Shown piece by piece: positions 1 to 64,000 of a stretch of DNA of 64,000 bases. The first letter of the stretch is position 1; each line of letters starts with the position of its first letter. The notes beneath the pieces are model-generated. The model did not search any database and was not told where the DNA came from. It saw only the letters and a program-made list of their open reading frames with translations. The position numbers were made by a program, and so were the translations under genes. Origin of the DNA: Traorella massiliensis (GTDB taxonomy: Bacteria; Bacillota_I; Bacilli_A; Erysipelotrichales; Erysipelotrichaceae); contig NZ_LT629967.1 in the NCBI RefSeq assembly GCF_900104665.1, positions 597,372-661,371 of the forward strand. Direction: 5' to 3'.

Positions 1-186
1 GGAGAGCAGGAATTCTACTCAATTGAATATCCTGTATACCTGTATAATTATAAGTTGCCGTCATCATCTCAAGCACAAATAAGTAGGACTTTGAGCCTGG
101 ACACTTATGATTGTTCAATCAACTGTTGTCGATTCGCTTTGATGACAGTCAATGCTACTTCTCCTTTTGTATGAAAGGGTTTTTTT
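1..186 (+). other. non-coding leader of the IS110 element
   Basis: No ORF with a ribosome site is visible on either strand. In the IS110 subgroup the bridge RNA is encoded in the non-coding end 5' of the transposase, so this segment is the first place to look for it. Neither the element boundary nor an RNA fold can be fixed by eye. Confidence 0.35.
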
Positions 187-1443
187 ATGGCAATGAAAAT
201 CGTTCGGTTCAACTGTTGTGGTATGGATGTTCACAAAGACGTAATTGTCGCTACTGTTGGAATTACCGATAGAAAGACCAACATTACGGAATACTTTCAA
301 CAATCCTTTTCCACTTTAAACTCGGATCTATATCGTTTAAAAGACTGGCTGAAATCTTATCATTGTTCTGAAGCCTGTATGGAATCTGCCGGCAAATACT
401 GGATCCCTATTTTTAACATTCTTGAAGATGAGATCAATGTTTATTTAAATCATCCCAAATATGTCAAAGCCATCAAAGGCAAGAAAACAGATAAGAAAGA
501 TTCCAAATGGATCTGTGATCTCTTCAAACACGACTTGATCAAATTCTCGTTCATCCCTCCAAAAGAGATTCGAGAACTGCAAGAGATCGCGCGCTACCGA
601 TACAAGCTGGTCTGCATGCGTACTTCAGAACAAAATCGTTATCAGAACTGTATGACTGTTTCCAATATCGGTTTAGCTTCTGTTGTCTCTGATCCTTTTA
701 GCAAGACCGCTTCCAACATCATGGAAGAAGTCATGAAGGCCAATGTGATTGACGATGACAAGATACTAAAGCTCATCCACAAAAACTGTAAGAACAAAGA
801 TAAGATATTAGACTCTCTTCATGGCTATCGCATCGAATCGGATCAACGATTCAAGCTAGAGAAATCTCTGGATCATATGGAATGTTTAGATCAGCTCATC
901 GATTCATGCGAAGCGGAATTGATCAAACGTGCCTATCCTTTGCGCGATTCTTTCCAACACATCACACAAATTAAAGGGATCAGTGCTCTATCGGCCATTC
1001 TTGTCGTCTCTGAAATAGGAATTGATATGTCGCAGTTTGAATCCGATAAACAGCTTGTCTGTTGGGTCGGGTTTTCTCCTGCCAACAACGAAAGTGCCGG
1101 CATGAAAAAGTCGGTTCGTATCTCAAAAGCTGGACAATATCTCAAGCCACTGCTTGCCCGGTGTGCTTTATCGACCATCAAAGATAAGACATCTTATTTT
1201 GAAAGGAAATATTCCAATATCAAGAAACGCCGTGGTCATAAGAAAGCAATCATTGCGATTGCACGCATGATGTTGGTCAGCATTTATCATATGATCCTTA
1301 CAGGAGAAGAATTTAATCCATGTGACTATGAATCCTTTATGAATCCAAAAGCAAATGACAGCCATTCACTAACAGTTGAAAAAACATTAAACTTTTTGAA
1401 ACAATCTGGTATTGATATTTTTTCTATTTCAGTCAACTTATAA
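187..1443 (+). CDS. IS110-family transposase (DEDD type)
   Basis: The 418-residue protein would cut and join DNA for its own insertion sequence. The N-terminus has the RuvC-like start of the DEDD domain (GMDVHKD at about residues 12-18). The C-terminal half has the Transposase_20-like region with GISALSA and a CWVGFSP segment near residues 267-300, followed by a basic stretch. Full length for the family is about 400, so it looks intact. The ATG at 187 follows GAAAGGG. IS110 elements have no classical inverted repeats and carry a bridge RNA in a flanking non-coding end; the left end may lie within 1-186 or before the window. No neighbour shares an operon with it. Family call is firm; subgroup (IS110 or IS1111) is not resolved. 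Confidence 0.9.
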   Translation: MAMKIVRFNCCGMDVHKDVIVATVGITDRKTNITEYFQQSFSTLNSDLYRLKDWLKSYHCSEACMESAGKYWIPIFNILEDEINVYLNHPKYVKAIKGKKTDKKDSKWICDLFKHDLIKFSFIPPKEIRELQEIARYRYKLVCMRTSEQNRYQNCMTVSNIGLASVVSDPFSKTASNIMEEVMKANVIDDDKILKLIHKNCKNKDKILDSLHGYRIESDQRFKLEKSLDHMECLDQLIDSCEAELIKRAYPLRDSFQHITQIKGISALSAILVVSEIGIDMSQFESDKQLVCWVGFSPANNESAGMKKSVRISKAGQYLKPLLARCALSTIKDKTSYFERKYSNIKKRRGHKKAIIAIARMMLVSIYHMILTGEEFNPCDYESFMNPKANDSHSLTVEKTLNFLKQSGIDIFSISVNL

Positions 1444-2066
1444 AGTTTTTTTGATATTTTTTTCCTACTTGTTTTTAAGTCGTTTATTTTTCGTATTTTT
1501 ATTCACACTTCTCCTTCCATAGAAATCAAAGCAGTTATTATTCTTAATTTATATATTGTAATGATTATAGAGAATTATAGAGAAAAAAATGATCCTGCTT
1601 TGATTATAATATTATTATATCATTTAATATATACGATTTATGTATATAAGAAAAATAGAGTGTGATCTATAAAAATCTGTGTTTCTTTGTAATTAAAGCC
1701 CAAACTAAGGCATTCTCAAATCCACATACGTCATTATACTGTCACTTAGTATGTTTAGACAGTACCACTTTTGCTACTTAGCATATTATTATTTTAATCT
1801 CTCATTGGTCTTTCCTCTGCTAGACGATCTTTCTTTAGATTTGTACCTCTATAGCACATTTGCTTTTAGTTTCCTCGTAACGGTAGTCATCCTATACAGG
1901 AAACGAATATTATCAATTTTAATACATTTCTCATAAGAAAACCCCATTTCATTGCTATCTTCATCTATATAATACCTAAAATATAACTAAAATAAAGTCT
2001 ATTTTTAATATGGTTTATATGATATAATATTTAATATCCCGTTTTCGACAGTTTTAAAGAAGCAGA
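1444..2066. other. gene-free AT-rich gap
   Basis: This gap of over 600 bases follows the IS110 transposase. It is very AT-rich and contains only one 61-codon hydrophobic ORF (1751-1936) without a ribosome site. The first hundred bases may be the 3' non-coding end of the IS110 element. I see no RNA gene, promoter or repeat that I can support. Confidence 0.5.
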
Positions 2067-2106
2067 AAGGCCCTAAGTCCTATATTTAAAAGGGATTTGG
2101 GGCCTT
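2067..2106. terminator. hairpin after transposase remnant
   Basis: AAGGCCCTAAGTCC (2067-2080) can pair with the reverse complement ending GGGGCCTT at 2106. It lies just past the 3' end of the minus-strand transposase remnant and probably is that element's terminator or part of its end. Confidence 0.5.
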
Positions 2107-2138
2107 GAATGTATTTTAAAATGTTGTATATAAAGTCT

Positions 2139-2505
2139 TTACCCGATCAATTTATCCAGGGTCGTTTTTAAATAATACTGGTGATCCAGCTTCAGCGGAT
2201 AGATTTTCATGATGGCCTGCAATGTTCTGGAATCTGTATAAAGCGATTTATATATGAATCCGTCAAAGTCTGTGACATTCATATTCTTCAATGTTTCTAT
2301 GATCTGTCTTGTCGTAAAGTGTGTCCCGTTTCTGTCAAGCTGTACTTCCAGCAGACGGTAGATCAGCAGGGCTGTATAACAGAGCATGAAGTGAGCGATA
2401 ATTCTCTCTTTCAGACGGTGATAATAGGGCCTGCTTACAAAATCGTTTTTTGTTATCCTGAAGCATTCCTCTATCCTGTACCTTTTGGAACTGATATTGG
2501 TACTA
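2139..2505 (-). pseudogene. IS4/IS1634-type transposase, C-terminal remnant
   Basis: The frame stays open from the stop at 2139 back to the IS3 end near 2505 and reads RYRIEECFRITKNDF followed by a helical tail. The E in IEECFR is the usual third acidic residue of DDE_Tnp_1 transposases. Everything N-terminal, including the first two Asp residues, is gone: the frame ends where the IS3 element begins. It is therefore a dead fragment of about 120 residues. It runs opposite to the similar remnant at 3882-4601, so the two are not halves of one gene split by the IS3 insertion. Confidence 0.7.
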
Positions 2506-2507
2506 TG

Positions 2508-3476
2508 TCAAGAAAAAGTACCAGTTAAATTGATAGTTTTGTAATTTTGTAGTGATTGTATTTGACGATTGTAATATTCTTTTTCATATGAATCTGGACT
2601 CATGTATTGACAATGTCCATGTATTCTCACTGTGTTGTAAAATGTTTCTATGTATTCAAACACTAATCTCTTCGCTTGTTCATAATCCCATATTTTATAT
2701 CTGTTTATCCACTCCCTTTTCAATAATGAATGAAATGATTCTATGCATGCATTGTCCCATGGTGTCCCTTTTTTTGAATAACTTCTCTTTAAATCTTTAG
2801 TTAATTCTCTGTATTCCTCACATGTAAACTGTATGCCGCAATCACTATGTATGACCAGTGGATGATTCACATTTCGCCGCTTCTTGGCTCTTTTAATGAC
2901 TTCCAAAACTGATGAGGCTTTCATGTCCTTTGTAAGCACCCATGCTATGATCTTTCTTGAATACAGATCCATGATGCTCGTTAAATAGACAAAACCATCT
3001 GTATATGTCCATATATACGTGATGTCTGTACACCATGCTGCATCCGGCTTTTCAGGATTGAAATCCCTTTTGAGGATATTCTTGAGTTTGCTGCTGAAAT
3101 CTTTTGATATCGTTGTTTTTGTTTTGGGCTTGATGTAGCACGCTTTTATGCCCATTTCATGCATATAATTGGTTACTGTCTTCTGTGATATTTTTAGTCC
3201 TTTTTGTCGGAGAATATATGTTATTTTTGGTGCTCCATAGACTTCCTTGCTTGTTTCATAAATTCCCCTGATCATCTTCTTGATTTTCTCCTTATTGCTC
3301 TGTTGCTTTGATTTCTTTCGATGGAGCCAGCTGGTCAAGCCACTTCGTGATATGCCGATAATCCTACATACTGACCTTATTGAAATGCCTCTTATTCCTA
3401 TATTTTGTTCAACATATTCCTTTACTGCCTGATAGATGGCAGCTACTGGCTGTTGAGAATGTTCATAGCTTTTTTT
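2508..3476 (-). CDS. IS3-family transposase OrfB (made by -1 frameshift)
   Basis: OrfB is the integrase-core part of an IS3 transposase. The acidic residues lie in WCTDITYI, VIHSDCGIQF and ACIESFHS, the DDE order of the family. A short start codon at 3338 would give 276 residues, but the frame is open much further upstream, to an A7 run (T at 3470-3476 on the plus strand), and the added residues (YQAVKEYVEQN, then SVCRIIGISRSGL) match the usual OrfB N-terminus. So it is most likely translated as an OrfAB fusion by -1 slippage. The stop codon sits inside the terminal repeat, typical of compact IS3 elements. Confidence 0.88.
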   Translation of the reverse strand, partial: KKSYEHSQQPVAAIYQAVKEYVEQNIGIRGISIRSVCRIIGISRSGLTSWLHRKKSKQQSNKEKIKKMIRGIYETSKEVYGAPKITYILRQKGLKISQKTVTNYMHEMGIKACYIKPKTKTTISKDFSSKLKNILKRDFNPEKPDAAWCTDITYIWTYTDGFVYLTSIMDLYSRKIIAWVLTKDMKASSVLEVIKRAKKRRNVNHPLVIHSDCGIQFTCEEYRELTKDLKRSYSKKGTPWDNACIESFHSLLKREWINRYKIWDYEQAKRLVFEYIETFYNTVRIHGHCQYMSPDSYEKEYYNRQIQSLQNYKTINLTGTFS

Positions 3477-3754
3477 AATATTTCAACAGCATCCTTAAGG
3501 TCTCTGTTTTCTTTTTTCAGACGTGCAATTTCCTTAGCTTCATCACTCGAAAAATTGCCAGAGCCCCTAAAAACATTCGATTTATCATCGGTTGAAGCAT
3601 ATTCATTCACCCATCTGTAAAGAGAACTTGTAGATATTCCAAGATTTGATGCCACCTCTTCACAGGTTAAATCAGGATGTTCTTCTTTGTATTTGACTGC
3701 ATTTATTTTAAATTCTTTATCAATGACTTTCTTTTTACTGCTCATAGTATTCAA
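3443..3754 (-). CDS. IS3-family OrfA (HTH protein)
   Basis: The 103-residue protein has a helix-turn-helix (CEEVASNLGISTSSLYRWV, about residues 31-49) and a C-terminal leucine-zipper-like helix (ARLKKENRDLKDAVEILKKAM). Such OrfA proteins bind the element ends and dimerise with OrfAB. Near its 3' end the codons TTA-AAA-AAA-GCT form a slippery A7G stretch at 3469-3476; the zero frame then stops after 8 codons at the TAG, while the -1 frame continues into OrfB. Confidence 0.88.
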   Translation of the reverse strand: MNTMSSKKKVIDKEFKINAVKYKEEHPDLTCEEVASNLGISTSSLYRWVNEYASTDDKSNVFRGSGNFSSDEAKEIARLKKENRDLKDAVEILKKAMNILNSQ

Positions 3755-3881
3755 AACCTCTTTTCAATTTTATAAACAATATCTGTATATCTTTCTCGCA
3801 ATAAAGATAGTCTTTTCTTTATTAAAAATCAAGATTGATCTTTGGAGAATTTCTCAGTTTAACTGGCCCTAAATTAATACT

Positions 3882-4601
3882 AGCACTAAACTGTACGGGA
3901 TGACAGTAGAGAAGGATTTATTCAATACAGGAAAAAAAGAATATGTGCATGTATATTATAATGGAATAGAAGCGGAGAAAGAAAAGATTACGATCAATAA
4001 CAGATTCAATAAGATGGATGAGGAGTTAGAGAAGAAGAAAGAGAAAAAGATAAAGAAAGCAGAAGATGTGAAAAGCTATGAGAAATATTATCGATTGGGA
4101 TTTGATGAGAATGGATACTTCATGAATTATCAAAGAAAAGATAACGAAATCATGAAGCTGATAAATAAAGCGGGATATTTTGCGATAGTGACGTCAAAAA
4201 AGATGAGTGCAGAAGAAGCGCTGGAAACATATCGGGATAGGGATGCGGTGGAAAAGATATTCAGGATGGAAAAGACATATTTAGGGAATGATGTATTCAG
4301 AGTACATTCGGAAGAGAAACTTGAAAGCAAAGTGTTCGTATCATTCATAGCATTGATTATCAGGAATGAGATTTATCAGTCATTAAAGGAATTGTATAAA
4401 ACGAATAGAAAAGAGTACACAGTACCGAAAGTATTGAAAGATTATGAACGGCTGGGAGTAACTAAATTAGCGGATGAGAAATATCATATAAGATATCGAC
4501 TGACAAATAAGCAAAAGAAGATATTAAAGGCACTGGGAGCAACAGAAGAAGAATACAGGAAGTTTGTAAATGAACAAATGGATATGTTAGTTAATAATTA
4601 A
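3882..4601 (+). pseudogene. IS1634/IS4-type transposase, C-terminal part
   Basis: The frame is open from the IS3 border through a possible ATG at 3900 to 4601. It carries AEEALETYRDRDAVEKIFRMEK, where the E of VEKIF fits the last acidic residue of a DDE_Tnp_1 transposase, plus a basic C-terminal tail. Full-length members have 500 or more residues, so the N-terminal half with the first catalytic Asp residues has been lost at the IS3 border. It cannot be an active transposase. It could still be translated as a 233-residue fragment, but no good ribosome site precedes the ATG. Confidence 0.7.
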
Positions 4602-4715
4602 CATATCCATTTTATATAGATGTATAATTTTTTGAGAAGTTGACGTTAAATACAGGATGGTGATAAAAAAATAATAGAATTATTGTAAGCAGGAGCTTAA
4701 AAACAGGTAAAAACT

Positions 4716-4729
4716 GGTAAGCGTTTTCA
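4716..4729 (+). promoter_or_regulatory. candidate cre (CcpA) box before glgC
   Basis: GGTAAGCGTTTTCA matches the catabolite-responsive consensus TGWAANCGNTNWCA at all but the first base. It lies about 45 bases upstream of a -10 box, a position used for CcpA-dependent activation as well as repression in other Bacillota. CcpA binding is inference. Confidence 0.5.
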
Positions 4730-4747
4730 TTTTTTTACTCAAAGTAG

Positions 4748-4776
4748 TAGATATTTTGTGAAAAAGTATTTATAAT
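4748..4776 (+). promoter_or_regulatory. candidate promoter of glgCDA
   Basis: A consensus TATAAT lies at 4771-4776. The hexamer TAGATA, 17 bases upstream, is a poor -35, consistent with dependence on an activator. Transcription would start about 25 bases before the AGGGGG ribosome site of glgC. Confidence 0.45.
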
Positions 4777-4808
4777 AGAGATATAGAAATACCAGGGGGT
4801 TATAATTT

Positions 4809-5936
4809 ATGAAACAACAAATGTTGGCAATGATTCTTGCTGGTGGACGTGGTACACGTCTGGAAGCATTGACAAAAAAAGTTGCAAAACCAGCAGTTCA
4901 TTTTGGTGGAAAATATCGCATTATTGATTTTCCACTCAGTAACTGCGCCAATTCTGGAATCAATATCGTAGGTGTATTGACCCAGTATGAATCTATTCAA
5001 TTGAATTCTTATGTTGCTGGAGGCGGACATTGGGGCCTAGATGCGAAGGATAGCGGTGTTTTTGTATTACCGCCTCGTGAAAAAGCAGATACAGAGTTTA
5101 ATGTATATCGAGGAACAGCTGATGCAATCACCCAGAATATTGATTTTATTGATTCTTATGATCCGGAGTATGTGCTGATTCTTTCTGGAGATCACATTTA
5201 CAAGATGAATTACGCTAAGATGCTTGCTCATCATAAGGAGAATAATGCAGACTGTACAATTGCAGTATTGCCGGTTCCTATGAAAGAAGCAAGTCGTTTT
5301 GGTATCATGAATACGGATGAGAATGGTCAGATTATTGAATTTGAAGAAAAGCCAAAGGAACCAAAGAGCAATTTGGCTTCTATGGGTATTTATATATTTA
5401 ACTGGAAATTGCTTCGAAAATTATTGAATGATGATGATAAAAATCCAGATTCTCATCATGATTTTGGAAAAGATATTATACCGACGATGTTAAATGATGG
5501 TAAACGTTTATGGTCATGGCGCTTTGAAGGTTATTGGAAAGATGTTGGAACGATTTCTTCATTATGGGAAGCTAATATGGATCTGTTGTATCGGTCTAAA
5601 GAGTTAGATCTTCAAGATCAAAGCTGGAAAATTTATACGCAGGATAAGAGTGCAGTTCCGCAGTATGTGGGCGATCATGGAGATATTATCAATTCATTTA
5701 TTGATCAAGGCTGCGTAATCGATGGTAAAGTGGATGGCTCAGTAGTATCTACAAATGTAAAAATCGGTAAGGACGCTCTTGTAAAGGACTCTGTAGTGCT
5801 TCCAGACTGTCAAATTGGTGAAGGTGCTGTATTGCATCGTGTTATAGTCGCAAATGGTATTAAGATAGCGCCAAATGCAGTCGTTGGCGATCCAAACAGC
5901 GAACTAATTGAATTGGTTTCCAAGAATGTGAGGTAA
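4809..5936 (+). CDS. glgC: glucose-1-phosphate adenylyltransferase GlgC
   Basis: GlgC makes ADP-glucose from ATP and glucose-1-phosphate, the committed step of bacterial glycogen synthesis. The 375 residues begin with the nucleotidyl-transferase signature LAGGRGTRL (residues 11-19) and the lysine-containing [27 protein letters not shown] (near 178) is the sugar-phosphate binding loop, and the last 90 residues show the hexapeptide-repeat pattern of the left-handed beta-helix. Length is normal. AGGGGG precedes the ATG. It heads the operon glgC-glgD-glgA; in Bacillota GlgC usually works together with the inactive homologue GlgD encoded just downstream. Confidence 0.97.
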
Positions 5937-5941
5937 TAAAT

Positions 5942-7057
5942 ATGTGTAATGCACTTGGTATTGTTAATTTTCCGGGATCGAATGTCCGGGTAAAAGGGAT
6001 GCATGATTATCGTCCTATTGCAGCATTTTCATTTTTAGGACGGTATCGTATGATTGACTTTCCTTTGTCAAATATGACAAATTCAGAAATTGAAGAAATT
6101 CAGATTTATTTGAAAAATCGTCCTCGTTCTGTATTTTCACATGTAGGTACTGGACGTCATTACAATATTAATTCAAAGCGTGGCGGTATAAGTATTTTAT
6201 ATGGTGAAAATTCTCCGGAATCAGAGTTCTACAATACTGATATAGCTAGTTTTAAAGCGAATATGCGAACAATTGCGAAATCAACAAAGGATTATGTTGT
6301 AATTGCTCCTAGTTATATGTTGTATTCGATGAATTATGATACCTTATTGAAAAAACATCTTGAAAGTGGAGCAGATATCACGGTTGTTTATAAGTCAGTA
6401 GATGATGCAAAGACACGTTTTATAGATTGTGATACATTAAATTTAAATAAACAGAAAGGTATTTTGTCTTTTGGAAAAAATCGTGGTAACTATAAGACCC
6501 GTAATATTTCTATGGAAACCTATGTATTATCTAAAAATTTATTTATGCAGTTAGTAGATGATGCATTAAAGGAAAGTTCGCTTTATTGGTTTACAGATAT
6601 CTTAAATGAGAAATGTGAAGAATTAGATATTCGTGGATATCAGTATCGTGGTTTTTTGGTAGCTATCACAGATCTAACAAGTTATTATGAAGCTAATATG
6701 GAGCTGATTGATCCAGAAGTAGCTGTTGAGCTATTTAAAGAAGATTGGCCGATTTATACACGTACTAATGATTCTGCACCAACAAAATATACAGAAAATG
6801 CGAAAGTACGCCGTTGTGTGATTTCTAATGGATGTATGATTGATGGTGAAGTAGAAAATTCAATCATTGGACGAGGCTGCGTCGTAAAAAAGGGTGCAGT
6901 AGTCAAGAATGCTGTTATTTGTCCAAACACAGTTATTGGTGAAGACGTTTATTTAAATAATATCGTTGTAGATAAAGAAGCAAATATTTCACGAGTAAAG
7001 AATGTACAAGGTGTCTGTGGATCACCGGCATATGTAAGAAAGGGAGACCGTATTTAA
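5942..7057 (+). CDS. glgD: GlgD, non-catalytic ADP-glucose pyrophosphorylase subunit
   Basis: The 371 residues are homologous to GlgC but lack the glycine-rich GGRGTRL nucleotide loop; the N-terminus instead reads NVRVKGMHDYRPIAAF. RYRMIDFPLSNMTNS and the C-terminal beta-helix repeats (IDGEVENSIIGRGCVV) are kept. In related Bacillota GlgD activates GlgC in a heterotetramer. It starts five bases after glgC stops and its stop overlaps the glgA start, so the three genes are translationally coupled. Confidence 0.95.
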   Translation: MCNALGIVNFPGSNVRVKGMHDYRPIAAFSFLGRYRMIDFPLSNMTNSEIEEIQIYLKNRPRSVFSHVGTGRHYNINSKRGGISILYGENSPESEFYNTDIASFKANMRTIAKSTKDYVVIAPSYMLYSMNYDTLLKKHLESGADITVVYKSVDDAKTRFIDCDTLNLNKQKGILSFGKNRGNYKTRNISMETYVLSKNLFMQLVDDALKESSLYWFTDILNEKCEELDIRGYQYRGFLVAITDLTSYYEANMELIDPEVAVELFKEDWPIYTRTNDSAPTKYTENAKVRRCVISNGCMIDGEVENSIIGRGCVVKKGAVVKNAVICPNTVIGEDVYLNNIVVDKEANISRVKNVQGVCGSPAYVRKGDRI

Positions 7058-8499
7058 TGGAAAGAATTTTAATGGTTGCTGCCGAAGGATTGCCTTTTAT
7101 TAAAAGCGGAGGCTTGGCAGATGTGATTGGGTCATTACCAAATGAGTTTAAAGCTCGTGGATATGATGTTAGAGTAGTCATGCCTTTATATAAAAAAATT
7201 GCTATTAACTGGCATGATAAGTTTACTTATTTGAGAACTTATACTGTAAATATTAATTATGAAGAAACACAGGTAAATCTTTTCTATTATATCTATCATG
7301 ATGTTACTTATTATTTTATTGAACATCAGGGATATTTTGAAAGAGAAGCTATGTATGGGTATGATGATGATGGTGAAAGATTTGCATTTTTCCAGAAAGC
7401 GGTTTTGGAAATGTTGAATCAGATTGATTATTTTCCTGAAATCATGCATTGTCATGATTGGCACACAGGTATGATTGCAGCTATGTGCAAGGAAAATTTT
7501 AATCACGATTATCGCTATCGTGGCATCAAGCATGTATATACAATTCATAATCTCGCTTACCAAGGCAATTTTGGTGCAGATATGCTGGAATCCTGTCTAG
7601 GGTTAGGCAATTATGTGTTTGATAATGGTAATGTTAGATTTGATGGCGGTATCAGCTTTATGAAAGCAGGTATTGTATATTCTGATAAAATCACGACTGT
7701 TTCACCAAGTTATGCACAAGAAATTAAGACAACACAGTTTGGTGAGAGAATGGATGCAGTACTAAGATTCAGAGAAGCTGATTTGTGTGGTGTCGTCAAT
7801 GGTATCGACACGAATATGTGGAATCCTGAAACTGATTCCTTGATTACCAAAAACTATACATTTAAGACTTATAAAAAAGGAAAAGCTGAAAATAAGAAGG
7901 CTTTGCAGGAAAAACTGGGACTCAATGTTGATGAAAATGTCATGATGATTTCCCTGGTTTCAAGATTGACATGGCAGAAAGGTATCTATTTGATCATTGA
8001 ACAGTTGTTTAATATCTGTAACCAGCCAATTCAATTAGTGATACTGGGAAGTGGTGAAGCAGGACTTGAAGAAAAGCTTAGAGAAGCTGAATGGGGAAAT
8101 AGAGGTAAGGTTTGTTTCTATTGTGGCTATAATGAAGCCTTATCGCATGAAATCTATGCTGCCAGCGATCTCTTCCTGATGCCTTCACTGTTTGAGCCAT
8201 GTGGTATTTCACAGCTTATCTCCATGCGTTATGGAACATTGCCGCTTGTAAGAGAAACGGGTGGATTAAGAGATACGGTACAACCTTATAATCAATATAC
8301 ACAAGAAGGCTGTGGATTTAGTTTTGCTAACTACAATTCCAATGATATGATGCATGTATTGTGGGAAGCCATCGATCTTTACTATAATAATTCAGCTGCA
8401 TGGAAAGGTATTGTGAAGAATGCCATGGAAAAAGATGTTTCATGGGCTCAAAGCGCAGAATTCTATTTAGGTATCTATAGAGAACTCTGTGGTGAATAG
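7057..8499 (+). CDS. glgA: glycogen synthase GlgA (GT5)
   Basis: GlgA transfers glucose from ADP-glucose to the growing alpha-1,4-glucan. The 480 residues start with KSGGLADVIGSLP (near residues 16-28), the ADP-glucose binding KxGGL motif of GT5 enzymes, and contain HDWHTG, YTIHNLAYQG, VSRLTWQKG and the C-terminal EPCGISQL. Length is normal. The ATG shares one base with the glgD stop codon. Branching enzyme and phosphorylase genes are not in the window. A strong terminator follows at 8505-8530. Confidence 0.97.
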   Translation: MERILMVAAEGLPFIKSGGLADVIGSLPNEFKARGYDVRVVMPLYKKIAINWHDKFTYLRTYTVNINYEETQVNLFYYIYHDVTYYFIEHQGYFEREAMYGYDDDGERFAFFQKAVLEMLNQIDYFPEIMHCHDWHTGMIAAMCKENFNHDYRYRGIKHVYTIHNLAYQGNFGADMLESCLGLGNYVFDNGNVRFDGGISFMKAGIVYSDKITTVSPSYAQEIKTTQFGERMDAVLRFREADLCGVVNGIDTNMWNPETDSLITKNYTFKTYKKGKAENKKALQEKLGLNVDENVMMISLVSRLTWQKGIYLIIEQLFNICNQPIQLVILGSGEAGLEEKLREAEWGNRGKVCFYCGYNEALSHEIYAASDLFLMPSLFEPCGISQLISMRYGTLPLVRETGGLRDTVQPYNQYTQEGCGFSFANYNSNDMMHVLWEAIDLYYNNSAAWKGIVKNAMEKDVSWAQSAEFYLGIYRELCGE

Positions 8500-8504
8500 T
8501 TAAG

Positions 8505-8530
8505 AAAAGCACTGGTGACAGTGCTTTTTT
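8505..8530 (+). terminator. terminator of glgCDA
   Basis: AAAAGCACTG (8505-8514) pairs with CAGTGCTTTT (8519-8528) around a GTGA loop and is followed by T residues, six bases after the glgA stop. Confidence 0.9.
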
Positions 8531-8544
8531 AGAAAGGGGATTTC

Positions 8545-8619
8545 ATGTACCAAATTTATAGTGAAAACGAAAAAAAGAAATTAGGACAGTTCTTTAGTTA
8601 TTTAAGAATAAAAAAATGA
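8545..8619 (+). CDS. 24-residue ORF of unknown function
   Basis: A short ORF (starting MYQIYSENEKKK) has an AAGGGG ribosome site at 8534-8539 with good spacing and ends inside the upstream arm of a perfect terminator. No domain or membrane segment is visible. It may be a real micro-protein or the start of a lost gene. Confidence 0.35.
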   Translation: MYQIYSENEKKKLGQFFSYLRIKK

Positions 8620-8637
8620 CGCAAGCGTCATTTTTTT
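8610..8637 (+). terminator. perfect hairpin terminator
   Basis: AAAAAAATGACGC pairs fully with GCGTCATTTTTTT around an AA loop. The symmetric A and T tails would let it work in both directions. Confidence 0.85.
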
Positions 8638-8639
8638 AT

Positions 8640-8685
8640 AAAGCCCTTACAAAGTGTGGTAAAATATAAATGGAAGGATAAGAAT
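8640..8685 (+). repeat. leader repeat A (similar to 9744-9789)
   Basis: The stretch starting TAAAGCCCTTACA and containing TGTGGTAAAATATA and a GGATAAGAA ribosome site recurs with few changes at 9744-9789. Each copy ends at the ATG of a small ORF starting MKK. The TAAAAT/TATA part may act as a promoter -10 region. Confidence 0.6.
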
Positions 8686-8808
8686 ATGAAAAAATTATTA
8701 CTTATTTTACTGGCAGCATTTGTATTAGGAGCTGGATTTATTTATAAGTCTACTCCATACCAAAATCAATCAATATGTCCGGGACCCTTGTGTGGTAATG
8801 GAGAATGA
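8686..8808 (+). CDS. 40-residue secreted or membrane peptide with two Cys
   Basis: The ORF starts MKKLLLILLAAFVLG, a hydrophobic N-terminal helix like a signal sequence, and ends with the hydrophilic tail NQSICPGPLCGNGE, which has two cysteines five residues apart around Pro-Gly-Pro. A GGATAAGA ribosome site precedes it. It is followed by a short spacer and the micro-ORF at 8858. I recognise no family; a secreted or cell-surface small peptide is the simplest reading. Confidence 0.5.
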   Translation: MKKLLLILLAAFVLGAGFIYKSTPYQNQSICPGPLCGNGE

Positions 8809-8857
8809 TTCAAAATAGTAATTTGATTACTATAAATGAAAAGGTGGTGTTAGTAAA

Positions 8858-8905
8858 ATGAAAAAGTATTATGAAAGGGAAGATAGACTTATCTTGAGTA
8901 TATAA
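8858..8905 (+). CDS. 15-residue ORF, copy 1 of a repeated micro-ORF
   Basis: The ORF encodes MKKYYEREDRLILSI and has an AAGGTGG ribosome site. Copy 2 at 9790-9843 encodes MKKHYERESRLILSIYI. The two DNA copies match closely through the stop region. Each precedes a gene for a small two-helix membrane protein. It may be a leader peptide or the surviving start of a decayed duplicated gene. Confidence 0.4.
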   Translation: MKKYYEREDRLILSI

Positions 8906-9027
8906 TGAATTAAAATATCATTATTTAATTTTATCTAATGAAAATCTACAATATATTCTATTTTTACAATTATTTAAACCTATGAATATTTTTATTCGTT
9001 TTGCGTAAATAAGAAATGGAGGAAATT

Positions 9028-9276
9028 ATGAAAAAGAAATGGCTGATCGTAATCAATAAAAAAACATATTTGTTTTTATTGAGTATTCCGATAGCGTTGA
9101 TATACATCGTGTATGATGCAGTAAATACCTTTGCAGTGAATGATCCGGATATAGGGAGTTTTATATCAAGGATAGGAATTGTATTGCTTTTGGTTCTGAT
9201 ATGTATTATCTTCTTCGTCAAATTTAATACCTATTCTCATTGGATGAATCCAAATCATCCTAAACCAAAAGATTAA
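9028..9276 (+). CDS. small membrane protein, unknown
   Basis: The predicted 82-residue protein has two hydrophobic segments (about residues 12-32 and 46-66) and a short polar tail with NPNHPKPKD. An in-frame ATG at 9016 lies inside the ribosome site GGAGG, so the ATG at 9028 is the better start. No family is recognised. It lies between the repeated micro-ORFs and has no obvious operon partner. Confidence 0.6.
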   Translation: MKKKWLIVINKKTYLFLLSIPIALIYIVYDAVNTFAVNDPDIGSFISRIGIVLLLVLICIIFFVKFNTYSHWMNPNHPKPKD

Positions 9277-9306
9277 ATCTGCAAAGATATTGTGATGAGA
9301 TTAGAA

Positions 9307-9335
9307 AGCAGCACAGATTGATTGTCTGTGTTGCT
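9307..9335. terminator. hairpin after the 9028 gene
   Basis: AGCAGCACAGA (9307-9317) pairs with TCTGTGTTGCT (9325-9335). The T-run is weak, so termination efficiency is uncertain. Confidence 0.5.
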
Positions 9336-9743
9336 TATACTATCTTTATTGAAGTACATAGACGTGCAAAGAGTTGTAAAACCTATTGGTATATATAGTG
9401 AATTGAAGGTTGTCATGATATATAATGATTGAATCGGATACACAGGTAAGATTGAATGTGTATTTATTTGATTTGAATCAGTGTAAATGAAATTTGATTA
9501 TGTCAATGGTATTATGTGGATTTAATAGATAGTCCTGCAGTTGTATATACAATAGTGCTGGGAGAATAACAAGAAGTTATTGGATAATACAATAAAGATT
9601 TGAGGTGAAAAAATGAATGTGTTCAAGCGGATCTTATTATCAATATATTAAAGAAGAAGTATTGTAAAGATAGTTATGGATCGTAAACATTTTTAGAAAA
9701 GAGTGCCTTAAAAGGCATTTTTATTTTATTAGGTTACTTTTTG
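9336..9743. other. gap with decayed sequence
   Basis: About 400 bases hold no supported gene. A 12-codon ORF (from 9613, MNVFKRILLSIY) with a GAGGTGA ribosome site and a small hairpin with T-run at 9703-9725 (TGCCTT/AAGGCA) suggest the remnants of another small-gene cassette. Confidence 0.4.
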
Positions 9744-9789
9744 TAAAGCACTTACATAATGTGGTAAAATATAGGTGGAGGATAAGAAA
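9744..9789 (+). repeat. leader repeat B (similar to 8640-8685)
   Basis: The segment starts TAAAGCACTTACA and contains TGTGGTAAAATATA and GGAGGATAAG before the ATG. It is a diverged copy of the leader before the 40-residue peptide, here joined to copy 2 of the micro-ORF. Confidence 0.6.
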
Positions 9790-9843
9790 ATGAAAAAACA
9801 TTATGAAAGGGAAAGTAGACTTATCTTAAGCATATACATATGA
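9790..9843 (+). CDS. 17-residue ORF, copy 2 of the repeated micro-ORF
   Basis: The ORF encodes MKKHYERESRLILSIYI with a GGAGG ribosome site. It is nearly the same as the ORF at 8858-8905 and precedes the two-helix membrane protein at 9888 by 44 bases. A leader-peptide role is possible but unproven. Confidence 0.4.
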   Translation: MKKHYERESRLILSIYI

Positions 9844-9887
9844 ACTTAGTAAAAAAATTTTAGATAATTTAGAGGGAAGTGAAGAAC

Positions 9888-10211
9888 ATGAAAAAAGATT
9901 ATTTCGAAGCAATTAAAAAACACTCAATATTCCAAAAAGATTTTGTATTAGGAAGTAAAAAATATGAATTTCTAATACAAGGTAATCTTTATAAATTATT
10001 GTGGAGTCTGGATATTGTGCTCGTTCCCGTGGTTATATGTAGTTTTATATATATCATGCATGTGAATAAAGCGGAAGGATGGTATGATTTTATTATTTAT
10101 GCTATTTTTTGTATATTAATACTCATTGGAATTGACTGTTTGGAAAAAAACTTTATACGAAAATATATATATTTTAGCAAAAAGGAGATTGTAGAAATAA
10201 AATCAAAATAA
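9888..10211 (+). CDS. small two-helix membrane protein, unknown
   Basis: The 107-residue protein starts with a charged segment (MKKDYFEAIKKHSIF), has two hydrophobic helices (about residues 40-60 and 68-87) and a basic tail. GAGGGA at 9872-9877 fits the ATG at 9888; the GTG at 9879 is too close to it. The layout resembles bacterial YcxB-like membrane proteins, but I cannot assign a family. Confidence 0.6.
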   Translation: MKKDYFEAIKKHSIFQKDFVLGSKKYEFLIQGNLYKLLWSLDIVLVPVVICSFIYIMHVNKAEGWYDFIIYAIFCILILIGIDCLEKNFIRKYIYFSKKEIVEIKSK

Positions 10212-10337
10212 ATATGTAAAGAATTGATTGTATGATTGCTTTTCACCAAGAAGATTTATACTTTGATGAAATAGCTTTAAGAGTGAATTAGTGAAGAACT
10301 ATCATATACAATGTTTTCAGGGTTAATTCATTACTAC

Positions 10338-10363
10338 AAAAAGTCTAGAATACTAGACTTTTT
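10338..10363. terminator. bidirectional terminator
   Basis: AAAAAGTCTAG pairs with CTAGACTTTTT around AATA. It lies between the convergent small membrane gene and the ABC pseudogene and can serve both strands. Confidence 0.85.
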
Positions 10364-10384
10364 ACTTTAAAATAAAGAGTAATT

Positions 10385-12185
10385 TTAAGCAAACTGACTA
10401 TTGTATAGAGTAGCATAAGCACCCTTTTTCTTTAATAATTCCTGATGGTTTCCTTGTTCGATGATATTACCATGTTCCATGAAAAGGATGATATCAGCAT
10501 CACGAATGGTTGAAAGACGGTGAGCAATCACAAAGCTTGTACGTCCCTTCATAAGCTGTTGCATTGCTTTACTGATTTCACTCTCTGTACGAGTATCTAC
10601 ACTTGAAGTAGCTTCATCAAGGATCAGCATTGGCGGATTACATAAAAAGACTCTGGCAATGGTTAAGAGCTGTCGCTGCCCAACAGAAAGATTAGCTCCT
10701 TCATTATCCAGCATCGTATCATAGCCTTGTGGCATCGTTCGGATGAAATAATCGACTTTAGCGGCCTTAGCAGCAGCAATGATTTCTTCACGGGTTGCAT
10801 CAGCTTTTCCATAAGCGATATTTTCCGCAATGGTTCCTCCAAATAATCAAGTATCCTAAAGTACCATACCAAAATTCTGACGAAGACCTTTACGAGTCAT
10901 GTCGGTAGAAGAAAACCGTCGATTAAAATCTTACCACTATTAACTTCGTAGAATCTCATTAATAAGTTGATCAGCGTTGTTTTACCGGCACCTGTACTTC
11001 CAACTACCGCAATTTTCTGTCCCGGCTGAACCGTAAAGTTAATATCTTTCATTAACAGTTTGTCAGGACTATAACCAAAACTTACATGTTCAAAAGAAAT
11101 CATACCTTTTGCACGCTCAAGTTCTATTGGCTGTTTTGTGTCTGCAACTTCTTCTTCGCTATCTAACAGTTCAAATGTACGTTTTTGCGGAAGCAAGTGC
11201 TGACTGAAGGGTATTGATCATAAATGAAGCCTGTGTAAGTGGTTCACCAGCCTGGTTGACATATTGGAAGAAAGCCTGTACGACACCTACGCTCATTGTT
11301 ACGCTTAACATGGCATGTCCTGCGATAACCGCAATGATGGCTTGTGCTAATCTTGTAATTAAACGAATAAGAGGATTTACGCTATTTGTAAGGAAGTCAG
11401 CTTTTTGCGTAGCTTTACGGTTTAGTTCAGTATAATGCTGGACCTGTTCAATACTTTCTTTCTCATGATTGTAGGCTTTAATAATATTTCTGCCAGTATA
11501 GTATTCTTCAACAACTCCTGTTAGACTACCAAGCGTTTCCTGACGTAATGCTGCATATTTCAAGTTTTTGTTGGCGACAACTTGAGTAATAATGATACAG
11601 ATCACCATAAAGATCAAGAAAATAAAGGTTAATAAGACGTTATAATAAATCATTATTGCCAATGATCCAATAATGGTACCAATCGCTACTAATAGCTTTA
11701 ATAAACCTGTTTGTAATGTTTCAGTGATCTTATCAAGGTCATTTGTAATTCGACTAAGTATTTCACCGGATTTATTTTGATCAAAAAAGTAGTGGTAAAA
11801 CATTCAATTTAGAGGCAATCTGTTTTCGCAAGGTTAGTGTCAGTTTATCAGCAATACTTGCCATAAGAAAAGACTGTAAGTAATAAAATAACCATGTAAA
11901 TAAATATAAGATAGGTAAAGATAAGAGACTTTTTCCTAAAGTTTGCCACTGAATTGTAAATGTTGTATTAGCATTTTGACTGGAAGTTACATTTTGTAGG
12001 ATTGCATCAATGACCTGGGCGCTTTTAAATGGTGCATAGATTGATAAAATAGTATATAGGATAATGGATATTCCAACAATTGAAAGACGTAAAGACTGCG
12101 GTTTTAAATAAGAACACAAGCGTACTACAGTCTTTTTTGTATTTGTAGGGGCATCAATATTTAACTTTTTATTGTTCATATTCAT
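10385..12185 (-). pseudogene. ABC exporter half (consensus-site subunit), decayed
   Basis: Together the pieces would make a 590-600 residue half-transporter: membrane domain (12185-11200), Walker A (VGSTGAGKTT), signature ([10 protein letters not shown]) and Walker B ([11 protein letters not shown]). The frame breaks near 11790 (one T short in a T-run), near 11185 (one A too many) and near 10905 (one base short). Between, GMVLQDTWLFGG reads with TAG for the Q and TGA for the W (10845-10860). Three indels in runs could be sequencing slips, but two nonsense codons make true decay likely. This is the partner with canonical catalytic residues, overlapping the intact half-gene by 17 bases. Confidence 0.85.
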
Positions 12186-13905
12186 CCTCCTTCTTTGTCT
12201 GAGAATTTACAATTTCTCTATAAACACTACATGATTCCATTAGCTCATCATGGGTTCCTTTTCCAGCAATCTTGCCTTCATTTAAGACAACGATCCGGTC
12301 AGCATGACGAATGGTACTTACACGCTGAGCAATAATTAAAACGGCAACATCTTGTGTTTCTTTTGCTAATGCTTTTCGTAAAGCAGCATCCGTTTTGAAA
12401 TCAAGAGCTGAGAAACTGTCGTCAAAGATATACAATTCTGGTTTCTTTACTAAAGCTCTGGCAATAGAAAGACGCTGTTTTTGACCACCGGAGAAGTTAG
12501 TGCCGCCTTGCGCAACAAAACTATTGAGTCCTTCTGGTAAAGAACTGACAAAGTCACTTGCTTGTGCGACCTCTAATGCATGTTGGAGTTCCTCATCACT
12601 TGCATCTGCATTACCATAGCGTAAATTATCAGCAATGCTTCCAGAAAATAACCAAGCCTGCTGTTGAACATATGAAATATGTTCACGTAAGTGATGCTGA
12701 GTCATATCACGGATATCTTTACCATTTAAACGTAAGCTGCCTTGAGTAACATTATGGAAACGTAAAATCAATGAAGCTACCGTTGATTTACCGCTTCCCG
12801 TACCACCGATGATTGCGGTTGTTTGTCCTCGTTTACATGAAAAATCTAAATCATGAAGCGTATCTTCCTGGGCATCTGCATAACGGAAAGAAACATGATC
12901 AAAAGTTAAAACATCTTCACTTGCTTCATCCTGTGTATCTGTTGTTACAAGATCGACGATTTCTGGTGTATGTTCCAAAACGGCCTGTACACGATTGCAG
13001 CATTCTAAAGCTCTTGGCAAGGTCAAGATGATCATCTGCGCCATCATCAGATAAAATAAGGCTAGCATCGCATATTCGATCAGTGCAGTAATATCACCGA
13101 TCTGGAAATATCCGTTACTAATTCTTCCACCACTGATCCAATAAATAATAATGATGAATATATTGATTGAAAAAAATGATAATCCATCAAGATTGGCAAA
13201 CATCTGGTTTGTCTTAATAGATGTACCAGCATAATCTTCAAATGATCGATCTAATCGATTTTGTTCATCCTGTTGTTTATTAAAGGCTCGAATGACACGT
13301 ACACAAGTTAAATTTTCTAAGATAACGGTACTCATACGGTCTAACAGCTTCTGTAACTTTTTGAATAAAGGTGAAGTCATTTTCATAATGCATATAGCTA
13401 CAAGGATAACGATCGCTAATACAATAAGTAAGATAGTTCCTGCCATTGTATCTAAATGGAAAGTTAAGATGATGGCAATGATAAAGATGGCTGGGACAGG
13501 AAGTACCATCTGAATCACACTAATAAAAGCAGTCTGAATATTCGTAACGTCAGAAATGGTTCTAGTAGTAATAGAAGCTGTTCCAAACTGTTTAAAATCA
13601 TAAACCGATAGCTTTAGTGATTTCTGATATAAAGCATCACGAATATCCTTACAGACTTTAGAAGAAAGGACAGCACAAGTATAACCGCCTAAAATGGCTC
13701 CTACTCCGGAAACAAGTGAAGCGATAACGATCTGAATACCTGTCATATACAAATTATTCATGGTACTGCCACTCGTTCCCTGATTCAACATTTCCGCAAC
13801 AAGAGTCGGAATATATAAAGCACCTATAACATCTAAAAAAATCAGCAGTATCGTAAATATCAGTAACTTACGATAAGGTTTGATAAACTGCGTCATTAAT
13901 TTCAT
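12169..13905 (-). CDS. heterodimeric ABC exporter, degenerate-site half
   Basis: The predicted 578-residue protein has an N-terminal six-helix membrane domain and a C-terminal ATPase with Walker A GGTGSGKST, signature FSGGQKQRL and Walker B IFDDSFSALD. The catalytic Glu after Walker B is Asp here, the mark of the degenerate-site subunit of heterodimers such as TM287/288 or BmrCD. AGGAGG before the ATG at 13905 decides the start; the frame is open upstream to 13971 without a ribosome site. Drug or lipid export under MarR control is the likely role, but its partner gene is broken, so the pump is probably inactive here. Confidence 0.9.
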   Translation of the reverse strand: MKLMTQFIKPYRKLLIFTILLIFLDVIGALYIPTLVAEMLNQGTSGSTMNNLYMTGIQIVIASLVSGVGAILGGYTCAVLSSKVCKDIRDALYQKSLKLSVYDFKQFGTASITTRTISDVTNIQTAFISVIQMVLPVPAIFIIAIILTFHLDTMAGTILLIVLAIVILVAICIMKMTSPLFKKLQKLLDRMSTVILENLTCVRVIRAFNKQQDEQNRLDRSFEDYAGTSIKTNQMFANLDGLSFFSINIFIIIIYWISGGRISNGYFQIGDITALIEYAMLALFYLMMAQMIILTLPRALECCNRVQAVLEHTPEIVDLVTTDTQDEASEDVLTFDHVSFRYADAQEDTLHDLDFSCKRGQTTAIIGGTGSGKSTVASLILRFHNVTQGSLRLNGKDIRDMTQHHLREHISYVQQQAWLFSGSIADNLRYGNADASDEELQHALEVAQASDFVSSLPEGLNSFVAQGGTNFSGGQKQRLSIARALVKKPELYIFDDSFSALDFKTDAALRKALAKETQDVAVLIIAQRVSTIRHADRIVVLNEGKIAGKGTHDELMESCSVYREIVNSQTKKEDEYEQ

Positions 13906-13923
13906 AATCTGATTCCTCCTTAC

Positions 13924-13950
13924 AAAAAAAACGCCCGGTTTAACCGAACG
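13924..13950 (-). terminator. terminator or attenuator between marR and ABC gene
   Basis: On the minus strand CGTTCGGTT pairs with AACCGGGCG (with two G-U pairs) and is followed by eight T residues. It lies immediately before the AGGAGG of the ABC gene, so it must limit read-through from marR. A regulated attenuator is possible. Confidence 0.6.
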
Positions 13951-14001
13951 CACTCGACATCTTCTCGACATTACAATTGCGATTGCAAGTCCTCCGATGA
14001 A

Positions 14002-14457
14002 CTATTCTGATTTATTTCTATAATTTTGGATTGCTGCTGATAACAGCGTTTTATACTTATAAATAAGTTCTGTCAGTTGTTTTTGTTCTTCATGACTCAT
14101 CTTTTTCCAAACATCTTCCTCAAGTTTATGCATGTGTGAAATTTCTTTCTTTACAAACTTCTCTCCTTCTTCAGTAAGAAATATTTGTTTCGTTCGTAAA
14201 TCCTCATCCATAACTTCTAAACGAATCAAACCTCTATTTCTTAATTGTTTGAATGCTGAATTGACTGTCTGACGGCTTAAAGAAAGATGTTCACAGATAC
14301 CATGCTGAGTAGAAATACCTTCATGAATCATTAATAAAGCCCAATATTCAGTAGTAGATAATCCACAAAGCTTAGGAAAGGTATCATAAACACTTTCTAA
14401 ATCCTTATAGGTATCACGAAAGAGCTTTACTTGTTCATAATCTGGTTTATCTTTCAC
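14002..14457 (-). CDS. MarR-family transcriptional regulator
   Basis: The protein of about 151 residues has the winged helix-turn-helix of MarR: TEYWALLMIHEG, QHGICEHLSLSRQTVNSAFKQLRNRGLIR and the wing DLRTKQIFLTEEG. GGAGGTGA is adjacent to a GTG at 14469 but eight bases from the GTG at 14457, which I prefer. It is upstream of and co-directional with the ABC exporter genes, so local repression of the pump, relieved by a ligand, is the likely role. The promoter spacer holds the palindrome TTCAATTGAA, a possible operator. Confidence 0.88.
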   Translation of the reverse strand: MKDKPDYEQVKLFRDTYKDLESVYDTFPKLCGLSTTEYWALLMIHEGISTQHGICEHLSLSRQTVNSAFKQLRNRGLIRLEVMDEDLRTKQIFLTEEGEKFVKKEISHMHKLEEDVWKKMSHEEQKQLTELIYKYKTLLSAAIQNYRNKSE

Positions 14458-14514
14458 AAGAGTTTTCACCTCCGATTGTCCGAACTCATACTGTATTAAA
14501 TCGGATAATGATGA

Positions 14515-14542
14515 ATTATGCTCCTTTTCAATTGAATGTCAA
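14515..14542 (-). promoter_or_regulatory. promoter of marR-ABC operon
   Basis: On the minus strand TTGACA (14542-14537) and CATAAT (14520-14515) are separated by 16 bases. The palindrome TTCAATTGAA (14527-14536) sits in the spacer and could be the MarR site. Confidence 0.65.
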
Positions 14543-14646
14543 TGATAATTTATATTTTAATCATAATGCATATAAAAAAATGAAAGAAAATCAAAAATAC
14601 CTTCTATTTAAAGGATTTAATGAATTTCTTTCATTGATGATATGAT

Positions 14647-15636
14647 TTATTTACTCATGATAGATTGAATATTTTTTAAACGAATTGAAATAGTACCATC
14701 ATGTTCACTAACAAACTCAACAAATTCTCTACTGCTCATATAATCAATAGGGATGGTAATTTCAATGCCGTTATCTGTTTTGATTTTTTGAGTTTTTTGC
14801 TGTTTGCTTAATTTTATATTTTCGACATTGACTGTTTCTTCAATTCCTTGTTTTTTTAATTCTTCTTTAAATTCACTTTGAGCAATAGGATTTTCAAATA
14901 ACAATTCCGCAAGCTCATTCGTTTCTATTTGATTTCCTTCTTCAACCCTTTCCTTAATGGCTGTTTTTAAAGCAGGAAGGGTTTTTAATTCGTCCATTTG
15001 ATATTTATTTGTAAGGTTTTCAACGCATTCGTGAATGGCGGATATAGCTTCTTTATAGCTGGGTTTTGCTTTGCATGAAAGAATATCTTCTAATACATAA
15101 CGCTTTGTAGTCTGGAAAATATAAGGATTTTCAATGAGCTGTAAATGAGAAGTGGCATATTCTACGATAAAAATTCTGTCCTCTTTCATGATATTGCTTG
15201 AAAAAAGAGTTTTATATAATATGAAGTCATTTTGAATCTGTGTATCATCACTATGTGTCGCATGAGTAAGTTTAGAAAAATTGACATTATCGATACCAAC
15301 CAGGTAGCGAATATCTTCATGTTTAACTTCCGCAAAGATAAAATCGCTGGTTTGAAAAAGGTTCCATTTTCTTTTTTCTTCAAAAATATGATTTGCAATC
15401 TGTACGGAGAGCTTTACAAAATCATTGGGATTTGTCTTATAGTCAAAGATCCATTGTTCTACAGGACTGTTGAGAAAATGAGCTTCTTTTTTATTTTGAC
15501 TATTAAAGATTTTTTTGAGTTTGCTTTCTATATGAGGATAGATGTCTTCATTCATTTTTTCAATTTCACAATCACTGGGTACAAAGATATTTTGCTGGGT
15601 ATCCATGATGTGAAGGATTAGTTTAAGTATTTCCAT
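14647..15636 (-). CDS. nucleoid-associated protein (37-kDa / YejK-like)
   Basis: The 329 residues match the general pattern of the 37-kDa nucleoid-associated family: an N-terminal LILHIMD..Q segment, a middle FAEVKHEDIRYLVGIDNV, and a C-terminal positively charged region (KQQKTQKIKTDNGIEITIP). Family members are DNA-associated proteins of unclear role, sometimes near phage or mobile genes. It stands alone with a ribosome site (AGGAG-like) before the ATG at 15636. No catalytic motif is visible. Confidence 0.75.
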   Translation of the reverse strand: MEILKLILHIMDTQQNIFVPSDCEIEKMNEDIYPHIESKLKKIFNSQNKKEAHFLNSPVEQWIFDYKTNPNDFVKLSVQIANHIFEEKRKWNLFQTSDFIFAEVKHEDIRYLVGIDNVNFSKLTHATHSDDTQIQNDFILYKTLFSSNIMKEDRIFIVEYATSHLQLIENPYIFQTTKRYVLEDILSCKAKPSYKEAISAIHECVENLTNKYQMDELKTLPALKTAIKERVEEGNQIETNELAELLFENPIAQSEFKEELKKQGIEETVNVENIKLSKQQKTQKIKTDNGIEITIPIDYMSSREFVEFVSEHDGTISIRLKNIQSIMSK

Positions 15637-15786
15637 AAATGCTCCTTTACGTGCTTTTTATAGTAACATATCTCAAAGGGTGTTTGCAAACTTGAAAATG
15701 CTAGTGAATGTTTAATAACGATTATAGGTAAGCATCATGATAAAATAAAATTAAGAAAAGATACAAAATGAATCGTGAGGAATCAT

Positions 15787-15876
15787 ATGCTTATAATTAA
15801 TGCACTGGAATTAGTTATCATTATTGCTTTGCTGGTTATTTTGATACTAGGCTTATTTCCAAATAATAAAAATTAA
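15787..15876 (+). CDS. 29-residue hydrophobic peptide
   Basis: The ORF MLIINALELVIIIALLVIL... is almost wholly one membrane helix followed by FPNNKN. GTGAGG lies seven bases before the ATG. Single-helix peptides of this size can be type I toxins or small regulatory membrane proteins, but nothing here identifies which; no antitoxin RNA is apparent. Confidence 0.4.
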   Translation: MLIINALELVIIIALLVILILGLFPNNKN

Positions 15877-16044
15877 TGGTTTGAATGATTTTATGATCTG
15901 TTTATATGGTGATATATGAAGAAGAGGACTGTTTTGCCCTCTATTTATTGTTTTTCGATTTCGTTTAATAGTATAATTGATTTGAGTGATAGAAAGGAAA
16001 GTGATGGAGTGTGTTTTAAATGCACTAATATCATCAAGGTGAGT

Positions 16045-16674
16045 ATGAAAAAATGCATTATTTTTGATATGGATGGTACTTTATGGGATTCTAGTGCCTC
16101 TGTTCTTGCTGCTGGAAATGAAGTGATTGAAAAAAAGTTAGGGATCAAAAATTATTTGAATCAGGATATCATGAATCAGGTCATGGGACTTGAAATTGAA
16201 GAGATTGCAGATATCTACTTTCCACAGTTAAATCGTGATGAAAGATTGAAGCTGACTTTGGAATGTCTGGAGAATGAAAATAAATATATATCAAAACATG
16301 GTGGAATTCTTTATGAGGGAGTGGAGGAAACACTTGAAAAGCTTTCTCAAAAACATGATCTGATGATCGTGACCAATGCGCAGGATGGCTATGTAGAAGC
16401 GATGTTTGCAGCTCATCCTTTGAAAAAATACTTTAAGGATTATGAAACACATGGCCGGACAGGACTTGTAAAGGGTGAAAACATCAAACTGATCATGCGT
16501 CGTAATCATTATGATCATGCTTATTATGTAGGAGATACGATGAAAGATTTTGAGGCTTGTGAGTTTGCCGGCATACCGATGATTTATGCATCTTACGGCT
16601 TTGGAAAGGTAGAAAAAGCATGGAAGACGATCAATCAATTTTCTGAATTATTAGATTTATTTGAAGGCATGTGA
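16045..16674 (+). CDS. HAD-family hydrolase (phosphoglycolate phosphatase-like)
   Basis: The 209-residue protein has HAD motif I DMDGTLWDS (nucleophile Asp near residue 8), motif II around IVTNAQDGY, and motif III-IV YYVGDTMKDFEA. The helical cap lies between residues 18 and 85. Its substrate is a small phosphorylated metabolite, not predictable in detail. An in-frame ATG at 15916 would add 43 residues unlike the family; AAGGTGAG directly before the ATG at 16045 supports the shorter form. Confidence 0.88.
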   Translation: MKKCIIFDMDGTLWDSSASVLAAGNEVIEKKLGIKNYLNQDIMNQVMGLEIEEIADIYFPQLNRDERLKLTLECLENENKYISKHGGILYEGVEETLEKLSQKHDLMIVTNAQDGYVEAMFAAHPLKKYFKDYETHGRTGLVKGENIKLIMRRNHYDHAYYVGDTMKDFEACEFAGIPMIYASYGFGKVEKAWKTINQFSELLDLFEGM

Positions 16675-16701
16675 TTTTGATAACAAAGATGCATTGAAAT
16701 G

Positions 16702-16730
16702 TTGAGTCAAAAAAATTTTAGTGGTATAAT
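16702..16730 (+). promoter_or_regulatory. promoter of pgk-tpiA
   Basis: TTGAGT (16702-16707) and TATAAT (16725-16730) are separated by 17 bases, a near-consensus vegetative promoter, followed by GAGGAGG before pgk. Confidence 0.8.
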
Positions 16731-16759
16731 AGGGACGAAATAGAGGAGGATTTTTAGTT

Positions 16760-17956
16760 ATGGCTAAAAGAACAGTCAAAGATTTAGATGTTGCTGGAAA
16801 ACGCGTCATTGTTCGTGTTGACTTCAACGTTCCTAGAAAAGACGGTGTTATTACTAATGACAACCGTATCATGGCCGCTTTACCTACAATTAATTACTTA
16901 ATTGAAAACAAAGCAAAAGTTATTTTAATGTCTCACTTAGGAAAGGTTGATCACAAAGACCCTGAAAAGTGTGAAGCTGACAAGAAGAAAAACGATATGG
17001 CAGTCGTAGCCAAGAGACTGGCAGAAGTTGTAGATACAAAGGTTACATTCGTACCTGTTACTCGTGGTGAAGAACTTGAAAAAGCAGTTGCTGATTTGAA
17101 AGATGGCGAAATCGTATTAGTTCAGAATACACGCTATGAAAAAGGCGAAAGCAAGAATGATCCTGAATTAGGTAAATACTGGGCAAGCCTTGGTGATTTA
17201 TTCGTAGAAGATGCATTTGGTTCAGTACACCGTGCTCATGCTTCTACAGCTGGTATTCCTACTCACTTGCCAAGTGCATTAGGATTCCTTGTTGAAAAAG
17301 AAGTGAAGATGTTAGGTGCTGCTGTTGATACACCTGTTCATCCATTTGTTGCTATTATTGGTGGTGCAAAAGTATCTGATAAGATTGCAGTCGTTGACAA
17401 CTTATTGAAGATTGCTGATAAAGTCATCATCGGTGGTGGTATGGCTTATACATTCTTAAAAGCTAAGGGATATGAAGTTGGTCAGTCATTGCTTGAAGAA
17501 GACCGCATTGAAATGGCTAAGGAATATCTTGAAAAAGCAGGCGATAAGCTTGTATTGCCAATTGATAATGTCGTAGCTGATAAATTTGCAGAAGATGCAA
17601 ACACTAAAGTTGTTGATTCTGATAAGATTCCAGCTGACTGGCAGGGTCTTGATATCGGACCTAAGACAGTTGAGCTTTATAGAGAAACGTTGAAGGGTGC
17701 TAAGACAGTTGTATGGAATGGTCCAATGGGCGTATTTGAAATGAAACCATTCGCAAATGGTACATTAGAAGTATGCAAGGCTATTTCTGAATTGCCGGAT
17801 GCTACTACAGTTATCGGTGGTGGAGATTCTGCTGCTGCAGCTATTCAGCTTGGCTTTGGTGATAAATTCTCTCACATCTCTACAGGTGGAGGAGCATCAC
17901 TTGAATACATGGAAGGAAAGGTATTACCGGGAATTGCGGTAATTGAAGATAAGTAA
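16760..17956 (+). CDS. pgk: phosphoglycerate kinase
   Basis: Pgk converts 1,3-bisphosphoglycerate and ADP to 3-phosphoglycerate and ATP in glycolysis. The 398 residues show [10 protein letters not shown] near the N-terminus, LMSHLGK, the substrate helix region GSVHRAHAS, and the C-terminal nucleotide loop IGGGDSAAA and [14 protein letters not shown]. Length is normal. It has its own near-consensus promoter and is followed by tpiA after two bases. Confidence 0.98.
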
Positions 17957-17958
17957 TT

Positions 17959-18702
17959 ATGAGAAAACCTATTATTGTTGGAAACTGGAAAATGAACAAA
18001 ACAATCGCTGAAGCGGTTGAATTTATCAATGCTGTTGATCCTGCATGCCATGATGGTGCTACTTATGGTGTAGCTACTTCATTTTTGGCATTGAATGAAG
18101 CTAATAAGGCAGCTAAAAATCTGATCGTTGCGGCTGAAAACTGCCACTTTGCAGACAATGGTGCTTATACAGGTGAAGTTAGTGTACCAATGTTGGAAGA
18201 AATTGGTGTTAAATACTGCATCATTGGACACTCTGAACGTCGTCAGATGTTTGGTGATACGGATGAAACAGTGAATAAGAAAGCAAAACGTTTAATTGAA
18301 GCTGGTATTACACCTATCGTTTGTATCGGTGAAACAGAAGCACAGTTTGATGCTGGTGAAACTGAAAAAGTGATCCGTGATCAGTTGACAGGAAGCCTGG
18401 CTGATTTATGTCCAAAATGTGTAGCAAATCTTGTTATTGCTTATGAACCAATCTGGGCTATCGGAACAGGAAAATCTGCTACGAAAGAAATCGCTCAGAA
18501 CTGCTGTCATATCGTTCGTGATCAGATCAGAGTGATGTATGGTGATGAAGCAGCTGATAAAGTACGTATTCAGTATGGTGGAAGTGTTAAACCTGAAAAT
18601 ATTGCTGAATATATGGCAATGGAAGATATTGATGGTGCATTAGTTGGCGGTGCTTCATTGAAGATTGATTCTTTCAAAGAATTGATTGAAAAGACAAGAT
18701 AA
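17959..18702 (+). CDS. tpiA: triosephosphate isomerase
   Basis: TpiA interconverts dihydroxyacetone phosphate and glyceraldehyde-3-phosphate. The 247 residues have GNWKMNKT, the catalytic His in IIGHSERR, the catalytic Glu in AYEPIWAIGTG and the phosphate-binding YGGSVKPEN and GALVGGASL. Only two bases separate it from pgk and no strong ribosome site is present, so translation is probably coupled. Confidence 0.98.
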   Translation: MRKPIIVGNWKMNKTIAEAVEFINAVDPACHDGATYGVATSFLALNEANKAAKNLIVAAENCHFADNGAYTGEVSVPMLEEIGVKYCIIGHSERRQMFGDTDETVNKKAKRLIEAGITPIVCIGETEAQFDAGETEKVIRDQLTGSLADLCPKCVANLVIAYEPIWAIGTGKSATKEIAQNCCHIVRDQIRVMYGDEAADKVRIQYGGSVKPENIAEYMAMEDIDGALVGGASLKIDSFKELIEKTR

Positions 18703-18712
18703 ATTGAATTGT

Positions 18713-18743
18713 AGACAGTCTGAAATATAGGCTGTCTTTTTTT
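18713..18743 (+). terminator. terminator of pgk-tpiA
   Basis: AGACAGTC pairs with GGCTGTCT across a ten-base loop, followed by T residues. Confidence 0.85.
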
Positions 18744-18807
18744 GATATGCAGATGTAAGGGTTTTGCAATTTCGTGTAAAAGAATGTAAAAAGATATGAA
18801 AAAGGGG

Positions 18808-18835
18808 TTGAAAATTATATGAAAAGCTTTATAAT
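18808..18835 (+). promoter_or_regulatory. promoter of the liv operon
   Basis: TTGAAA (18808-18813) and TATAAT (18830-18835) are 16 bases apart, 35 bases upstream of livJ. No T-box or leucine-type leader is visible between them and the gene. Confidence 0.65.
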
Positions 18836-18870
18836 AAGTTCATCAGACAAAAACAAAGGAGAGATAGGAT

Positions 18871-20046
18871 ATGGATTCAAAAAATTTTTTTAAGTTATTA
18901 ACGGCAGGCGCCTTGTCCTTGACGGCACTGGCGGGTTGTTCGAACGATGGAGGCGGTACGACTGATGAAAAAGTAAGTATCGGCTTGCATTATGAGCTAA
19001 AAGGCGATGCAGCTGATTATGGAAATGCCGAATTGCGTGGCAGTCAGCTAGCCATAAAGCTGGCTAATGAAAATGAAGATTATCAGTTTACGTATGAAGG
19101 AATTGAATATGATAATGGATCGAGTGAAAATGAAGCGATTACCATTTCTCAGAGATTGATTTCTGATGGTGTAGTCGGCGTTATAGGACCCTCTACTTCA
19201 GCTCCGAGTGCTGCTACTTATCCGATTTTAAACGATGCACAAACGATTGTTGTTTCACCTAGTGCTACAGCAAATAATCAGACGCTTGTAGATCCGGATG
19301 ATCCAAATTCAGATGTGTATGAATATGTTTACCGTGTTTGTTTTGAAGATTCATATCAAGGAGCTGCTATGGCACAGTTTGCAGTTGATACTTTAGGTGT
19401 TCAGAAAGTGGCTGTTTATGGATCGGTTTCAAGTGATTATGCCAAAGGATTAAACACTGCTTTTACAGAACAGCTTGAAAAATTAGGTGGTCAAGTAGTA
19501 GCAAATGAATCTTATCAGGATGGTGATACAGATTTCTCAGCTGTATTGACATCTTTAGCTTCTCAGGAATTTGATGCATTATATATTCCTGGATATTATA
19601 ATGAAGCAGGTTTGATCATTCAGCAGGCTCGTGAATTAGGTATTGATTGTCCAATTATTGGCCCAGACGGTTTTGATGCAAATACTTTGGTTGAACTTGC
19701 CGGTGCTGATAACTTGAATGATGTATATTTCACAACGGCTTATACAACGGTTGATGCCAGTGAAAAACTGCAAGCTTTCATTGATGCTTATACAGAAGAA
19801 TATGGTGAAGCTCCTGCAATGTTTGCTGCTTTAGCATTTGATGCAACAAATCTGCTGATTGAAGCAATTGAAAAGGCAGGAACCACAGATAAGGCTACAG
19901 TGAATGAAACGATCGCAAATATGGAATTCTCAGGAGTTACTGGCGATTTCACTTTCGATGAAACACATACTCCAAATAAATCTGTATTGGTTGTTGAATT
20001 GGTGGATGGTGTACAGGAAACAGCTGTTTCTGTAACACCTGAATAA
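18871..20046 (+). CDS. livJ: branched-chain amino acid ABC transporter, binding lipoprotein
   Basis: The 391-residue protein starts with a lipoprotein signal ending in the lipobox LTALAGC (Cys at residue 23) and continues as a type I periplasmic-binding fold (VSIGLHYELKGDAADYG, VIGPSTSAPSAA). It would be anchored outside the membrane and deliver Leu/Ile/Val, or a related amino acid, to LivHM. An AAAGGAGAG ribosome site precedes the ATG. An intergenic hairpin after it probably keeps its level higher than that of the permease. Confidence 0.93.
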   Translation: MDSKNFFKLLTAGALSLTALAGCSNDGGGTTDEKVSIGLHYELKGDAADYGNAELRGSQLAIKLANENEDYQFTYEGIEYDNGSSENEAITISQRLISDGVVGVIGPSTSAPSAATYPILNDAQTIVVSPSATANNQTLVDPDDPNSDVYEYVYRVCFEDSYQGAAMAQFAVDTLGVQKVAVYGSVSSDYAKGLNTAFTEQLEKLGGQVVANESYQDGDTDFSAVLTSLASQEFDALYIPGYYNEAGLIIQQARELGIDCPIIGPDGFDANTLVELAGADNLNDVYFTTAYTTVDASEKLQAFIDAYTEEYGEAPAMFAALAFDATNLLIEAIEKAGTTDKATVNETIANMEFSGVTGDFTFDETHTPNKSVLVVELVDGVQETAVSVTPE

Positions 20047-20071
20047 GACAATTTTACAATTTAAATGATAC

Positions 20072-20099
20072 AATAGGAGAAAGCCAGCTTTCTCCTATT
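20072..20099 (+). terminator. intra-operon hairpin between livJ and livH
   Basis: AATAGGAGAAAGC pairs perfectly with GCTTTCTCCTATT around CA. With few T residues after it, it is likely a partial terminator or mRNA-stability hairpin. Confidence 0.75.
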
Positions 20100-20121
20100 T
20101 GTTTAAAAAGGAGGATGGATG

Positions 20122-21000
20122 ATGACAGTATTTTTCCAGCAGCTAATTAATGGGCTTTCATTGGGAAGTATTTACGCTTTGATTGCTCTAGGTTACACGA
20201 TGGTATATGGAATTATCAAATTAATTAATTTTGCTCATGGTGATATTTACATGTTGGGAGCTTATTTTGGTTTTTTAGCAATTACGTATCTTCATGTCGG
20301 CTTTTTTCCAGCTATTTTGATTTCAATGGCTTTATGTGCAATTCTAGGAGTTGTCATTGAGCGTATTGCTTATAAGCCATTACGTAATGCAACTCGTATT
20401 GCTGCATTGATCACAGCAATCGGTGTTTCTTATTTCTTGGAAGCTGGGACGCAGCAGGTGATGGGTACAAGTGTTCGAGCTTTTCCACAAGTATTAAACA
20501 ATCAGGTTTTTAATATTGCGGGCTTGCGTATCACTGAACAGCAAATCTATATTTTTGTAACGACGATCGTACTGATGCTTATTTTACAGTTTATTGTAAA
20601 GAAAACAAAGATTGGGCGAGCCATGCGAGCCGTTTCTACGGATAGTGATGCCGCACGCCTGATGGGAATCAATGTTGATGCGACGATTTCGATTACTTTT
20701 GCAATTGGATCAGCATTGGCTGGAGCTGCAGGTGTATTGGTCGGAATTTATTATAGTTCAATTAATCCTTTGATGGGGATGCTTCCAGGTATCAAAGCAT
20801 TCATTGCAGCTGTGTTTGGAGGTATTGGTATTATTCCTGGCGCTATGTTTGGTGGTTTCTTCATTGGGATCTGTGAAGCAATTGTCAGCGGATATGGGGG
20901 ATCTTTATTTAAGGATGCTGTTGTTTATATCATTTTGATCGTTATTCTAGTAATCAAACCGGCAGGATTATTAGGTAAGAATGTGAAAGAGAAAGTATAG
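20122..21000 (+). CDS. livH: branched-chain amino acid permease LivH
   Basis: The protein of about 292 residues is a multi-helix inner-membrane permease. The N-terminus has GLSLGSIYALIALGYTMVYGIIKLINFAHGD-type sequence, the LivH hallmark, and the EAA-like loop lies near GRAMRAVSTDSDAARLMGI. The second of two adjacent ATGs (20122) has the better distance to AAGGAGG. It pairs with LivM encoded one base downstream. Confidence 0.95.
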   Translation: MTVFFQQLINGLSLGSIYALIALGYTMVYGIIKLINFAHGDIYMLGAYFGFLAITYLHVGFFPAILISMALCAILGVVIERIAYKPLRNATRIAALITAIGVSYFLEAGTQQVMGTSVRAFPQVLNNQVFNIAGLRITEQQIYIFVTTIVLMLILQFIVKKTKIGRAMRAVSTDSDAARLMGINVDATISITFAIGSALAGAAGVLVGIYYSSINPLMGMLPGIKAFIAAVFGGIGIIPGAMFGGFFIGICEAIVSGYGGSLFKDAVVYIILIVILVIKPAGLLGKNVKEKV

Positions 21001-21001
21001 T

Positions 21002-21961
21002 ATGAAGAAAATGTTGAATAAAGCAAATCTCTATTGGCTTCTTTTTTGTGTCGGAGGCTATGCACTGCTGATGGGACTGATGAGTGCCGGTATTATCGAT
21101 GCAGTTAATCAGACAGTGATTCAGACAATTATCGTAAATATTATCTTAGCAATTTCTTTGAATCTGATTATTGGCATTACAGGTCAATTTTCATTAGGAC
21201 ATGCAGGTTTTATGTGTGTTGGGGCTTATAGTGCTGGAGTGATGCTGAAGCAGATAGGGGGATTAAATGGTTTCTTTATTGGAATTCTTATAGGAATGGT
21301 GATCAATGCTGTTTTAGCTTTGATCGTAGCGATTCCAACCTTGCGTTTGAAAGGAGATTATTTAGCGATCGCCACTTTAGGATTTGGCGAGATTATTCGT
21401 ATCATTGTTTTAAATATGGACATTACCAATGGTGCAGCTGGTCTTGTTTTACCACGAGTCGTTGATTTTACGATTCTGTTTGTTTTCATGGTAGTGGCAT
21501 TGCTCATTGTAGTTAATTTTACAAGAAGTGCTGCAGGACGTGCTTGCATCTCGATACGTGAAGATGAAATAGCTTCTGAGGCAATGGGCATCAATACGAC
21601 AAAATATAAAGTTATCGCCTTCGTAATAGGAGCCTTGATTGCTTCTTGGGCAGGAGCTCTATATGCGGGTAATTTCTATGTCATCAATCCAGGTATGTTT
21701 ACCTACAGCAAATCAATCGATATTCTTGTAATTGTTGTATTTGGAGGCATGGGAAGTATGACAGGAAGTGTTATATCCGCAGTCGTACTTGGTTTTATCA
21801 ATTCTTTCTTACAAAGTTTTTCAAATATGCGAATGATCATCTATGGTCTTGCTTTGGTAATGATCATGGTCTTCCGTCCAAGCGGTCTTTTGGGAACAAG
21901 GGAATTTAAATTTTCCAGTCTTTTCAAAAGATTTACTAAGAAAAAGGAGGCTTCTCAATGA
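21002..21961 (+). CDS. livM: branched-chain amino acid permease LivM
   Basis: The 319-residue multi-helix permease has the LivM pattern NLIIGITGQFSLGHAGFM near residues 53-70 and the cytoplasmic coupling segment GRACISIREDEIASEAMGIN. It ends with a lysine-rich tail, and its stop overlaps the livG start by four bases. Confidence 0.95.
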   Translation: MKKMLNKANLYWLLFCVGGYALLMGLMSAGIIDAVNQTVIQTIIVNIILAISLNLIIGITGQFSLGHAGFMCVGAYSAGVMLKQIGGLNGFFIGILIGMVINAVLALIVAIPTLRLKGDYLAIATLGFGEIIRIIVLNMDITNGAAGLVLPRVVDFTILFVFMVVALLIVVNFTRSAAGRACISIREDEIASEAMGINTTKYKVIAFVIGALIASWAGALYAGNFYVINPGMFTYSKSIDILVIVVFGGMGSMTGSVISAVVLGFINSFLQSFSNMRMIIYGLALVMIMVFRPSGLLGTREFKFSSLFKRFTKKKEASQ

Positions 21962-22734
21962 CTATTTTAAAGGTTAGTGATCTAACAAGAAATTTTGGCG
22001 GTCTTTGTGCGGTCAATAATGTGAATATGGAAATTGATGAGCAAGAGCTTATTGGGTTGATTGGACCTAATGGAGCGGGTAAAACAACTTTATTTAATCT
22101 TTTGACTGGTGTATATGAACCAAGTTCAGGGAAAATAGAGTTGAATGTAGATGGTCAAATGAAAAGCATCGGGGGGATGAAACCTTATGCTGTTACACGA
22201 CTTGGGTTAGCTCGTACATTTCAGAATATACGTCTGTTTAAAGATTTGAGTGTACTTGATAATGTAAAGATTGCCATGCATAAAAATATTAAGTATGGAG
22301 TGCTTGCAGGTATCTTCCGTTTACCTGCTTTCTATGCCGAAGAAGAAAAAGTAGAAAAAGAAGCAATAAATCTTTTGAAGATCGTTCGTCTTGATCATAA
22401 AAAAGATGAATTCGCCAAAAATCTTCCCTATGGAGAACAGCGCCGTTTGGAAATTGCCCGAGCATTGGCAACACATCCTAAAATTCTTTTTTTGGATGAG
22501 CCGGCTGCTGGCATGAATCCTCAGGAAACTGGAGAGCTGACTGCATTGATTCATGAAATTAAAGAGAAATTTAAGGTAACGATTATTTTGATTGAACATG
22601 ATATGTCGCTTGTTATGTCCATTTGTGAAAGAATTTATGTATTAGATTATGGAAAATGCATTGCTTCAGGATCCCCTGAACAAATCAAGAATCATCCTCG
22701 AGTAATTGAGGCTTATCTTGGGGAGGAAATCTAA
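21958..22734 (+). CDS. livG: branched-chain amino acid ABC ATPase LivG
   Basis: The 258-residue ATPase has Walker A GPNGAGKTT, the LivG-type ARTFQNIRLF, a signature region reading LPYGEQRRLEIARAL and Walker B ILFLDEPAAGMNP. LPYGEQ instead of LSGGQ is normal for LivG. It overlaps livM by four bases and livF by one. Confidence 0.96.
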   Translation: MTILKVSDLTRNFGGLCAVNNVNMEIDEQELIGLIGPNGAGKTTLFNLLTGVYEPSSGKIELNVDGQMKSIGGMKPYAVTRLGLARTFQNIRLFKDLSVLDNVKIAMHKNIKYGVLAGIFRLPAFYAEEEKVEKEAINLLKIVRLDHKKDEFAKNLPYGEQRRLEIARALATHPKILFLDEPAAGMNPQETGELTALIHEIKEKFKVTIILIEHDMSLVMSICERIYVLDYGKCIASGSPEQIKNHPRVIEAYLGEEI

Positions 22735-23438
22735 TGCTGGAAATAAAGAATTTGAATGTATATTATGGTGTGATTCATGCATTGAAGGATGTTACGATGT
22801 GTGTGAATGAAGGGGAAATCGTAGCTCTGATTGGTGCAAATGGAGCCGGCAAGACAACTTTGCTTCATACGATCAGTGGCTTGATTCGCCCTTCACAAGG
22901 AGAAATCTTATTTTTAGGGAAAAATATCGTTAAAGCAAAAACAAGAAATATCGTTGAGGCTGGTATTACCCAGGTGCCTGAAGGCAGAAGAACTTTTTCG
23001 GGTCTCAGTGTTTATGAGAATCTATTGATGGGGGCTTACCTCAGAAAGGATAAGGCACAAATCAAAGAGGATTTAGAAAAAGTGTATGAACGCTTTCCTA
23101 TTTTAAAAGAGAGAAGTTCTCAGGACGCTTCTACTTTGTCAGGAGGGGAACAGCAGATGCTGGCTATGGGAAGAGCATTGATGGCAAAGCCAAAAATCTT
23201 GCTTTTAGATGAACCAAGCATGGGACTTGCCCCAATCCTGGTCAAGGAAATATTTAAGATCATAGAAGATATTCATGCCCAAGGCACAACTGTGTTACTA
23301 GTCGAACAAAATGCACGTATGGCATTATCTATTGCTGATCGAGCTTATGTGTTAGAAACAGGCAAGATTGCTTTAAGTGGTACTGGAGAAGAATTAAGCA
23401 ATTCTGAAGAAATTCAAAAGGCATACCTTGGAGGTTAA
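22734..23438 (+). CDS. livF: branched-chain amino acid ABC ATPase LivF
   Basis: The 234-residue ATPase has Walker A GANGAGKTT, the LivF-type QVPEGRRTFSGLSV, signature LSGGEQQML and Walker B ILLLDEPSMGLAP. The start overlaps the livG stop by one base. The ribosome site of the CBS-ACT gene lies within its last codons. Confidence 0.96.
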   Translation: MLEIKNLNVYYGVIHALKDVTMCVNEGEIVALIGANGAGKTTLLHTISGLIRPSQGEILFLGKNIVKAKTRNIVEAGITQVPEGRRTFSGLSVYENLLMGAYLRKDKAQIKEDLEKVYERFPILKERSSQDASTLSGGEQQMLAMGRALMAKPKILLLDEPSMGLAPILVKEIFKIIEDIHAQGTTVLLVEQNARMALSIADRAYVLETGKIALSGTGEELSNSEEIQKAYLGG

Positions 23439-23439
23439 T

Positions 23440-24087
23440 ATGTACGTAAAAAATGAAATGACAGCAAATCCAATTACAATCAATGCTGATGATGTGATTT
23501 CAAAAGCAGCTGATATCATGAGCGAAAATAATTTGCACCGTCTTCCGGTAATGGAAAATGGAAAGTTAGTAGGACTTGTTACCAAAGGTTTAATTACATC
23601 GAAGGGTGTTGGCGGAGCTACAAGTTTGAGTGTTTTTGAATTAAATTATCTATTGAATCGTACCAGTGTGAAGACGGTGATGATCAAATTAAAAGATCTT
23701 GTAACAATATCTTCAAATAAACTTTTGGAAGAAGCGGCGAGTCTGATGCTGGCTCATGATATTGGATGTCTTCCTGTTGTTGATGATGGAGAATTAGTAG
23801 GAATATTGACTCAGAATGACTTGTTTAAAGCTTTCTTAGATATATTAGGATGGCAGCGAAAAGGAAGCCGTATTGAGGTAAATGTTCCGGATACATTAGG
23901 TATATTGGGAGAAATTAGTAAGATATTCGTAGATAATAACGCAAATATCACGAATTTTACAGTTTATCGTAATAATGATGATTCTACTGCTGATTTGATA
24001 TTAAGAACAACGTTAACGGAAACAGATGAATTAGAAAAAGAATTGAATCAAAATGGATTTAAAGTAAACGGTATAATGAAGAAATAG
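23440..24087 (+). CDS. CBS-CBS-ACT protein (AcuB-like)
   Basis: The protein of about 215 residues has two CBS domains (about residues 1-60 and 76-133) with DLITxxP-like ends, and a C-terminal ACT domain (about 145-215: NVPDTLGILGEISKIFVDNNANI). CBS pairs bind adenosyl ligands and ACT domains bind amino acids, so it may sense nucleotide state and a branched-chain amino acid and adjust the transporter. The same gene follows liv operons in streptococci. GGAGG at 23430-23434 supports the ATG at 23440; an upstream in-frame start at 23428 has no site. Confidence 0.85.
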   Translation: MYVKNEMTANPITINADDVISKAADIMSENNLHRLPVMENGKLVGLVTKGLITSKGVGGATSLSVFELNYLLNRTSVKTVMIKLKDLVTISSNKLLEEAASLMLAHDIGCLPVVDDGELVGILTQNDLFKAFLDILGWQRKGSRIEVNVPDTLGILGEISKIFVDNNANITNFTVYRNNDDSTADLILRTTLTETDELEKELNQNGFKVNGIMKK

Positions 24088-24090
24088 AGA

Positions 24091-24117
24091 AAAGCAGGGT
24101 ATTCCTGCTTTTTTTGA
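24091..24117 (+). terminator. terminator of the liv operon
   Basis: AAAGCAGGG pairs with CCTGCTTTT around TATT and is followed by T residues. Confidence 0.85.
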
Positions 24118-24193
24118 GATTAAAATGATATTTGAGGTTTATCGACATTGTTTTTCATTATGACAGTATATGATATTCTCAAAGGAAATATGT

Positions 24194-24382
24194 ATGAAAA
24201 AAAGAATTGGGACTGTAATGTGTCTAAGTGGTATCTTGCTTTTGATACAGCCGGATTTTAAGAGTGATGAGGTCATGATGATGTTGAATTATATACTTGT
24301 GCATTACTGGCCGATAGGACTGATCGTAGCTGGTGCTTTTATGATGAATCAGAAACAAAAACCACGAAGAAATAAGAATTAA
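24194..24382 (+). CDS. small membrane protein, unknown
   Basis: The 62-residue protein has two hydrophobic segments (about residues 5-20 and 33-52) and a basic tail KQKPRRNKN. The ATG at 24194 follows AAAGGA; an upstream in-frame start at 24170 lacks a site. Its pattern is that of short LiaF/DUF5668-like N-terminal membrane hairpins, but this is only a resemblance. It stands alone before eno. Confidence 0.6.
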   Translation: MKKRIGTVMCLSGILLLIQPDFKSDEVMMMLNYILVHYWPIGLIVAGAFMMNQKQKPRRNKN

Positions 24383-24408
24383 ACCTTTATTTTAAATGGT
24401 GCTTGTGA

Positions 24409-24414
24409 TATACT
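24409..24414 (+). promoter_or_regulatory. -10 box before eno
   Basis: TATACT precedes GGGAGG and the eno ATG; the -35 region (TTTATT, 17 bases upstream) is poor. Confidence 0.4.
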
Positions 24415-24447
24415 TTGTGTGTAAAAATTAACAAGGGAGGATTTTAA

Positions 24448-25749
<1,302 letters not shown>

Positions 25750-25767
25750 TTTATACTTTGATGAATG

Positions 25768-25797
25768 GCGGTATAACTTCGGTTATGTCGCTTTTTT
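25768..25797 (+). terminator. terminator of eno (UUCG loop)
   Basis: GCGGTATAAC pairs with GTTATGTCGC around TTCG and is followed by six T residues. Confidence 0.88.
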
Positions 25798-25888
25798 ATT
25801 TTCATCAAAAAGTAATGAAATAAATATAAACAGTATTCATAAGAAAAATATGATATAATCTTATTATTAGGTAATAAGTGAGGTATTT

Positions 25889-27313
25889 ATGGAAAGGCCA
25901 TTCAGTTATACAATTTATCAGCAAGGAAAGAAACTGTATCAGAATATGAAAGTTAGCAGTCTTACAGTGAATGGAAATGCTGTTGAAGGAAAAGTCATGG
26001 ATCACAAGTTACATAAAGTAAAGCTTGTTTTTGGAACTTCTAAGCAACTAAATGCTAAATACTGTGATTGTACATATGCCAAAGTATATCATGAATGTCC
26101 TCATAGCGCTGCTTTGTTTATTCGTTATATGAATGAGGGTACACAAGAGCCAAGAAAAGATACACTTCGCAATTTATACAATGTTTATGTTTCAAGTAAA
26201 TCCAAGCCTAAACTAAAAGATTATCAGGAATTTGAAACAAAACTTTTGAATCATTTGATTACGTTGTCTAAAGAAGGTTCATGGGAAACGATCAAAGGTT
26301 ATTGTGAAGAATTGCCACGTATTACTTATCCATCAAATCGTATTCAATTATTAGTACATCAAATGATTCGTTCATTAAATACTTTGATGAAAGATGAAAA
26401 ACTTCAGAAAAGTATTTTTCAATGGGGAATTGATTCTTTATCATGGAATAAGAATGCTTATTTACAGCCTTATTTCTTAAATTTGATTCGTAAAAAAGAT
26501 CCTGCAGAAATACAAAGTATCTGTGATGAATTGCTGATGCAGATGCCTGTTATATTAAATGAGGCTCTTTGTTCAAATATTTTAATGATTTTAAAAGAAA
26601 ATTCTCAATTAAGTTTTAAAGAATTTGCACAGAAATATGCTCAATTCAAAAATTCAGAAGCGATGGTTTATTTAGAAGCTGTGGAAGCATTGGATAACAA
26701 AGAGTATGCCGATGCAATGAAAATGATTCGTTCATATCAGAATGCTCATCGAAATATGGCACTTGTGAAAGAAATGAATGCTCTTTATGAAAAAGCATGG
26801 ATGCAAAGTAATCCTGCCGGTTATGTTTCACAATTTGTGAATAAGCTTAGTTACTGGAATCCTGATTTTAGTGAAATTATACGGGCTAAGGAGCTTCTTA
26901 AAGCTGATTGGTCACAAATAAGGGATGATATTTATGATCTTGTTAGAAAAAAGGTAGATGCTTATTCCTTTGAGCAGTTCATACGTCAGCAATATGAATG
27001 GGAATATGCTCTTTATATGCTTTATAAAGAACCGACGCTAGATAATTTTGATGCTTATGGAGAACTTATTCAGGAAGCTGATGAAGAATTGTTTGTGGAA
27101 GTAGTTTTTGAAGTGGCAGTAAATGCTGCTAATATGGCAAGAAGTACTCATGCTTATGAAATGGTTGCAGATTATTTAAAAGAGTATCTTGTTATTTCAA
27201 AAAATCAAGAAAGAGTAGAATATATGATTTATTATTTAAAGAAACTAAATCCAAATAAGCATAAACTGATAGAACTGCTGGATAATGTCATGGGAGAAGA
27301 ATATGAAGCTTGA
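25889..27313 (+). CDS. SWIM zinc-finger protein (YwqB-like)
   Basis: The 474-residue protein has one SWIM finger near residues 69-83 (CDC, then CPH), after a beta-rich N-terminus; the rest is predominantly helical with no catalytic motif. Its stop overlaps the start of the SNF2 helicase gene by 11 bases, so the two are surely co-translated. Bacillus subtilis carries a similar pair, ywqB (SWIM) and ywqA (SNF2), whose function is not well defined. A TATAAT at 25854-25859 is a likely -10. Expected to act on nucleic acid with the helicase. Confidence 0.8.
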   Translation: MERPFSYTIYQQGKKLYQNMKVSSLTVNGNAVEGKVMDHKLHKVKLVFGTSKQLNAKYCDCTYAKVYHECPHSAALFIRYMNEGTQEPRKDTLRNLYNVYVSSKSKPKLKDYQEFETKLLNHLITLSKEGSWETIKGYCEELPRITYPSNRIQLLVHQMIRSLNTLMKDEKLQKSIFQWGIDSLSWNKNAYLQPYFLNLIRKKDPAEIQSICDELLMQMPVILNEALCSNILMILKENSQLSFKEFAQKYAQFKNSEAMVYLEAVEALDNKEYADAMKMIRSYQNAHRNMALVKEMNALYEKAWMQSNPAGYVSQFVNKLSYWNPDFSEIIRAKELLKADWSQIRDDIYDLVRKKVDAYSFEQFIRQQYEWEYALYMLYKEPTLDNFDAYGELIQEADEELFVEVVFEVAVNAANMARSTHAYEMVADYLKEYLVISKNQERVEYMIYYLKKLNPNKHKLIELLDNVMGEEYEA

Positions 27314-30300
27314 AATAGAAAAGTATATAAAAAATAAAACGAGTCTTCTTATTGCTCACCGCTATGAGCGTTATGATAATGTTGTTTTATTAGATATAGA
27401 TGTTCAAAAGAATCATTTTGATATACATGCCATAGTAAATGTACTAGGTAAAAAATTTGATATTTCTTTCATCTTAGATGAAGAAAAAAAGCTTTTAGAA
27501 TATAAATGTGAATGTCCTTATTGTGAACAGGAGCCTTGTGCTCATATTGGTGCGGTCATGTTGAAAATCAATCAGTTAGAAATTGAGGATTTTCCTTTTC
27601 ACTATGAACAAAATTTAGAAAATGAAATATTAGAAGAGAGAAAAAACAGTGCTGATAGAAGAGAATCAGCACATTTGATGGAAATGACTTCTCTGGGAAG
27701 AAATATCATTGAATTGCGTAAGAAAGATTATCAAAGTGAATTAGAACGGATTATTACTAAAGAGCGATATGAGATAGAAGCTACTTTAAATGATGAGTTT
27801 GGTCGTCATTTAAGTCTTTCATTCAAAGTAGGAAATGAAAAAAAGTATGTTATCAAAAATATCTCTAATTTTTTAGAAATGATACGTCAGCGTGCTTTTC
27901 ATAGTTATGGCAAGCAGTTAGAAATGACACATCAATTAGAATCATTTAATGAATTTGGTCAGAAACAAATTCATTTTATGGAAGAAATGGAAAGACTTTT
28001 GAAAGGTAAAGATTATTATTATGCTTCACAGTTGGGGAGATCTATCAATTTGGAAACGAATAATATTGATGATTTCTTTGATACTTATGAAGAAGAAGGG
28101 GGCGCTAATTTTACTTGTCAGATAGAAGAGAAGAAAATTGAGCTTCGCTGGCAGGAAAAAGCTAAATATGATGAGCTTTCTTTGGTAAGCGATCTATCAG
28201 AATATGTTTGTGGTAACAGACATATGTATGCGATTGAATATAGTCGTAATCATTATTCGTTTCAGAGGCTGGCGTTAGATGAAAAAGGGCAGGCAATCAT
28301 GCTGATCAAAGAATTGCTCTTACATCCTATACGCATATTAAAAGAAGAGCGTAATGATTTTTATAAATATGTCTTAAATGATCTTACTGATTATTTTGAT
28401 ATTGCGAATCTTTTTGAACTGCCTAATAGTCAGCTTGAAAAAATCAAGATCTTTGGAGATATTAATGATGAGGGCGATGTCGCAATCAATATTGAATATC
28501 TGTATGGTGATCAACACCATACACCAGGGTTTACCAGTGAAAATATTCTTACTTATGAACAGGATCTGGTAGAAAGCTATATCCGTAAATATGCCGCTAG
28601 AATAGAAGAGAATACTGCATTGTTTGATAGCAATGATGAAAGAACACTGGATTTTGTTGAAGAAGGTTTTTCTTTCTTACAGAATTATGGGGATGTCTAT
28701 ATCAGTGATGCTTTGAAAAGATTTAATGAGCGTAAGATGTATCGCATTAGTGTGGGAGTGCGTTATGAGAGCGATCTTCTTTCAATTGATATTCAGAGTG
28801 AAGATATACCAAAAGAAGAAATTTCATCTATTTTGTCACAATATCGGCGAAAAAAGAAATTTTATCGTTTAAAAAATGGTGAATTGATTCATCTAAATTC
28901 TCCGGCAATTGAAGAACTGAGTGAAATCATGGATGATTTCCATTTAGATGCGAAAGATATTGCTGATGGAGAGGTTGTACTGAATCCTTATCGTCTTTTT
29001 GCGGTGGAACAAGAAGCCAATGCTTCTAAAAATATCATTTTTGAACGTAGTCAGTCTTTTGAGGATGCTTTGGATAAATTTAGTGTGAAGGCCATGGATG
29101 AAATGACGATTCCATCGCAATATGAAAATATCTTGCGTGAATATCAAAAAGAAGGCGTTAAGTGGATGAAACTATTAAATAGTTATCATTTTAATGGTAT
29201 TCTGGCAGATGATATGGGATTGGGGAAAACATTGCAGGTAATTGCGCTTATCGAGGATCTGGATACAGAGCTTCCTTCGATTGTCGTGGCACCATCTTCT
29301 TTAGTGTATAACTGGATGGATGAAGTGGGAAAATTTTCGAAAAAGCTTAAAGCAATATGTATTGTTGGTAATCAGGAAAATCGTCGTCACTTGTTAGAAG
29401 AAAAGGCAGATTTGTATATTACTAGTTATGACTATATGCGTCGAGATAGTGAGTTGTATGAAAATCATTCATTTGAATATGTGATCTTGGATGAAGCACA
29501 GTATATTAAAAATCAGAAAACGCAGAATGCAATTTCGGTGAAAAAATTGATTGCAAATCATAAATTGGCATTGACAGGTACGCCAATAGAAAATTCTTTA
29601 GCTGAATTATGGTCGATCTTTGATTTTTTAATGCCGGGATATTTGTTTAATTATCATTATTTTTTGAATCATTATGAAAATGATATTGTGAGAAATGATG
29701 ATGAGGAAAAGAAGAAAAAGCTGAAACAGTTAGTAACGCCTTTTATATTACGTAGAAATAAAAAAGAAGTTCTACAAGAGCTTCCAGATAAAATTGAAAA
29801 GGTACAGCTGATTGATTTTAGTGAAGATGAGCATAAGCTATATCTGGCACATATGGCAAGTATCAATAAAGAATTGAATGCGATGATGGGGAATGAAAAG
29901 GTAGATAAGATTGCTGTTTTAGCGATGCTGACAAAACTGCGTCAGATATGTTGTGAACCACGTTTATTATTTGATAATATCTATCATTCTTCAAGTAAGA
30001 TGAGAGCTTGTATGGATCTGGTGGTTAATTTAAAGGAAAATTCACAGAAAGTATTGATTTTCTCTTCTTTTACCAGTGTGCTGGATCTGATTGAAAAAGA
30101 GTTAAATCTATTAAGTATTACGAGTTATAAGCTGACTGGACAGACAAGCAAAGAAGAGAGAAGAGAGCTGATTCAGAAATTTCAAAATGATGATACTGAA
30201 GTCTTCTTGATTTCTTTAAAGGCTGGAGGTACTGGATTGAATTTGACAGCGGCTCAGGCTGTGATTCACTTTGACCCATGGTGGAATATCTCTGCTCAGA

Positions 30301-30503
30301 ATCAGGCAACCGATCGAGCTTATCGTATTGGACAGGAAAAGAATGTCCAAGTATTTAAACTGGTGATGAAAAACAGTATTGAAGAAAAAATCTTAAAGCT
30401 TCAGGAGAAGAAGAAAGATCTTGCAGATAGCTTTGTAGAGAATAATGAAGGAAGTCTGGCAAAGATGGATAAGAATGATATCATGGAATTATTTAAAATA
30501 TAA
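27303..30503 (+). CDS. SNF2-family DNA translocase with N-terminal SWIM finger
   Basis: The protein of about 1066 residues has a SWIM finger near residues 67-83 (CECPYC...CAH), a long SNF2-associated region, and a C-terminal helicase: Walker A DDMGLGKTLQ, motif II DEAQ, motif III LTGTPIENS, PFILRR, motif V LISLKAGGTGLNL and motif VI QATDRAYRIGQ. DEAQ rather than DEAH is common in bacterial SNF2/RapA relatives. GGGAGAAG supports the ATG at 27303; an in-frame ATG at 27285 has none. It probably remodels protein-DNA or RNA polymerase complexes using ATP. Confidence 0.92.
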   Translation: MKLEIEKYIKNKTSLLIAHRYERYDNVVLLDIDVQKNHFDIHAIVNVLGKKFDISFILDEEKKLLEYKCECPYCEQEPCAHIGAVMLKINQLEIEDFPFHYEQNLENEILEERKNSADRRESAHLMEMTSLGRNIIELRKKDYQSELERIITKERYEIEATLNDEFGRHLSLSFKVGNEKKYVIKNISNFLEMIRQRAFHSYGKQLEMTHQLESFNEFGQKQIHFMEEMERLLKGKDYYYASQLGRSINLETNNIDDFFDTYEEEGGANFTCQIEEKKIELRWQEKAKYDELSLVSDLSEYVCGNRHMYAIEYSRNHYSFQRLALDEKGQAIMLIKELLLHPIRILKEERNDFYKYVLNDLTDYFDIANLFELPNSQLEKIKIFGDINDEGDVAINIEYLYGDQHHTPGFTSENILTYEQDLVESYIRKYAARIEENTALFDSNDERTLDFVEEGFSFLQNYGDVYISDALKRFNERKMYRISVGVRYESDLLSIDIQSEDIPKEEISSILSQYRRKKKFYRLKNGELIHLNSPAIEELSEIMDDFHLDAKDIADGEVVLNPYRLFAVEQEANASKNIIFERSQSFEDALDKFSVKAMDEMTIPSQYENILREYQKEGVKWMKLLNSYHFNGILADDMGLGKTLQVIALIEDLDTELPSIVVAPSSLVYNWMDEVGKFSKKLKAICIVGNQENRRHLLEEKADLYITSYDYMRRDSELYENHSFEYVILDEAQYIKNQKTQNAISVKKLIANHKLALTGTPIENSLAELWSIFDFLMPGYLFNYHYFLNHYENDIVRNDDEEKKKKLKQLVTPFILRRNKKEVLQELPDKIEKVQLIDFSEDEHKLYLAHMASINKELNAMMGNEKVDKIAVLAMLTKLRQICCEPRLLFDNIYHSSSKMRACMDLVVNLKENSQKVLIFSSFTSVLDLIEKELNLLSITSYKLTGQTSKEERRELIQKFQNDDTEVFLISLKAGGTGLNLTAAQAVIHFDPWWNISAQNQATDRAYRIGQEKNVQVFKLVMKNSIEEKILKLQEKKKDLADSFVENNEGSLAKMDKNDIMELFKI

Positions 30504-30527
30504 AATGAATCTGTGTAGTGCTATAAA

Positions 30528-30566
30528 AAAGAACTGCTGCCATTTAATTGGTGCAGTTCTTTGTTT
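30528..30566. terminator. bidirectional terminator
   Basis: AAAGAACTGC pairs with GCAGTTCTTT across a 15-base loop, with A and T runs on the two sides. It separates the convergent SNF2 and P-II genes. Confidence 0.8.
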
Positions 30567-31274
30567 TTATTCTGTCAGTTCTTCTAAACCGGCAACTTCT
30601 TCTACAGGAAGGGCAATGACGATACCTCTAGCAGGTGTTTTCATACCACATTCATGTGAGATAGCGGACATAACAGCCGATTTTTTATTTTGGGGAACGA
30701 TGATCAGGACCATTTCCTGTTCATCAAGCATTGTAATTCTTAAAAAACGTACAACTTCATCTGAACCAAAGCGTCTTCCTTTTAAGAGGGTTCCACCTTT
30801 AGCACCGGCACCTTTAGCGGCATGAATGACATTCTCACTGTAACCATGATTAACAGCGGTCAGGATGACTGAATATTCTATTTTCTCTTTCATGATCGTT
30901 TCTCCTTCTTTTATATCTGATTCAGTATATATATTTTGATGATCCAGCAGATGACGAATGCCATCCTGCATACCTGTAACAGGAATTGTCACAGCTACGC
31001 CTTTTCCTTTCTTTTGAAAAGCCATGATCTGATTGATCTTAAAAAGAATCTTATATGAAATAAGTTTAGGCATCAGACATACAGTAACAAGACGTTTTGT
31101 ACCACTAAGGCCCCACATATCCAGTATTTCAGAAGTAGCAGTTCCCTTTCCATAACATTGATAATAAATAGGAATATGCAGGTCACGTAAAGTTTTCTCT
31201 AATTTATGCTCATCATCAGCATGGGTAATCATCAGAAGCATACGTTGATGAATTTCTTTTTCTCTATATATCAT
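30567..31274 (-). CDS. tandem P-II-like regulatory protein
   Basis: The protein of about 235 residues appears to be two P-II (GlnB)-like halves, about 1-115 and 125-235. The second half is clearer: VILTAVNHGYSENVIHAAKGAGAKGGTLLKGRR is the GlnB-type loop region, and ISHECGMKTPARGIVIALP resembles the C-terminal strand. No T-loop tyrosine for uridylylation is evident. It overlaps the DUF1538 membrane gene by 11 bases, a pairing that suggests it gates or senses for that membrane protein, as P-II proteins do for AmtB. Confidence 0.75.
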   Translation of the reverse strand: MIYREKEIHQRMLLMITHADDEHKLEKTLRDLHIPIYYQCYGKGTATSEILDMWGLSGTKRLVTVCLMPKLISYKILFKINQIMAFQKKGKGVAVTIPVTGMQDGIRHLLDHQNIYTESDIKEGETIMKEKIEYSVILTAVNHGYSENVIHAAKGAGAKGGTLLKGRRFGSDEVVRFLRITMLDEQEMVLIIVPQNKKSAVMSAISHECGMKTPARGIVIALPVEEVAGLEELTE

Positions 31275-32799
31275 TTTCATTCTCCTCATCTTCTAATAAA
31301 ATGATGTCATCAGATACTTCTTCCACAGGAAGAGCTTCTAGCTGTTTTGCTTTTCTCGTATAGATAAAGCCCATGATTTGAATGGCGATCAAAGGCGTCA
31401 TGGCTACCATGGCAACGACACCAAAAGCATCTTTTACAACATCGCCGCCTGCTGCCAGACAGGCACCCATGGCCATTGGCAGAAGAAACGTTGTTGTCAT
31501 AGCACCACTGGCAACACCACCTGAGTCAAAGGCGATGCCAACAAATACATTTTCTACGAAGTGACTAAGTATCAGTGCAATAATATAGCCTGGAATAAGA
31601 ATATAATAAATATTAATTCCGGTTAATACTCTAACCATGGCCAATCCGACAGCAAAAGCAACACCGATGGATAAACATAGATTCATGGAACTTGCTGAAA
31701 TACTTCCTCCGGTGATTTCTTCTACTTGATTATTTAATACTTGAACAGCAGGTTCAGCTTTAACGATATAATAACCAATGACCATTCCGATTGGAATCAG
31801 TATCCATGAGTAATTTGTAGAAGCCAGAGAACTTCCTAACAGATTACCCACAGGGGCAAAACCGACATTTACGCCTGTTAGAAATAAAATTAAACCGATA
31901 ATTGTATAAATAAAACCTATGCTCATTCGGATGACCTGACGCTTACTATATTTTTTTGCGATGATTTGAAAAAGAATAAAGACAACGATGATCGGTAAAA
32001 TGCTGATCATGACTTCATGGATATATTGTGGCAAAGCCTGAAGAAATTGAAACATGACATCCTGGGAAGTGATTACAGGAACGATTTCTACTGCATTATA
32101 GGTTGCTTCACTGGGGTGATAAATCATTCCTAGAAGCAATACCATCAGGATAGGACCAATGCTGCAGAAGGCAATTAAACCAAAACTGTCACTGACACTT
32201 TCTGCATCACTTCTAGAGGCTGATAAACCAACACCGATAGCCATAATAAAGGGTACTGTCATAGGTCCTGTTGTTACACCACCCGAGTCAAAGGCCACTG
32301 CTGTAAAAGCATCCGGTGAAAAAAAGGATAATAGAAAGAGAGCAATGTAAAAAATTGTAATGATCTTTTTTAAAGAAACTTTGAATAAGATTCTTAATAC
32401 AGCGATAACTAGAAAGATTCCCACACCTAAAGCCACTGTCCAGATAAGGACCATGTTGGGAATAGAAGCTACCTGTGCTGCTAACACCTGTAAATCAGGT
32501 TCTGAAACAGTAATGATAGCACCGACTAAAAAACTGACAATGATGATCAAATAAATATTTTTACGCTTGATCATCCAGCCACCGATACCTTGTCCTAATA
32601 TCGTCATTGTTGTTTCAGCACCTAGCTGGAAAAAGCCCATTCCAACTGTTAAAAGCAATGCTCCCATTAAAAATAAAGCAAGCGTACCGATCTCCATAGG
32701 AACCAGGATCATACTCATTAAAAGAACGATACATGTAATTGGCAATACACTGAAAAGAGATTCCAGAATTTTTTCTTTTAATTTCTCGTTGATAGAAAT
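31264..32799 (-). CDS. DUF1538 membrane protein
   Basis: This integral membrane protein of about 512 residues consists of two homologous halves, each carrying a FDSGGV motif (FDSGGVTTGPMTVP in the first, FDSGGVASGAMTT in the second), typical of DUF1538. Function is unknown; a channel or transporter with inverted or direct repeats is likely. AAGGAGG at 32809-32815 is followed by no ATG, GTG or TTG; the codons there are AAT-ATT-ATC-ATT. I place the start at the ATT at 32799 (nine bases on); an upstream TTG at 32841 lacks a site. A MarR palindrome precedes it. Confidence 0.82.
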   Translation of the reverse strand: MSINEKLKEKILESLFSVLPITCIVLLMSMILVPMEIGTLALFLMGALLLTVGMGFFQLGAETTMTILGQGIGGWMIKRKNIYLIIIVSFLVGAIITVSEPDLQVLAAQVASIPNMVLIWTVALGVGIFLVIAVLRILFKVSLKKIITIFYIALFLLSFFSPDAFTAVAFDSGGVTTGPMTVPFIMAIGVGLSASRSDAESVSDSFGLIAFCSIGPILMVLLLGMIYHPSEATYNAVEIVPVITSQDVMFQFLQALPQYIHEVMISILPIIVVFILFQIIAKKYSKRQVIRMSIGFIYTIIGLILFLTGVNVGFAPVGNLLGSSLASTNYSWILIPIGMVIGYYIVKAEPAVQVLNNQVEEITGGSISASSMNLCLSIGVAFAVGLAMVRVLTGINIYYILIPGYIIALILSHFVENVFVGIAFDSGGVASGAMTTTFLLPMAMGACLAAGGDVVKDAFGVVAMVAMTPLIAIQIMGFIYTRKAKQLEALPVEEVSDDIILLEDEENENDI

Positions 32800-32847
32800 G
32801 ATAATATTCCTCCTTTCGTGCCAGTATAAATCAGTGAGCACAATTTG

Positions 32848-32860
32848 CTAACAATGTTAG
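32848..32860. promoter_or_regulatory. MarR operator before DUF1538 gene
   Basis: CTAACAATGTTAG is a 5-3-5 palindrome. The same arms flank a different centre at 33340-33352 before the marR gene, indicating that the adjacent MarR protein binds both. Confidence 0.7.
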
Positions 32861-32900
32861 ATAATTGTGTAAAATGAAAGGCAATCAATGCCTATAAAAA

Positions 32901-33320
32901 TTACTTTGCTAAACCGTGAATGATCTTCTTTTGGATCCTGATATAGTCTTGAGCATCCTCAGGTCCTAAATATTCCAAAAGCTGAATCACATTTTGAAGA
33001 AGTTCGGCTTTTCTTTCTTCGATCAAAGCATTTCCTTTTTCAGTAAGGCAGACAATGACTTGTCGATTGTCCGTTGCATCATCTTTTCGAATCACAAGAC
33101 CCTTTTCTTCCATATGATTTAACAAGGCAGCAATTCTTGCGGAACTGACAGCCATTTCACGATTCAACTCTTTTGGATGTGCCTGCGAGCCATGGGTAAG
33201 CAGATAATTTAAAACAAAATATTCACCTTTAATGAAATTTGAAAGCTTTTGACTGACAGGAACATGAAGAAAATCAATTCGGGTTTTTAAAAGGTCAAGA
33301 GCCATTTCCTTATAATCCAT
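32901..33320 (-). CDS. MarR-family regulator of the DUF1538/P-II operon
   Basis: The 139-residue protein is a winged helix-turn-helix regulator: QAHPKELNREMAVSSARIAALLNHMEEKGLVIRKD and the wing DNRQVIVCLTEKGNAL. It is the first gene of the minus-strand cluster marR - DUF1538 - P-II. Matching palindromes at its own promoter and before the DUF1538 gene imply autorepression and control of the pair. The ligand cannot be predicted. Confidence 0.9.
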   Translation of the reverse strand: MDYKEMALDLLKTRIDFLHVPVSQKLSNFIKGEYFVLNYLLTHGSQAHPKELNREMAVSSARIAALLNHMEEKGLVIRKDDATDNRQVIVCLTEKGNALIEERKAELLQNVIQLLEYLGPEDAQDYIRIQKKIIHGLAK

Positions 33321-33339
33321 ATAGATCTCCTTGATTTTA

Positions 33340-33352
33340 CTAACGTTGTTAG
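33340..33352. promoter_or_regulatory. MarR operator at its own promoter
   Basis: CTAACGTTGTTAG lies just downstream of the -10 box, where a bound dimer would block transcription. Confidence 0.75.
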
Positions 33353-33356
33353 TTAA

Positions 33357-33386
33357 ATTATAACGTCATCTTCGCTTTGATGTCAA
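33357..33386 (-). promoter_or_regulatory. promoter of marR (DUF1538 operon)
   Basis: On the minus strand TTGACA (33386-33381) and TATAAT (33362-33357) both match the consensus exactly, 18 bases apart. Confidence 0.8.
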
Positions 33387-33518
33387 GCTATAAGCCATTT
33401 TCTTTTTGACTTTGAACAGCAAAAAAGTGGATAAAATAATGGATTCATGGATTTTAATAGTTGTAACTTGCATTTGTTTGTGATAGAATAATAAAGCCAA
33501 AGAAAGGAGGATTTATAA

Positions 33519-33740
33519 ATGCTGCGAATTGTTTTAATGATTGTATCGGTCGCATTGATAATTCTCTCTTTAATGCAAAGCGGGAAGAACGATGGATTAT
33601 CAGGAGCTTTTACAGGATCTGAGGGGTTGAACCTTTTTGCCAACGTAAAGGAAAGAGGTCCTGAAAAGATGATTTCTAATCTGACGATGATCGTTGGAAT
33701 ATTGTTCTTCGTTCTTGTAATAATTATGAGATTCCAATAA
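33519..33740 (+). CDS. secG: preprotein translocase subunit SecG
   Basis: SecG is the small two-helix subunit of the SecYEG protein-export channel. The 73 residues have the first helix at 2-19 and the second at 52-71, joined by the conserved SGAFTGSEGLNLFANVKERG (a variant of the GGLSGAFGG..LFG loop). AAAGGAGG precedes the ATG. It leads the conserved block secG-rnr-...-smpB. Confidence 0.93.
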   Translation: MLRIVLMIVSVALIILSLMQSGKNDGLSGAFTGSEGLNLFANVKERGPEKMISNLTMIVGILFFVLVIIMRFQ

Positions 33741-33759
33741 GACCGCATAAGGTCTTTTT
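33739..33759 (+). terminator. small hairpin between secG and rnr
   Basis: AAGACC pairs with GGTCTT across GCATAA, followed by T residues; probably partial, since rnr follows immediately. Confidence 0.6.
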
Positions 33760-33780
33760 ATTTTAGAAGGAGGTGAAGCA

Positions 33781-35868
33781 ATGGACTATAAAAAAATATT
33801 GATAGATACCATGATGTCTTCAAAATATAAAGGAAAGACATTGGAAGAATTAAAAGCAATGTTTGATTTAAGCAACGCACAAGAATTTATATCTTTTATG
33901 AAAGAATACAATGAGGGAATCGAAGATCTGACTTTCATTGAGATAAAAGATAAGATCTATCTAGCTAGCAGAGAGGGTTATTTTAAAGGTATTCTGAAAG
34001 TTCATCCGAAAGGATTTGGCTTTGTGGAAAATGATGAGTTTCACTGCTATGTAGCTGATGTGGGCAAAATGATGAATGGGGATGAAGTATTAGCCCAGTT
34101 TATTCATAAAGAAAATGAACAGCCGGAATGTAAGATCGTAAAAGTGTTGCATCACAATATGAAACATTTGGTGGGAACGATTAAGAAAAAAGAAGGTCGA
34201 TCTTTTAAGTTTCTTCCTGACAGTCCACTTGTTTCACAGCGTATTCGTATTCTTAATTTTCATGATTTTAAGCTTGTCAATGATTCTAAAGTACTTGTAC
34301 GAATTACAAAGTACGAGCCGTTGGAAGCTGAAATTGAAAAGGTGATTGGTTATAAGTATGATCCGGGAGTTGATATTACTTCACTTCTTTTGGAACATGA
34401 CGTTGATATTGAATTTAGCGATGAAGTCATGAAAGAAGTAAATCAGATTGAAGATCATATTACAGCCAAAGATAAAAAGGGACGTGAAGATTTAACTGAT
34501 CAGCTTATTATTACGATTGATGGTGATGATTCTCGTGACTTTGATGATGCGATCAGCATCGATAAGATTGAAAATGGTTATCGTTTAGGAGTACATATCG
34601 CAGATGTTTCACATTATGTGAAAGAAAAAAGTGCTTTGGATAAGTCGGCTTATGAAAGAGGAACATCGATTTATGTCTGTGATCGTGTCGTACCGATGTT
34701 ACCGCAGTTTTTAAGTAATGGAATTTGTTCGTTGAATCCGAATGTTGAAAGATGTACGATTTCTTGTGTCATGGATATTAACATGCAGGGAGAAGTCATG
34801 AATTATCGAATCTTTCCATCTTTTATCAAGTCAAAGGAAAGAATGACCTATGCAAATGTGAATAAGATCATTCATCAGGATGTGGAAATGTGTAAAAAAT
34901 ATGCACATCTTCTTGAAATGGTTGATGATATGATGAAGCTGAGTCAGATCATCCGTAAAAGAAGAGAAGGTCTAGGATGCATTGATTTTGATACCAAAGA
35001 AGGTAAGATCATATTGGATGCAAAGGGAAGAGCGATAGATGTAAAGCTTCGTGAACGTGGAGAAAGTGAACGTATCATTGAAGATTTTATGATTCAGGCA
35101 AATGAAGTAGTGGCTACTCATATGAAATGGTTAGAAATACCTTCGATGTATCGTATTCATGAACAGCCTGATCCTAAAAAGATGAAAGAGTTTGTACATA
35201 TTGCTCAGCTATCGCATCTTAAATTTAAGGGTAATGTTTTAAACGTAAAGCCAATGCAATGTCAGAAGCTTTTAAAAGAAGCAAAACAAAAAGAAGAATA
35301 TTCGATTATTTCAACATCACTTTTACGATGTATGGCAAAAGCTAAATATGATGCAAAGTGTCTGGGACATTTTGGATTAGCTTTGAAAGAATATACACAT
35401 TTTACTTCACCGATTCGTCGTTATCCTGATTTGGTCGTTCATCGGATGTTAAGAAAATATTGTTTTGGAAAGATGCCCGAAGAGAAAGTCATGAAAAAAG
35501 ATGAAGCATGGGTAGAAAAGGCTGCTTTGCAGTCAAGCATTCAGGAAAGAAAAGCTATTGAATGTGAAAGAGATGTCGATGATATGAAAAAGGCTGAGTA
35601 TATGGAAAAGCATATCGGTGAAAAGTATGAAGGTATGATCAGTGGAATCACTAAATTTGGCTTTTTTGTAGAACTGGAAAATACAGTAGAAGGTTTGGTG
35701 CATATATCATTATTGAATGATGATCATTATGTATATGATGATGCGACACGCTCTTTACTGGGAATGAGAACAAAGAAAAGATATGCGATGGGACAGAAGG
35801 TAAAGGTGAAATGCATCGCTGCCAGCCGGTTTAAAAAGCAAGTTGATTTTGAACTGATTAGGGGGTAA
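33781..35868 (+). CDS. rnr: ribonuclease R
   Basis: RNase R is a 3'-5' exoribonuclease that degrades structured RNA and works with tmRNA-SmpB on faulty mRNAs. The 695 residues hold an N-terminal winged-helix region, cold-shock OB domains (KVHPKGFGFVEND), the RNB catalytic domain with DGDDSRDFDDAISI supplying the Asp ligands, and a C-terminal S1 domain (YEGMISGITKFGFFVELENTVEGLVH). It lacks the long basic tail of the E. coli enzyme. AGGAGGTGA lies before the ATG. Confidence 0.96.
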   Translation: MDYKKILIDTMMSSKYKGKTLEELKAMFDLSNAQEFISFMKEYNEGIEDLTFIEIKDKIYLASREGYFKGILKVHPKGFGFVENDEFHCYVADVGKMMNGDEVLAQFIHKENEQPECKIVKVLHHNMKHLVGTIKKKEGRSFKFLPDSPLVSQRIRILNFHDFKLVNDSKVLVRITKYEPLEAEIEKVIGYKYDPGVDITSLLLEHDVDIEFSDEVMKEVNQIEDHITAKDKKGREDLTDQLIITIDGDDSRDFDDAISIDKIENGYRLGVHIADVSHYVKEKSALDKSAYERGTSIYVCDRVVPMLPQFLSNGICSLNPNVERCTISCVMDINMQGEVMNYRIFPSFIKSKERMTYANVNKIIHQDVEMCKKYAHLLEMVDDMMKLSQIIRKRREGLGCIDFDTKEGKIILDAKGRAIDVKLRERGESERIIEDFMIQANEVVATHMKWLEIPSMYRIHEQPDPKKMKEFVHIAQLSHLKFKGNVLNVKPMQCQKLLKEAKQKEEYSIISTSLLRCMAKAKYDAKCLGHFGLALKEYTHFTSPIRRYPDLVVHRMLRKYCFGKMPEEKVMKKDEAWVEKAALQSSIQERKAIECERDVDDMKKAEYMEKHIGEKYEGMISGITKFGFFVELENTVEGLVHISLLNDDHYVYDDATRSLLGMRTKKRYAMGQKVKVKCIAASRFKKQVDFELIRG

Positions 35869-35870
35869 AG

Positions 35871-37019
35871 ATGAAAAAGCTATTTGTTTTATTAAGTTTG
35901 TTTCTTTTTGTGGGGTGTGCTGAGCAAAAAACGCAAGAGCCATCAGTAGATGCGCCTGTAGAAGAACCTGTTGTTGAGGAAAAGGAAGATAGTGTCGTTT
36001 CTTTTATGGCAGTGGGTGATAATCTGATTCATGGGGCCATCTATATAAATGCTTATGCGAAATATGGTTCTTATGAATTTGATGATATTTATTCAGAAAT
36101 CAAATATTTTGTAGAGTCAAAAGATGTTGCCTATATCAATCAGGAAACGATCTTAGGTGGAACAGAACTAGGGTTATCACATTATCCGATGTTTAATTCT
36201 CCTCAAGAAGTTGGTGTAGCAGTAGCAAATGCTGGTTTTGACTGGATTGCCAGTTGTTCCAATCATTCAATGGATAAATTTGAAGATGGTATTATTTCAG
36301 ATCTGAATTTTTGGGATCAGTATCCTGATATTGTAACAACAGGATTGAATCGTAGTTTTGAGGAACAGCAAACAAATAAATATATTGAAAGAAATGGTGT
36401 AAAATTTGGCGTTTTAGGTTATACTTATGGTACCAATGGTATTGAGATACCAGAAGGTAAGGAGTATCTAGTCAATCTTTATTCAAAAGAAAGAATCAAA
36501 GAGGATATAGAACGTTTAGAAGGAACTTGTGATTCAATCCTTGTCAGTATGCATTGGGGTGATGAGTATTCAACAACACCAAATGCTGAGCAACAGGAAT
36601 TGGCACAGTATATGGCTGACTTAGGTGTTGATGTTATTATTGGGGAACATCCTCATGTTATTCAGCCTATGGATTGGATAGAAGGTAAGGATGGTAACCT
36701 AACCTTAGTCATCTATAGCTTAGGTAATTTTCTTTCTTCACAGGATGAAGCTTTCAATATGTTAGGAGGCTGTGCATCGTTTGATATTCGTAAAGATGGC
36801 AATACAGGTGAAACGACTGTGGAGAATGTAAAGTGGTATCCGGTAGTTAATCACATTTCATATGGTGATTATATGGCAGGAACGAGAGATTATCGAGTAT
36901 ATCTGTTGAAAGATTATACAGATGAATTAGCATCACAGCATCGGTTAGGTATTACCCGTCAGTATTTTATTGACAAAACAGAAGAAGTCATGAATGACAA
37001 GTTTGAAATCGTGTATTAA
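35871..37019 (+). CDS. CapA-family lipoprotein (metallophosphatase fold)
   Basis: The 382-residue protein has a lipoprotein signal (LLSLFLFVGC, Cys at residue 16) and an acidic spacer, then a CapA/PgsA-type domain: FMAVGDNLIHG, QETILGG, SCSNHSMDKFEDG, VSMHWGDEY and IIGEHPHVIQPM. These are the Asp, Asn and His metal ligands of calcineurin-like phosphatases. CapA proteins take part in poly-gamma-glutamate or capsule handling, but many are uncharacterised and no pgs genes are nearby. It starts two bases after rnr. Confidence 0.88.
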   Translation: MKKLFVLLSLFLFVGCAEQKTQEPSVDAPVEEPVVEEKEDSVVSFMAVGDNLIHGAIYINAYAKYGSYEFDDIYSEIKYFVESKDVAYINQETILGGTELGLSHYPMFNSPQEVGVAVANAGFDWIASCSNHSMDKFEDGIISDLNFWDQYPDIVTTGLNRSFEEQQTNKYIERNGVKFGVLGYTYGTNGIEIPEGKEYLVNLYSKERIKEDIERLEGTCDSILVSMHWGDEYSTTPNAEQQELAQYMADLGVDVIIGEHPHVIQPMDWIEGKDGNLTLVIYSLGNFLSSQDEAFNMLGGCASFDIRKDGNTGETTVENVKWYPVVNHISYGDYMAGTRDYRVYLLKDYTDELASQHRLGITRQYFIDKTEEVMNDKFEIVY

Positions 37020-37033
37020 GAAGGTGGTGAGTC

Positions 37034-37486
37034 ATGGCAAAGAAATCAGTGGCTGAAAATCGAAAAGCATATCATGAATATTTTATTGAAGATCGCTTTG
37101 AAGCCGGTATTGTTCTAAGGGGAACTGAGATTAAGTCAGTTCGTAAAGGACATGTACAGCTGAAGGATAGCTATGTCAGCTTTGTAAATGGTGAAGCCTT
37201 TATCAAAGAAATGCATATTTCACCTTATGAATATGGAAATATCTTTAATCATGATGAAACAAGGGAAAGAAAACTTCTTCTTCATCGAGATGAGATCAGA
37301 AAATTAAGTGATAAGGTAAAGCTTAAAGGTTATACCGTAGTACCACTTAGTATGTATCTTCATAACGGATATGCGAAAATGGAGATAGCCTTAGCGAAAG
37401 GTAAAGATCTTCATGATAAACGCAATAGCGAAAAAGAAAAAACCGCAAAGCGTGAAATTGAAAAAGCAATGAAAAATTACAGGTGA
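37034..37486 (+). CDS. smpB: SsrA-binding protein SmpB
   Basis: SmpB binds tmRNA and brings it to stalled ribosomes. The 150 residues have the conserved NRKAYHEYFIEDRFEAGIVLRGTEIKS start, the tRNA-like domain contacts around GYTVVPLSMY and the basic C-terminal tail HDKRNSEKEKTAKREIEKA. The tmRNA gene begins 17 bases after its stop. Confidence 0.97.
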   Translation: MAKKSVAENRKAYHEYFIEDRFEAGIVLRGTEIKSVRKGHVQLKDSYVSFVNGEAFIKEMHISPYEYGNIFNHDETRERKLLLHRDEIRKLSDKVKLKGYTVVPLSMYLHNGYAKMEIALAKGKDLHDKRNSEKEKTAKREIEKAMKNYR

Positions 37487-37503
37487 GCATTCACCTGAAA
37501 CAT

Positions 37504-37882
37504 GGGGCTGTCATGGTTTCGACAGGGATATGTTTGGTGTAGACTGCAATCGTGTGGCTAACGTAAAAGCTATTAAAAATAAACGGAAACAAATTTGCTA
37601 ACTTCTTCGGTGGAAACCGTGAAGTTGCTTTCGCTGCTTAATTAACCTAACTACTGGTTCGCAGCCGTCCTCTTATTTTTCTCCTTTAGGAATAAGCAGG
37701 GTGTCAGAAATAAAGGATAGATAATGCTTTTGTCTGATGAAGTATTATCGAAGTTTAAATCAGACACATCAGTAAGGAGTTTGTTCATCATTACCTGCTG
37801 ATTATCAAGTATGAACTAAATTGTAGATGTCTATACGTGGGACTGTTTCTGGACGCGGGTTCGACTCCCGCCAGCTCCACCA
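37504..37882 (+). ncRNA. ssrA: transfer-messenger RNA (tmRNA)
   Basis: The 5' end GGGGCTGTCATGGTTTCGACA and the 3' end GGTTCGACTCCCGCCAGCTCCACCA form the tRNA-like domain, with encoded CCA. The internal frame ends in the proteolysis tag ANFFGGNREVAFAA followed by TAA at about 37640-37642; the tag's first codons (before KFAN) cannot be fixed without the resume site. It follows smpB directly. Confidence 0.96.
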
Positions 37883-37891
37883 AGTAAAAAT

Positions 37892-37913
37892 AAAGCCTAT
37901 TTTAAGGCTTTTT
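37892..37913 (+). terminator. terminator of ssrA
   Basis: AAGCCT pairs with AGGCTT around a short loop followed by T residues. Confidence 0.8.
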
Positions 37914-38211
37914 CTTTATATGTGAGAAGATTTTGAGAAGTTTGGTTGATGAAGTTTACTGATTCATTGCCAACATTTTTATAAAATGCGTATAGATTTT
38001 TAATGTTATGTTAATATCACGATGACTTAATTTTTTTAGATATTGTAATGTTTTTCATAAAAACAGGTAAGTAGTTAATGATTCAATCTTAAAGAATGAT
38101 AGTAAACAGTTCATTTTATTTGAAAAGAAAATAAAAAATGATAAAATAATAAAAAAATGATGCAATAAAAATGAATGCTTATGTAATAATATTATGAAAG
38201 GATAAGAAAAT
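37914..38211. other. AT-rich gap before the ECF sigma gene
   Basis: The interval contains no ORF with a ribosome site and no recognisable RNA. The last 100 bases are extremely A/T-rich and must hold the promoter of the sigma operon; TAATAATATTAT just before GAAAGG is a weak -10 candidate. An ECF-type promoter motif could not be picked out. Confidence 0.4.
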
Positions 38212-38766
38212 ATGATTTCATTGAATCAATCAGTCAGCACAGATATAGATGATATTGTTTTAGATCAATATATTAAAGAAATTGCAAATGGGAATAAAAA
38301 TGCTCTGGCAGATCTTTATGCTATGACTAGTGCTGCTGTTTATGGATTTATTCTTTCTATTTTGAAGAACTCTCATGATGCGGAAGATATCCTGCATGAC
38401 TGTTATGTCAGCGTTTTCTCAGCAACTCAAAATTATCGTTCAAGCGGGCGCCCGTTGGCATGGATCATGGCGATTGCCAGAAATCTGTGCTTGTTAAAAA
38501 TGCGAGAGCGTAAAAAAAATGCTGATTATCCTTATGAAAATTGGGAGCATGATATTGCTGACAGAAATGATGTTTCGGCAGAAGATATGATTGTGTTGAA
38601 AGATTGTATGAAAAATCTCTCAGATGAAGAACATCAGATTGTTTATCTGCATGCGGTAAGCGGATTTAAACATCGTGAAATTTCACAAATCATGGAACTT
38701 CCATTATCAACGGTTCTTTCAAAATACCACCGTGCATTAAAAAAACTAAAAGCATGTTTAGAGTAG
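38212..38766 (+). CDS. ECF-type RNA polymerase sigma factor
   Basis: The 184-residue protein has sigma region 2 (ALADLYAMTSAAVYGFILSILKNSHDAEDILHDCYVSVF, about residues 37-75) and region 4 (NLSDEEHQIVYLHAVSGFKHREISQIMELPLSTVLSKYHRALKKLK, about 137-182), with no region 3. GAAAGGATAAG precedes the ATG. The next gene, 12 bases on, encodes a single-pass membrane protein with an RsgI-like domain, which would hold the sigma factor inactive until an outside signal arrives. Confidence 0.92.
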   Translation: MISLNQSVSTDIDDIVLDQYIKEIANGNKNALADLYAMTSAAVYGFILSILKNSHDAEDILHDCYVSVFSATQNYRSSGRPLAWIMAIARNLCLLKMRERKKNADYPYENWEHDIADRNDVSAEDMIVLKDCMKNLSDEEHQIVYLHAVSGFKHREISQIMELPLSTVLSKYHRALKKLKACLE

Positions 38767-38778
38767 GAGAGGGTGAAA

Positions 38779-40287
38779 ATGAATAATCGTGAAGTAGAAA
38801 AGAAAATAAAAAAAGCATATTCGCAAATTACTGCTCCGGATATTATCGACTCTATACTCTCTGATTGCGAAACTCAGAAAGGAAATGTGGTCATGATGGA
38901 AAAAAAGAATAAAACACCTTTGTTTAAAGGATTAGCACTTGCAGCGATGGTTTTAGTTGTAGCTGCGGGTATATTTGGATTTAGTTATTATGAAATGAAT
39001 TACAAAGCTGTATCAACGATTGCTTTTGACGTAAATCCAAGCATTGAGATGAAAGTGAATGAACAAGATCGGATATTAGAAGTGATCCCTTTGAATGATG
39101 ATGCGACAACGGTAATCGGTGATATGGATCTTAAAGGAAGTGATTTGGATGTTGCGGTCAATGCCCTGATTGGATCTATGATTCGTAATGGTTATTTAAG
39201 TGATCTGGCAAATTCTATATTGATCAGTGTTGAAAATAATGATCCGGAAAGAGCTGCTCAGCTTCAACAACAATTAAGCGATGAAATTAGTCAGCTGATC
39301 AGTACGAATAATTTTGATGGAGCTGTATTAAGTCAAAGCATCACAGATGATCAGGAACTGAGAACTCTTGCGAAGGAATATGGCATTACGATGGGAAAGG
39401 CTCAGCTGATCCAGCAGGTTCTTTCAGTAAATTCGCTATATACGTTTGATAACCTTTCTAAATTAACGATTAATGAATTGAATTTATTGATCAATGGTCA
39501 AAATGTAAGCAATGTTACTTCAACAGGATCAGCAAGTGATAAGAATTATATAGGTAAAGATAAAGCAAAACAGATAGCTTTAGAACATGCGAATGTTTCA
39601 GAATCAGGTGTCAGCTATTGTGATATTCATCTAGATTATGAAATGGGTACGATGGTTTATGAAGTAGAATTCTATGCAAATGGTACAGAATATGATTATG
39701 ACATCAATGCATTGACAGGTGATGTTCTGCATGTAGAATCTGAACAGAAATCGAGTCCGTCACAAGCAACAGGAGAAACAAATATTCCATCTAATTCATC
39801 TTATATTGGCGAAGCAAAAGCTAAACAAATTGTTCTTGAGAATGCCGGTGTTACAGAAAATGATATTTCTAATTATTGGATAGAGATGGACAGAGATGAC
39901 GGTAATATCATTTATGAAATTGAGTTTTATGCAGGAAGTACAGAATATGATTATGAAATTAATGCTTTAAGCGGTGAAATTATTAAATCCGAAAGAGATC
40001 AGGAAAATGATCATTATTATTCATCTGGTTCCTCAAATAATTCATCATCTTCAAGCAATACTTCTCAGTCAACTTCTTCAATCACTGCTGATCAGGCAAA
40101 ACAAATTGTTTTAAACCATGCATCTCTTTCTGCTGATCAAATAAGCGGCTATGAGGTTGAAAGAGACAGTGAAAATGGGATTGTTGTTTATGAAATTGAT
40201 TTTAGATCTGGTAATTATGAATATGAATATGAGATCAATGGAACTACCGGAGCTATTATCAAATCAAAAAAGGATATCGATGATTAG
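38779..40287 (+). CDS. RsgI-like anti-sigma membrane protein with three PepSY repeats
   Basis: The 502-residue protein has a cytoplasmic N-terminus (about 1-50), one membrane helix (about 52-72), then the RsgI-type periplasmic core STIAFDVNPSIEMKVNEQDRI. Three PepSY-like repeats follow, about residues 254-322, 343-410 and 438-500, each reading (K/D)QAKQI...H/NA...YE(I/V)(E/D)F...EYDYEIN...G, separated by Ser/Asn-rich linkers. Coupling to the ECF gene implies signal-dependent release of the sigma factor. RsgI usually pairs with SigI, so an ECF partner is of note. GGAGAGG supports the ATG at 38779. Confidence 0.85.
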   Translation: MNNREVEKKIKKAYSQITAPDIIDSILSDCETQKGNVVMMEKKNKTPLFKGLALAAMVLVVAAGIFGFSYYEMNYKAVSTIAFDVNPSIEMKVNEQDRILEVIPLNDDATTVIGDMDLKGSDLDVAVNALIGSMIRNGYLSDLANSILISVENNDPERAAQLQQQLSDEISQLISTNNFDGAVLSQSITDDQELRTLAKEYGITMGKAQLIQQVLSVNSLYTFDNLSKLTINELNLLINGQNVSNVTSTGSASDKNYIGKDKAKQIALEHANVSESGVSYCDIHLDYEMGTMVYEVEFYANGTEYDYDINALTGDVLHVESEQKSSPSQATGETNIPSNSSYIGEAKAKQIVLENAGVTENDISNYWIEMDRDDGNIIYEIEFYAGSTEYDYEINALSGEIIKSERDQENDHYYSSGSSNNSSSSSNTSQSTSSITADQAKQIVLNHASLSADQISGYEVERDSENGIVVYEIDFRSGNYEYEYEINGTTGAIIKSKKDIDD

Positions 40288-40367
40288 TGAAAGATTAAAC
40301 AAAGGGGCTGTAACGAGAAATGATTGATTTCTCGATTATTAAAAAGTCCTAAATATCAAAAAAAGAA

Positions 40368-40417
40368 CCGTAATATTTGGATAAAATCTCCTCATATTAC
40401 GGTCTTTTTGGTATAAT
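40368..40417 (+). terminator. IS1182 internal hairpin followed by -10 box
   Basis: CCGTAATAT (40368-40376) pairs with ATATTACGG (40394-40402), followed by TCTTTTT, and then TATAAT at 40412-40417. This blocks outside transcription and offers the transposase its own promoter. Confidence 0.6.
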
Positions 40418-42006
40418 TGTTTGTGTACCAATACCTAGTTAATTGTAACGCAATTCAGCCATCTTTGCAATTCCCTTTGAGTTTTGTTTATGAAGATTCT
40501 ATCGCTAAAGATGATATCTCCAGAACAGTGAAAGAAGTCGTAGAAGGAGTGAATATTTTAAAGTATGTCGATTTCTCTCATCGCAACTCTTATGGATATG
40601 ATGGTATGAAAATGCTTGAATGTGTTTTGCTCGCTTTCGCTTTGAAAGGCTATGCCTCTGTGCGCGAGCTTGAAGATTTATGTAAGTATGATATCCGTTT
40701 CCAGTTCATCATGAACGGACAGACACCTTCCCATATGGCTTTTCATCGTTTTATCCACGATGATCTTCTTATGCCTGTTGAGGATCTGTTCGTCGAATTC
40801 AATAAATATTTTGAATCTCATGATGATATTGATACGGATGTTTTATATATTGATGGAACAAAATTTGAAGCCAACGCTAATAAAATGACTTTTGTCTGGA
40901 TGAAGGCAACCAGGAAATTCAGAGAAAAGCGCTGGAAGAAGATCATGAAGAGAATCATATCTTTTAATATCTATTGTAAGAATGAATCTATTCCTGTGCA
41001 GCTGTCCGTATTGAAAGAATTCTCTTTTGAATATATTTGTGAAATTACCAAAACGATTGAGAAGATCATGAATCAGAAAAATATAGAACTAAAAAGCGGC
41101 AAGGGGCAGCGCAAGCATCCTCTTCAAAGATTCAAAGAAGAATTTGAGGAAGATGCCGAGAAGATTTTAAAATATGCCGTATATTATACGATTGCGGACG
41201 GACGAAACAGCTTTTCTAAAACAGATCATGATGCCACATTTATGCATATGAAATATGATTACTACAATCATACCAATGTGTTCAAGCCTGGATATAATGT
41301 ACAGATGGGAAGCAGTGAAGGATATATCCGCCATATCTATGTATCGAGTGATGCCAATGATGTCAACACATATATTCCTTTTATGGAAGGATATCATATG
41401 GCCTACGGGAAATATCCATGCAAGACACCCGCTGACGCTGGATATGGAAGTTTTGAAAATTATTCATACTGTAAGGAACATGAGATCGATCTGTATATGA
41501 AGTACAGCACATTAAGAAAACAGCAGGAGGAGCTGAATGATAAGAATCGGTTTAAAAGTTATCGGATGCAGCCTGATGAAAATGGACAGATCCTGTGTCC
41601 TGAAGGCAAGGAATTTACTTTAGAAAAAGAAACCATAGATACAGCAGGACAATACAGAAAGAAACTTAAACATTACAGGAATGAACATTGCGCAGATTGT
41701 CCATTCCGATCAAAATGCACCAAATCAAAACAGGGACGAACGCTAACGATCAATGAAGAACTCATAGAATATCAGAATGAGGTACTGACTAATCTTTCTA
41801 GCGATGAAGGGAAAGAATTGATGAAACAGCGAAGCATACAGGCAGAAGGAATTTTCGGTCAGATCAAGCAGGACAATAATTATGCAAGACTATGCCGTCG
41901 AGGCAATCCCGGGGTAAAATTAGAACTTCTACTGGTATCCATGGGCCATAATTTACGCAGATATCATACACGGAAAAAGCAGAATGAGCATAAACTGATG
42001 GCTTAA
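40417..42006 (+). CDS. IS1182-family transposase
   Basis: The ORF of up to 529 residues contains the IS1182 pattern: N-terminal YGYDGMKMLECVLLAFALKGYASVRELEDL (DUF772), the Asp-containing VLYIDGTKFEANANK, a second acidic site near TPADAGYGSFENY and the C-terminal QAEGIFGQIKQDNNYARLCRRG. CP-rich CADCPFRSKC near residue 430 is also typical. The start is uncertain: 40417 (TTG) or 40423 (GTG), with no clear ribosome site. It looks full length and possibly active. Confidence 0.9.
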   Translation: MFVYQYLVNCNAIQPSLQFPLSFVYEDSIAKDDISRTVKEVVEGVNILKYVDFSHRNSYGYDGMKMLECVLLAFALKGYASVRELEDLCKYDIRFQFIMNGQTPSHMAFHRFIHDDLLMPVEDLFVEFNKYFESHDDIDTDVLYIDGTKFEANANKMTFVWMKATRKFREKRWKKIMKRIISFNIYCKNESIPVQLSVLKEFSFEYICEITKTIEKIMNQKNIELKSGKGQRKHPLQRFKEEFEEDAEKILKYAVYYTIADGRNSFSKTDHDATFMHMKYDYYNHTNVFKPGYNVQMGSSEGYIRHIYVSSDANDVNTYIPFMEGYHMAYGKYPCKTPADAGYGSFENYSYCKEHEIDLYMKYSTLRKQQEELNDKNRFKSYRMQPDENGQILCPEGKEFTLEKETIDTAGQYRKKLKHYRNEHCADCPFRSKCTKSKQGRTLTINEELIEYQNEVLTNLSSDEGKELMKQRSIQAEGIFGQIKQDNNYARLCRRGNPGVKLELLLVSMGHNLRRYHTRKKQNEHKLMA

Positions 42007-42187
42007 GACGAAAAACAGATCAAAAAAAATACGAAAAAACAACTCTTTGTTTTTAGTGCGCCCAAAAAACCTCTCAAAAATCAAAATAGTCAGGGAAAAT
42101 AATGAAACTGAACTACAAATACGAAAAAAGAGCTATAACGCTCTCAGTAATCTTAAAAAGTTACTTATTCGTTACAGCCCCTTTGTT

Positions 42188-42307
42188 TTCTTAAGTGGTA
42201 AGAAAAAAATTGAATTGATTTATTAATGAAGTGATTGAAAAAAAATTTATAAAATGAGAAAATATAATTCATGGATGTTAAAATGAAAAGTCAAGGAGGT
42301 AGTTGTA
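42188..42307. other. gap between IS1182 and patatin gene
   Basis: AT-rich spacer with the AAGGAGG ribosome site of the next gene at its end. A TATAAT-like -10 (42264-42269) is present, but no matching -35 is placed well. Nothing else is visible. Confidence 0.4.
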
Positions 42308-43219
42308 ATGAAAAATAAAGTTTATACAAAATTAGGACAGCTTCCTTATGGAATGGCTCGTGATAAGATAACAGAAGGCTGTATTGTACTTGAAGGGGGT
42401 GCTTTTCGAGGTTTATATACTGCAGGCGTGTTAGATGCTCTGATGCAGGCAGGTATCAATTTTAGGACAACAATTGGCGTTTCTGCCGGATCTATGAATG
42501 GTATCAATTATGTAGCTGGACAGATTGGACGAAGTGGCAGAGTCAATTTAAAATATCGTCATGATAGTCGTTATGTTGGCGTAAAAGCCTTAGTTACAAA
42601 TAAAGGTGTGATTGGTTTTGATTTTTTGTTTGATGCGATCGACAACGAAGAGCCTCTTAATAAAGAACGCTTTTTTAATGATGATAGAAGATTTGTGGCA
42701 GTGGCTACAAATTGTTTGAACGGTCAGGCTGACTATCTGGAAAAAGGAAAGTGCAGCGATATATTTCAAGCAGTAAGAGCTTCTTCCAGTCTCCCATATG
42801 TGTCTAAAATGGTGGAGATAGATGGAATTCCTTATCTAGACGGTGGATGTAGTGATAAAATTCCATATCAATGGGCCATTGATCAGGGATATGAAAAGAT
42901 AGTTGTTGTAAGAACTCGAGAAGCTTCTTTTAGAAAACATACTGATATGGAGAAACTTGAATTAGCAGCTCAAAAGTTTTATCATGGTTACCCTGAGTTT
43001 GCCCATGCTTTGGGAACAAGTGATTGCCGATATAATGAGCAATGTGATGAAATAGATAGATTAGAAAAGGAAAAAAGAATCTTTGTTATTGCTCCTTCTT
43101 TTCCGGTTGAAATTAAAAGACTTGAAAGAAATATGGAAAAATTAGGTGAGCTGTATTGGAAAGGATATGAAGATGGTGGTTCACAGATCATAGCTTTATG
43201 GGATTATTTATATAGTTAA
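42308..43219 (+). CDS. patatin-like phospholipase
   Basis: The 303-residue protein has the oxyanion loop EGGAFRG (residues 29-35), the nucleophile elbow GVSAG (Ser59) and the second dyad residue in DGGCSDKIP (Asp near 178), the Ser/Asp dyad of patatin lipases. It would hydrolyse ester bonds of phospholipids or other lipids in the cytoplasm, since no signal peptide is present. It resembles the YjjU-type bacterial patatins. AAGGAGG precedes the ATG. Confidence 0.92.
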   Translation: MKNKVYTKLGQLPYGMARDKITEGCIVLEGGAFRGLYTAGVLDALMQAGINFRTTIGVSAGSMNGINYVAGQIGRSGRVNLKYRHDSRYVGVKALVTNKGVIGFDFLFDAIDNEEPLNKERFFNDDRRFVAVATNCLNGQADYLEKGKCSDIFQAVRASSSLPYVSKMVEIDGIPYLDGGCSDKIPYQWAIDQGYEKIVVVRTREASFRKHTDMEKLELAAQKFYHGYPEFAHALGTSDCRYNEQCDEIDRLEKEKRIFVIAPSFPVEIKRLERNMEKLGELYWKGYEDGGSQIIALWDYLYS

Positions 43220-43270
43220 AATGCAGTGATTTGTAAAGTTTCATGCTATAATGGTCTTAGAGGAGAAGAT

Positions 43271-43981
43271 ATGATATACGTAATGAGCGATTTGCATGGT
43301 TGTTATCAGGAATATTTAAAAGCATTGGAAGTAATTGGTTTTAACGAGAATGATCAACTATATGTGCTGGGTGATATAGTAGATAGAGGAAAGGAACCTA
43401 TTAAGCTTTTGCAAGATATGATGATGCGAAGCAATGTATTTCCAATCATAGGAAATCATGAATATATGGCTTTAACTGTATTGAGAAAGTTTTGTGTTGA
43501 AATTACTCAAGAGAATGTAGAAACACATTTAGATGAAGAAGATATGGAGAATTTCTATCATTGGTGTAGTGATGGAGGCAAAGTTACTTTAGAACAGTTT
43601 CGCAAGCTTTCCAGTGAAGAACAGTTAGATATTTTAGATTATCTGGAAGAGTTTAGTTTATTGGAAGAAATTAGTGTAAATGGCAGAAACTTTATTTTAG
43701 TACATGCTGGATTATATCCTTTTTTACCCGATAAACCTTTAGAAGAGTATCAGTTGGAAGAGGTTATTTTTAAATCTCCTAATTATGATTTGGTATATTT
43801 TGCGGATAAATATCTTGTGAGCGGGCATAAACCAACGATATCTATCGATAAGAAAAAAAGAGGCCAAATTATTGAAAAAAATCATCATATAGCTATTGAT
43901 TGTGGATGTGTTTTTGGAATGAATTTAGGTGTTTATTGTCTTGATACAGGTGAAAAATGGTATATTGAAAAAGAGAAATAA
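43271..43981 (+). CDS. calcineurin-like metallophosphatase (PPP type)
   Basis: The 236-residue protein has the three phosphatase signatures SDLHG (near residue 6), GDIVDRG (near 33) and GNHE (near 62), then the downstream His residues in LVHAGLYP and VSGHKPT. This layout is that of bacterial serine/threonine phosphatases and diadenosine tetraphosphatases such as PrpA. AGGAGAAG supports the ATG at 43271; the longer reading from 43226 is unlikely. It may be co-transcribed with the small gene 11 bases downstream. Confidence 0.9.
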   Translation: MIYVMSDLHGCYQEYLKALEVIGFNENDQLYVLGDIVDRGKEPIKLLQDMMMRSNVFPIIGNHEYMALTVLRKFCVEITQENVETHLDEEDMENFYHWCSDGGKVTLEQFRKLSSEEQLDILDYLEEFSLLEEISVNGRNFILVHAGLYPFLPDKPLEEYQLEEVIFKSPNYDLVYFADKYLVSGHKPTISIDKKKRGQIIEKNHHIAIDCGCVFGMNLGVYCLDTGEKWYIEKEK

Positions 43982-43992
43982 AGGAGAAAAAG

Positions 43993-44244
43993 ATGTTAGA
44001 ATTTAGATATGATACACAGCTTCTTATTGAAGGTAAGAATTTAAATGAGGATGCAATCAATGATTATTTCACAACTCATTTCAAGGGAGATTGCTTATTG
44101 GCGGTAGGTGATGATGAATTGATTAAGATTCATTTTCATACGAATGAGCCATGGGAAGTATTAAAATATTGCTCGACACTTGGAGAGATCTATGATATTG
44201 TTATAGAGGATATGGATCGCCAATCCAGAGGACTTAAAGGTTAA
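43993..44244 (+). CDS. stand-alone FakA/DAK2-like C-terminal domain
   Basis: The 83-residue protein resembles the middle/C-terminal region of FakA-like (DAK2) fatty acid kinases: EFRYDTQLLIEG matches the start, GDCLLAVGDDELIKIHFHTNEPWEVL the core, and GEIYDIVIEDMDRQS the end. The ATP-binding kinase domain is absent. It could be an adaptor or a ligand-binding fragment. AAAGGAG precedes the ATG. The homology is by pattern only. Confidence 0.65.
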   Translation: MLEFRYDTQLLIEGKNLNEDAINDYFTTHFKGDCLLAVGDDELIKIHFHTNEPWEVLKYCSTLGEIYDIVIEDMDRQSRGLKG

Positions 44245-44269
44245 AGACATCATCGAAAGATGATGACAT

Positions 44270-44345
44270 GGGGTTTTAGCTCAGTTGGGAGAGCGCTACG
44301 CTGGCAGCGTAGAGGTCAGGGGTTCGAGCCCCCTAAGCTCCACCA
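44270..44345 (+). tRNA. tRNA-Ala (GGC)
   Basis: The cloverleaf is complete: acceptor GGGGTTT/AAGCTCC, D-arm GCTCAGTTGGGAGAGC, anticodon stem CTACG/CGTAG with loop CTGGCAG (anticodon GGC), T-arm GGGGTTCGAGCCCC and encoded CCA. Confidence 0.95.
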
Positions 44346-44354
44346 GATTATCGA

Positions 44355-44384
44355 AGTGTGCCTGGTTATATTAGGCACTTTTTT
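44355..44384 (+). terminator. terminator of tRNA-Ala
   Basis: AGTGTGCCT pairs with AGGCACT (one bulge) and is followed by six T residues. Confidence 0.75.
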
Positions 44385-44491
44385 AATATATATATATATA
44401 TCTAAAAGATATTGATACTTGTGAGAATCTATATTTTCAAATTGAGAATGTGAAAGAATTATGTTACTATGAGTTTGTTAGGAGGCAATAT

Positions 44492-44839
44492 ATGGAAAAA
44501 GAATTATTAAATCAAGTTATCGAAAAAACAAAGAAGCTGATTGAAGCTCCGACATGTTGTGCTGATTTGAAAGAGGCAGCTTCAGCATGGTTGCATGCAG
44601 TAGGAACGGTGGACGAAGAAAAGCAGACAGCTCTCTTTCTTCAGAAATTAAAGGAAGATATTATGCCAATTGATCAATTGATTGGTTTTGCTAGTTCAGA
44701 AAATGGCAAAAAGTATTTTGGTGAAGAAAAGGCTTTGCAAATCGTTGAACATAGCAATGCTATCAAACAACAGGGTGCAGTTTATTGCGATTGTCCAGCC
44801 TGTACTATTGTTGAAGAACTTATAAATCTATTAGGGTAA
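44492..44839 (+). CDS. conserved Cys-rich small protein (often labelled Hsp90-like)
   Basis: The 115-residue protein has a CC pair near residue 21 (APTCCADLKEAASAWL) and a C-terminal CDCPAC (near 98-103). This pattern recurs in Clostridia and Erysipelotrichia proteins often named molecular chaperone Hsp90, although there is no ATPase domain. The four to five Cys could bind a metal. Function is unknown. GGAGG supports the ATG at 44492 over the earlier in-frame start at 44450. Confidence 0.65.
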   Translation: MEKELLNQVIEKTKKLIEAPTCCADLKEAASAWLHAVGTVDEEKQTALFLQKLKEDIMPIDQLIGFASSENGKKYFGEEKALQIVEHSNAIKQQGAVYCDCPACTIVEELINLLG

Positions 44840-44949
44840 AATATCATTTTCTATTCAATATATGCATGGCTGATAATGTAAAATAAATATTTTACATGAA
44901 AAGAAATCTTCGTTATACTAATAATGTCTAAAATGATTAGGAGGATTTT

Positions 44950-45516
44950 ATGAAAAACAGTGTAAAAAATATTACCTTAACAGCAATGTTTTTAGCTTTA
45001 GGGATGATATTGCCTTTTTTTACGGGTCAGATTCCTCAGATTGGTAACATGCTGCTTCCAATGCATTTGCCTGTATTTCTATGTGCTTTGATATGTGGAT
45101 GGCAATATGGTACAATTATGGCCTTTATTTTGCCATTATTACGTTCTTTAGTATTTGGTATGCCGCCTTTTTATCCTACAGCATTAGCAATGGCGTTTGA
45201 ATTAGCAACCTATGCATTTGTTACAGGTCATTTATATGAAAAGTCACCTTGGCAGTGCATCAAGGCTTTATATCGCTGTATGATCTGTGCAATGCTGGCT
45301 GGACGAGTTGTTTGGGGAATCGTACAAATGATTCTTTTGAGTGTAAATGGAGGTATGCTGACATTTGAGGTATTTATCAGCAGTGCTCTATTAAATTCAA
45401 TTCCAGGGATCATTATGCAGTTAGTGTTGATACCGGCAGTGATGGTAGCCCTTGATCGTACAAAAGTATTACCATTTAAACACGCTTCAATGCAGACAAA
45501 AAATGAATTGCAGTAG
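44950..45516 (+). CDS. ECF transporter S component
   Basis: The 188-residue membrane protein has five to six hydrophobic helices and an N-terminal TLTAMFLALGMILP segment with small residues, the S-component signature that docks on EcfT. It would bind a vitamin or similar small molecule and use shared EcfA-EcfA'-EcfT modules encoded elsewhere. No riboswitch is apparent in the 110 bases upstream, so the substrate cannot be named. AGGAGG precedes the ATG. Confidence 0.8.
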   Translation: MKNSVKNITLTAMFLALGMILPFFTGQIPQIGNMLLPMHLPVFLCALICGWQYGTIMAFILPLLRSLVFGMPPFYPTALAMAFELATYAFVTGHLYEKSPWQCIKALYRCMICAMLAGRVVWGIVQMILLSVNGGMLTFEVFISSALLNSIPGIIMQLVLIPAVMVALDRTKVLPFKHASMQTKNELQ

Positions 45517-45517
45517 T

Positions 45518-45551
45518 AAAATCCTCAAGATTTAATCTTGAGGATTTTTTT
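45518..45551 (+). terminator. terminator after ECF S gene
   Basis: AAAATCCTCAAGAT pairs with ATCTTGAGGATTTT around TTA and runs into seven T residues. The TnpB-like element starts just after the T-run. Confidence 0.88.
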
Positions 45552-45728
45552 ATATATTAGGAAATTTCATTTTTGATTGATAGAAAGATGATGAAAGAAA
45601 ATAAAAAAAGTTAAGTGTGATTTATGTTATGATAATATATATCATCAACTTGAAATTATAGTATCATTATAGTTATTAATATGATATAATATCTGTACAA
45701 AACATCTCATTTCTGTCAAGGAGGCATC

Positions 45729-47171
45729 ATGAAAGTCTTTTCTCTTTCCAACCGTTTCTATTACCGCGAATTCCCTGATCTGAAGAACACCGTTCTTCAT
45801 GATCTTGATGTCTACAACCGTGTCCTTCATAAGGCCTATAAATGTCTTTACGATCGTGCCTATAAGGGAGCCGCGTTTAAGGACAGCGAGCTTCACCAGC
45901 TCCTTAAAAAGCAGTTTCATCTCAATGACTATATCCCTCTGTCTGCTGTCCATGAAGCCAAGGCCCTGCTAAAGGCTAATGCTGCCTTGAATAAAAAACT
46001 GATCCGGAAAACAGATAAAAGAATGAATAGGATCAGAATGAAGATCAGAGAAAAGGAAACGGAACTGGAAAAGGTCATCTGTGAAAAGGAAAAGATGATC
46101 CGGAAAACGAAACTGCATGGAACTACAGAAAAGGACTATCTGTATGAAGCAACTGTGATCGATCCTAAAATAAAGAATCTGAAGAATCAGATCAAACTAT
46201 TAAAGTATCGGTTAACAGGAGAAAAGCAGAAAAAGGAAAGATTCATGGAAAAGCCGAAAAGCGTATGCTTCGGAGGAAGGAAGAATCTGAAGCATGATAT
46301 GGATACCTACCGCTATAACCGCAGAAAAAGGATGCTGATCTGCGGAAGAAGGCAGGGAAAGTACGGCAATAATCTTTTCAAATATCATATCGATGAAGGG
46401 ATTCTTGTCTACCGGGGAATCAGACAGGAAATAAGGATGCCGGTTGTTTTTCATCAGCACAGGGAGCATATAGAAAGAGCAGTAAGAATGAAGCACAATA
46501 CTCCCGGGAAGGCCATTGCGTATGAGCTGTATGATCATGGAGAATATTTTATCATCAAAGCAATTGCTGAATATCCTGGCGAGCCGGTATTACCATCCGG
46601 CAGAGGAAGTATCGGAATGGATATCAACAGGGATCATATAGCGCTGGCAGAAACCGACAGAAAAGGGAATCTGGTAAAGGCATGGAGGATTCCGTTGAAA
46701 GAAAGAGGAACAAGGAACCAGAGGGAATATGAAAGGTATGTGGCAGTGAAACGGATCGTAGAGGAATGTGCGGGCAAGAAAAAGAATCTGATCATGGAAG
46801 ATTTAGAATTCGAGAGGAAGAAAGAAGAGAGCCTGTACAGGGACAGGAACTATAACCGGATGCTGGGAACATTTGCATATAAGAGGCTGGAGGAGAAGAT
46901 TGAAAGGAAATGCATGGAAAAAGGAGTATATTTAAGGAAGGTGGATCCAAGGCACACAACGCAGATCGGGAAGCTGAAATATGCGAAGCGGCTAGGGCTA
47001 AGCATCCACCACAGTGCAGCGTATGTGATTGCAAGGAGGGGAGAAGGGTACCGGGAAAGGATACCGAACGAATATCATGAATACAGGGAATGGAAAGAAG
47101 TGATCAGGGATCTGGGGAAAGCGACATTGGAGGAATGTCAGAGAACTCCCTATTTATGCCTGTTCAGATAG
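45729..47171 (+). CDS. TnpB-related protein lacking zinc finger and third Asp
   Basis: The 480-residue protein has a RuvC-like fold: GMDINRDHIALAETD gives Asp298, IMEDLEFER gives Glu357. Where TnpB has a CxxC zinc finger followed by DxNAA, this protein goes from VDPRHTTQIGK straight to SIHHSAAYVIARRG, with His427 at the expected Asp position. A long charged helical insert (about residues 85-175) lies in the N-terminal half. Such TnpB-related proteins occur in many Bacillota. It may use a rearranged active site or be inactive as a nuclease. GGAGG precedes the ATG; a TATAAT lies in the conserved upstream sequence. Confidence 0.85.
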   Translation: MKVFSLSNRFYYREFPDLKNTVLHDLDVYNRVLHKAYKCLYDRAYKGAAFKDSELHQLLKKQFHLNDYIPLSAVHEAKALLKANAALNKKLIRKTDKRMNRIRMKIREKETELEKVICEKEKMIRKTKLHGTTEKDYLYEATVIDPKIKNLKNQIKLLKYRLTGEKQKKERFMEKPKSVCFGGRKNLKHDMDTYRYNRRKRMLICGRRQGKYGNNLFKYHIDEGILVYRGIRQEIRMPVVFHQHREHIERAVRMKHNTPGKAIAYELYDHGEYFIIKAIAEYPGEPVLPSGRGSIGMDINRDHIALAETDRKGNLVKAWRIPLKERGTRNQREYERYVAVKRIVEECAGKKKNLIMEDLEFERKKEESLYRDRNYNRMLGTFAYKRLEEKIERKCMEKGVYLRKVDPRHTTQIGKLKYAKRLGLSIHHSAAYVIARRGEGYRERIPNEYHEYREWKEVIRDLGKATLEECQRTPYLCLFR

Positions 47172-47400
47172 AAAAGAAGCAGGACCCGGCAGTCATGCGA
47201 TTCACTGGAAGATGGAAGCATGGCAAAGGGATGGAATCCTGCCAGAAAAAAATAATAAGCTGACACTGGAACATTTCGCCAATGCCTTACGCTTCAGAGA
47301 GGAGCAAAAGAAGGAGATGTGAAGGTGCCGGTGGAACCACGCCGCTAGAAAGGCAGGTGGGTATGCAGATAGGGAGTTGCTTATTTGCATATGATTTTGG
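47172..47400 (+). ncRNA. candidate omega-RNA / element right end
   Basis: In TnpB elements the guide RNA overlaps or follows the 3' end of the gene. This segment is more GC-rich than its surroundings and has a hairpin GTGG-AA-CCAC at 47331-47340 after AAGGTGCCG. Forty-two bases of it (47293-47334) recur at 61533-61574. The RNA role is inference. Confidence 0.4.
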
Positions 47401-47518
47401 TTACAAAATCATTTTCTTGGAAATAAGTATGCATAAAATGTATGGCAATGAATTAAATATAGGTATTAGACATTAGAAAAAATACTTTTTATAATACTAA
47501 TAAACAGGAGGTACTCTT
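47401..47518. other. spacer before the lipoprotein operon
   Basis: This AT-rich interval leads to AGGAGG at 47508-47513. TATAAT-like ATAATA is present before the site, but no clear -35. Confidence 0.35.
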
Positions 47519-48040
47519 ATGAAAAAAATATTTTCTTTCTTATTACCATTTATGGCTTTTTCACTTGGTGCCTGTACTTCAAATATTCAACATGAAGAAA
47601 CTTCTTCGCCTTTAACTGAAATTGAAACAAATGAAGAAGCTACAAACGAAACGGAGGATACACAGGAAATGGAAGTTATACAGGAAAATAATGTACGTCA
47701 AATTTCTGTACAATTTGGTGATCATGTAATTATTTATGAGCTTAATGAGAGTCTAGCGGCTGATTCTCTTTATGAACAGTTACCACTAACTGTTGAATCA
47801 GAAGATTTCAGTACAAATGAAAAAATCTTCTATCCATTGCAGGAATTGAATACTGACGAAGCCATTCTTGCAGAAGGCGGTTCAGGTGTTTTAGCCTATT
47901 ATGCGCCATGGAGGGATGTTGTTATGTTCTATGGTGACTTTAATACAAATTCATCGTTATATGAATTGGGACATATTGTTTCAGGTGAAGAACTTATTCA
48001 AGAGATATCTGGAACGATTACGATCAATGCTGTTGAATAA
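47519..48040 (+). CDS. lipoprotein with cyclophilin-like domain
   Basis: The 173-residue protein has a lipoprotein signal (FMAFSLGAC, Cys near residue 19), an acidic Thr/Glu-rich linker, then a C-terminal cyclophilin-like fold: ISVQFGDHVIIYELNES, SLYEQLPLTVESEDF and the late VVMFYGDF. Such domains (PF18050 type) are often encoded next to flavodoxins, as here. No prolyl isomerase residues are evident. It heads the operon lipoprotein - flavodoxin - DUF362 - permease. Confidence 0.75.
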   Translation: MKKIFSFLLPFMAFSLGACTSNIQHEETSSPLTEIETNEEATNETEDTQEMEVIQENNVRQISVQFGDHVIIYELNESLAADSLYEQLPLTVESEDFSTNEKIFYPLQELNTDEAILAEGGSGVLAYYAPWRDVVMFYGDFNTNSSLYELGHIVSGEELIQEISGTITINAVE

Positions 48041-48051
48041 AGGGGGATTTT

Positions 48052-48543
48052 ATGGATAAAAAATTAGTGGCTTATTTTTCTGCTACTGGTACAACAAAAA
48101 GAGTTGCGCAAAAGCTTGCTGATGTGACAACGGCAGATCTTTATGAAATCTGTCCCCAAAATTCTTATAGCAGTAATGATTTAAATTGGATGGATAAGAA
48201 AAGCAGAAGTACGATCGAGATGAAAGATCCTTCAGCACGTCCTGAACTTGCCAGTCGAGAATTAGAACTAGAAGTTTATTCTACAATTTATTTAGGTTTT
48301 CCTATTTGGTGGTATATCGCTCCTGCAATAATTCGTACTTTTTTAGAAAGTCATGATTTTAGTGGAAAAACAATTATCTTGTTTGCTACTTCTGGTGGAA
48401 GTGGTCTGGGAAATACTGTAAAGGATCTTTCGATCATGGTCAAGGATGCAGTATTCATTGAAGGAGGACTTCTTAATGGCGATCCTAGTACAGATCAGTT
48501 AGTACAGTGGGTGGAACAGATAAAAATAAATTTAGGAGAGTAG
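48052..48543 (+). CDS. flavodoxin-like protein
   Basis: The 163-residue protein has the FMN phosphate loop SATGTTKRVA near residues 10-19, the aromatic FPIWWYIAP near 83 and the GGSGLGNT loop near 125. It belongs to the flavodoxin_4 type common in anaerobes. It would carry electrons or act as an FMN-dependent reductase in the cytoplasm. AAAGGGGG lies before the ATG and the DUF362 gene starts one base after its stop. Confidence 0.88.
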   Translation: MDKKLVAYFSATGTTKRVAQKLADVTTADLYEICPQNSYSSNDLNWMDKKSRSTIEMKDPSARPELASRELELEVYSTIYLGFPIWWYIAPAIIRTFLESHDFSGKTIILFATSGGSGLGNTVKDLSIMVKDAVFIEGGLLNGDPSTDQLVQWVEQIKINLGE

Positions 48544-48544
48544 T

Positions 48545-49561
48545 ATGAAAAAATTATGCTATTTAAGTTGGATATTAGTTATATCATTGTTTATTTTAGC
48601 TGGATGTTCATCTGAAAAAAGCGAAGCTGAAGAAAATATACTACCACAAAAAGAAGTTGTGGAAGAAGAAATTGAAGAACCTGAAGATAACGTTCAAGGG
48701 GAAACAAGTGTTGTCTATATGAGTGAAAATATTAGTTCTGATAGCTTGATTGCAATTTTTGATGCTCTTGGTGCCCAGATTGAAGGTAATGTGGCGGTTA
48801 AGTTATCCACAGGAGAACCGGGGAGCAATTATTTACGGACAGATCTTATTGGTGATTTAGTACAATCTTTTGATCATCCGACTATCGTAGAATGTAATAC
48901 AGCTTATGGAGGACAAAGAGCAAGTACTGCTATGCACTATCAGGTTGCGGAAGATCATGGTTATACTGCCATTGCGGATGTAGATATCATGGATGAAGAA
49001 GGTTCTATGACTTTGCCGGTAAGTGGTGGTACACATTTAAGTGAAAATTATGTGGGTTCACATTTTGCCAATTATGATTATTATGTCGTGTTATCCCATT
49101 TTAAAGGACATGCAATGGCAGGATATGGCGGTGCAATTAAAAATATATCAATTGGTATTGCATCTTCTGAAGGTAAAGCTCATATCCATAGCGGTGGAAC
49201 AGGTGGCAGCATGTGGAGTGGTGATCAGGATGCTTTCTTAGAATCGATGGCCGAGGCTGGCAAGTCAGTCGCCGATTATTTAGATGGAAATATTTTATAT
49301 ATCAATGTTATGAATCGTCTTTCAGTAGATTGTGATTGTGATTCAAGCCCAGCTGAACCTGATATGCATGATATTGGTATTCTTGCATCTTTTGATCCAG
49401 TAGCTTTGGACCAGGCATGTATTGATCTTGTATATTCCGCAGAAGATGGGGCTTCTTTAATTCAGCGTATCGAATCAAGAAATGGTTTGCTTACCTTGGA
49501 ACATGCGCAAGAAATCGGACTGGGAAGCAGAACCTATCAATTAGTCAATATTGATGAGTAA
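48545..49561 (+). CDS. DUF362 lipoprotein
   Basis: The 338-residue protein has a lipoprotein signal (ISLFILAGC, Cys near 21), an acidic linker and a DUF362 domain: VAVKLSTGEPGSNYLR, CNTAYGGQR, VVLSHFKGHAMAGYGGAIKNISIG and late DPVALDQACIDLVY. Many DUF362 proteins add a ferredoxin domain; this one has only a short CDCD near residue 260 and no CxxCxxC cluster. It acts outside the membrane. Function is unknown, though the flavodoxin and permease neighbours suggest a redox- or metal-related process. Confidence 0.85.
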   Translation: MKKLCYLSWILVISLFILAGCSSEKSEAEENILPQKEVVEEEIEEPEDNVQGETSVVYMSENISSDSLIAIFDALGAQIEGNVAVKLSTGEPGSNYLRTDLIGDLVQSFDHPTIVECNTAYGGQRASTAMHYQVAEDHGYTAIADVDIMDEEGSMTLPVSGGTHLSENYVGSHFANYDYYVVLSHFKGHAMAGYGGAIKNISIGIASSEGKAHIHSGGTGGSMWSGDQDAFLESMAEAGKSVADYLDGNILYINVMNRLSVDCDCDSSPAEPDMHDIGILASFDPVALDQACIDLVYSAEDGASLIQRIESRNGLLTLEHAQEIGLGSRTYQLVNIDE

Positions 49562-49572
49562 CAAAGAGATGA

Positions 49573-50472
49573 ATGGAAATTCTACGTCGGGAGTTCATTT
49601 ATATCTGGTATTATTTTAGTATTCAGTTCGAACAGATATTTGTTTACTGGATTATTGGTATGATGATCGGTTCAGCAGTTTCGGTATTTGCGAAGGATCA
49701 TCTTCATCATGCGCTCATATATTTACAGAAGAAACGGATTGGTATCTTAGGTATATTTGCTGCCTCTTTTCTAGGAGCTGCTTCACCTTTATGCATGTAT
49801 GGGACCATTCCGATTGCTGCTTCTTTTTCAAAAGGAGGAATGCGGGATGACTGGCTGGCCTCCTTTATGATGGCTTCAATTCTTTTAAATCCTCAGCTGA
49901 TCATTTATAGTGCCGCCTTGGGAAAAGAGGTCTTGATCGTACGTATTATATCTTGTTTGTTGTGTGGTATTACGGCAGGTCTGCTGATTCATTTCTTATA
50001 CAAAGATCAATCTTTTTTCAATTTTAGCAGTTTTGAAAAGCCTATAAATAAAGATACAGACAGCAATATGTTTGTACGTTATTTAAAAAATGTAGGACGT
50101 AATATTCAAGCCACAGGTCCATATTTCTTTTTGGGTATATTACTTTCAGCACTTTTCCAGCGTTATGTACCTGCAGAAATGATGACGATGCTTTTTGGCG
50201 GGAATGAAGCCTTAGGTGTCTTGATGGCAGCTACGATAGGTGTTCCATTGTATGCCTGTGGTGGTGGAACCATTCCTCTGCTTCAACAGTGGCTATGGGA
50301 AGGAATGAGCATCGGTAGTGCTGCTTCTTTTATGCTTACAGGACCTTCTACGAAGATCACCAATCTAGGAGCATTGAAAATCGTCTTGGGCGTGCGTCAT
50401 TTTTGTTTATATCTTGGTTATGTTATCATATTTTCTTTTTTGACAGGGATATTTATTAATTTTATCTTATGA
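49573..50472 (+). CDS. permease of the DUF318 / ArsP type
   Basis: The 299-residue protein has eight or so membrane helices. Family marks are FLGAASPLCMYGTIPIA (near 66-82) and IGVPLYACGGGTIPLL (near 217-232), each with a Cys, in the two halves of the duplicated permease. ArsP relatives export organoarsenicals, but this family also includes uncharacterised members. As last gene of the operon it may move the substrate handled by the flavodoxin and DUF362 proteins. Confidence 0.85.
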   Translation: MEILRREFIYIWYYFSIQFEQIFVYWIIGMMIGSAVSVFAKDHLHHALIYLQKKRIGILGIFAASFLGAASPLCMYGTIPIAASFSKGGMRDDWLASFMMASILLNPQLIIYSAALGKEVLIVRIISCLLCGITAGLLIHFLYKDQSFFNFSSFEKPINKDTDSNMFVRYLKNVGRNIQATGPYFFLGILLSALFQRYVPAEMMTMLFGGNEALGVLMAATIGVPLYACGGGTIPLLQQWLWEGMSIGSAASFMLTGPSTKITNLGALKIVLGVRHFCLYLGYVIIFSFLTGIFINFIL

Positions 50473-50473
50473 G

Positions 50474-50495
50474 GCAGTTAAGAACTGCTTTTTTT
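50474..50495 (+). terminator. terminator of the flavodoxin operon
   Basis: GCAGTT pairs with AACTGC around AAG, followed by seven T residues. Confidence 0.85.
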
Positions 50496-50608
50496 AAGGA
50501 GGCTATTTTTTTCTTGTGATTTATGGTATTCTTAAATAAGTATTTATTCATTTTGCTCAATAGTATTATTTTTTGACTCATATTATATAAAAAGGAGTGA
50601 AATGAATT

Positions 50609-51358
50609 ATGATTTATTTTTATGTATTTATTTTATGTAGCTGTGTAGGCAGTTTTGCCAATGTGCTGATTTATCGGTTGCCAAAGAAAGAAAATTTTGT
50701 AAATGGTCGTTCTTACTGTCCAAACTGTCATCATACTCTGAGAATGAGGGATATGATTCCTATTTTTAGCTGGTTTTTATTAAAAGGAAAATGTCGCTGG
50801 TGTCATCATAAGATTTCTATTCGTTATCCGCTTGTTGAAATAGTAAGTGTAGGAATAGGTTTTTTATGTTTTATGAATGTTGGTCTTAGTGTGGATTTTT
50901 TTATCATTTTTTTTATTTGTGAGCTATTGTTTGTTGTTAGTGTTATTGATTTTAATACGATGATGATACCAAATGGACTAAATGTTTCATTAGCGATTTT
51001 AGCGTTTATTTCTTATTGGTTTCATCCTGAAATTTCCTTGATTCATCGCTTGATAGGTATGATAGTCATCTCATTGCCAATGTTTGTCATGAATTTGATT
51101 GTGAGTCATTCATTCGGTGGTGGAGATGTGAAATTGATGATAGCTGCAGGTTTTCTTCTAGGATGGACGAAAACACTGGCTGCTGGTCTGATTGGGATCA
51201 TGAGTGCTTCTATATATGCATTGTATTTATTGATCAAAAAGAGAGCGAGCCGTAAGAGTCATATGCCATTTGGACCTTTTCTATCTTTAGGAATCACGAT
51301 GAGTCTTTTTTATGGGACATCAATGATTGATATCTATTTACAGCTTGTGAATTTTTGA
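50609..51358 (+). CDS. prepilin peptidase (A24)
   Basis: The 249-residue membrane protein has the N-terminal methylase-like segment with two CxxC pairs (CPNCHH and CRWCHHK) that bind zinc, and the two catalytic aspartates in VIDFNTMMIPNG and SFGGGDVKLM. It would cleave leader peptides of type IV pilin-like proteins. No pilin, ATPase or other competence genes are nearby, so it serves substrates encoded elsewhere. AAGGAGTGA lies upstream of the ATG. Confidence 0.93.
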   Translation: MIYFYVFILCSCVGSFANVLIYRLPKKENFVNGRSYCPNCHHTLRMRDMIPIFSWFLLKGKCRWCHHKISIRYPLVEIVSVGIGFLCFMNVGLSVDFFIIFFICELLFVVSVIDFNTMMIPNGLNVSLAILAFISYWFHPEISLIHRLIGMIVISLPMFVMNLIVSHSFGGGDVKLMIAAGFLLGWTKTLAAGLIGIMSASIYALYLLIKKRASRKSHMPFGPFLSLGITMSLFYGTSMIDIYLQLVNF

Positions 51359-51382
51359 TACAAAGTTATTGAATCATCTGAG

Positions 51383-51411
51383 TTAAAAAAGCAAAGTCGC
51401 TGTGTTATAAT
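51383..51411 (+). promoter_or_regulatory. candidate promoter of pflA
   Basis: TTAAAA and TATAAT (51406-51411) are separated by 17 bases. The -35 is a partial match. Confidence 0.45.
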
Positions 51412-51435
51412 GATTGAACAAAGAGGGGTGAGATC

Positions 51436-52149
51436 ATGGCAAGAATTCATTCTTTTGAAAGCTTTGGAACAGTAGATGGACCGGGCGTGCGTTTTGTAAT
51501 CTTTATGCAAGGCTGTCCTTTACGATGTAAGTATTGTCATAATCCTGATACTTGGAATTTTCAGGGTGGAGAAGAATACAGTGTTGAAGAGGTTGTCAGT
51601 GAAATCATGAAATATAAAAACTATATTAAAGATGGTGGCGTAACTCTTAGTGGCGGAGAACCTTTAATGCAAATAGATTTTGCGATCGAATTATTTAAAG
51701 CTTTGAAAAAGAGAGGTATTCATACTTGTATGGATACAAGTGGTATTACATTTGATTGTCATGATACGTCTAAATTTGATCAGCTTTTAGAAGTGTGTGA
51801 TTTGTTTTTATTAGATATCAAGCATATTGATACTAAGAAGCATCTGGATCTGACTGGAGTGTCTGCAGATCGGCCGCAGGCTTTTGCCCGCTATCTCGAT
51901 GAAAGGAATAAACCGGTTTGGATCCGTCATGTATTGGTTAATGGTTATACCAATAATGAAGAAGATCTTATGAAAACAAGAGCTTTTCTTGATACATTGC
52001 ATAATGTAGAGAAGGTAGAAGTGCTTCCTTATCATACGATGGGTATCGTTAAATACGAAAAGATGGGGCTGGAATATCCGCTCAAGGGCGTAGAGGTATG
52101 TACAGCGCAAGAAATTGAAAGAGCAAAGGAGATATTGGGTGTATGCTGA
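51436..52149 (+). CDS. pflA: pyruvate formate-lyase-activating enzyme
   Basis: PflA is a radical-SAM enzyme that installs the glycyl radical on pyruvate formate-lyase. The 237 residues have FGTVDGPGVRFVIFMQGCPLRC, the 4Fe-4S motif CxxxCxxC in CPLRCKYCHN and the SAM-binding GGVTLSGGEPL. Length is normal for a short PflA. The thioredoxin-like gene overlaps its 3' end by seven bases, and pflB follows. Confidence 0.96.
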   Translation: MARIHSFESFGTVDGPGVRFVIFMQGCPLRCKYCHNPDTWNFQGGEEYSVEEVVSEIMKYKNYIKDGGVTLSGGEPLMQIDFAIELFKALKKRGIHTCMDTSGITFDCHDTSKFDQLLEVCDLFLLDIKHIDTKKHLDLTGVSADRPQAFARYLDERNKPVWIRHVLVNGYTNNEEDLMKTRAFLDTLHNVEKVEVLPYHTMGIVKYEKMGLEYPLKGVEVCTAQEIERAKEILGVC

Positions 52150-52469
52150 ATAATGAAAATTTCAAGGAAGTATTGGGACAAAGCAGATTTGCGGTAACGC
52201 TGATTAGCGGTGAAGGATGTGCAAATTGTGTCAGTATGCTTCCAATGGTTTTGAAATTGAAAGAACGTAATGATATGGATGTCTATATCGTTGAGGTCAG
52301 TCCTTCAAATTATGAGATCAATGAGCATTATGATATCAAAGTTGTACCAACGATTTTGCTTACAAGCTATGGCGAAGCAATATCAAAAATTACAGGTTAT
52401 CAGCCTGAAGAAATCTTTGAGCTTTACATTGAAGCGAAACTGGAAGAAACAGGAAAAAGAGCAAGTTAA
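52143..52469 (+). CDS. thioredoxin-like protein with CANC motif
   Basis: The 108-residue protein has a thioredoxin fold with the active-site-like GCANC near residues 25-29 and the cis-Pro region VVPTILL. It overlaps pflA by seven bases. A role in thiol or radical-enzyme maintenance for the Pfl system, or in oxygen response, is inferred from position only. Confidence 0.78.
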   Translation: MLNNENFKEVLGQSRFAVTLISGEGCANCVSMLPMVLKLKERNDMDVYIVEVSPSNYEINEHYDIKVVPTILLTSYGEAISKITGYQPEEIFELYIEAKLEETGKRAS

Positions 52470-52542
52470 AAATAAGAGTTTTATAGATGACTTGAAAAGG
52501 GGTTTATGATACAATACTTGCGTTAATGAAAGAGAGGTATTT

Positions 52543-54546
52543 ATGTATAAAGGCTGGGAAGGTTTTGAATTAGGTAAATGGAGCAAGGAAATCGATGTCC
52601 GTGACTTCATTCAAAAAAATTATACGCCTTATGAAGGTGATGATAGTTTCTTAGCACCTGCTACTGAAGCTACAAAAAAATTATGGGAACAGGTATCTGA
52701 ACTGAATCAAAAAGAAAGAGAAGCAGGGGGAGTACTGGATGCAGATACAAAGGTGGTTTCTTCACTGACATCACATGCTGCCGGTTATTTAAATAAAGAT
52801 TTAGAAAAGATCGTTGGTTTCCAGACTGACAAGCCATTTAAACGTTCACTGCAGCCATTTGGTGGTATCCGAATGAGTGAAAGTGCCTTAAAAGCTTATG
52901 GTTATGAGCTTGATCCGGAAATCAAGGAAATCTTTACAAAATATCGTAAAACACATAATCAAGGGGTTTTTGATGTTTATACGCCAGAAATGCGTCGTGC
53001 TAGAAGCTGTGCTATCCTGACAGGTCTTCCTGATGCATATGGACGTGGAAGAATTGTTGGCGATTATCGTCGTGTTGCTTTATATGGTGTTGATTTTCTA
53101 ATCAAAGATAAGGAAACACTTCACAAGGAAATCCTTTTAGGAAGCATGACTGAAGAGAGAATCCGTGAACGTGAAGAAGTAGCTGAGCAGATTCGTGCTT
53201 TATATGCCTTAAAGGAAATGGCACAAATCTATGGCTGTGATATTTCTGAACCAGCTGTAACAGCACAAGAAGCTGTGCAAGCTGTTTACTTTGGATATCT
53301 GGCGGCAGTGAAAGACCAGAATGGAGCAGCGATGTCTTTAGGACGTACTTCTACATTCCTTGATATCTATATTCAAAGAGATTTGGATAAGGGACTCATT
53401 ACTGAAGAAGAAGCCCAGGAATTGATCGATCATTTTGTTATGAAACTGCGTCTTGTGAAATTCATGAGAACACCAGAATACAATGAATTATTCTCTGGTG
53501 ATCCAACATGGGTAACAGAATCTATTGGTGGTATGGGACTTGATGGAAGAACATTAGTTACAAAGAATTCTTTCAGAATGCTTCATACGCTAGTAAACTT
53601 AGGACCGGCTCCTGAACCAAATTTAACAGTATTATGGTCTACAAGATTGCCAAAGAACTTCAAACGTTTCTGTGCAAAGATTTCTATTGAGACAAGCTCT
53701 ATTCAGTATGAAAATGATGATCTGATGCGTGTAGAGATGGGTGATGATTACTGTATCGCCTGCTGTGTATCCTGCATGAAAGTTGGAAAAGATATGCAGT
53801 TCTTTGGAGCTCGTGCAAATTTAGCAAAATGTCTGTTATATGCAATCAACGGTGGTATGGATGAAGTGAAGAAAATTCAGGTTTCACCAAGAATGGAACC
53901 AATTACTTCAGAATATTTAGATTATGATGAAGTTATGGCTAAATATAATCAGATGCTGGAATGGCTGGCTGGATTATATGTCAATACTTTGAATGTAATT
54001 CACTACATGCATGATAAATATTGTTATGAAGCTTTAGAAATGGCTTTACATGATCATGATGTAAGACGTTTCTTCGCAACAGGTGTAGCAGGACTTTCAG
54101 TAGCAGCAGATTCTCTTTCAGCAATCAAATATGCGAAAGTAAAAGCAATCCGTGATGAAGATGGAATTGCAATTGATTATGAAGTTGAAGGTGATTTCCC
54201 TAAATTCGGAAACAATGATGACCGTGTTGATCAGATCGCTGCAGATCTTGTAAAGAATTTCATGAATAAGATCAGAGAACACCGTACTTATCGTAATGGT
54301 GTACCTTCAATGAGTATTCTGACAATTACATCAAATGTTGTTTATGGAAAGAAAACAGGAAATACACCAGATGGAAGAAAAGCCGGAGAACCATTTGCAC
54401 CAGGTGCTAACCCAATGCATGGTAGAGATACACATGGTGCAGTAGCTTCACTGGAATCAGTAGCTAAGCTTCCATATGAATATTCAAGAGATGGTATTTC
54501 AAATACTTTCTCAATCGTGCCAAATGCTTTAGGAAAAGATGAATAA
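52543..54546 (+). CDS. pflB: pyruvate formate-lyase large part (without glycyl-radical loop)
   Basis: PflB converts pyruvate and CoA to formate and acetyl-CoA. The 667 residues carry the catalytic cysteine pair in IACCVSC (Cys407-Cys408) and match normal PflB up to [17 protein letters not shown], then stop at a TAA. The glycine-radical segment (last 75 residues of ordinary PflB) is encoded separately 14 bases downstream in another frame with its own ribosome site. Residues are otherwise well conserved, so this is a gene fission and not random decay. Ribosome site GAGAGG lies before the ATG. Confidence 0.94.
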
Positions 54547-54560
54547 CAGGAGGAAAGAAA

Positions 54561-54794
54561 ATGTCTGATAGAATTGATAACTTAGTAACGATGATCGATG
54601 GCTATGCTCAGAGTGGCGGACATCATTTAAATGTAAATGTATTCAATAGAGAAACATTGTTAGATGCTCAGGCTCATCCTGAAAAATATCCTCAATTAAC
54701 GATTCGTGTTAGTGGATATGCTGTTAATTTCAATAAACTTACAAAAGAGCAGCAGGATGATGTCATTCGCAGAACCATGCATGAGTCAATGTAA
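54561..54794 (+). CDS. free-standing glycyl-radical subunit of pyruvate formate-lyase
   Basis: The 77-residue protein matches the C-terminal end of Pfl[26 protein letters not shown] and the glycyl-radical motif RVSGYAVNF (Gly52). AGGAGG at 54549-54554 gives it an independent translation start. With the 667-residue protein it adds up to the 744-residue length of a normal PflB, so the two should assemble into the active enzyme. It resembles in size and motif the GrcA (YfiD) spare-part protein, but here the large gene has no radical loop of its own. Confidence 0.93.
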
Positions 54795-54805
54795 TTCTTA
54801 ACTTG

Positions 54806-54836
54806 AGATGACTGTGAGAAGCAGTCATCTTTTATT
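54806..54836 (+). terminator. terminator of the pfl genes
   Basis: AGATGACTG pairs with CAGTCATCT around a seven-base loop and is followed by a T-rich tail. Confidence 0.8.
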
Positions 54837-54902
54837 TTGGCTATATCTTGAAAACCCGATACGTGTATGATAAGATGATAAAAATTACTTAGGAGAAAAT
54901 AT

Positions 54903-55469
54903 ATGAAGCTGTTAGAAGATGTTATTTTAGAAAAAGGTGAAATACTTGAAGGAAATATATTGAAAGTTGATTCATTCATGAATCATCAGATCGATCCTAT
55001 ATTAATGGAAAAACTTGGCATTGAGTTCGCTGAGTATTTCAAAGATAGAAAAATCACAAAAGTACTGACTGTTGAATCAAGTGGAATCGCACCATCACTT
55101 ATGTGTGCTCTAAAATTACAAGTGCCGCTAGTCTTTTTAAAGAAAACCCAGCCATCTACAATGCGGCAGCCGCTTACTTCTGAAGTCTTCTCATATACTA
55201 AAAACAAAGCTTATACGCTTTGTATGGAGAAACATTTCTTGAATAATGATGATATTGTCTTGTTCATTGATGATTTTCTTGCCAATGGTGAGGCTTTTCG
55301 AGGGGTAGAAGATATCATAAAACAAAGCGGAGCCAGACTTGAAGGAGTGGGTATCGTCATAGAAAAATCATTTCAAAAAGGTCATGAATATATTATTAGT
55401 CAAGGTTATGATTTATATTCATTGGCAGATATTAAAGCTTTTAATAACGGTAAAATCATATTTAAATAA
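54903..55469 (+). CDS. xpt: xanthine phosphoribosyltransferase
   Basis: Xpt salvages xanthine to XMP using PRPP. The 188 residues have VLTVESSGIAPSLM (near 56), the KK region VFLKKTQPS, and the PRPP-binding VLFIDDFLANGEAF (near 118-131). Length is standard. The short upstream region has no room for the guanine riboswitch that controls xpt in Bacillus. A bidirectional terminator follows. Confidence 0.93.
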   Translation: MKLLEDVILEKGEILEGNILKVDSFMNHQIDPILMEKLGIEFAEYFKDRKITKVLTVESSGIAPSLMCALKLQVPLVFLKKTQPSTMRQPLTSEVFSYTKNKAYTLCMEKHFLNNDDIVLFIDDFLANGEAFRGVEDIIKQSGARLEGVGIVIEKSFQKGHEYIISQGYDLYSLADIKAFNNGKIIFK

Positions 55470-55498
55470 AAGGAACAGTACACTGCACTGTTCCTTTA
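55468..55498. terminator. bidirectional terminator
   Basis: AAAGGAACAGT pairs with ACTGTTCCTTT around a seven-base loop, between the convergent xpt and pentapeptide genes. Confidence 0.82.
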
Positions 55499-56113
55499 CT
55501 CATCTTTTATAACAATCCCCAATAATTTTGAAAGTTCAACAGCCTGAAATGAACTAACTATGATTCCAGGTATGCTTTCTGCAGTTAATGTAATACTTGC
55601 GATTTCGCTTGTACTAAAATCAAGATCTTTTAAAGAAGTGTGAATAAACTCAGATTGTGTAAAGTTACAATGATCTAATTCACATTTATTAAAATCAGTC
55701 TCGACATATCGTGATTCACGAAAATCACATTCAATAAAACGAGAATTTTTAATTTTACTTCCAGAAAAATTAATGAATTGTGCACGAGTACTTAAGAATT
55801 GCACATCGCTTAAATAAGTATCTGTAAAATCACAGCCAATCATGCGACAGCTTTTGAAAATAACTCGATGAAAAGAACTATTTGAAAACTTCATATTAGA
55901 ACAATCGCAATTTTCAAAGATTACATCCATAAAATCGCTTTTGATAATAGAACTCCCTTTAAAGATAACATTTTTAAATAAGCATTCATCAATTTTTATA
56001 AATTCAAATTGAAAAGATCCTTCCAGATGTTGATATTCACTATTTATGAAATCACCTTTGATGCATGTCTTTTCCTCAAGATAGGAAATTTTAGGGGCTT
56101 TACATTTATGCAT
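55496..56113 (-). CDS. pentapeptide-repeat protein
   Basis: Most of the 205 residues follow the A(D/N)LXX-type pentapeptide rhythm, for example CLFKNVIFKGSSIIKSDFMDVIFENCDC and NFSGSKIKNSRFIECDF, which folds as a right-handed quadrilateral beta-helix. Such proteins can mimic DNA (gyrase protection) or act as structural modules. It overlaps the MBL-fold gene by eight bases and shares its T-box leader. The exact role is unknown. Confidence 0.85.
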   Translation of the reverse strand: MHKCKAPKISYLEEKTCIKGDFINSEYQHLEGSFQFEFIKIDECLFKNVIFKGSSIIKSDFMDVIFENCDCSNMKFSNSSFHRVIFKSCRMIGCDFTDTYLSDVQFLSTRAQFINFSGSKIKNSRFIECDFRESRYVETDFNKCELDHCNFTQSEFIHTSLKDLDFSTSEIASITLTAESIPGIIVSSFQAVELSKLLGIVIKDE

Positions 56114-56786
56114 ATTTTTTGATCAATGTTTGTTTTTTTGCTTCGTTCGATAATTCGCCGGTAGAGAAGAACCAAGTATAATCTTTGAATTCTTCAATAA
56201 TTTCTTTGCATCCCTGAGCATACACTTTCTTTGTTTCCTCATCTAAGGCAGCGATACATTCTTCATCAAAAATATCTCCACAGAAAAGAATTTTATTTGT
56301 ACGATCTGCCAGCATGCATCCATTGACCTTGGTCTTATCATTAGCGACTACTTCAAGTGTTTTTTTACCTAATGCATATTTTTTACCATTTGACATGGTT
56401 GTGAATAGGGCAGGAAGAAAAGTGTTATCATCTTCAGTTAACTTTTCTTGTGAAGAAATCCATTCATCTGAATAATCATGTGTAAGAAAATTGATTCCGT
56501 TTTCTTCATTTAAGATATGAACTAAACGGAATTTTTTATTAGCAGAAGAGTGATAAGCACTTGCATGAGAATTTAAAACAGTAGGAACGGTACTTGTTAA
56601 TGAGAAAATGAGCTTTTTCATACGTCCGATTCCACATCCTGTATCAAGTAATATGCTTTGATTGTCACCACAAATCAAATAAGATGTAGAAGTTGTGTTT
56701 TTGTAATTCTCACTAATTGCATAAGTGTTATGTGAACAATCAAATAATTTAAACCAGCCTAAGTCGTGTTTGATTTCTTTTACCAT
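56106..56786 (-). CDS. MBL-fold protein with degenerate metal site
   Basis: The 226-residue protein has the metallo-beta-lactamase start SYLICGDNQSILLDTGCGIG and a later ILFCGDIFDEE, but the HxHxDH motif reads NSHASAYHSSAN, keeping two His and losing the Asp-His. It may bind one metal or none. AGGAGGG supports the ATG. It is first in a two-gene operon controlled by a T-box that appears to read tRNA-Arg, which is unusual for this family. Confidence 0.75.
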   Translation of the reverse strand: MVKEIKHDLGWFKLFDCSHNTYAISENYKNTTSTSYLICGDNQSILLDTGCGIGRMKKLIFSLTSTVPTVLNSHASAYHSSANKKFRLVHILNEENGINFLTHDYSDEWISSQEKLTEDDNTFLPALFTTMSNGKKYALGKKTLEVVANDKTKVNGCMLADRTNKILFCGDIFDEECIAALDEETKKVYAQGCKEIIEEFKDYTWFFSTGELSNEAKKQTLIKKYA

Positions 56787-56803
56787 CTTTTTCCCTCCTG
56801 TAA

Positions 56804-56838
56804 AATAAAAACATCGTTTCTATATAGAAACGATGTTA
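56804..56838 (-). terminator. T-box terminator
   Basis: AACATCGTTTC pairs with GAAACGATGTT around TATATA and is followed by TTTATTTT on the minus strand. The upstream arm competes with the antiterminator bulge. Confidence 0.85.
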
Positions 56839-57030
56839 ATCGCGGTACCATTCTATTTGCTTGCATAAAAAGCAAGCCGCCTCATCCGTTAACGCCGAAC
56901 TACGTCTTGACCTACTATTACTTCAATCAAAATCTCAAAGGTGCGTTTCACTATGCTTCTTACCGCCTGACTCTCACTCTGTTCAGACTCGCTGATGGTG
57001 AAGGAATAGTTACTTTTCCTCATCGTCGAT
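56810..57030 (-). promoter_or_regulatory. T-box riboswitch, specifier CGC (Arg)
   Basis: The minus strand carries the T-box sequence AATAGAATGGTACCGCG (56857-56841), preceded by the conserved AGTAGG...GTTAACGG stem II region and followed by a terminator. In stem I, GTGAAACGCACCTTTGAG places CGC (56945-56943) at the specifier position, as GAAA-codon-A in glyQS leaders. CGC is an Arg codon. Uncharged tRNA-Arg would stabilise the antiterminator and turn on the MBL and pentapeptide genes. Confidence 0.85.
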
Positions 57031-57036
57031 GACATT

Positions 57037-57064
57037 ATTATAATCAAAACAAATCACTTGTCAA
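57037..57064 (-). promoter_or_regulatory. promoter of the T-box operon
   Basis: On the minus strand TTGACA (57064-57059) and TATAAT (57042-57037) match the consensus exactly, 16 bases apart, and sit just upstream of the T-box leader. Confidence 0.85.
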
Positions 57065-57079
57065 CACTAAAATGAAAAA

Positions 57080-58372
57080 TTATTCTTTTTCTTGATGTAA
57101 ATTTTCAACTAAGATGGTTTCACTGCCTTTTTGAAATAAAATTGTTTTTCTAAAGTTTCCAGGAGACATATTTTTTAGCTTTACAAAATTTCGATTAAAA
57201 GTCTTAACAGTGTTATAACCTACTTGAAAACCGATGTCAGTAATTGCAGCATCCGTTGTTAGAAGCATTTCACAGGCTTTATTGATACGTAAAAAATGAA
57301 TCAGATCTTCAAAATTTTTTTCAAGCTGGAAAAGAAGAATACGATTTAACTCAATGACACTGATATGGAATTTATCAGCAACATTTTGAATTTTTAAATC
57401 TTCCATATAATTTTCATAAATATAAGTAATAATTTCATAGCTGACACTTTTCTCTTTTTCACCAAATATTTCATGAAGATTACGATAAATATTCTGATAA
57501 GTTTTTGGAGTTGTACCTACACGTTCATTAAATACTTTAGAAATATGGGAAGCGTCAGTAAAACCAGTAATACTCGCTATCTCATTTAAAGTAAGATCAG
57601 TATACGTTAAAAGATCCATAGCTTTAACGATCCGCATTTCATTAAGTAACTCAGTAAAGGACAATCCTGTAACATCCATGATATATTTACTGATTGCTGA
57701 TTCACTCATGAAAAACATCGCTGATATTTTTGTTAATGTCTGTTTTTCATTTAAATGTGAATACATATATTTAAAAATAGCATTTCTTTGGTCTAATTCA
57801 ATACTGCTGCCATCCATTTGAACACATTCTTTTTTGGTGATGAAACGTTTAAAATGAATCAAAAGTTCACAGAGCTTATTTGTTACATAGACTTTACTTA
57901 ATTCTTTTTCTTCTTGAACATCATAAATAGATTCAACACCTGTTTCATTTTTGATTTCATTCATAATGTTTTTAATGATTTTAGCTTCATCAGGAGTACA
58001 GTAAACAACAGGAGTATTTCCAATTGGTGTTAAAACACTGAATAGCTCATTCGAAGTATTATATGATGATTTCATTGATTGGGTGATAAAATCAGAATTA
58101 TAGACAATTTTCATAAATTGCATAGGTTCTTTTACTTCATCAATGACCGTTGTTTCCCATGGTAATATCGCAATAAAAGTATCGGGAACTACAGGATAAC
58201 TAATTCCATCTATTTTAATAGTTCCTTTACCTTTTAAAAAATATAAAAACCTTGAAGTCTGGTGTAAAAGTGGCTTTGTAGGCCTGTCAACAAATTCGAT
58301 ATCAAAGCTGCACAGCTTTCTTTTATCATAGCTGGAGCAGAACTGATCTTGTATTGTAGCATAACGATTCAT
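57080..58372 (-). CDS. AraC-family regulator with two DNA-binding domains
   Basis: The 430-residue protein has an N-terminal cupin-like sensor (LLHQTSRFLYFLKGKGTIKIDG, about residues 35-90), then two AraC-type helix-turn-helix domains: about 205-300 (TLTKISAMFFMSESAISKYI, LNEIASITGFTDASHISKVF) and about 315-415 (KIQNVADKFHISVIELNRIL, ITDIGFQVGYNTVKTFNRNF). AraC proteins normally have one such domain. It stands between argS and the T-box operon, with its own ATG at 58372 but only a weak ribosome site. Targets are unknown. Confidence 0.88.
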   Translation of the reverse strand: MNRYATIQDQFCSSYDKRKLCSFDIEFVDRPTKPLLHQTSRFLYFLKGKGTIKIDGISYPVVPDTFIAILPWETTVIDEVKEPMQFMKIVYNSDFITQSMKSSYNTSNELFSVLTPIGNTPVVYCTPDEAKIIKNIMNEIKNETGVESIYDVQEEKELSKVYVTNKLCELLIHFKRFITKKECVQMDGSSIELDQRNAIFKYMYSHLNEKQTLTKISAMFFMSESAISKYIMDVTGLSFTELLNEMRIVKAMDLLTYTDLTLNEIASITGFTDASHISKVFNERVGTTPKTYQNIYRNLHEIFGEKEKSVSYEIITYIYENYMEDLKIQNVADKFHISVIELNRILLFQLEKNFEDLIHFLRINKACEMLLTTDAAITDIGFQVGYNTVKTFNRNFVKLKNMSPGNFRKTILFQKGSETILVENLHQEKE

Positions 58373-58422
58373 AAATATAATTCCCTCTTAATTTCATTAT
58401 ACATGAATCTCTATTAAATATC

Positions 58423-58449
58423 AAAAAAACCGTCATTTAATGACGGTAA
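58423..58449 (-). terminator. terminator of argS
   Basis: ACCGTCATT and AATGACGGT form a near-perfect hairpin followed by seven T residues on the minus strand, four bases past the argS stop. Confidence 0.88.
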
Positions 58450-58452
58450 AAA

Positions 58453-60096
58453 TTACATTTTTTCAGGTGCGCTTACACCAATAAGATCCAAAGCATTTTT
58501 TAAAGTAATCCTTGTTGCTTCCAGAAGCGCTAATCTTTGAGCTGTCAACTCAGGCTGAGAGTCATCAATGATCTTGTGTGCTCCATAGAAAGAGTGGAAA
58601 TACTGTGCCAATTTTTGAATATAGTTACAAATCTTATTTGGACTTCTTGTAAATGCAGCATCTGATACGACGTTTACAAATTCATTGATATGCTTCAATA
58701 AATCTACTTCTTTTTCGCTTGTTAAAAGATCATAATTCTCTAAACGCTGTGCTGATCTGGTTCTTAAAATTGAGCAGATACGAGCATAAGCATATTGTGC
58801 ATAGTAAACAGGGTTTTCATTTGACTGGCTTCTTGCCAGATTTAAGTCAAAATCCATATGTGTATCAACAGCTCGGCTTACAAAGAAATAACGAGCTGAA
58901 TCAACACCGATATCATCTACTAATTCACGAATAGTAATGGCGTTACCTGTACGTTTTGACATTTTGACTTCCTCGCCATTTTCAACTAGACGTACCATTT
59001 GAATAATGTCAACTTCTAAAGCATCTTTTCCATAACCCATTGCTTGAATAGCAGCCTTCATACGAGGAATATAACCATGATGGTCGGCTCCCCAAAGGTT
59101 GACAAGTTTTTCATAGCCACGTTCAAATTTATACATGTGATTAGCAATATCAGGTGTCAGATAAGTATAATAGCCATCGCTTTTCTTTAATACACGGTCT
59201 TTATCATCACCATATTCTGTAGATTTAAACCAAATAGCGCCATCTTTTTCATAGGTTAATCCCATGTTGATCATTTTATCCATAACTAGATTTACACGGT
59301 TTTCATCTACGATTTTCTGTTCGCTGACCCATGAGTCAAATTCACAGCGGTAATACTCTAAATCTTTTTTGATACGATCAAGCTCACGCTTTTTTCCTTC
59401 TTCACGGAAATATTTGATAGCTTCTTCTTTTGGACAATTTAGATATTTATCACCAACATCTTTTTTGATCTCTGCAGTGATTTCTACAACATCAGGTCCA
59501 TGATAACCATCTTCTGGAAGTGTGGCTTCCATACCAAAAGACTGCAGATAACGAGCATAAACAGATTCTCCAAGCATATCAATTTGATGTCCGGCATCAT
59601 TGATATAATATTCTCTTAAACAGTCATAGCCGGATTTATTTAAAAGACGGCATATGCTGTCACCCCATGCAGCTCCACGTGCATGACCTAGATGTAAAGC
59701 TCCGGTCGGATTAGCAGACACATATTCCACTAATATTTTTAAACCGTTGCCGCTGTTATTTTTTCCATAATCATCTTTCGCATCAATTACAGTATTGATT
59801 ACACTGGCAAGTTCACTTTTCTTGATCCAGAAATTGATGAATCCAGGTCCGGCAACTTCAATCTTATCAGCATTTTCTAAATTTGATTCTAATTTTTCTA
59901 CTAATGCTTTCGCAATAACCTGAGGATTCGATCGGACTACCTTTGCCAGTCTCATTGCAATATTTGTTGAATAATCACCATTAGAATTATCTTTAGGGAT
60001 CTCAATCATGACAAGACCAGACTCAGGTGTGATATTGAAACATTCCTGAACGGCTTTTTCAATACTACCTTTTAATGCTACTTCAATATTATTCAT
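58453..60096 (-). CDS. argS: arginyl-tRNA synthetase
   Basis: ArgS charges tRNA-Arg. The protein of about 547 residues has the N-terminal additional domain (IPKDNSNGDYSTNIAMRLA), the HIGH-like ANPTGALHLGHARGA, the KMSKR-like VKMSKRTGN and the C-terminal DALR anticodon-binding domain ending in LIGVSAPEKM. GGAGA supports the ATG at 60096; an in-frame start at 60129 adds residues without a site. There is no T-box upstream of argS itself, in contrast to the operon behind it. Confidence 0.96.
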   Translation of the reverse strand: MNNIEVALKGSIEKAVQECFNITPESGLVMIEIPKDNSNGDYSTNIAMRLAKVVRSNPQVIAKALVEKLESNLENADKIEVAGPGFINFWIKKSELASVINTVIDAKDDYGKNNSGNGLKILVEYVSANPTGALHLGHARGAAWGDSICRLLNKSGYDCLREYYINDAGHQIDMLGESVYARYLQSFGMEATLPEDGYHGPDVVEITAEIKKDVGDKYLNCPKEEAIKYFREEGKKRELDRIKKDLEYYRCEFDSWVSEQKIVDENRVNLVMDKMINMGLTYEKDGAIWFKSTEYGDDKDRVLKKSDGYYTYLTPDIANHMYKFERGYEKLVNLWGADHHGYIPRMKAAIQAMGYGKDALEVDIIQMVRLVENGEEVKMSKRTGNAITIRELVDDIGVDSARYFFVSRAVDTHMDFDLNLARSQSNENPVYYAQYAYARICSILRTRSAQRLENYDLLTSEKEVDLLKHINEFVNVVSDAAFTRSPNKICNYIQKLAQYFHSFYGAHKIIDDSQPELTAQRLALLEATRITLKNALDLIGVSAPEKM

Positions 60097-60225
60097 GTTT
60101 TCTCCTTTCAGCCTCCTGCTTTCGTTCATAGTCTAACATATTTAGAAAATAAAACAAGGGAAATGTTGAAAAACACGTAAAATTCAAGTTTTAAATATAT
60201 CATATAAGTTTATCTTACAATACCA

Positions 60226-60254
60226 TTGACAACAGATAACTATAAATCTATAAT
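60226..60254 (+). promoter_or_regulatory. consensus promoter of the MFS gene
   Basis: TTGACA (60226-60231) and TATAAT (60249-60254) match the consensus exactly with the ideal 17-base spacer. Confidence 0.88.
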
Positions 60255-60278
60255 CTAAAAGAAGGAGTTGATTATTAG

Positions 60279-60299
60279 ATGTATGTGCCTGTGCATTAA
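60279..60299 (+). CDS. 6-codon leader peptide before the MFS gene
   Basis: GAAGGAG at 60261-60267 precedes ATG at 60279 and encodes MYVPVH. An overlapping ATG at 60283 would give MCLCINKKHI. The position, between a strong promoter and an efflux gene, is like leader peptides of antibiotic-inducible pumps. Confidence 0.4.
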   Translation: MYVPVH

Positions 60300-60361
60300 T
60301 AAAAAACATATTTAGAAAATAAGCTTTAAGTAGTGTTTTTTATAATGGAAAGGTGACATCT

Positions 60362-61504
60362 ATGAAAAATAAAAATATAATTCTTATGTGTGCCATTGCA
60401 TTTCTGCAAGGCATGGTCTTTTATAGTGCTGTTTCAACGATTTATCGTCAGACACAAGGAATTACTCTTTTAGAGATGGGAATCATTGAATCTGTACTTT
60501 CAATATTAATACTGATATTAGAAGTTCCATGGGGCATGGTTTGTGATCGTATCGGTTATAAAAAGACGTTGATCATATGTAATTTCATTTATCTTTTATC
60601 AAAGATCGTATTTTGGAGAGCCGATAGTTTTATGCTGTTTCTTTGTGAAAGAATTTTACTGGCAATTGTTATTTCAGGGTTATCTGGCTGTGATAGTGCC
60701 TTGATTTATGTCAGTACAGGAAAAGAAGAGGCAGCGGGTGTTTTTGGATATTATCACGCATCATCAACGATAGGAATGATGATCGCATCATTAATGTTTT
60801 CGTTATTCATTAAAGATGATATTTTAAAAAGCGGGTTATGGACGATCTATCCTTATGCATTAGCTTTTCTCTTAACATTTTTCTTAAAAGATGTAAAAGG
60901 AAAAAATGATAACATAACTTCTTTTTCTAAAGAAGGTTTTTCATATTGTTTGAAGTCATTAAAGAAAATGTTTCTTTTCTTGATAGCGGCTACTTTATTA
61001 ACGGAGACAACACATACATTAGGAGTTTTTTACAATCAGTTACAATACGAACAAGTAGGAATTTCTGTAGAATGGTACGGGATTCTTTATACATTGATGA
61101 CTCTATGTACACTTGTTAACGGAGGTGTTGGAAAGCTTATTCATAAAGTACATATGAAAACTTTGATTACCATTTTGTATGGTGTTGTGTTTATCGCCTG
61201 TTTAATTTTAAGTGTTACATTATCACCGATCTTATCTGTTTTCGGCATTGCTCTTCTTCAAATATGCGAGGCATTGTATTATCCACTATTAGATACGATA
61301 ATGAATATACATGCGAAAGTTTCAAGAGCAACGATATTATCGGTATATTCTATGATAATGAATTTAGGAAGTGTTCTTACAAATCTAATGTTTGGAAAAT
61401 GTGCAGATATAACAGTGTCTTATGCTTTTATTTTAGGATGTATATTTTCAATCATTGGGATTTTATTATTTAGGCATTGGAACAAAAGTCATATGGTAGA
61501 ATAA
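60362..61504 (+). CDS. major facilitator (MFS) transporter
   Basis: The 380-residue protein has twelve predicted helices. The A-motif loop between helices 2 and 3 reads GMVCDRIGYKKT (near 58-69). The layout resembles drug/H+ antiporters. GGAAAGGTGA precedes the ATG at 60362. Its exact-consensus promoter and about 100-base leader with a mini-ORF suggest inducible expression. Substrate unknown. Confidence 0.9.
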   Translation: MKNKNIILMCAIAFLQGMVFYSAVSTIYRQTQGITLLEMGIIESVLSILILILEVPWGMVCDRIGYKKTLIICNFIYLLSKIVFWRADSFMLFLCERILLAIVISGLSGCDSALIYVSTGKEEAAGVFGYYHASSTIGMMIASLMFSLFIKDDILKSGLWTIYPYALAFLLTFFLKDVKGKNDNITSFSKEGFSYCLKSLKKMFLFLIAATLLTETTHTLGVFYNQLQYEQVGISVEWYGILYTLMTLCTLVNGGVGKLIHKVHMKTLITILYGVVFIACLILSVTLSPILSVFGIALLQICEALYYPLLDTIMNIHAKVSRATILSVYSMIMNLGSVLTNLMFGKCADITVSYAFILGCIFSIIGILLFRHWNKSHMVE

Positions 61505-61690
61505 AATTATAGGTTTTAAAATAGAAGACGAACTACCGACACCTTCACATCTCCTTCTTTTGCTTTTCTCTGAAGATCAATATGTTCTTGGTAAATTATC
61601 ATGTATTTCTTTATGGTTTTCAATGGTTTCACGGAATTCATCATAAGTAAAGCTATAATCTAAATCACAGTCATATAAATCACTTTTTTT
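61505..61690 (-). pseudogene. remnant sequence antisense to MFS
   Basis: On the minus strand a 35-codon open stretch (DLYDCDLDYSFTYDEFRET...) ends in a stop near 61583; it continues in another frame as QEHIDLQRKAKEGDVKV. The last part (61574-61533) matches 42 bases after the TnpB gene. It looks like a decayed gene or element end; no product is claimed. Confidence 0.35.
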
Positions 61691-61693
61691 ACT

Positions 61694-61764
61694 AGTACAT
61701 ATGTGCTAAAAAATATTGACAATAGTACATTTGTACTATATAATTTTATTAGTACTTATGTACT
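61694..61764. promoter_or_regulatory. three operators of the XRE regulator
   Basis: AGTACATATGTGCT (61694-61707), AGTACATTTGTACT (61724-61737) and AGTACTTATGTACT (61751-61764) are copies of one AGTAC-N4-GTACT palindrome with centre spacing of 30 and 27 bases. They bracket and fill the promoter. Confidence 0.85.
61716..61744 (+). promoter_or_regulatory. promoter of the XRE gene
   Basis: TTGACA (61716-61721) and TATAAT (61739-61744) with a 17-base spacer, which contains the middle operator. Confidence 0.88.
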
Positions 61765-61809
61765 TTTTAAATAAATGATAGAAATATCAAGAAAGTAGGA
61801 GGATATAAA

Positions 61810-62529
61810 ATGGGTGTAGGAACTAGATTAAAACAAATATTAAACGATAAAAATGTAACTATTAAAGAATTATCTCTGATGTCTGGTGTTTCGATTAACA
61901 CACTTTATGGAATTACTAAAAGAGATAATTCTACGATTAAAAGAGATATTCTAATTCCAATTTCTGATGTACTGGGGTTACCCCCTCAATATATTCTAGG
62001 CTTAGAGGGTTATCAGCCTATTTGGACAGAAGAAGAATTGGAATGTTTTGAAAGTGATGGATACATAGACACAAAAGATGGCCTTCTAAGTGAAATAATT
62101 AAAATTTGTAAAGACATAACAACTGAAGGCAGGTTAGAAACTTTAGAATACTTAAAAAGTATAAAAGACAAATATTTAAGTCCAGAAATGGTTCAAAATG
62201 ATCTTACCTATAATGAATGGAATAATTTAAGAATCAAAGAATTAAATTCCATGTATGAAGCTAATAAGATAACAGATATTGATTTTCAAAAAATAATGCT
62301 TATGTTTACTAAAAATTTATATATACCTTTTCCTCATCCTGATAATGAAGATGATGAAATATACCAAAATGATATAAGAATTCATAGATATATATATGAA
62401 ATAAATAATGCAGTAGATAGAAAAATAATAAATAAAGAATTTTTGGTATCTTCGGAGTTATATGAAAAAGCTATCCATAACAATTATACATCGGCAAACA
62501 CAATCGACTCCCTCTCTGAAGAAGAGTAG
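61810..62529 (+). CDS. XRE-family regulator
   Basis: The 239-residue protein begins with a Cro/CI-type helix-turn-helix: RLKQILNDKNVTIKELSLMSGVSINTLYGITKRDN, about residues 6-40. The rest is acidic and helical without a recognised domain; no LexA-like peptidase site is visible. AGGAGG precedes the ATG. Three operators over its promoter indicate autorepression. Base composition is even more A-rich than that of neighbours and it lies beside tRNA-Arg, so it may be the survivor of an integrated element. Confidence 0.85.
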   Translation: MGVGTRLKQILNDKNVTIKELSLMSGVSINTLYGITKRDNSTIKRDILIPISDVLGLPPQYILGLEGYQPIWTEEELECFESDGYIDTKDGLLSEIIKICKDITTEGRLETLEYLKSIKDKYLSPEMVQNDLTYNEWNNLRIKELNSMYEANKITDIDFQKIMLMFTKNLYIPFPHPDNEDDEIYQNDIRIHRYIYEINNAVDRKIINKEFLVSSELYEKAIHNNYTSANTIDSLSEEE

Positions 62530-62539
62530 GAGTTTTTTT
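62507..62539 (+). terminator. terminator of the XRE gene
   Basis: ACTCC-CTCTCT pairs with AAGAG-TAGGAGT, overlapping the stop codon, followed by seven T residues. Confidence 0.75.
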
Positions 62540-62788
62540 CTATCACAAAAACGGATAAAAGAAAAACATTTGATTATATAGTATACTTGTTTTGTCTAAT
62601 CGAATCAGAATATTTTCATCTAACTTTGTATGAATATCCATTTTCTTATATCAATCCTACTTTATACTCATATTGGAGCTGAATATAAAAAATAGGTAGT
62701 AAATGATATTTTTTCCTCAAAAAGTGGCGAAAAAGTGGCGAGCTTGAATAAGCAAAAATCACTATATAGCTAAAAACTACATAAATAA
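62540..62788. other. gap between XRE gene and tRNA-Arg
   Basis: No gene is supported. The direct repeat AAAAGTGGCGA (62719-62740) reads KKWRKSGELE before a stop on the plus strand, and resembles the tail of a decayed gene, possibly an integrase. Too short to assign. Confidence 0.35.
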
Positions 62789-62816
62789 AGGCTTTCCTCA
62801 TCATCAAGGAAAGCCT
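62789..62816 (-). terminator. terminator of tRNA-Arg (TCT)
   Basis: AGGCTTTCCT pairs perfectly with AGGAAAGCCT around an eight-base loop; on the minus strand a T-rich stretch follows. Confidence 0.8.
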
Positions 62817-62829
62817 GTATAAACAGAAA

Positions 62830-62906
62830 TGGCGTCCACGGAGGGACTCGAACCCCCGACCGTACGCTTAGAAGGCGTATGCTCTATCCAGCTGAGCTAC
62901 GTGGAC
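62830..62906 (-). tRNA. tRNA-Arg (TCT)
   Basis: On the minus strand: acceptor GTCCACG/CGTGGAC, D-arm GCTCAGCTGGATAGAGC, anticodon stem TACGC/GCGTA with loop CTTCTAA (anticodon TCT), T-arm GGGGGTTCGAGTCCC-type, G73 and encoded CCA. Confidence 0.95.
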
Positions 62907-63002
62907 ACTTATTGCTAATCTATATTATCACTAATATAAAAAAAAGGCAATTCTTTTTTAATAATTTTTACGGATCGTGCGAAGATTCATGATATCAGGG
63001 AT

Positions 63003-63030
63003 TGAAAAAAATTGAGGCTATGCTATGATG
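63003..63030 (+). promoter_or_regulatory. candidate promoter of GNAT gene
   Basis: TTGAAA (63003-63008), 16-base spacer, TATGAT (63025-63030). It covers the upstream in-frame ATG at 63025, arguing for the start at 63046. Confidence 0.5.
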
Positions 63031-63045
63031 AGGCTGGTGATAACA

Positions 63046-63471
63046 ATGAATTTAAGTTTCAAGATCAATCAAAAAGATGACTGCTTTATGATACGTAAAA
63101 TAGTTTTCATGGAAGAACAGGGGTTTGAGAATGAATATGATGAAATTGATGATAAATGTATTTTCATCACTCTTTATGACAAGAATCATTGTATAGGATG
63201 TATCAGAACTTTTAAAGATGAAGAAGAAGGAGTCTGGATTTTCGGACGCTTAGCACTTCTTAAAGAGTATAGAGGGAAACATTTAGGAAAAGAAATTGTT
63301 TTATATGCTGAACAGTATTTAAAACAATATCATATAAAAGAAATTCATTTGCATGCTCAATGCACAAAAATTTCTTTTTATGAAAGCATGGGATATGAGC
63401 CTTATGGTGATATAGATTTAGATGAAGGTATGGAACATATTTGGATGAAAAAAATATGTAATATCGAATAA
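63046..63471 (+). CDS. GNAT acetyltransferase
   Basis: The predicted 141-residue protein has the acetyl-CoA binding motif A: FGRLALLKEYRGKHLGKEIVLYAEQYL (R-G-K-H-L-G, about residues 66-92), and the late FYESMGYEPYG. The IVFMEEQGFENEYDEID start is like ElaA/YitI-type acetyltransferases of small molecules. Substrate unknown. It is a single gene between two tRNA-Arg genes. Confidence 0.88.
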   Translation: MNLSFKINQKDDCFMIRKIVFMEEQGFENEYDEIDDKCIFITLYDKNHCIGCIRTFKDEEEGVWIFGRLALLKEYRGKHLGKEIVLYAEQYLKQYHIKEIHLHAQCTKISFYESMGYEPYGDIDLDEGMEHIWMKKICNIE

Positions 63472-63519
63472 GTGGTTGAATTTAAAAATTTGTATGATAT
63501 GATATGAGTGTATTTGGAT

Positions 63520-63596
63520 GCGCCGTTAGCTCAACTGGATAGAGCGTTTGACTACGGATCAAAAGGTTGTGGGTTCGATTCCTGTACGGCGCGCCA
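63520..63596 (+). tRNA. tRNA-Arg (ACG)
   Basis: Acceptor GCGCCGT/ACGGCGC, D-arm GCTCAACTGGATAGAGC, anticodon stem TTTGA/TCAAA with loop CTACGGA (anticodon ACG, read as inosine at the wobble base, decoding CGC), T-arm GTGGGTTCGATTCCTGT-type, G73 and encoded CCA. Confidence 0.95.
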
Positions 63597-63607
63597 TTCA
63601 TAAATCT

Positions 63608-63649
63608 AAAAAAAACGATATCCTTTTTGAGAAGGCTATTGTTTTTTTT
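63608..63649 (+). terminator. terminator of tRNA-Arg (ACG)
   Basis: AACGATATCCTTTT pairs with GAAGGCTATTGTT (mismatches) and runs into eight T residues; the second TnpB element begins right after. Confidence 0.7.
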
Positions 63650-63650
63650 G

Positions 63651-64000
63651 TATATTAGGAAATTTCATTTTTTGATTGATAGAAAGATGATGAAAGAAAA
63701 TAAAAAACTTAAATGTTATTTATGTTTATGATAGTATATATAATTAATTTGAAATTATAGTATCATTATAGTTATTAATATGATATAATATATGTACAAA
63801 ACATCTCATTTCTGTCAAGGAGGCATCATGAAAGTCTTTTCTCTTTCCAACCGTTTCTATTACCGCGAATTCCCTGATCTGAAGAACACCGTTCTTCATG
63901 ATCTTGCTGTCTATAACCGTGTCCTTCATAAGGCCTATAAATGTCTTTACGATCGTGCCTATAAGGGAGCCGCGTTTAAGGACAGCGAGCTTCACCAGCT
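63651..64000 (+). mobile_element. TnpB-only element, copy 2 (left part)
   Basis: The left end starts with TATATTAGGAAATTTC, as in copy 1 at 45553, again directly after a terminator T-run. The right part lies outside the window. Confidence 0.75.
63828..64000 (+). CDS. TnpB-related protein, copy 2 (partial)
   Basis: The visible 57 codons are almost the same as the start of the gene at 45729 (MKVFSLSNRFYYREFPDL), differing for example at Asp26, which is Ala here. AAGGAGG before the ATG is kept. The gene runs off the window end, so its integrity is unknown. Confidence 0.85.
   Translation, partial: MKVFSLSNRFYYREFPDLKNTVLHDLAVYNRVLHKAYKCLYDRAYKGAAFKDSELHQ

Follow-up and report, generated by a model that had tools for sequence, protein, structure and literature searches.

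In a 64,000-nucleotide stretch of Traorella massiliensis DNA (the window), pyruvate formate-lyase (PFL) is very probably encoded as a two-chain enzyme. A 667-residue body and a separate 77-residue radical chain are likely to assemble into active enzyme, and activation by PflA is predicted. We favour this reading because the break falls at a single site, the small gene has its own start and Shine-Dalgarno (SD) sequence, both halves are conserved, the two genes co-occur and no fused PFL was found. Central to anaerobic fermentation, PFL is vulnerable in air at its radical glycine. With a widespread split PFL found in nature, the long-standing question becomes directly testable whether exchange of a subunit is by itself enough to repair a glycyl radical enzyme, and whether this helps anaerobes to survive oxygen. 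The features of the locus are as follows.

51436..52149, + strand: pflA, PFL-activating radical-SAM enzyme, 237 aa (TIGR02493, 325.7 bits, cut-off 231.75)
52143..52469, + strand: thioredoxin-like protein, 108 aa, CANC motif (PF00085, 36.4 bits, cut-off 23.5)
52543..54546, + strand: PFL body, 667 aa, without the glycyl-radical end (TIGR01255, 1145.5 bits; PF02901, 736 bits)
53761..53766, + strand: codons of the catalytic pair Cys407-Cys408 (sequence)
54548..54553, + strand: Shine-Dalgarno AGGAGG of the small gene (sequence)
54561..54794, + strand: separate glycyl-radical chain, 77 aa, GrcA3 family (NF038360, 160 bits, cut-off 158; TIGR01255)
54714..54716, + strand: codon of the radical glycine Gly52, in RVSGYAV (homology; aligned with the E. 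coli PFL end, 683-759)
54805..54831, + strand: terminator-like hairpin 3' of the small gene (consensus match)

The original prediction of a PFL divided into a body and a separate radical chain, the latter with its own AGGAGG and in a different frame, was borne out by the ORFs and by the TIGR01255 and Pfam matches. The body ORF ends with NALGKDE followed by TAA, and 14 nt separate its stop from the ATG of the small gene (54561), whose frame is offset by 2. Together, the two ORFs cover the 744 positions of TIGR01255 successively (2-663 in the body, 665-744 in the small ORF), and the Pfam Gly_radical domain is also divided between them (positions 1-48 and 52-106, respectively). The body alone passes the TIGR01255 cut-off (1145.5 vs 994.2 bits); the radical glycine is absent from it and is carried on the separate 77-aa chain. 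The Cys407-Cys408 pair in the body, the NALGKDE end, RVSGYAV in the second ORF and a thioredoxin-like gene inside the locus (PF00085, 52143-52469), all noted beforehand, were likewise found in the sequence. The Cys-Cys pair is invariant in 43 aligned rows and present in 119/119 full-length split bodies. A scan for consensus matches detected no terminator-like hairpin between body and small gene; the region holds two such hairpins against 1.6 in shuffles, the second and weaker one lying within the body.

The thioredoxin-like ORF sits between pflA and the body, its start overlapping the pflA end, and scores below the NCBIfam thioredoxin cut-offs. Its role might be thiol care of PFL or PflA, which is a guess. 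The order pflA, thioredoxin-like gene, body, small gene occurs in 15 of the 53 split loci of the host's class described below.

Out-of-frame neighbours in one genome have the look of a frameshift error, and the two genes even share a frame in 17 of the 51 adjoining pairs of the class. A single full-length chain could on these grounds be present in the cell, the break being due to sequencing error, a pseudogene, programmed frameshifting or stop read-through. The distribution of frames argues against it, since relative frames 0, 1 and 2 of body and small gene are about equally represented (17/15/19 in the 51 class pairs and 22/23/27 in 72 named pairs) and the gaps between the genes range from -1 to 446 nt in both sets together. 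The small gene moreover has its own SD: a motif of 5 nt or more precedes 41 of 47 small-gene ATGs compared to 2.8% of 433 internal ATGs, in a control without nine small genes where the motif was not located. Because the three frames are used about equally and 100 and 470 kb separate body and small gene in two of the genomes, error, frameshift and read-through were excluded; programmed frameshifting and read-through, tried as candidates, were rejected on the spread over all three frames. The break recurs in 53 genomes of the class and in each of the three possible frame relations. This recurrence rules out chance or error and speaks against the frames being joined on resequencing, a case envisaged with the original prediction.

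The same-genus genome G381 has a gap 2 nt longer than that of the window, so that the frame relation differs, and both ORFs are open. Codon differences between the two genomes are 218 synonymous and 9 non-synonymous in the body, and 16 synonymous and none non-synonymous in the small gene. Judged from these counts, both ORFs are under strong purifying selection, which also speaks against the single full-length chain. We regard the latter as scarcely credible.

To what extent is the two-chain arrangement shared? A split body, defined as one that ends, or encounters a stop, near TIGR01255 model position 663-674, was found in 53 of 395 genomes of the class, and the same 53 carry a free radical chain (frame of 77-113 aa). 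The split, whose conservation in relatives the original prediction proposed to check, thus recurs in this class. Among the 138 class genomes over the TIGR01255 cut-off, the other 85 have a fused PFL1. No fused PFL1 was present among the matches listed for the 53 split genomes, for which up to two candidates per genome were scored once and nearly all in another search, listed to about E 2e-20. The counts of 53 here, and of 37, 23 and 8 below, were tallied by eye from match rows.

Body and small gene adjoin in 51 of the 53 genomes. In the remaining two, G134 and G393, the body lies about 100 kb and about 470 kb, respectively, from the small gene (L085/L086 and L090/L091), which is found beside pflA. 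These two genomes probably use code 4 (mycoplasma-like), given their in-frame TGA codons. Among the best 80 relatives in named genomes, the chain is free in 79 and beside a body in 72, the sole fused case being Enterococcus casseliflavus. Named carriers of the split include Ruminococcus bicirculans 80/3 (complete), [Clostridium] citroniae, an Enterocloster, Lancefieldella rimae ATCC 49626, Olsenella uli An733 and Collinsella sp. An2. The named-locus and class sets share some genomes (e.g. L171/G085, L202/G384 and L225/G298).

In the Coriobacteriia, 45 of 149 genomes pass the cut-off, with 8 fused and 37 split PFLs, and a free chain accompanies the split body in 37/37. Ten of these split Coriobacteriia have both genes in one frame, with a stop between the genes in 10/10. 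In the Clostridia, the free chain occurs in at least 23 of 391 genomes, all 23 having an adjoining split body, and split and fused PFL are found together in at least three (G776, G671 and G401/Lachnoclostridium sp. An118); counts of fused PFLs beside split ones and of weaker free chains are lower bounds in this class. Present in the host's class, in Clostridia and in Coriobacteriia, the split therefore spans Bacillota and Actinomycetota. At two further loci, L125 (G010) and L126 (G024), PFL is interrupted elsewhere, around model positions 600 and 572, and the ORFs overlap; a different kind of split, pseudogenes or frameshift errors could account for these breaks.

Trees of the bodies were used to weigh several independent splits against a single one. 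FastTree (161 bodies) and IQ-TREE (81 bodies) each need 4 split/fused label changes; in the latter, split and fused bodies fall in blocks and at least two changes are forced by starred branches. A single clade of all 48 split rows was not rejected by the AU test (p 0.352, 80 rows, in an alignment that left out the very long branch L134). A single origin of the split is possible. Three fused PFLs, L292 (G995), L293 (G747) and L294 (G743), have radical ends that score near free chains on the GrcA3 model and, as judged by these scores, may be re-fusions.

The host genome (2.6 Mb in 9 contigs, 99.24% complete) has a single PFL-type body. An intact pflB elsewhere in the genome had been put forward as the case to look for; the body protein and the models PF01228, PF02901 and TIGR01255 were used as queries and revealed no fused or full-length PFL, so the radical loop would be available only in trans. 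The remaining glycyl-radical matches, L003, L005 and L037, each have the radical end in the same chain. We take L003 and L005 to be nrdD-like genes beside nrdG-like genes, and L037 to be a yjjI-like gene (502 aa) with an activase-like neighbour. The genome also includes a pyruvate:ferredoxin oxidoreductase (PFOR), which means that the cell need not depend on PFL.

Compared to E. coli PflB (PDB 1h16 and 2pfl; TIGR01255), the body aligns to residues 10-678 and the small chain to 683-759. The Cys-Cys pair and RVSGYAV are kept and pflA adjoins, but where E. coli has a single chain there are here two genes, cut between E. coli residues 678 and 683. Like the free radical domain YfiD/GrcA of E. coli (PDB 6owr; TIGR04365), the small chain stands alone, and its residues 18-77 match YfiD 68-127. 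YfiD repairs full-length PFL after O2 cleavage, according to passages of PMC8683613. The systems differ in that a full-length partner was not found in the host genome by the searches above, and in that the first 17 residues of the small chain, helical in the structure model, have no YfiD counterpart.

This similarity over residues 18-77, the NCBI name GrcA3 and the fused PFL alongside in three Clostridia genomes would fit a classic GrcA spare part, a small protein that repairs an oxygen-cleaved full-length PFL, the short body being incidental. Against this, fused PFL is missing both from the host genome as searched and from the matches listed for the 53 split class genomes. In addition, the small chain includes a stretch before the YfiD-like part which is exactly the missing piece of the body, and it falls short of the GrcA equivalog cut-off of TIGR04365 (100 vs 170 bits). 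We consider the spare-part explanation clearly improbable. By score the window's chain is a member of GrcA3 (NF038360, 160 vs 158 bits); this cut-off is passed by only 19 of 395 class genomes, although 53 carry a free chain. The name of the family, by which alone we judge it here, implies a spare part, whereas the present data favour a truncated PFL of which the chain is an obligate subunit.

NCBIfam already calls the small family 'autonomous glycyl radical cofactor GrcA3', and some proteins bear that name. In open-access literature, most subscription journals and bioRxiv being outside the search, no description of a split or two-chain PFL was found; the open-access search returned no papers for 'GrcA3' and nothing useful on formate phenotypes. 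Passages of a mycoplasma genome paper mention PFL plus an 'autonomous glycyl radical cofactor', read as a replacement part (PMC5476646). Two recent PDB entries named 'Formate acetyltransferase', 38la and 38lb, have chains which stop at this split point or immediately beyond it, and 38lb has a tail like that of Lancefieldella rimae. The small-chain sequence had no match in these entries at E up to 10, and neither was among the rows of our fold search (library to 8 April 2026), whose matches were fused PFLs and other glycyl radical enzymes. The two PDB entries suggest that such proteins are under study elsewhere. Sequence comparison shows the split to be real and widespread and gives good support to the two-chain reading; the small family has been named already, and for the two-chain arrangement we found no description. 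If true, the reading of this large family would shift from repair part to obligate enzyme subunit (at least 7999 candidate proteins were scored). Radical biochemistry would also gain an enzyme that is already split, as would efforts to make fermentation more oxygen-robust.

How could the two chains work together? The small chain would dock via its N-terminal helix, which is lacking in E. coli YfiD, and via the last barrel strand, placing Gly52 next to Cys408. The neighbouring PflA would generate the radical on the small chain. Cleavage by O2 would be confined to this chain, which could be swapped for a fresh copy, with no need to remake the body. The structure model was built as one read-through chain from an alignment that included fused PFLs and so provides no test of binding. 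Several observations count against the two-chain reading. According to passages of PMC8683613, E. coli PFL cut at 695 showed no measurable YfiD binding and 32-fold less activation. Three Clostridia also have a fused PFL, the host has PFOR, NCBI names the small family as a spare-part-type cofactor, and O. uli An733 carries other glycyl radical enzymes.

With PFOR present, pyruvate has another route, and a two-chain glycyl radical enzyme might mainly use a different substrate, e.g. another 2-oxo acid. The body nevertheless passes the PFL1 equivalog cut-off (1145 vs 994) and pflA is adjacent, so that we judge a substrate other than pyruvate very improbable.

Many split bodies continue beyond the LGK motif, with a tail of more than 20 aa in 42 of 125 (e.g. 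L070, L100, L194, L210 and L216). Of these 42, 25 have at least two Cys, frequently ahead of IPN(L). The C-terminal tail may serve for docking or have a redox function.

The original prediction also held that a separate chain would let the cell cheaply replace an oxygen-cleaved radical domain. We infer some support for this from nine solitary extra small genes: one each in G243, G1062, G1063, G1064, G1057, G185 and G298, and two in Erysipelotrichaceae MTC7. Not counted among the nine are L259, which adjoins a body fragment, G1019, where two copies sit at the beginning of contigs, L221, which is close to the end of its contig and has its body on a different one, and the single chains that lie far off in G134 and G393. 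Some of the solitary loci span only a short length (L124 3.5 kb, L262 4.7 kb, L263 4.5 kb). Rubrerythrin is encoded nearby in three of the nine (L173, L266 and L268), two of these also having a FUR-family regulator and one suf-type genes. The gene order in G243 is small gene, FUR-family regulator, rubrerythrin. On MTC7 contig 1 it is small gene, LRR/MucBP protein, FUR-family regulator and rubrerythrin (2.5 kb off), and in G1062 class-V aminotransferase, NifU-like, SufB-type, rubrerythrin, small gene. The remaining six copies adjoin unrelated genes. No rubrerythrin was found near the body-paired class loci (0/53); the difference from 3/9 gives a Fisher p of 0.0022, in a small sample with a pattern noticed before testing and with two of the three rubrerythrin-linked loci coming from one family.

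These neighbourhoods are a hint, not proof, that the radical chain is a replaceable part produced on demand after oxygen exposure. A broader proposal is that the chain acts as a disposable radical cartridge: a separately made, consumable subunit spread over two phyla and swapped after oxygen cleavage with the costly body kept, of which some lineages would have extra copies under oxygen-stress control, next to suf genes, rubrerythrin or a FUR-family regulator. We give this proposal slightly less than an even chance. PerR boxes, sought in the three rubrerythrin loci with a consensus, gave no match with fewer than three mismatches and none that stood out: L173 has 5 matches vs 7.1 expected, L266 2 vs 1.7, and L268 16 vs 10.2, a number reached in 11 of 200 shuffles. 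The PerR search thus lends no support. At L259 (G1064), the further small gene is preceded by a fragment matching body residues 315-429, either a duplication remnant or an assembly artefact.
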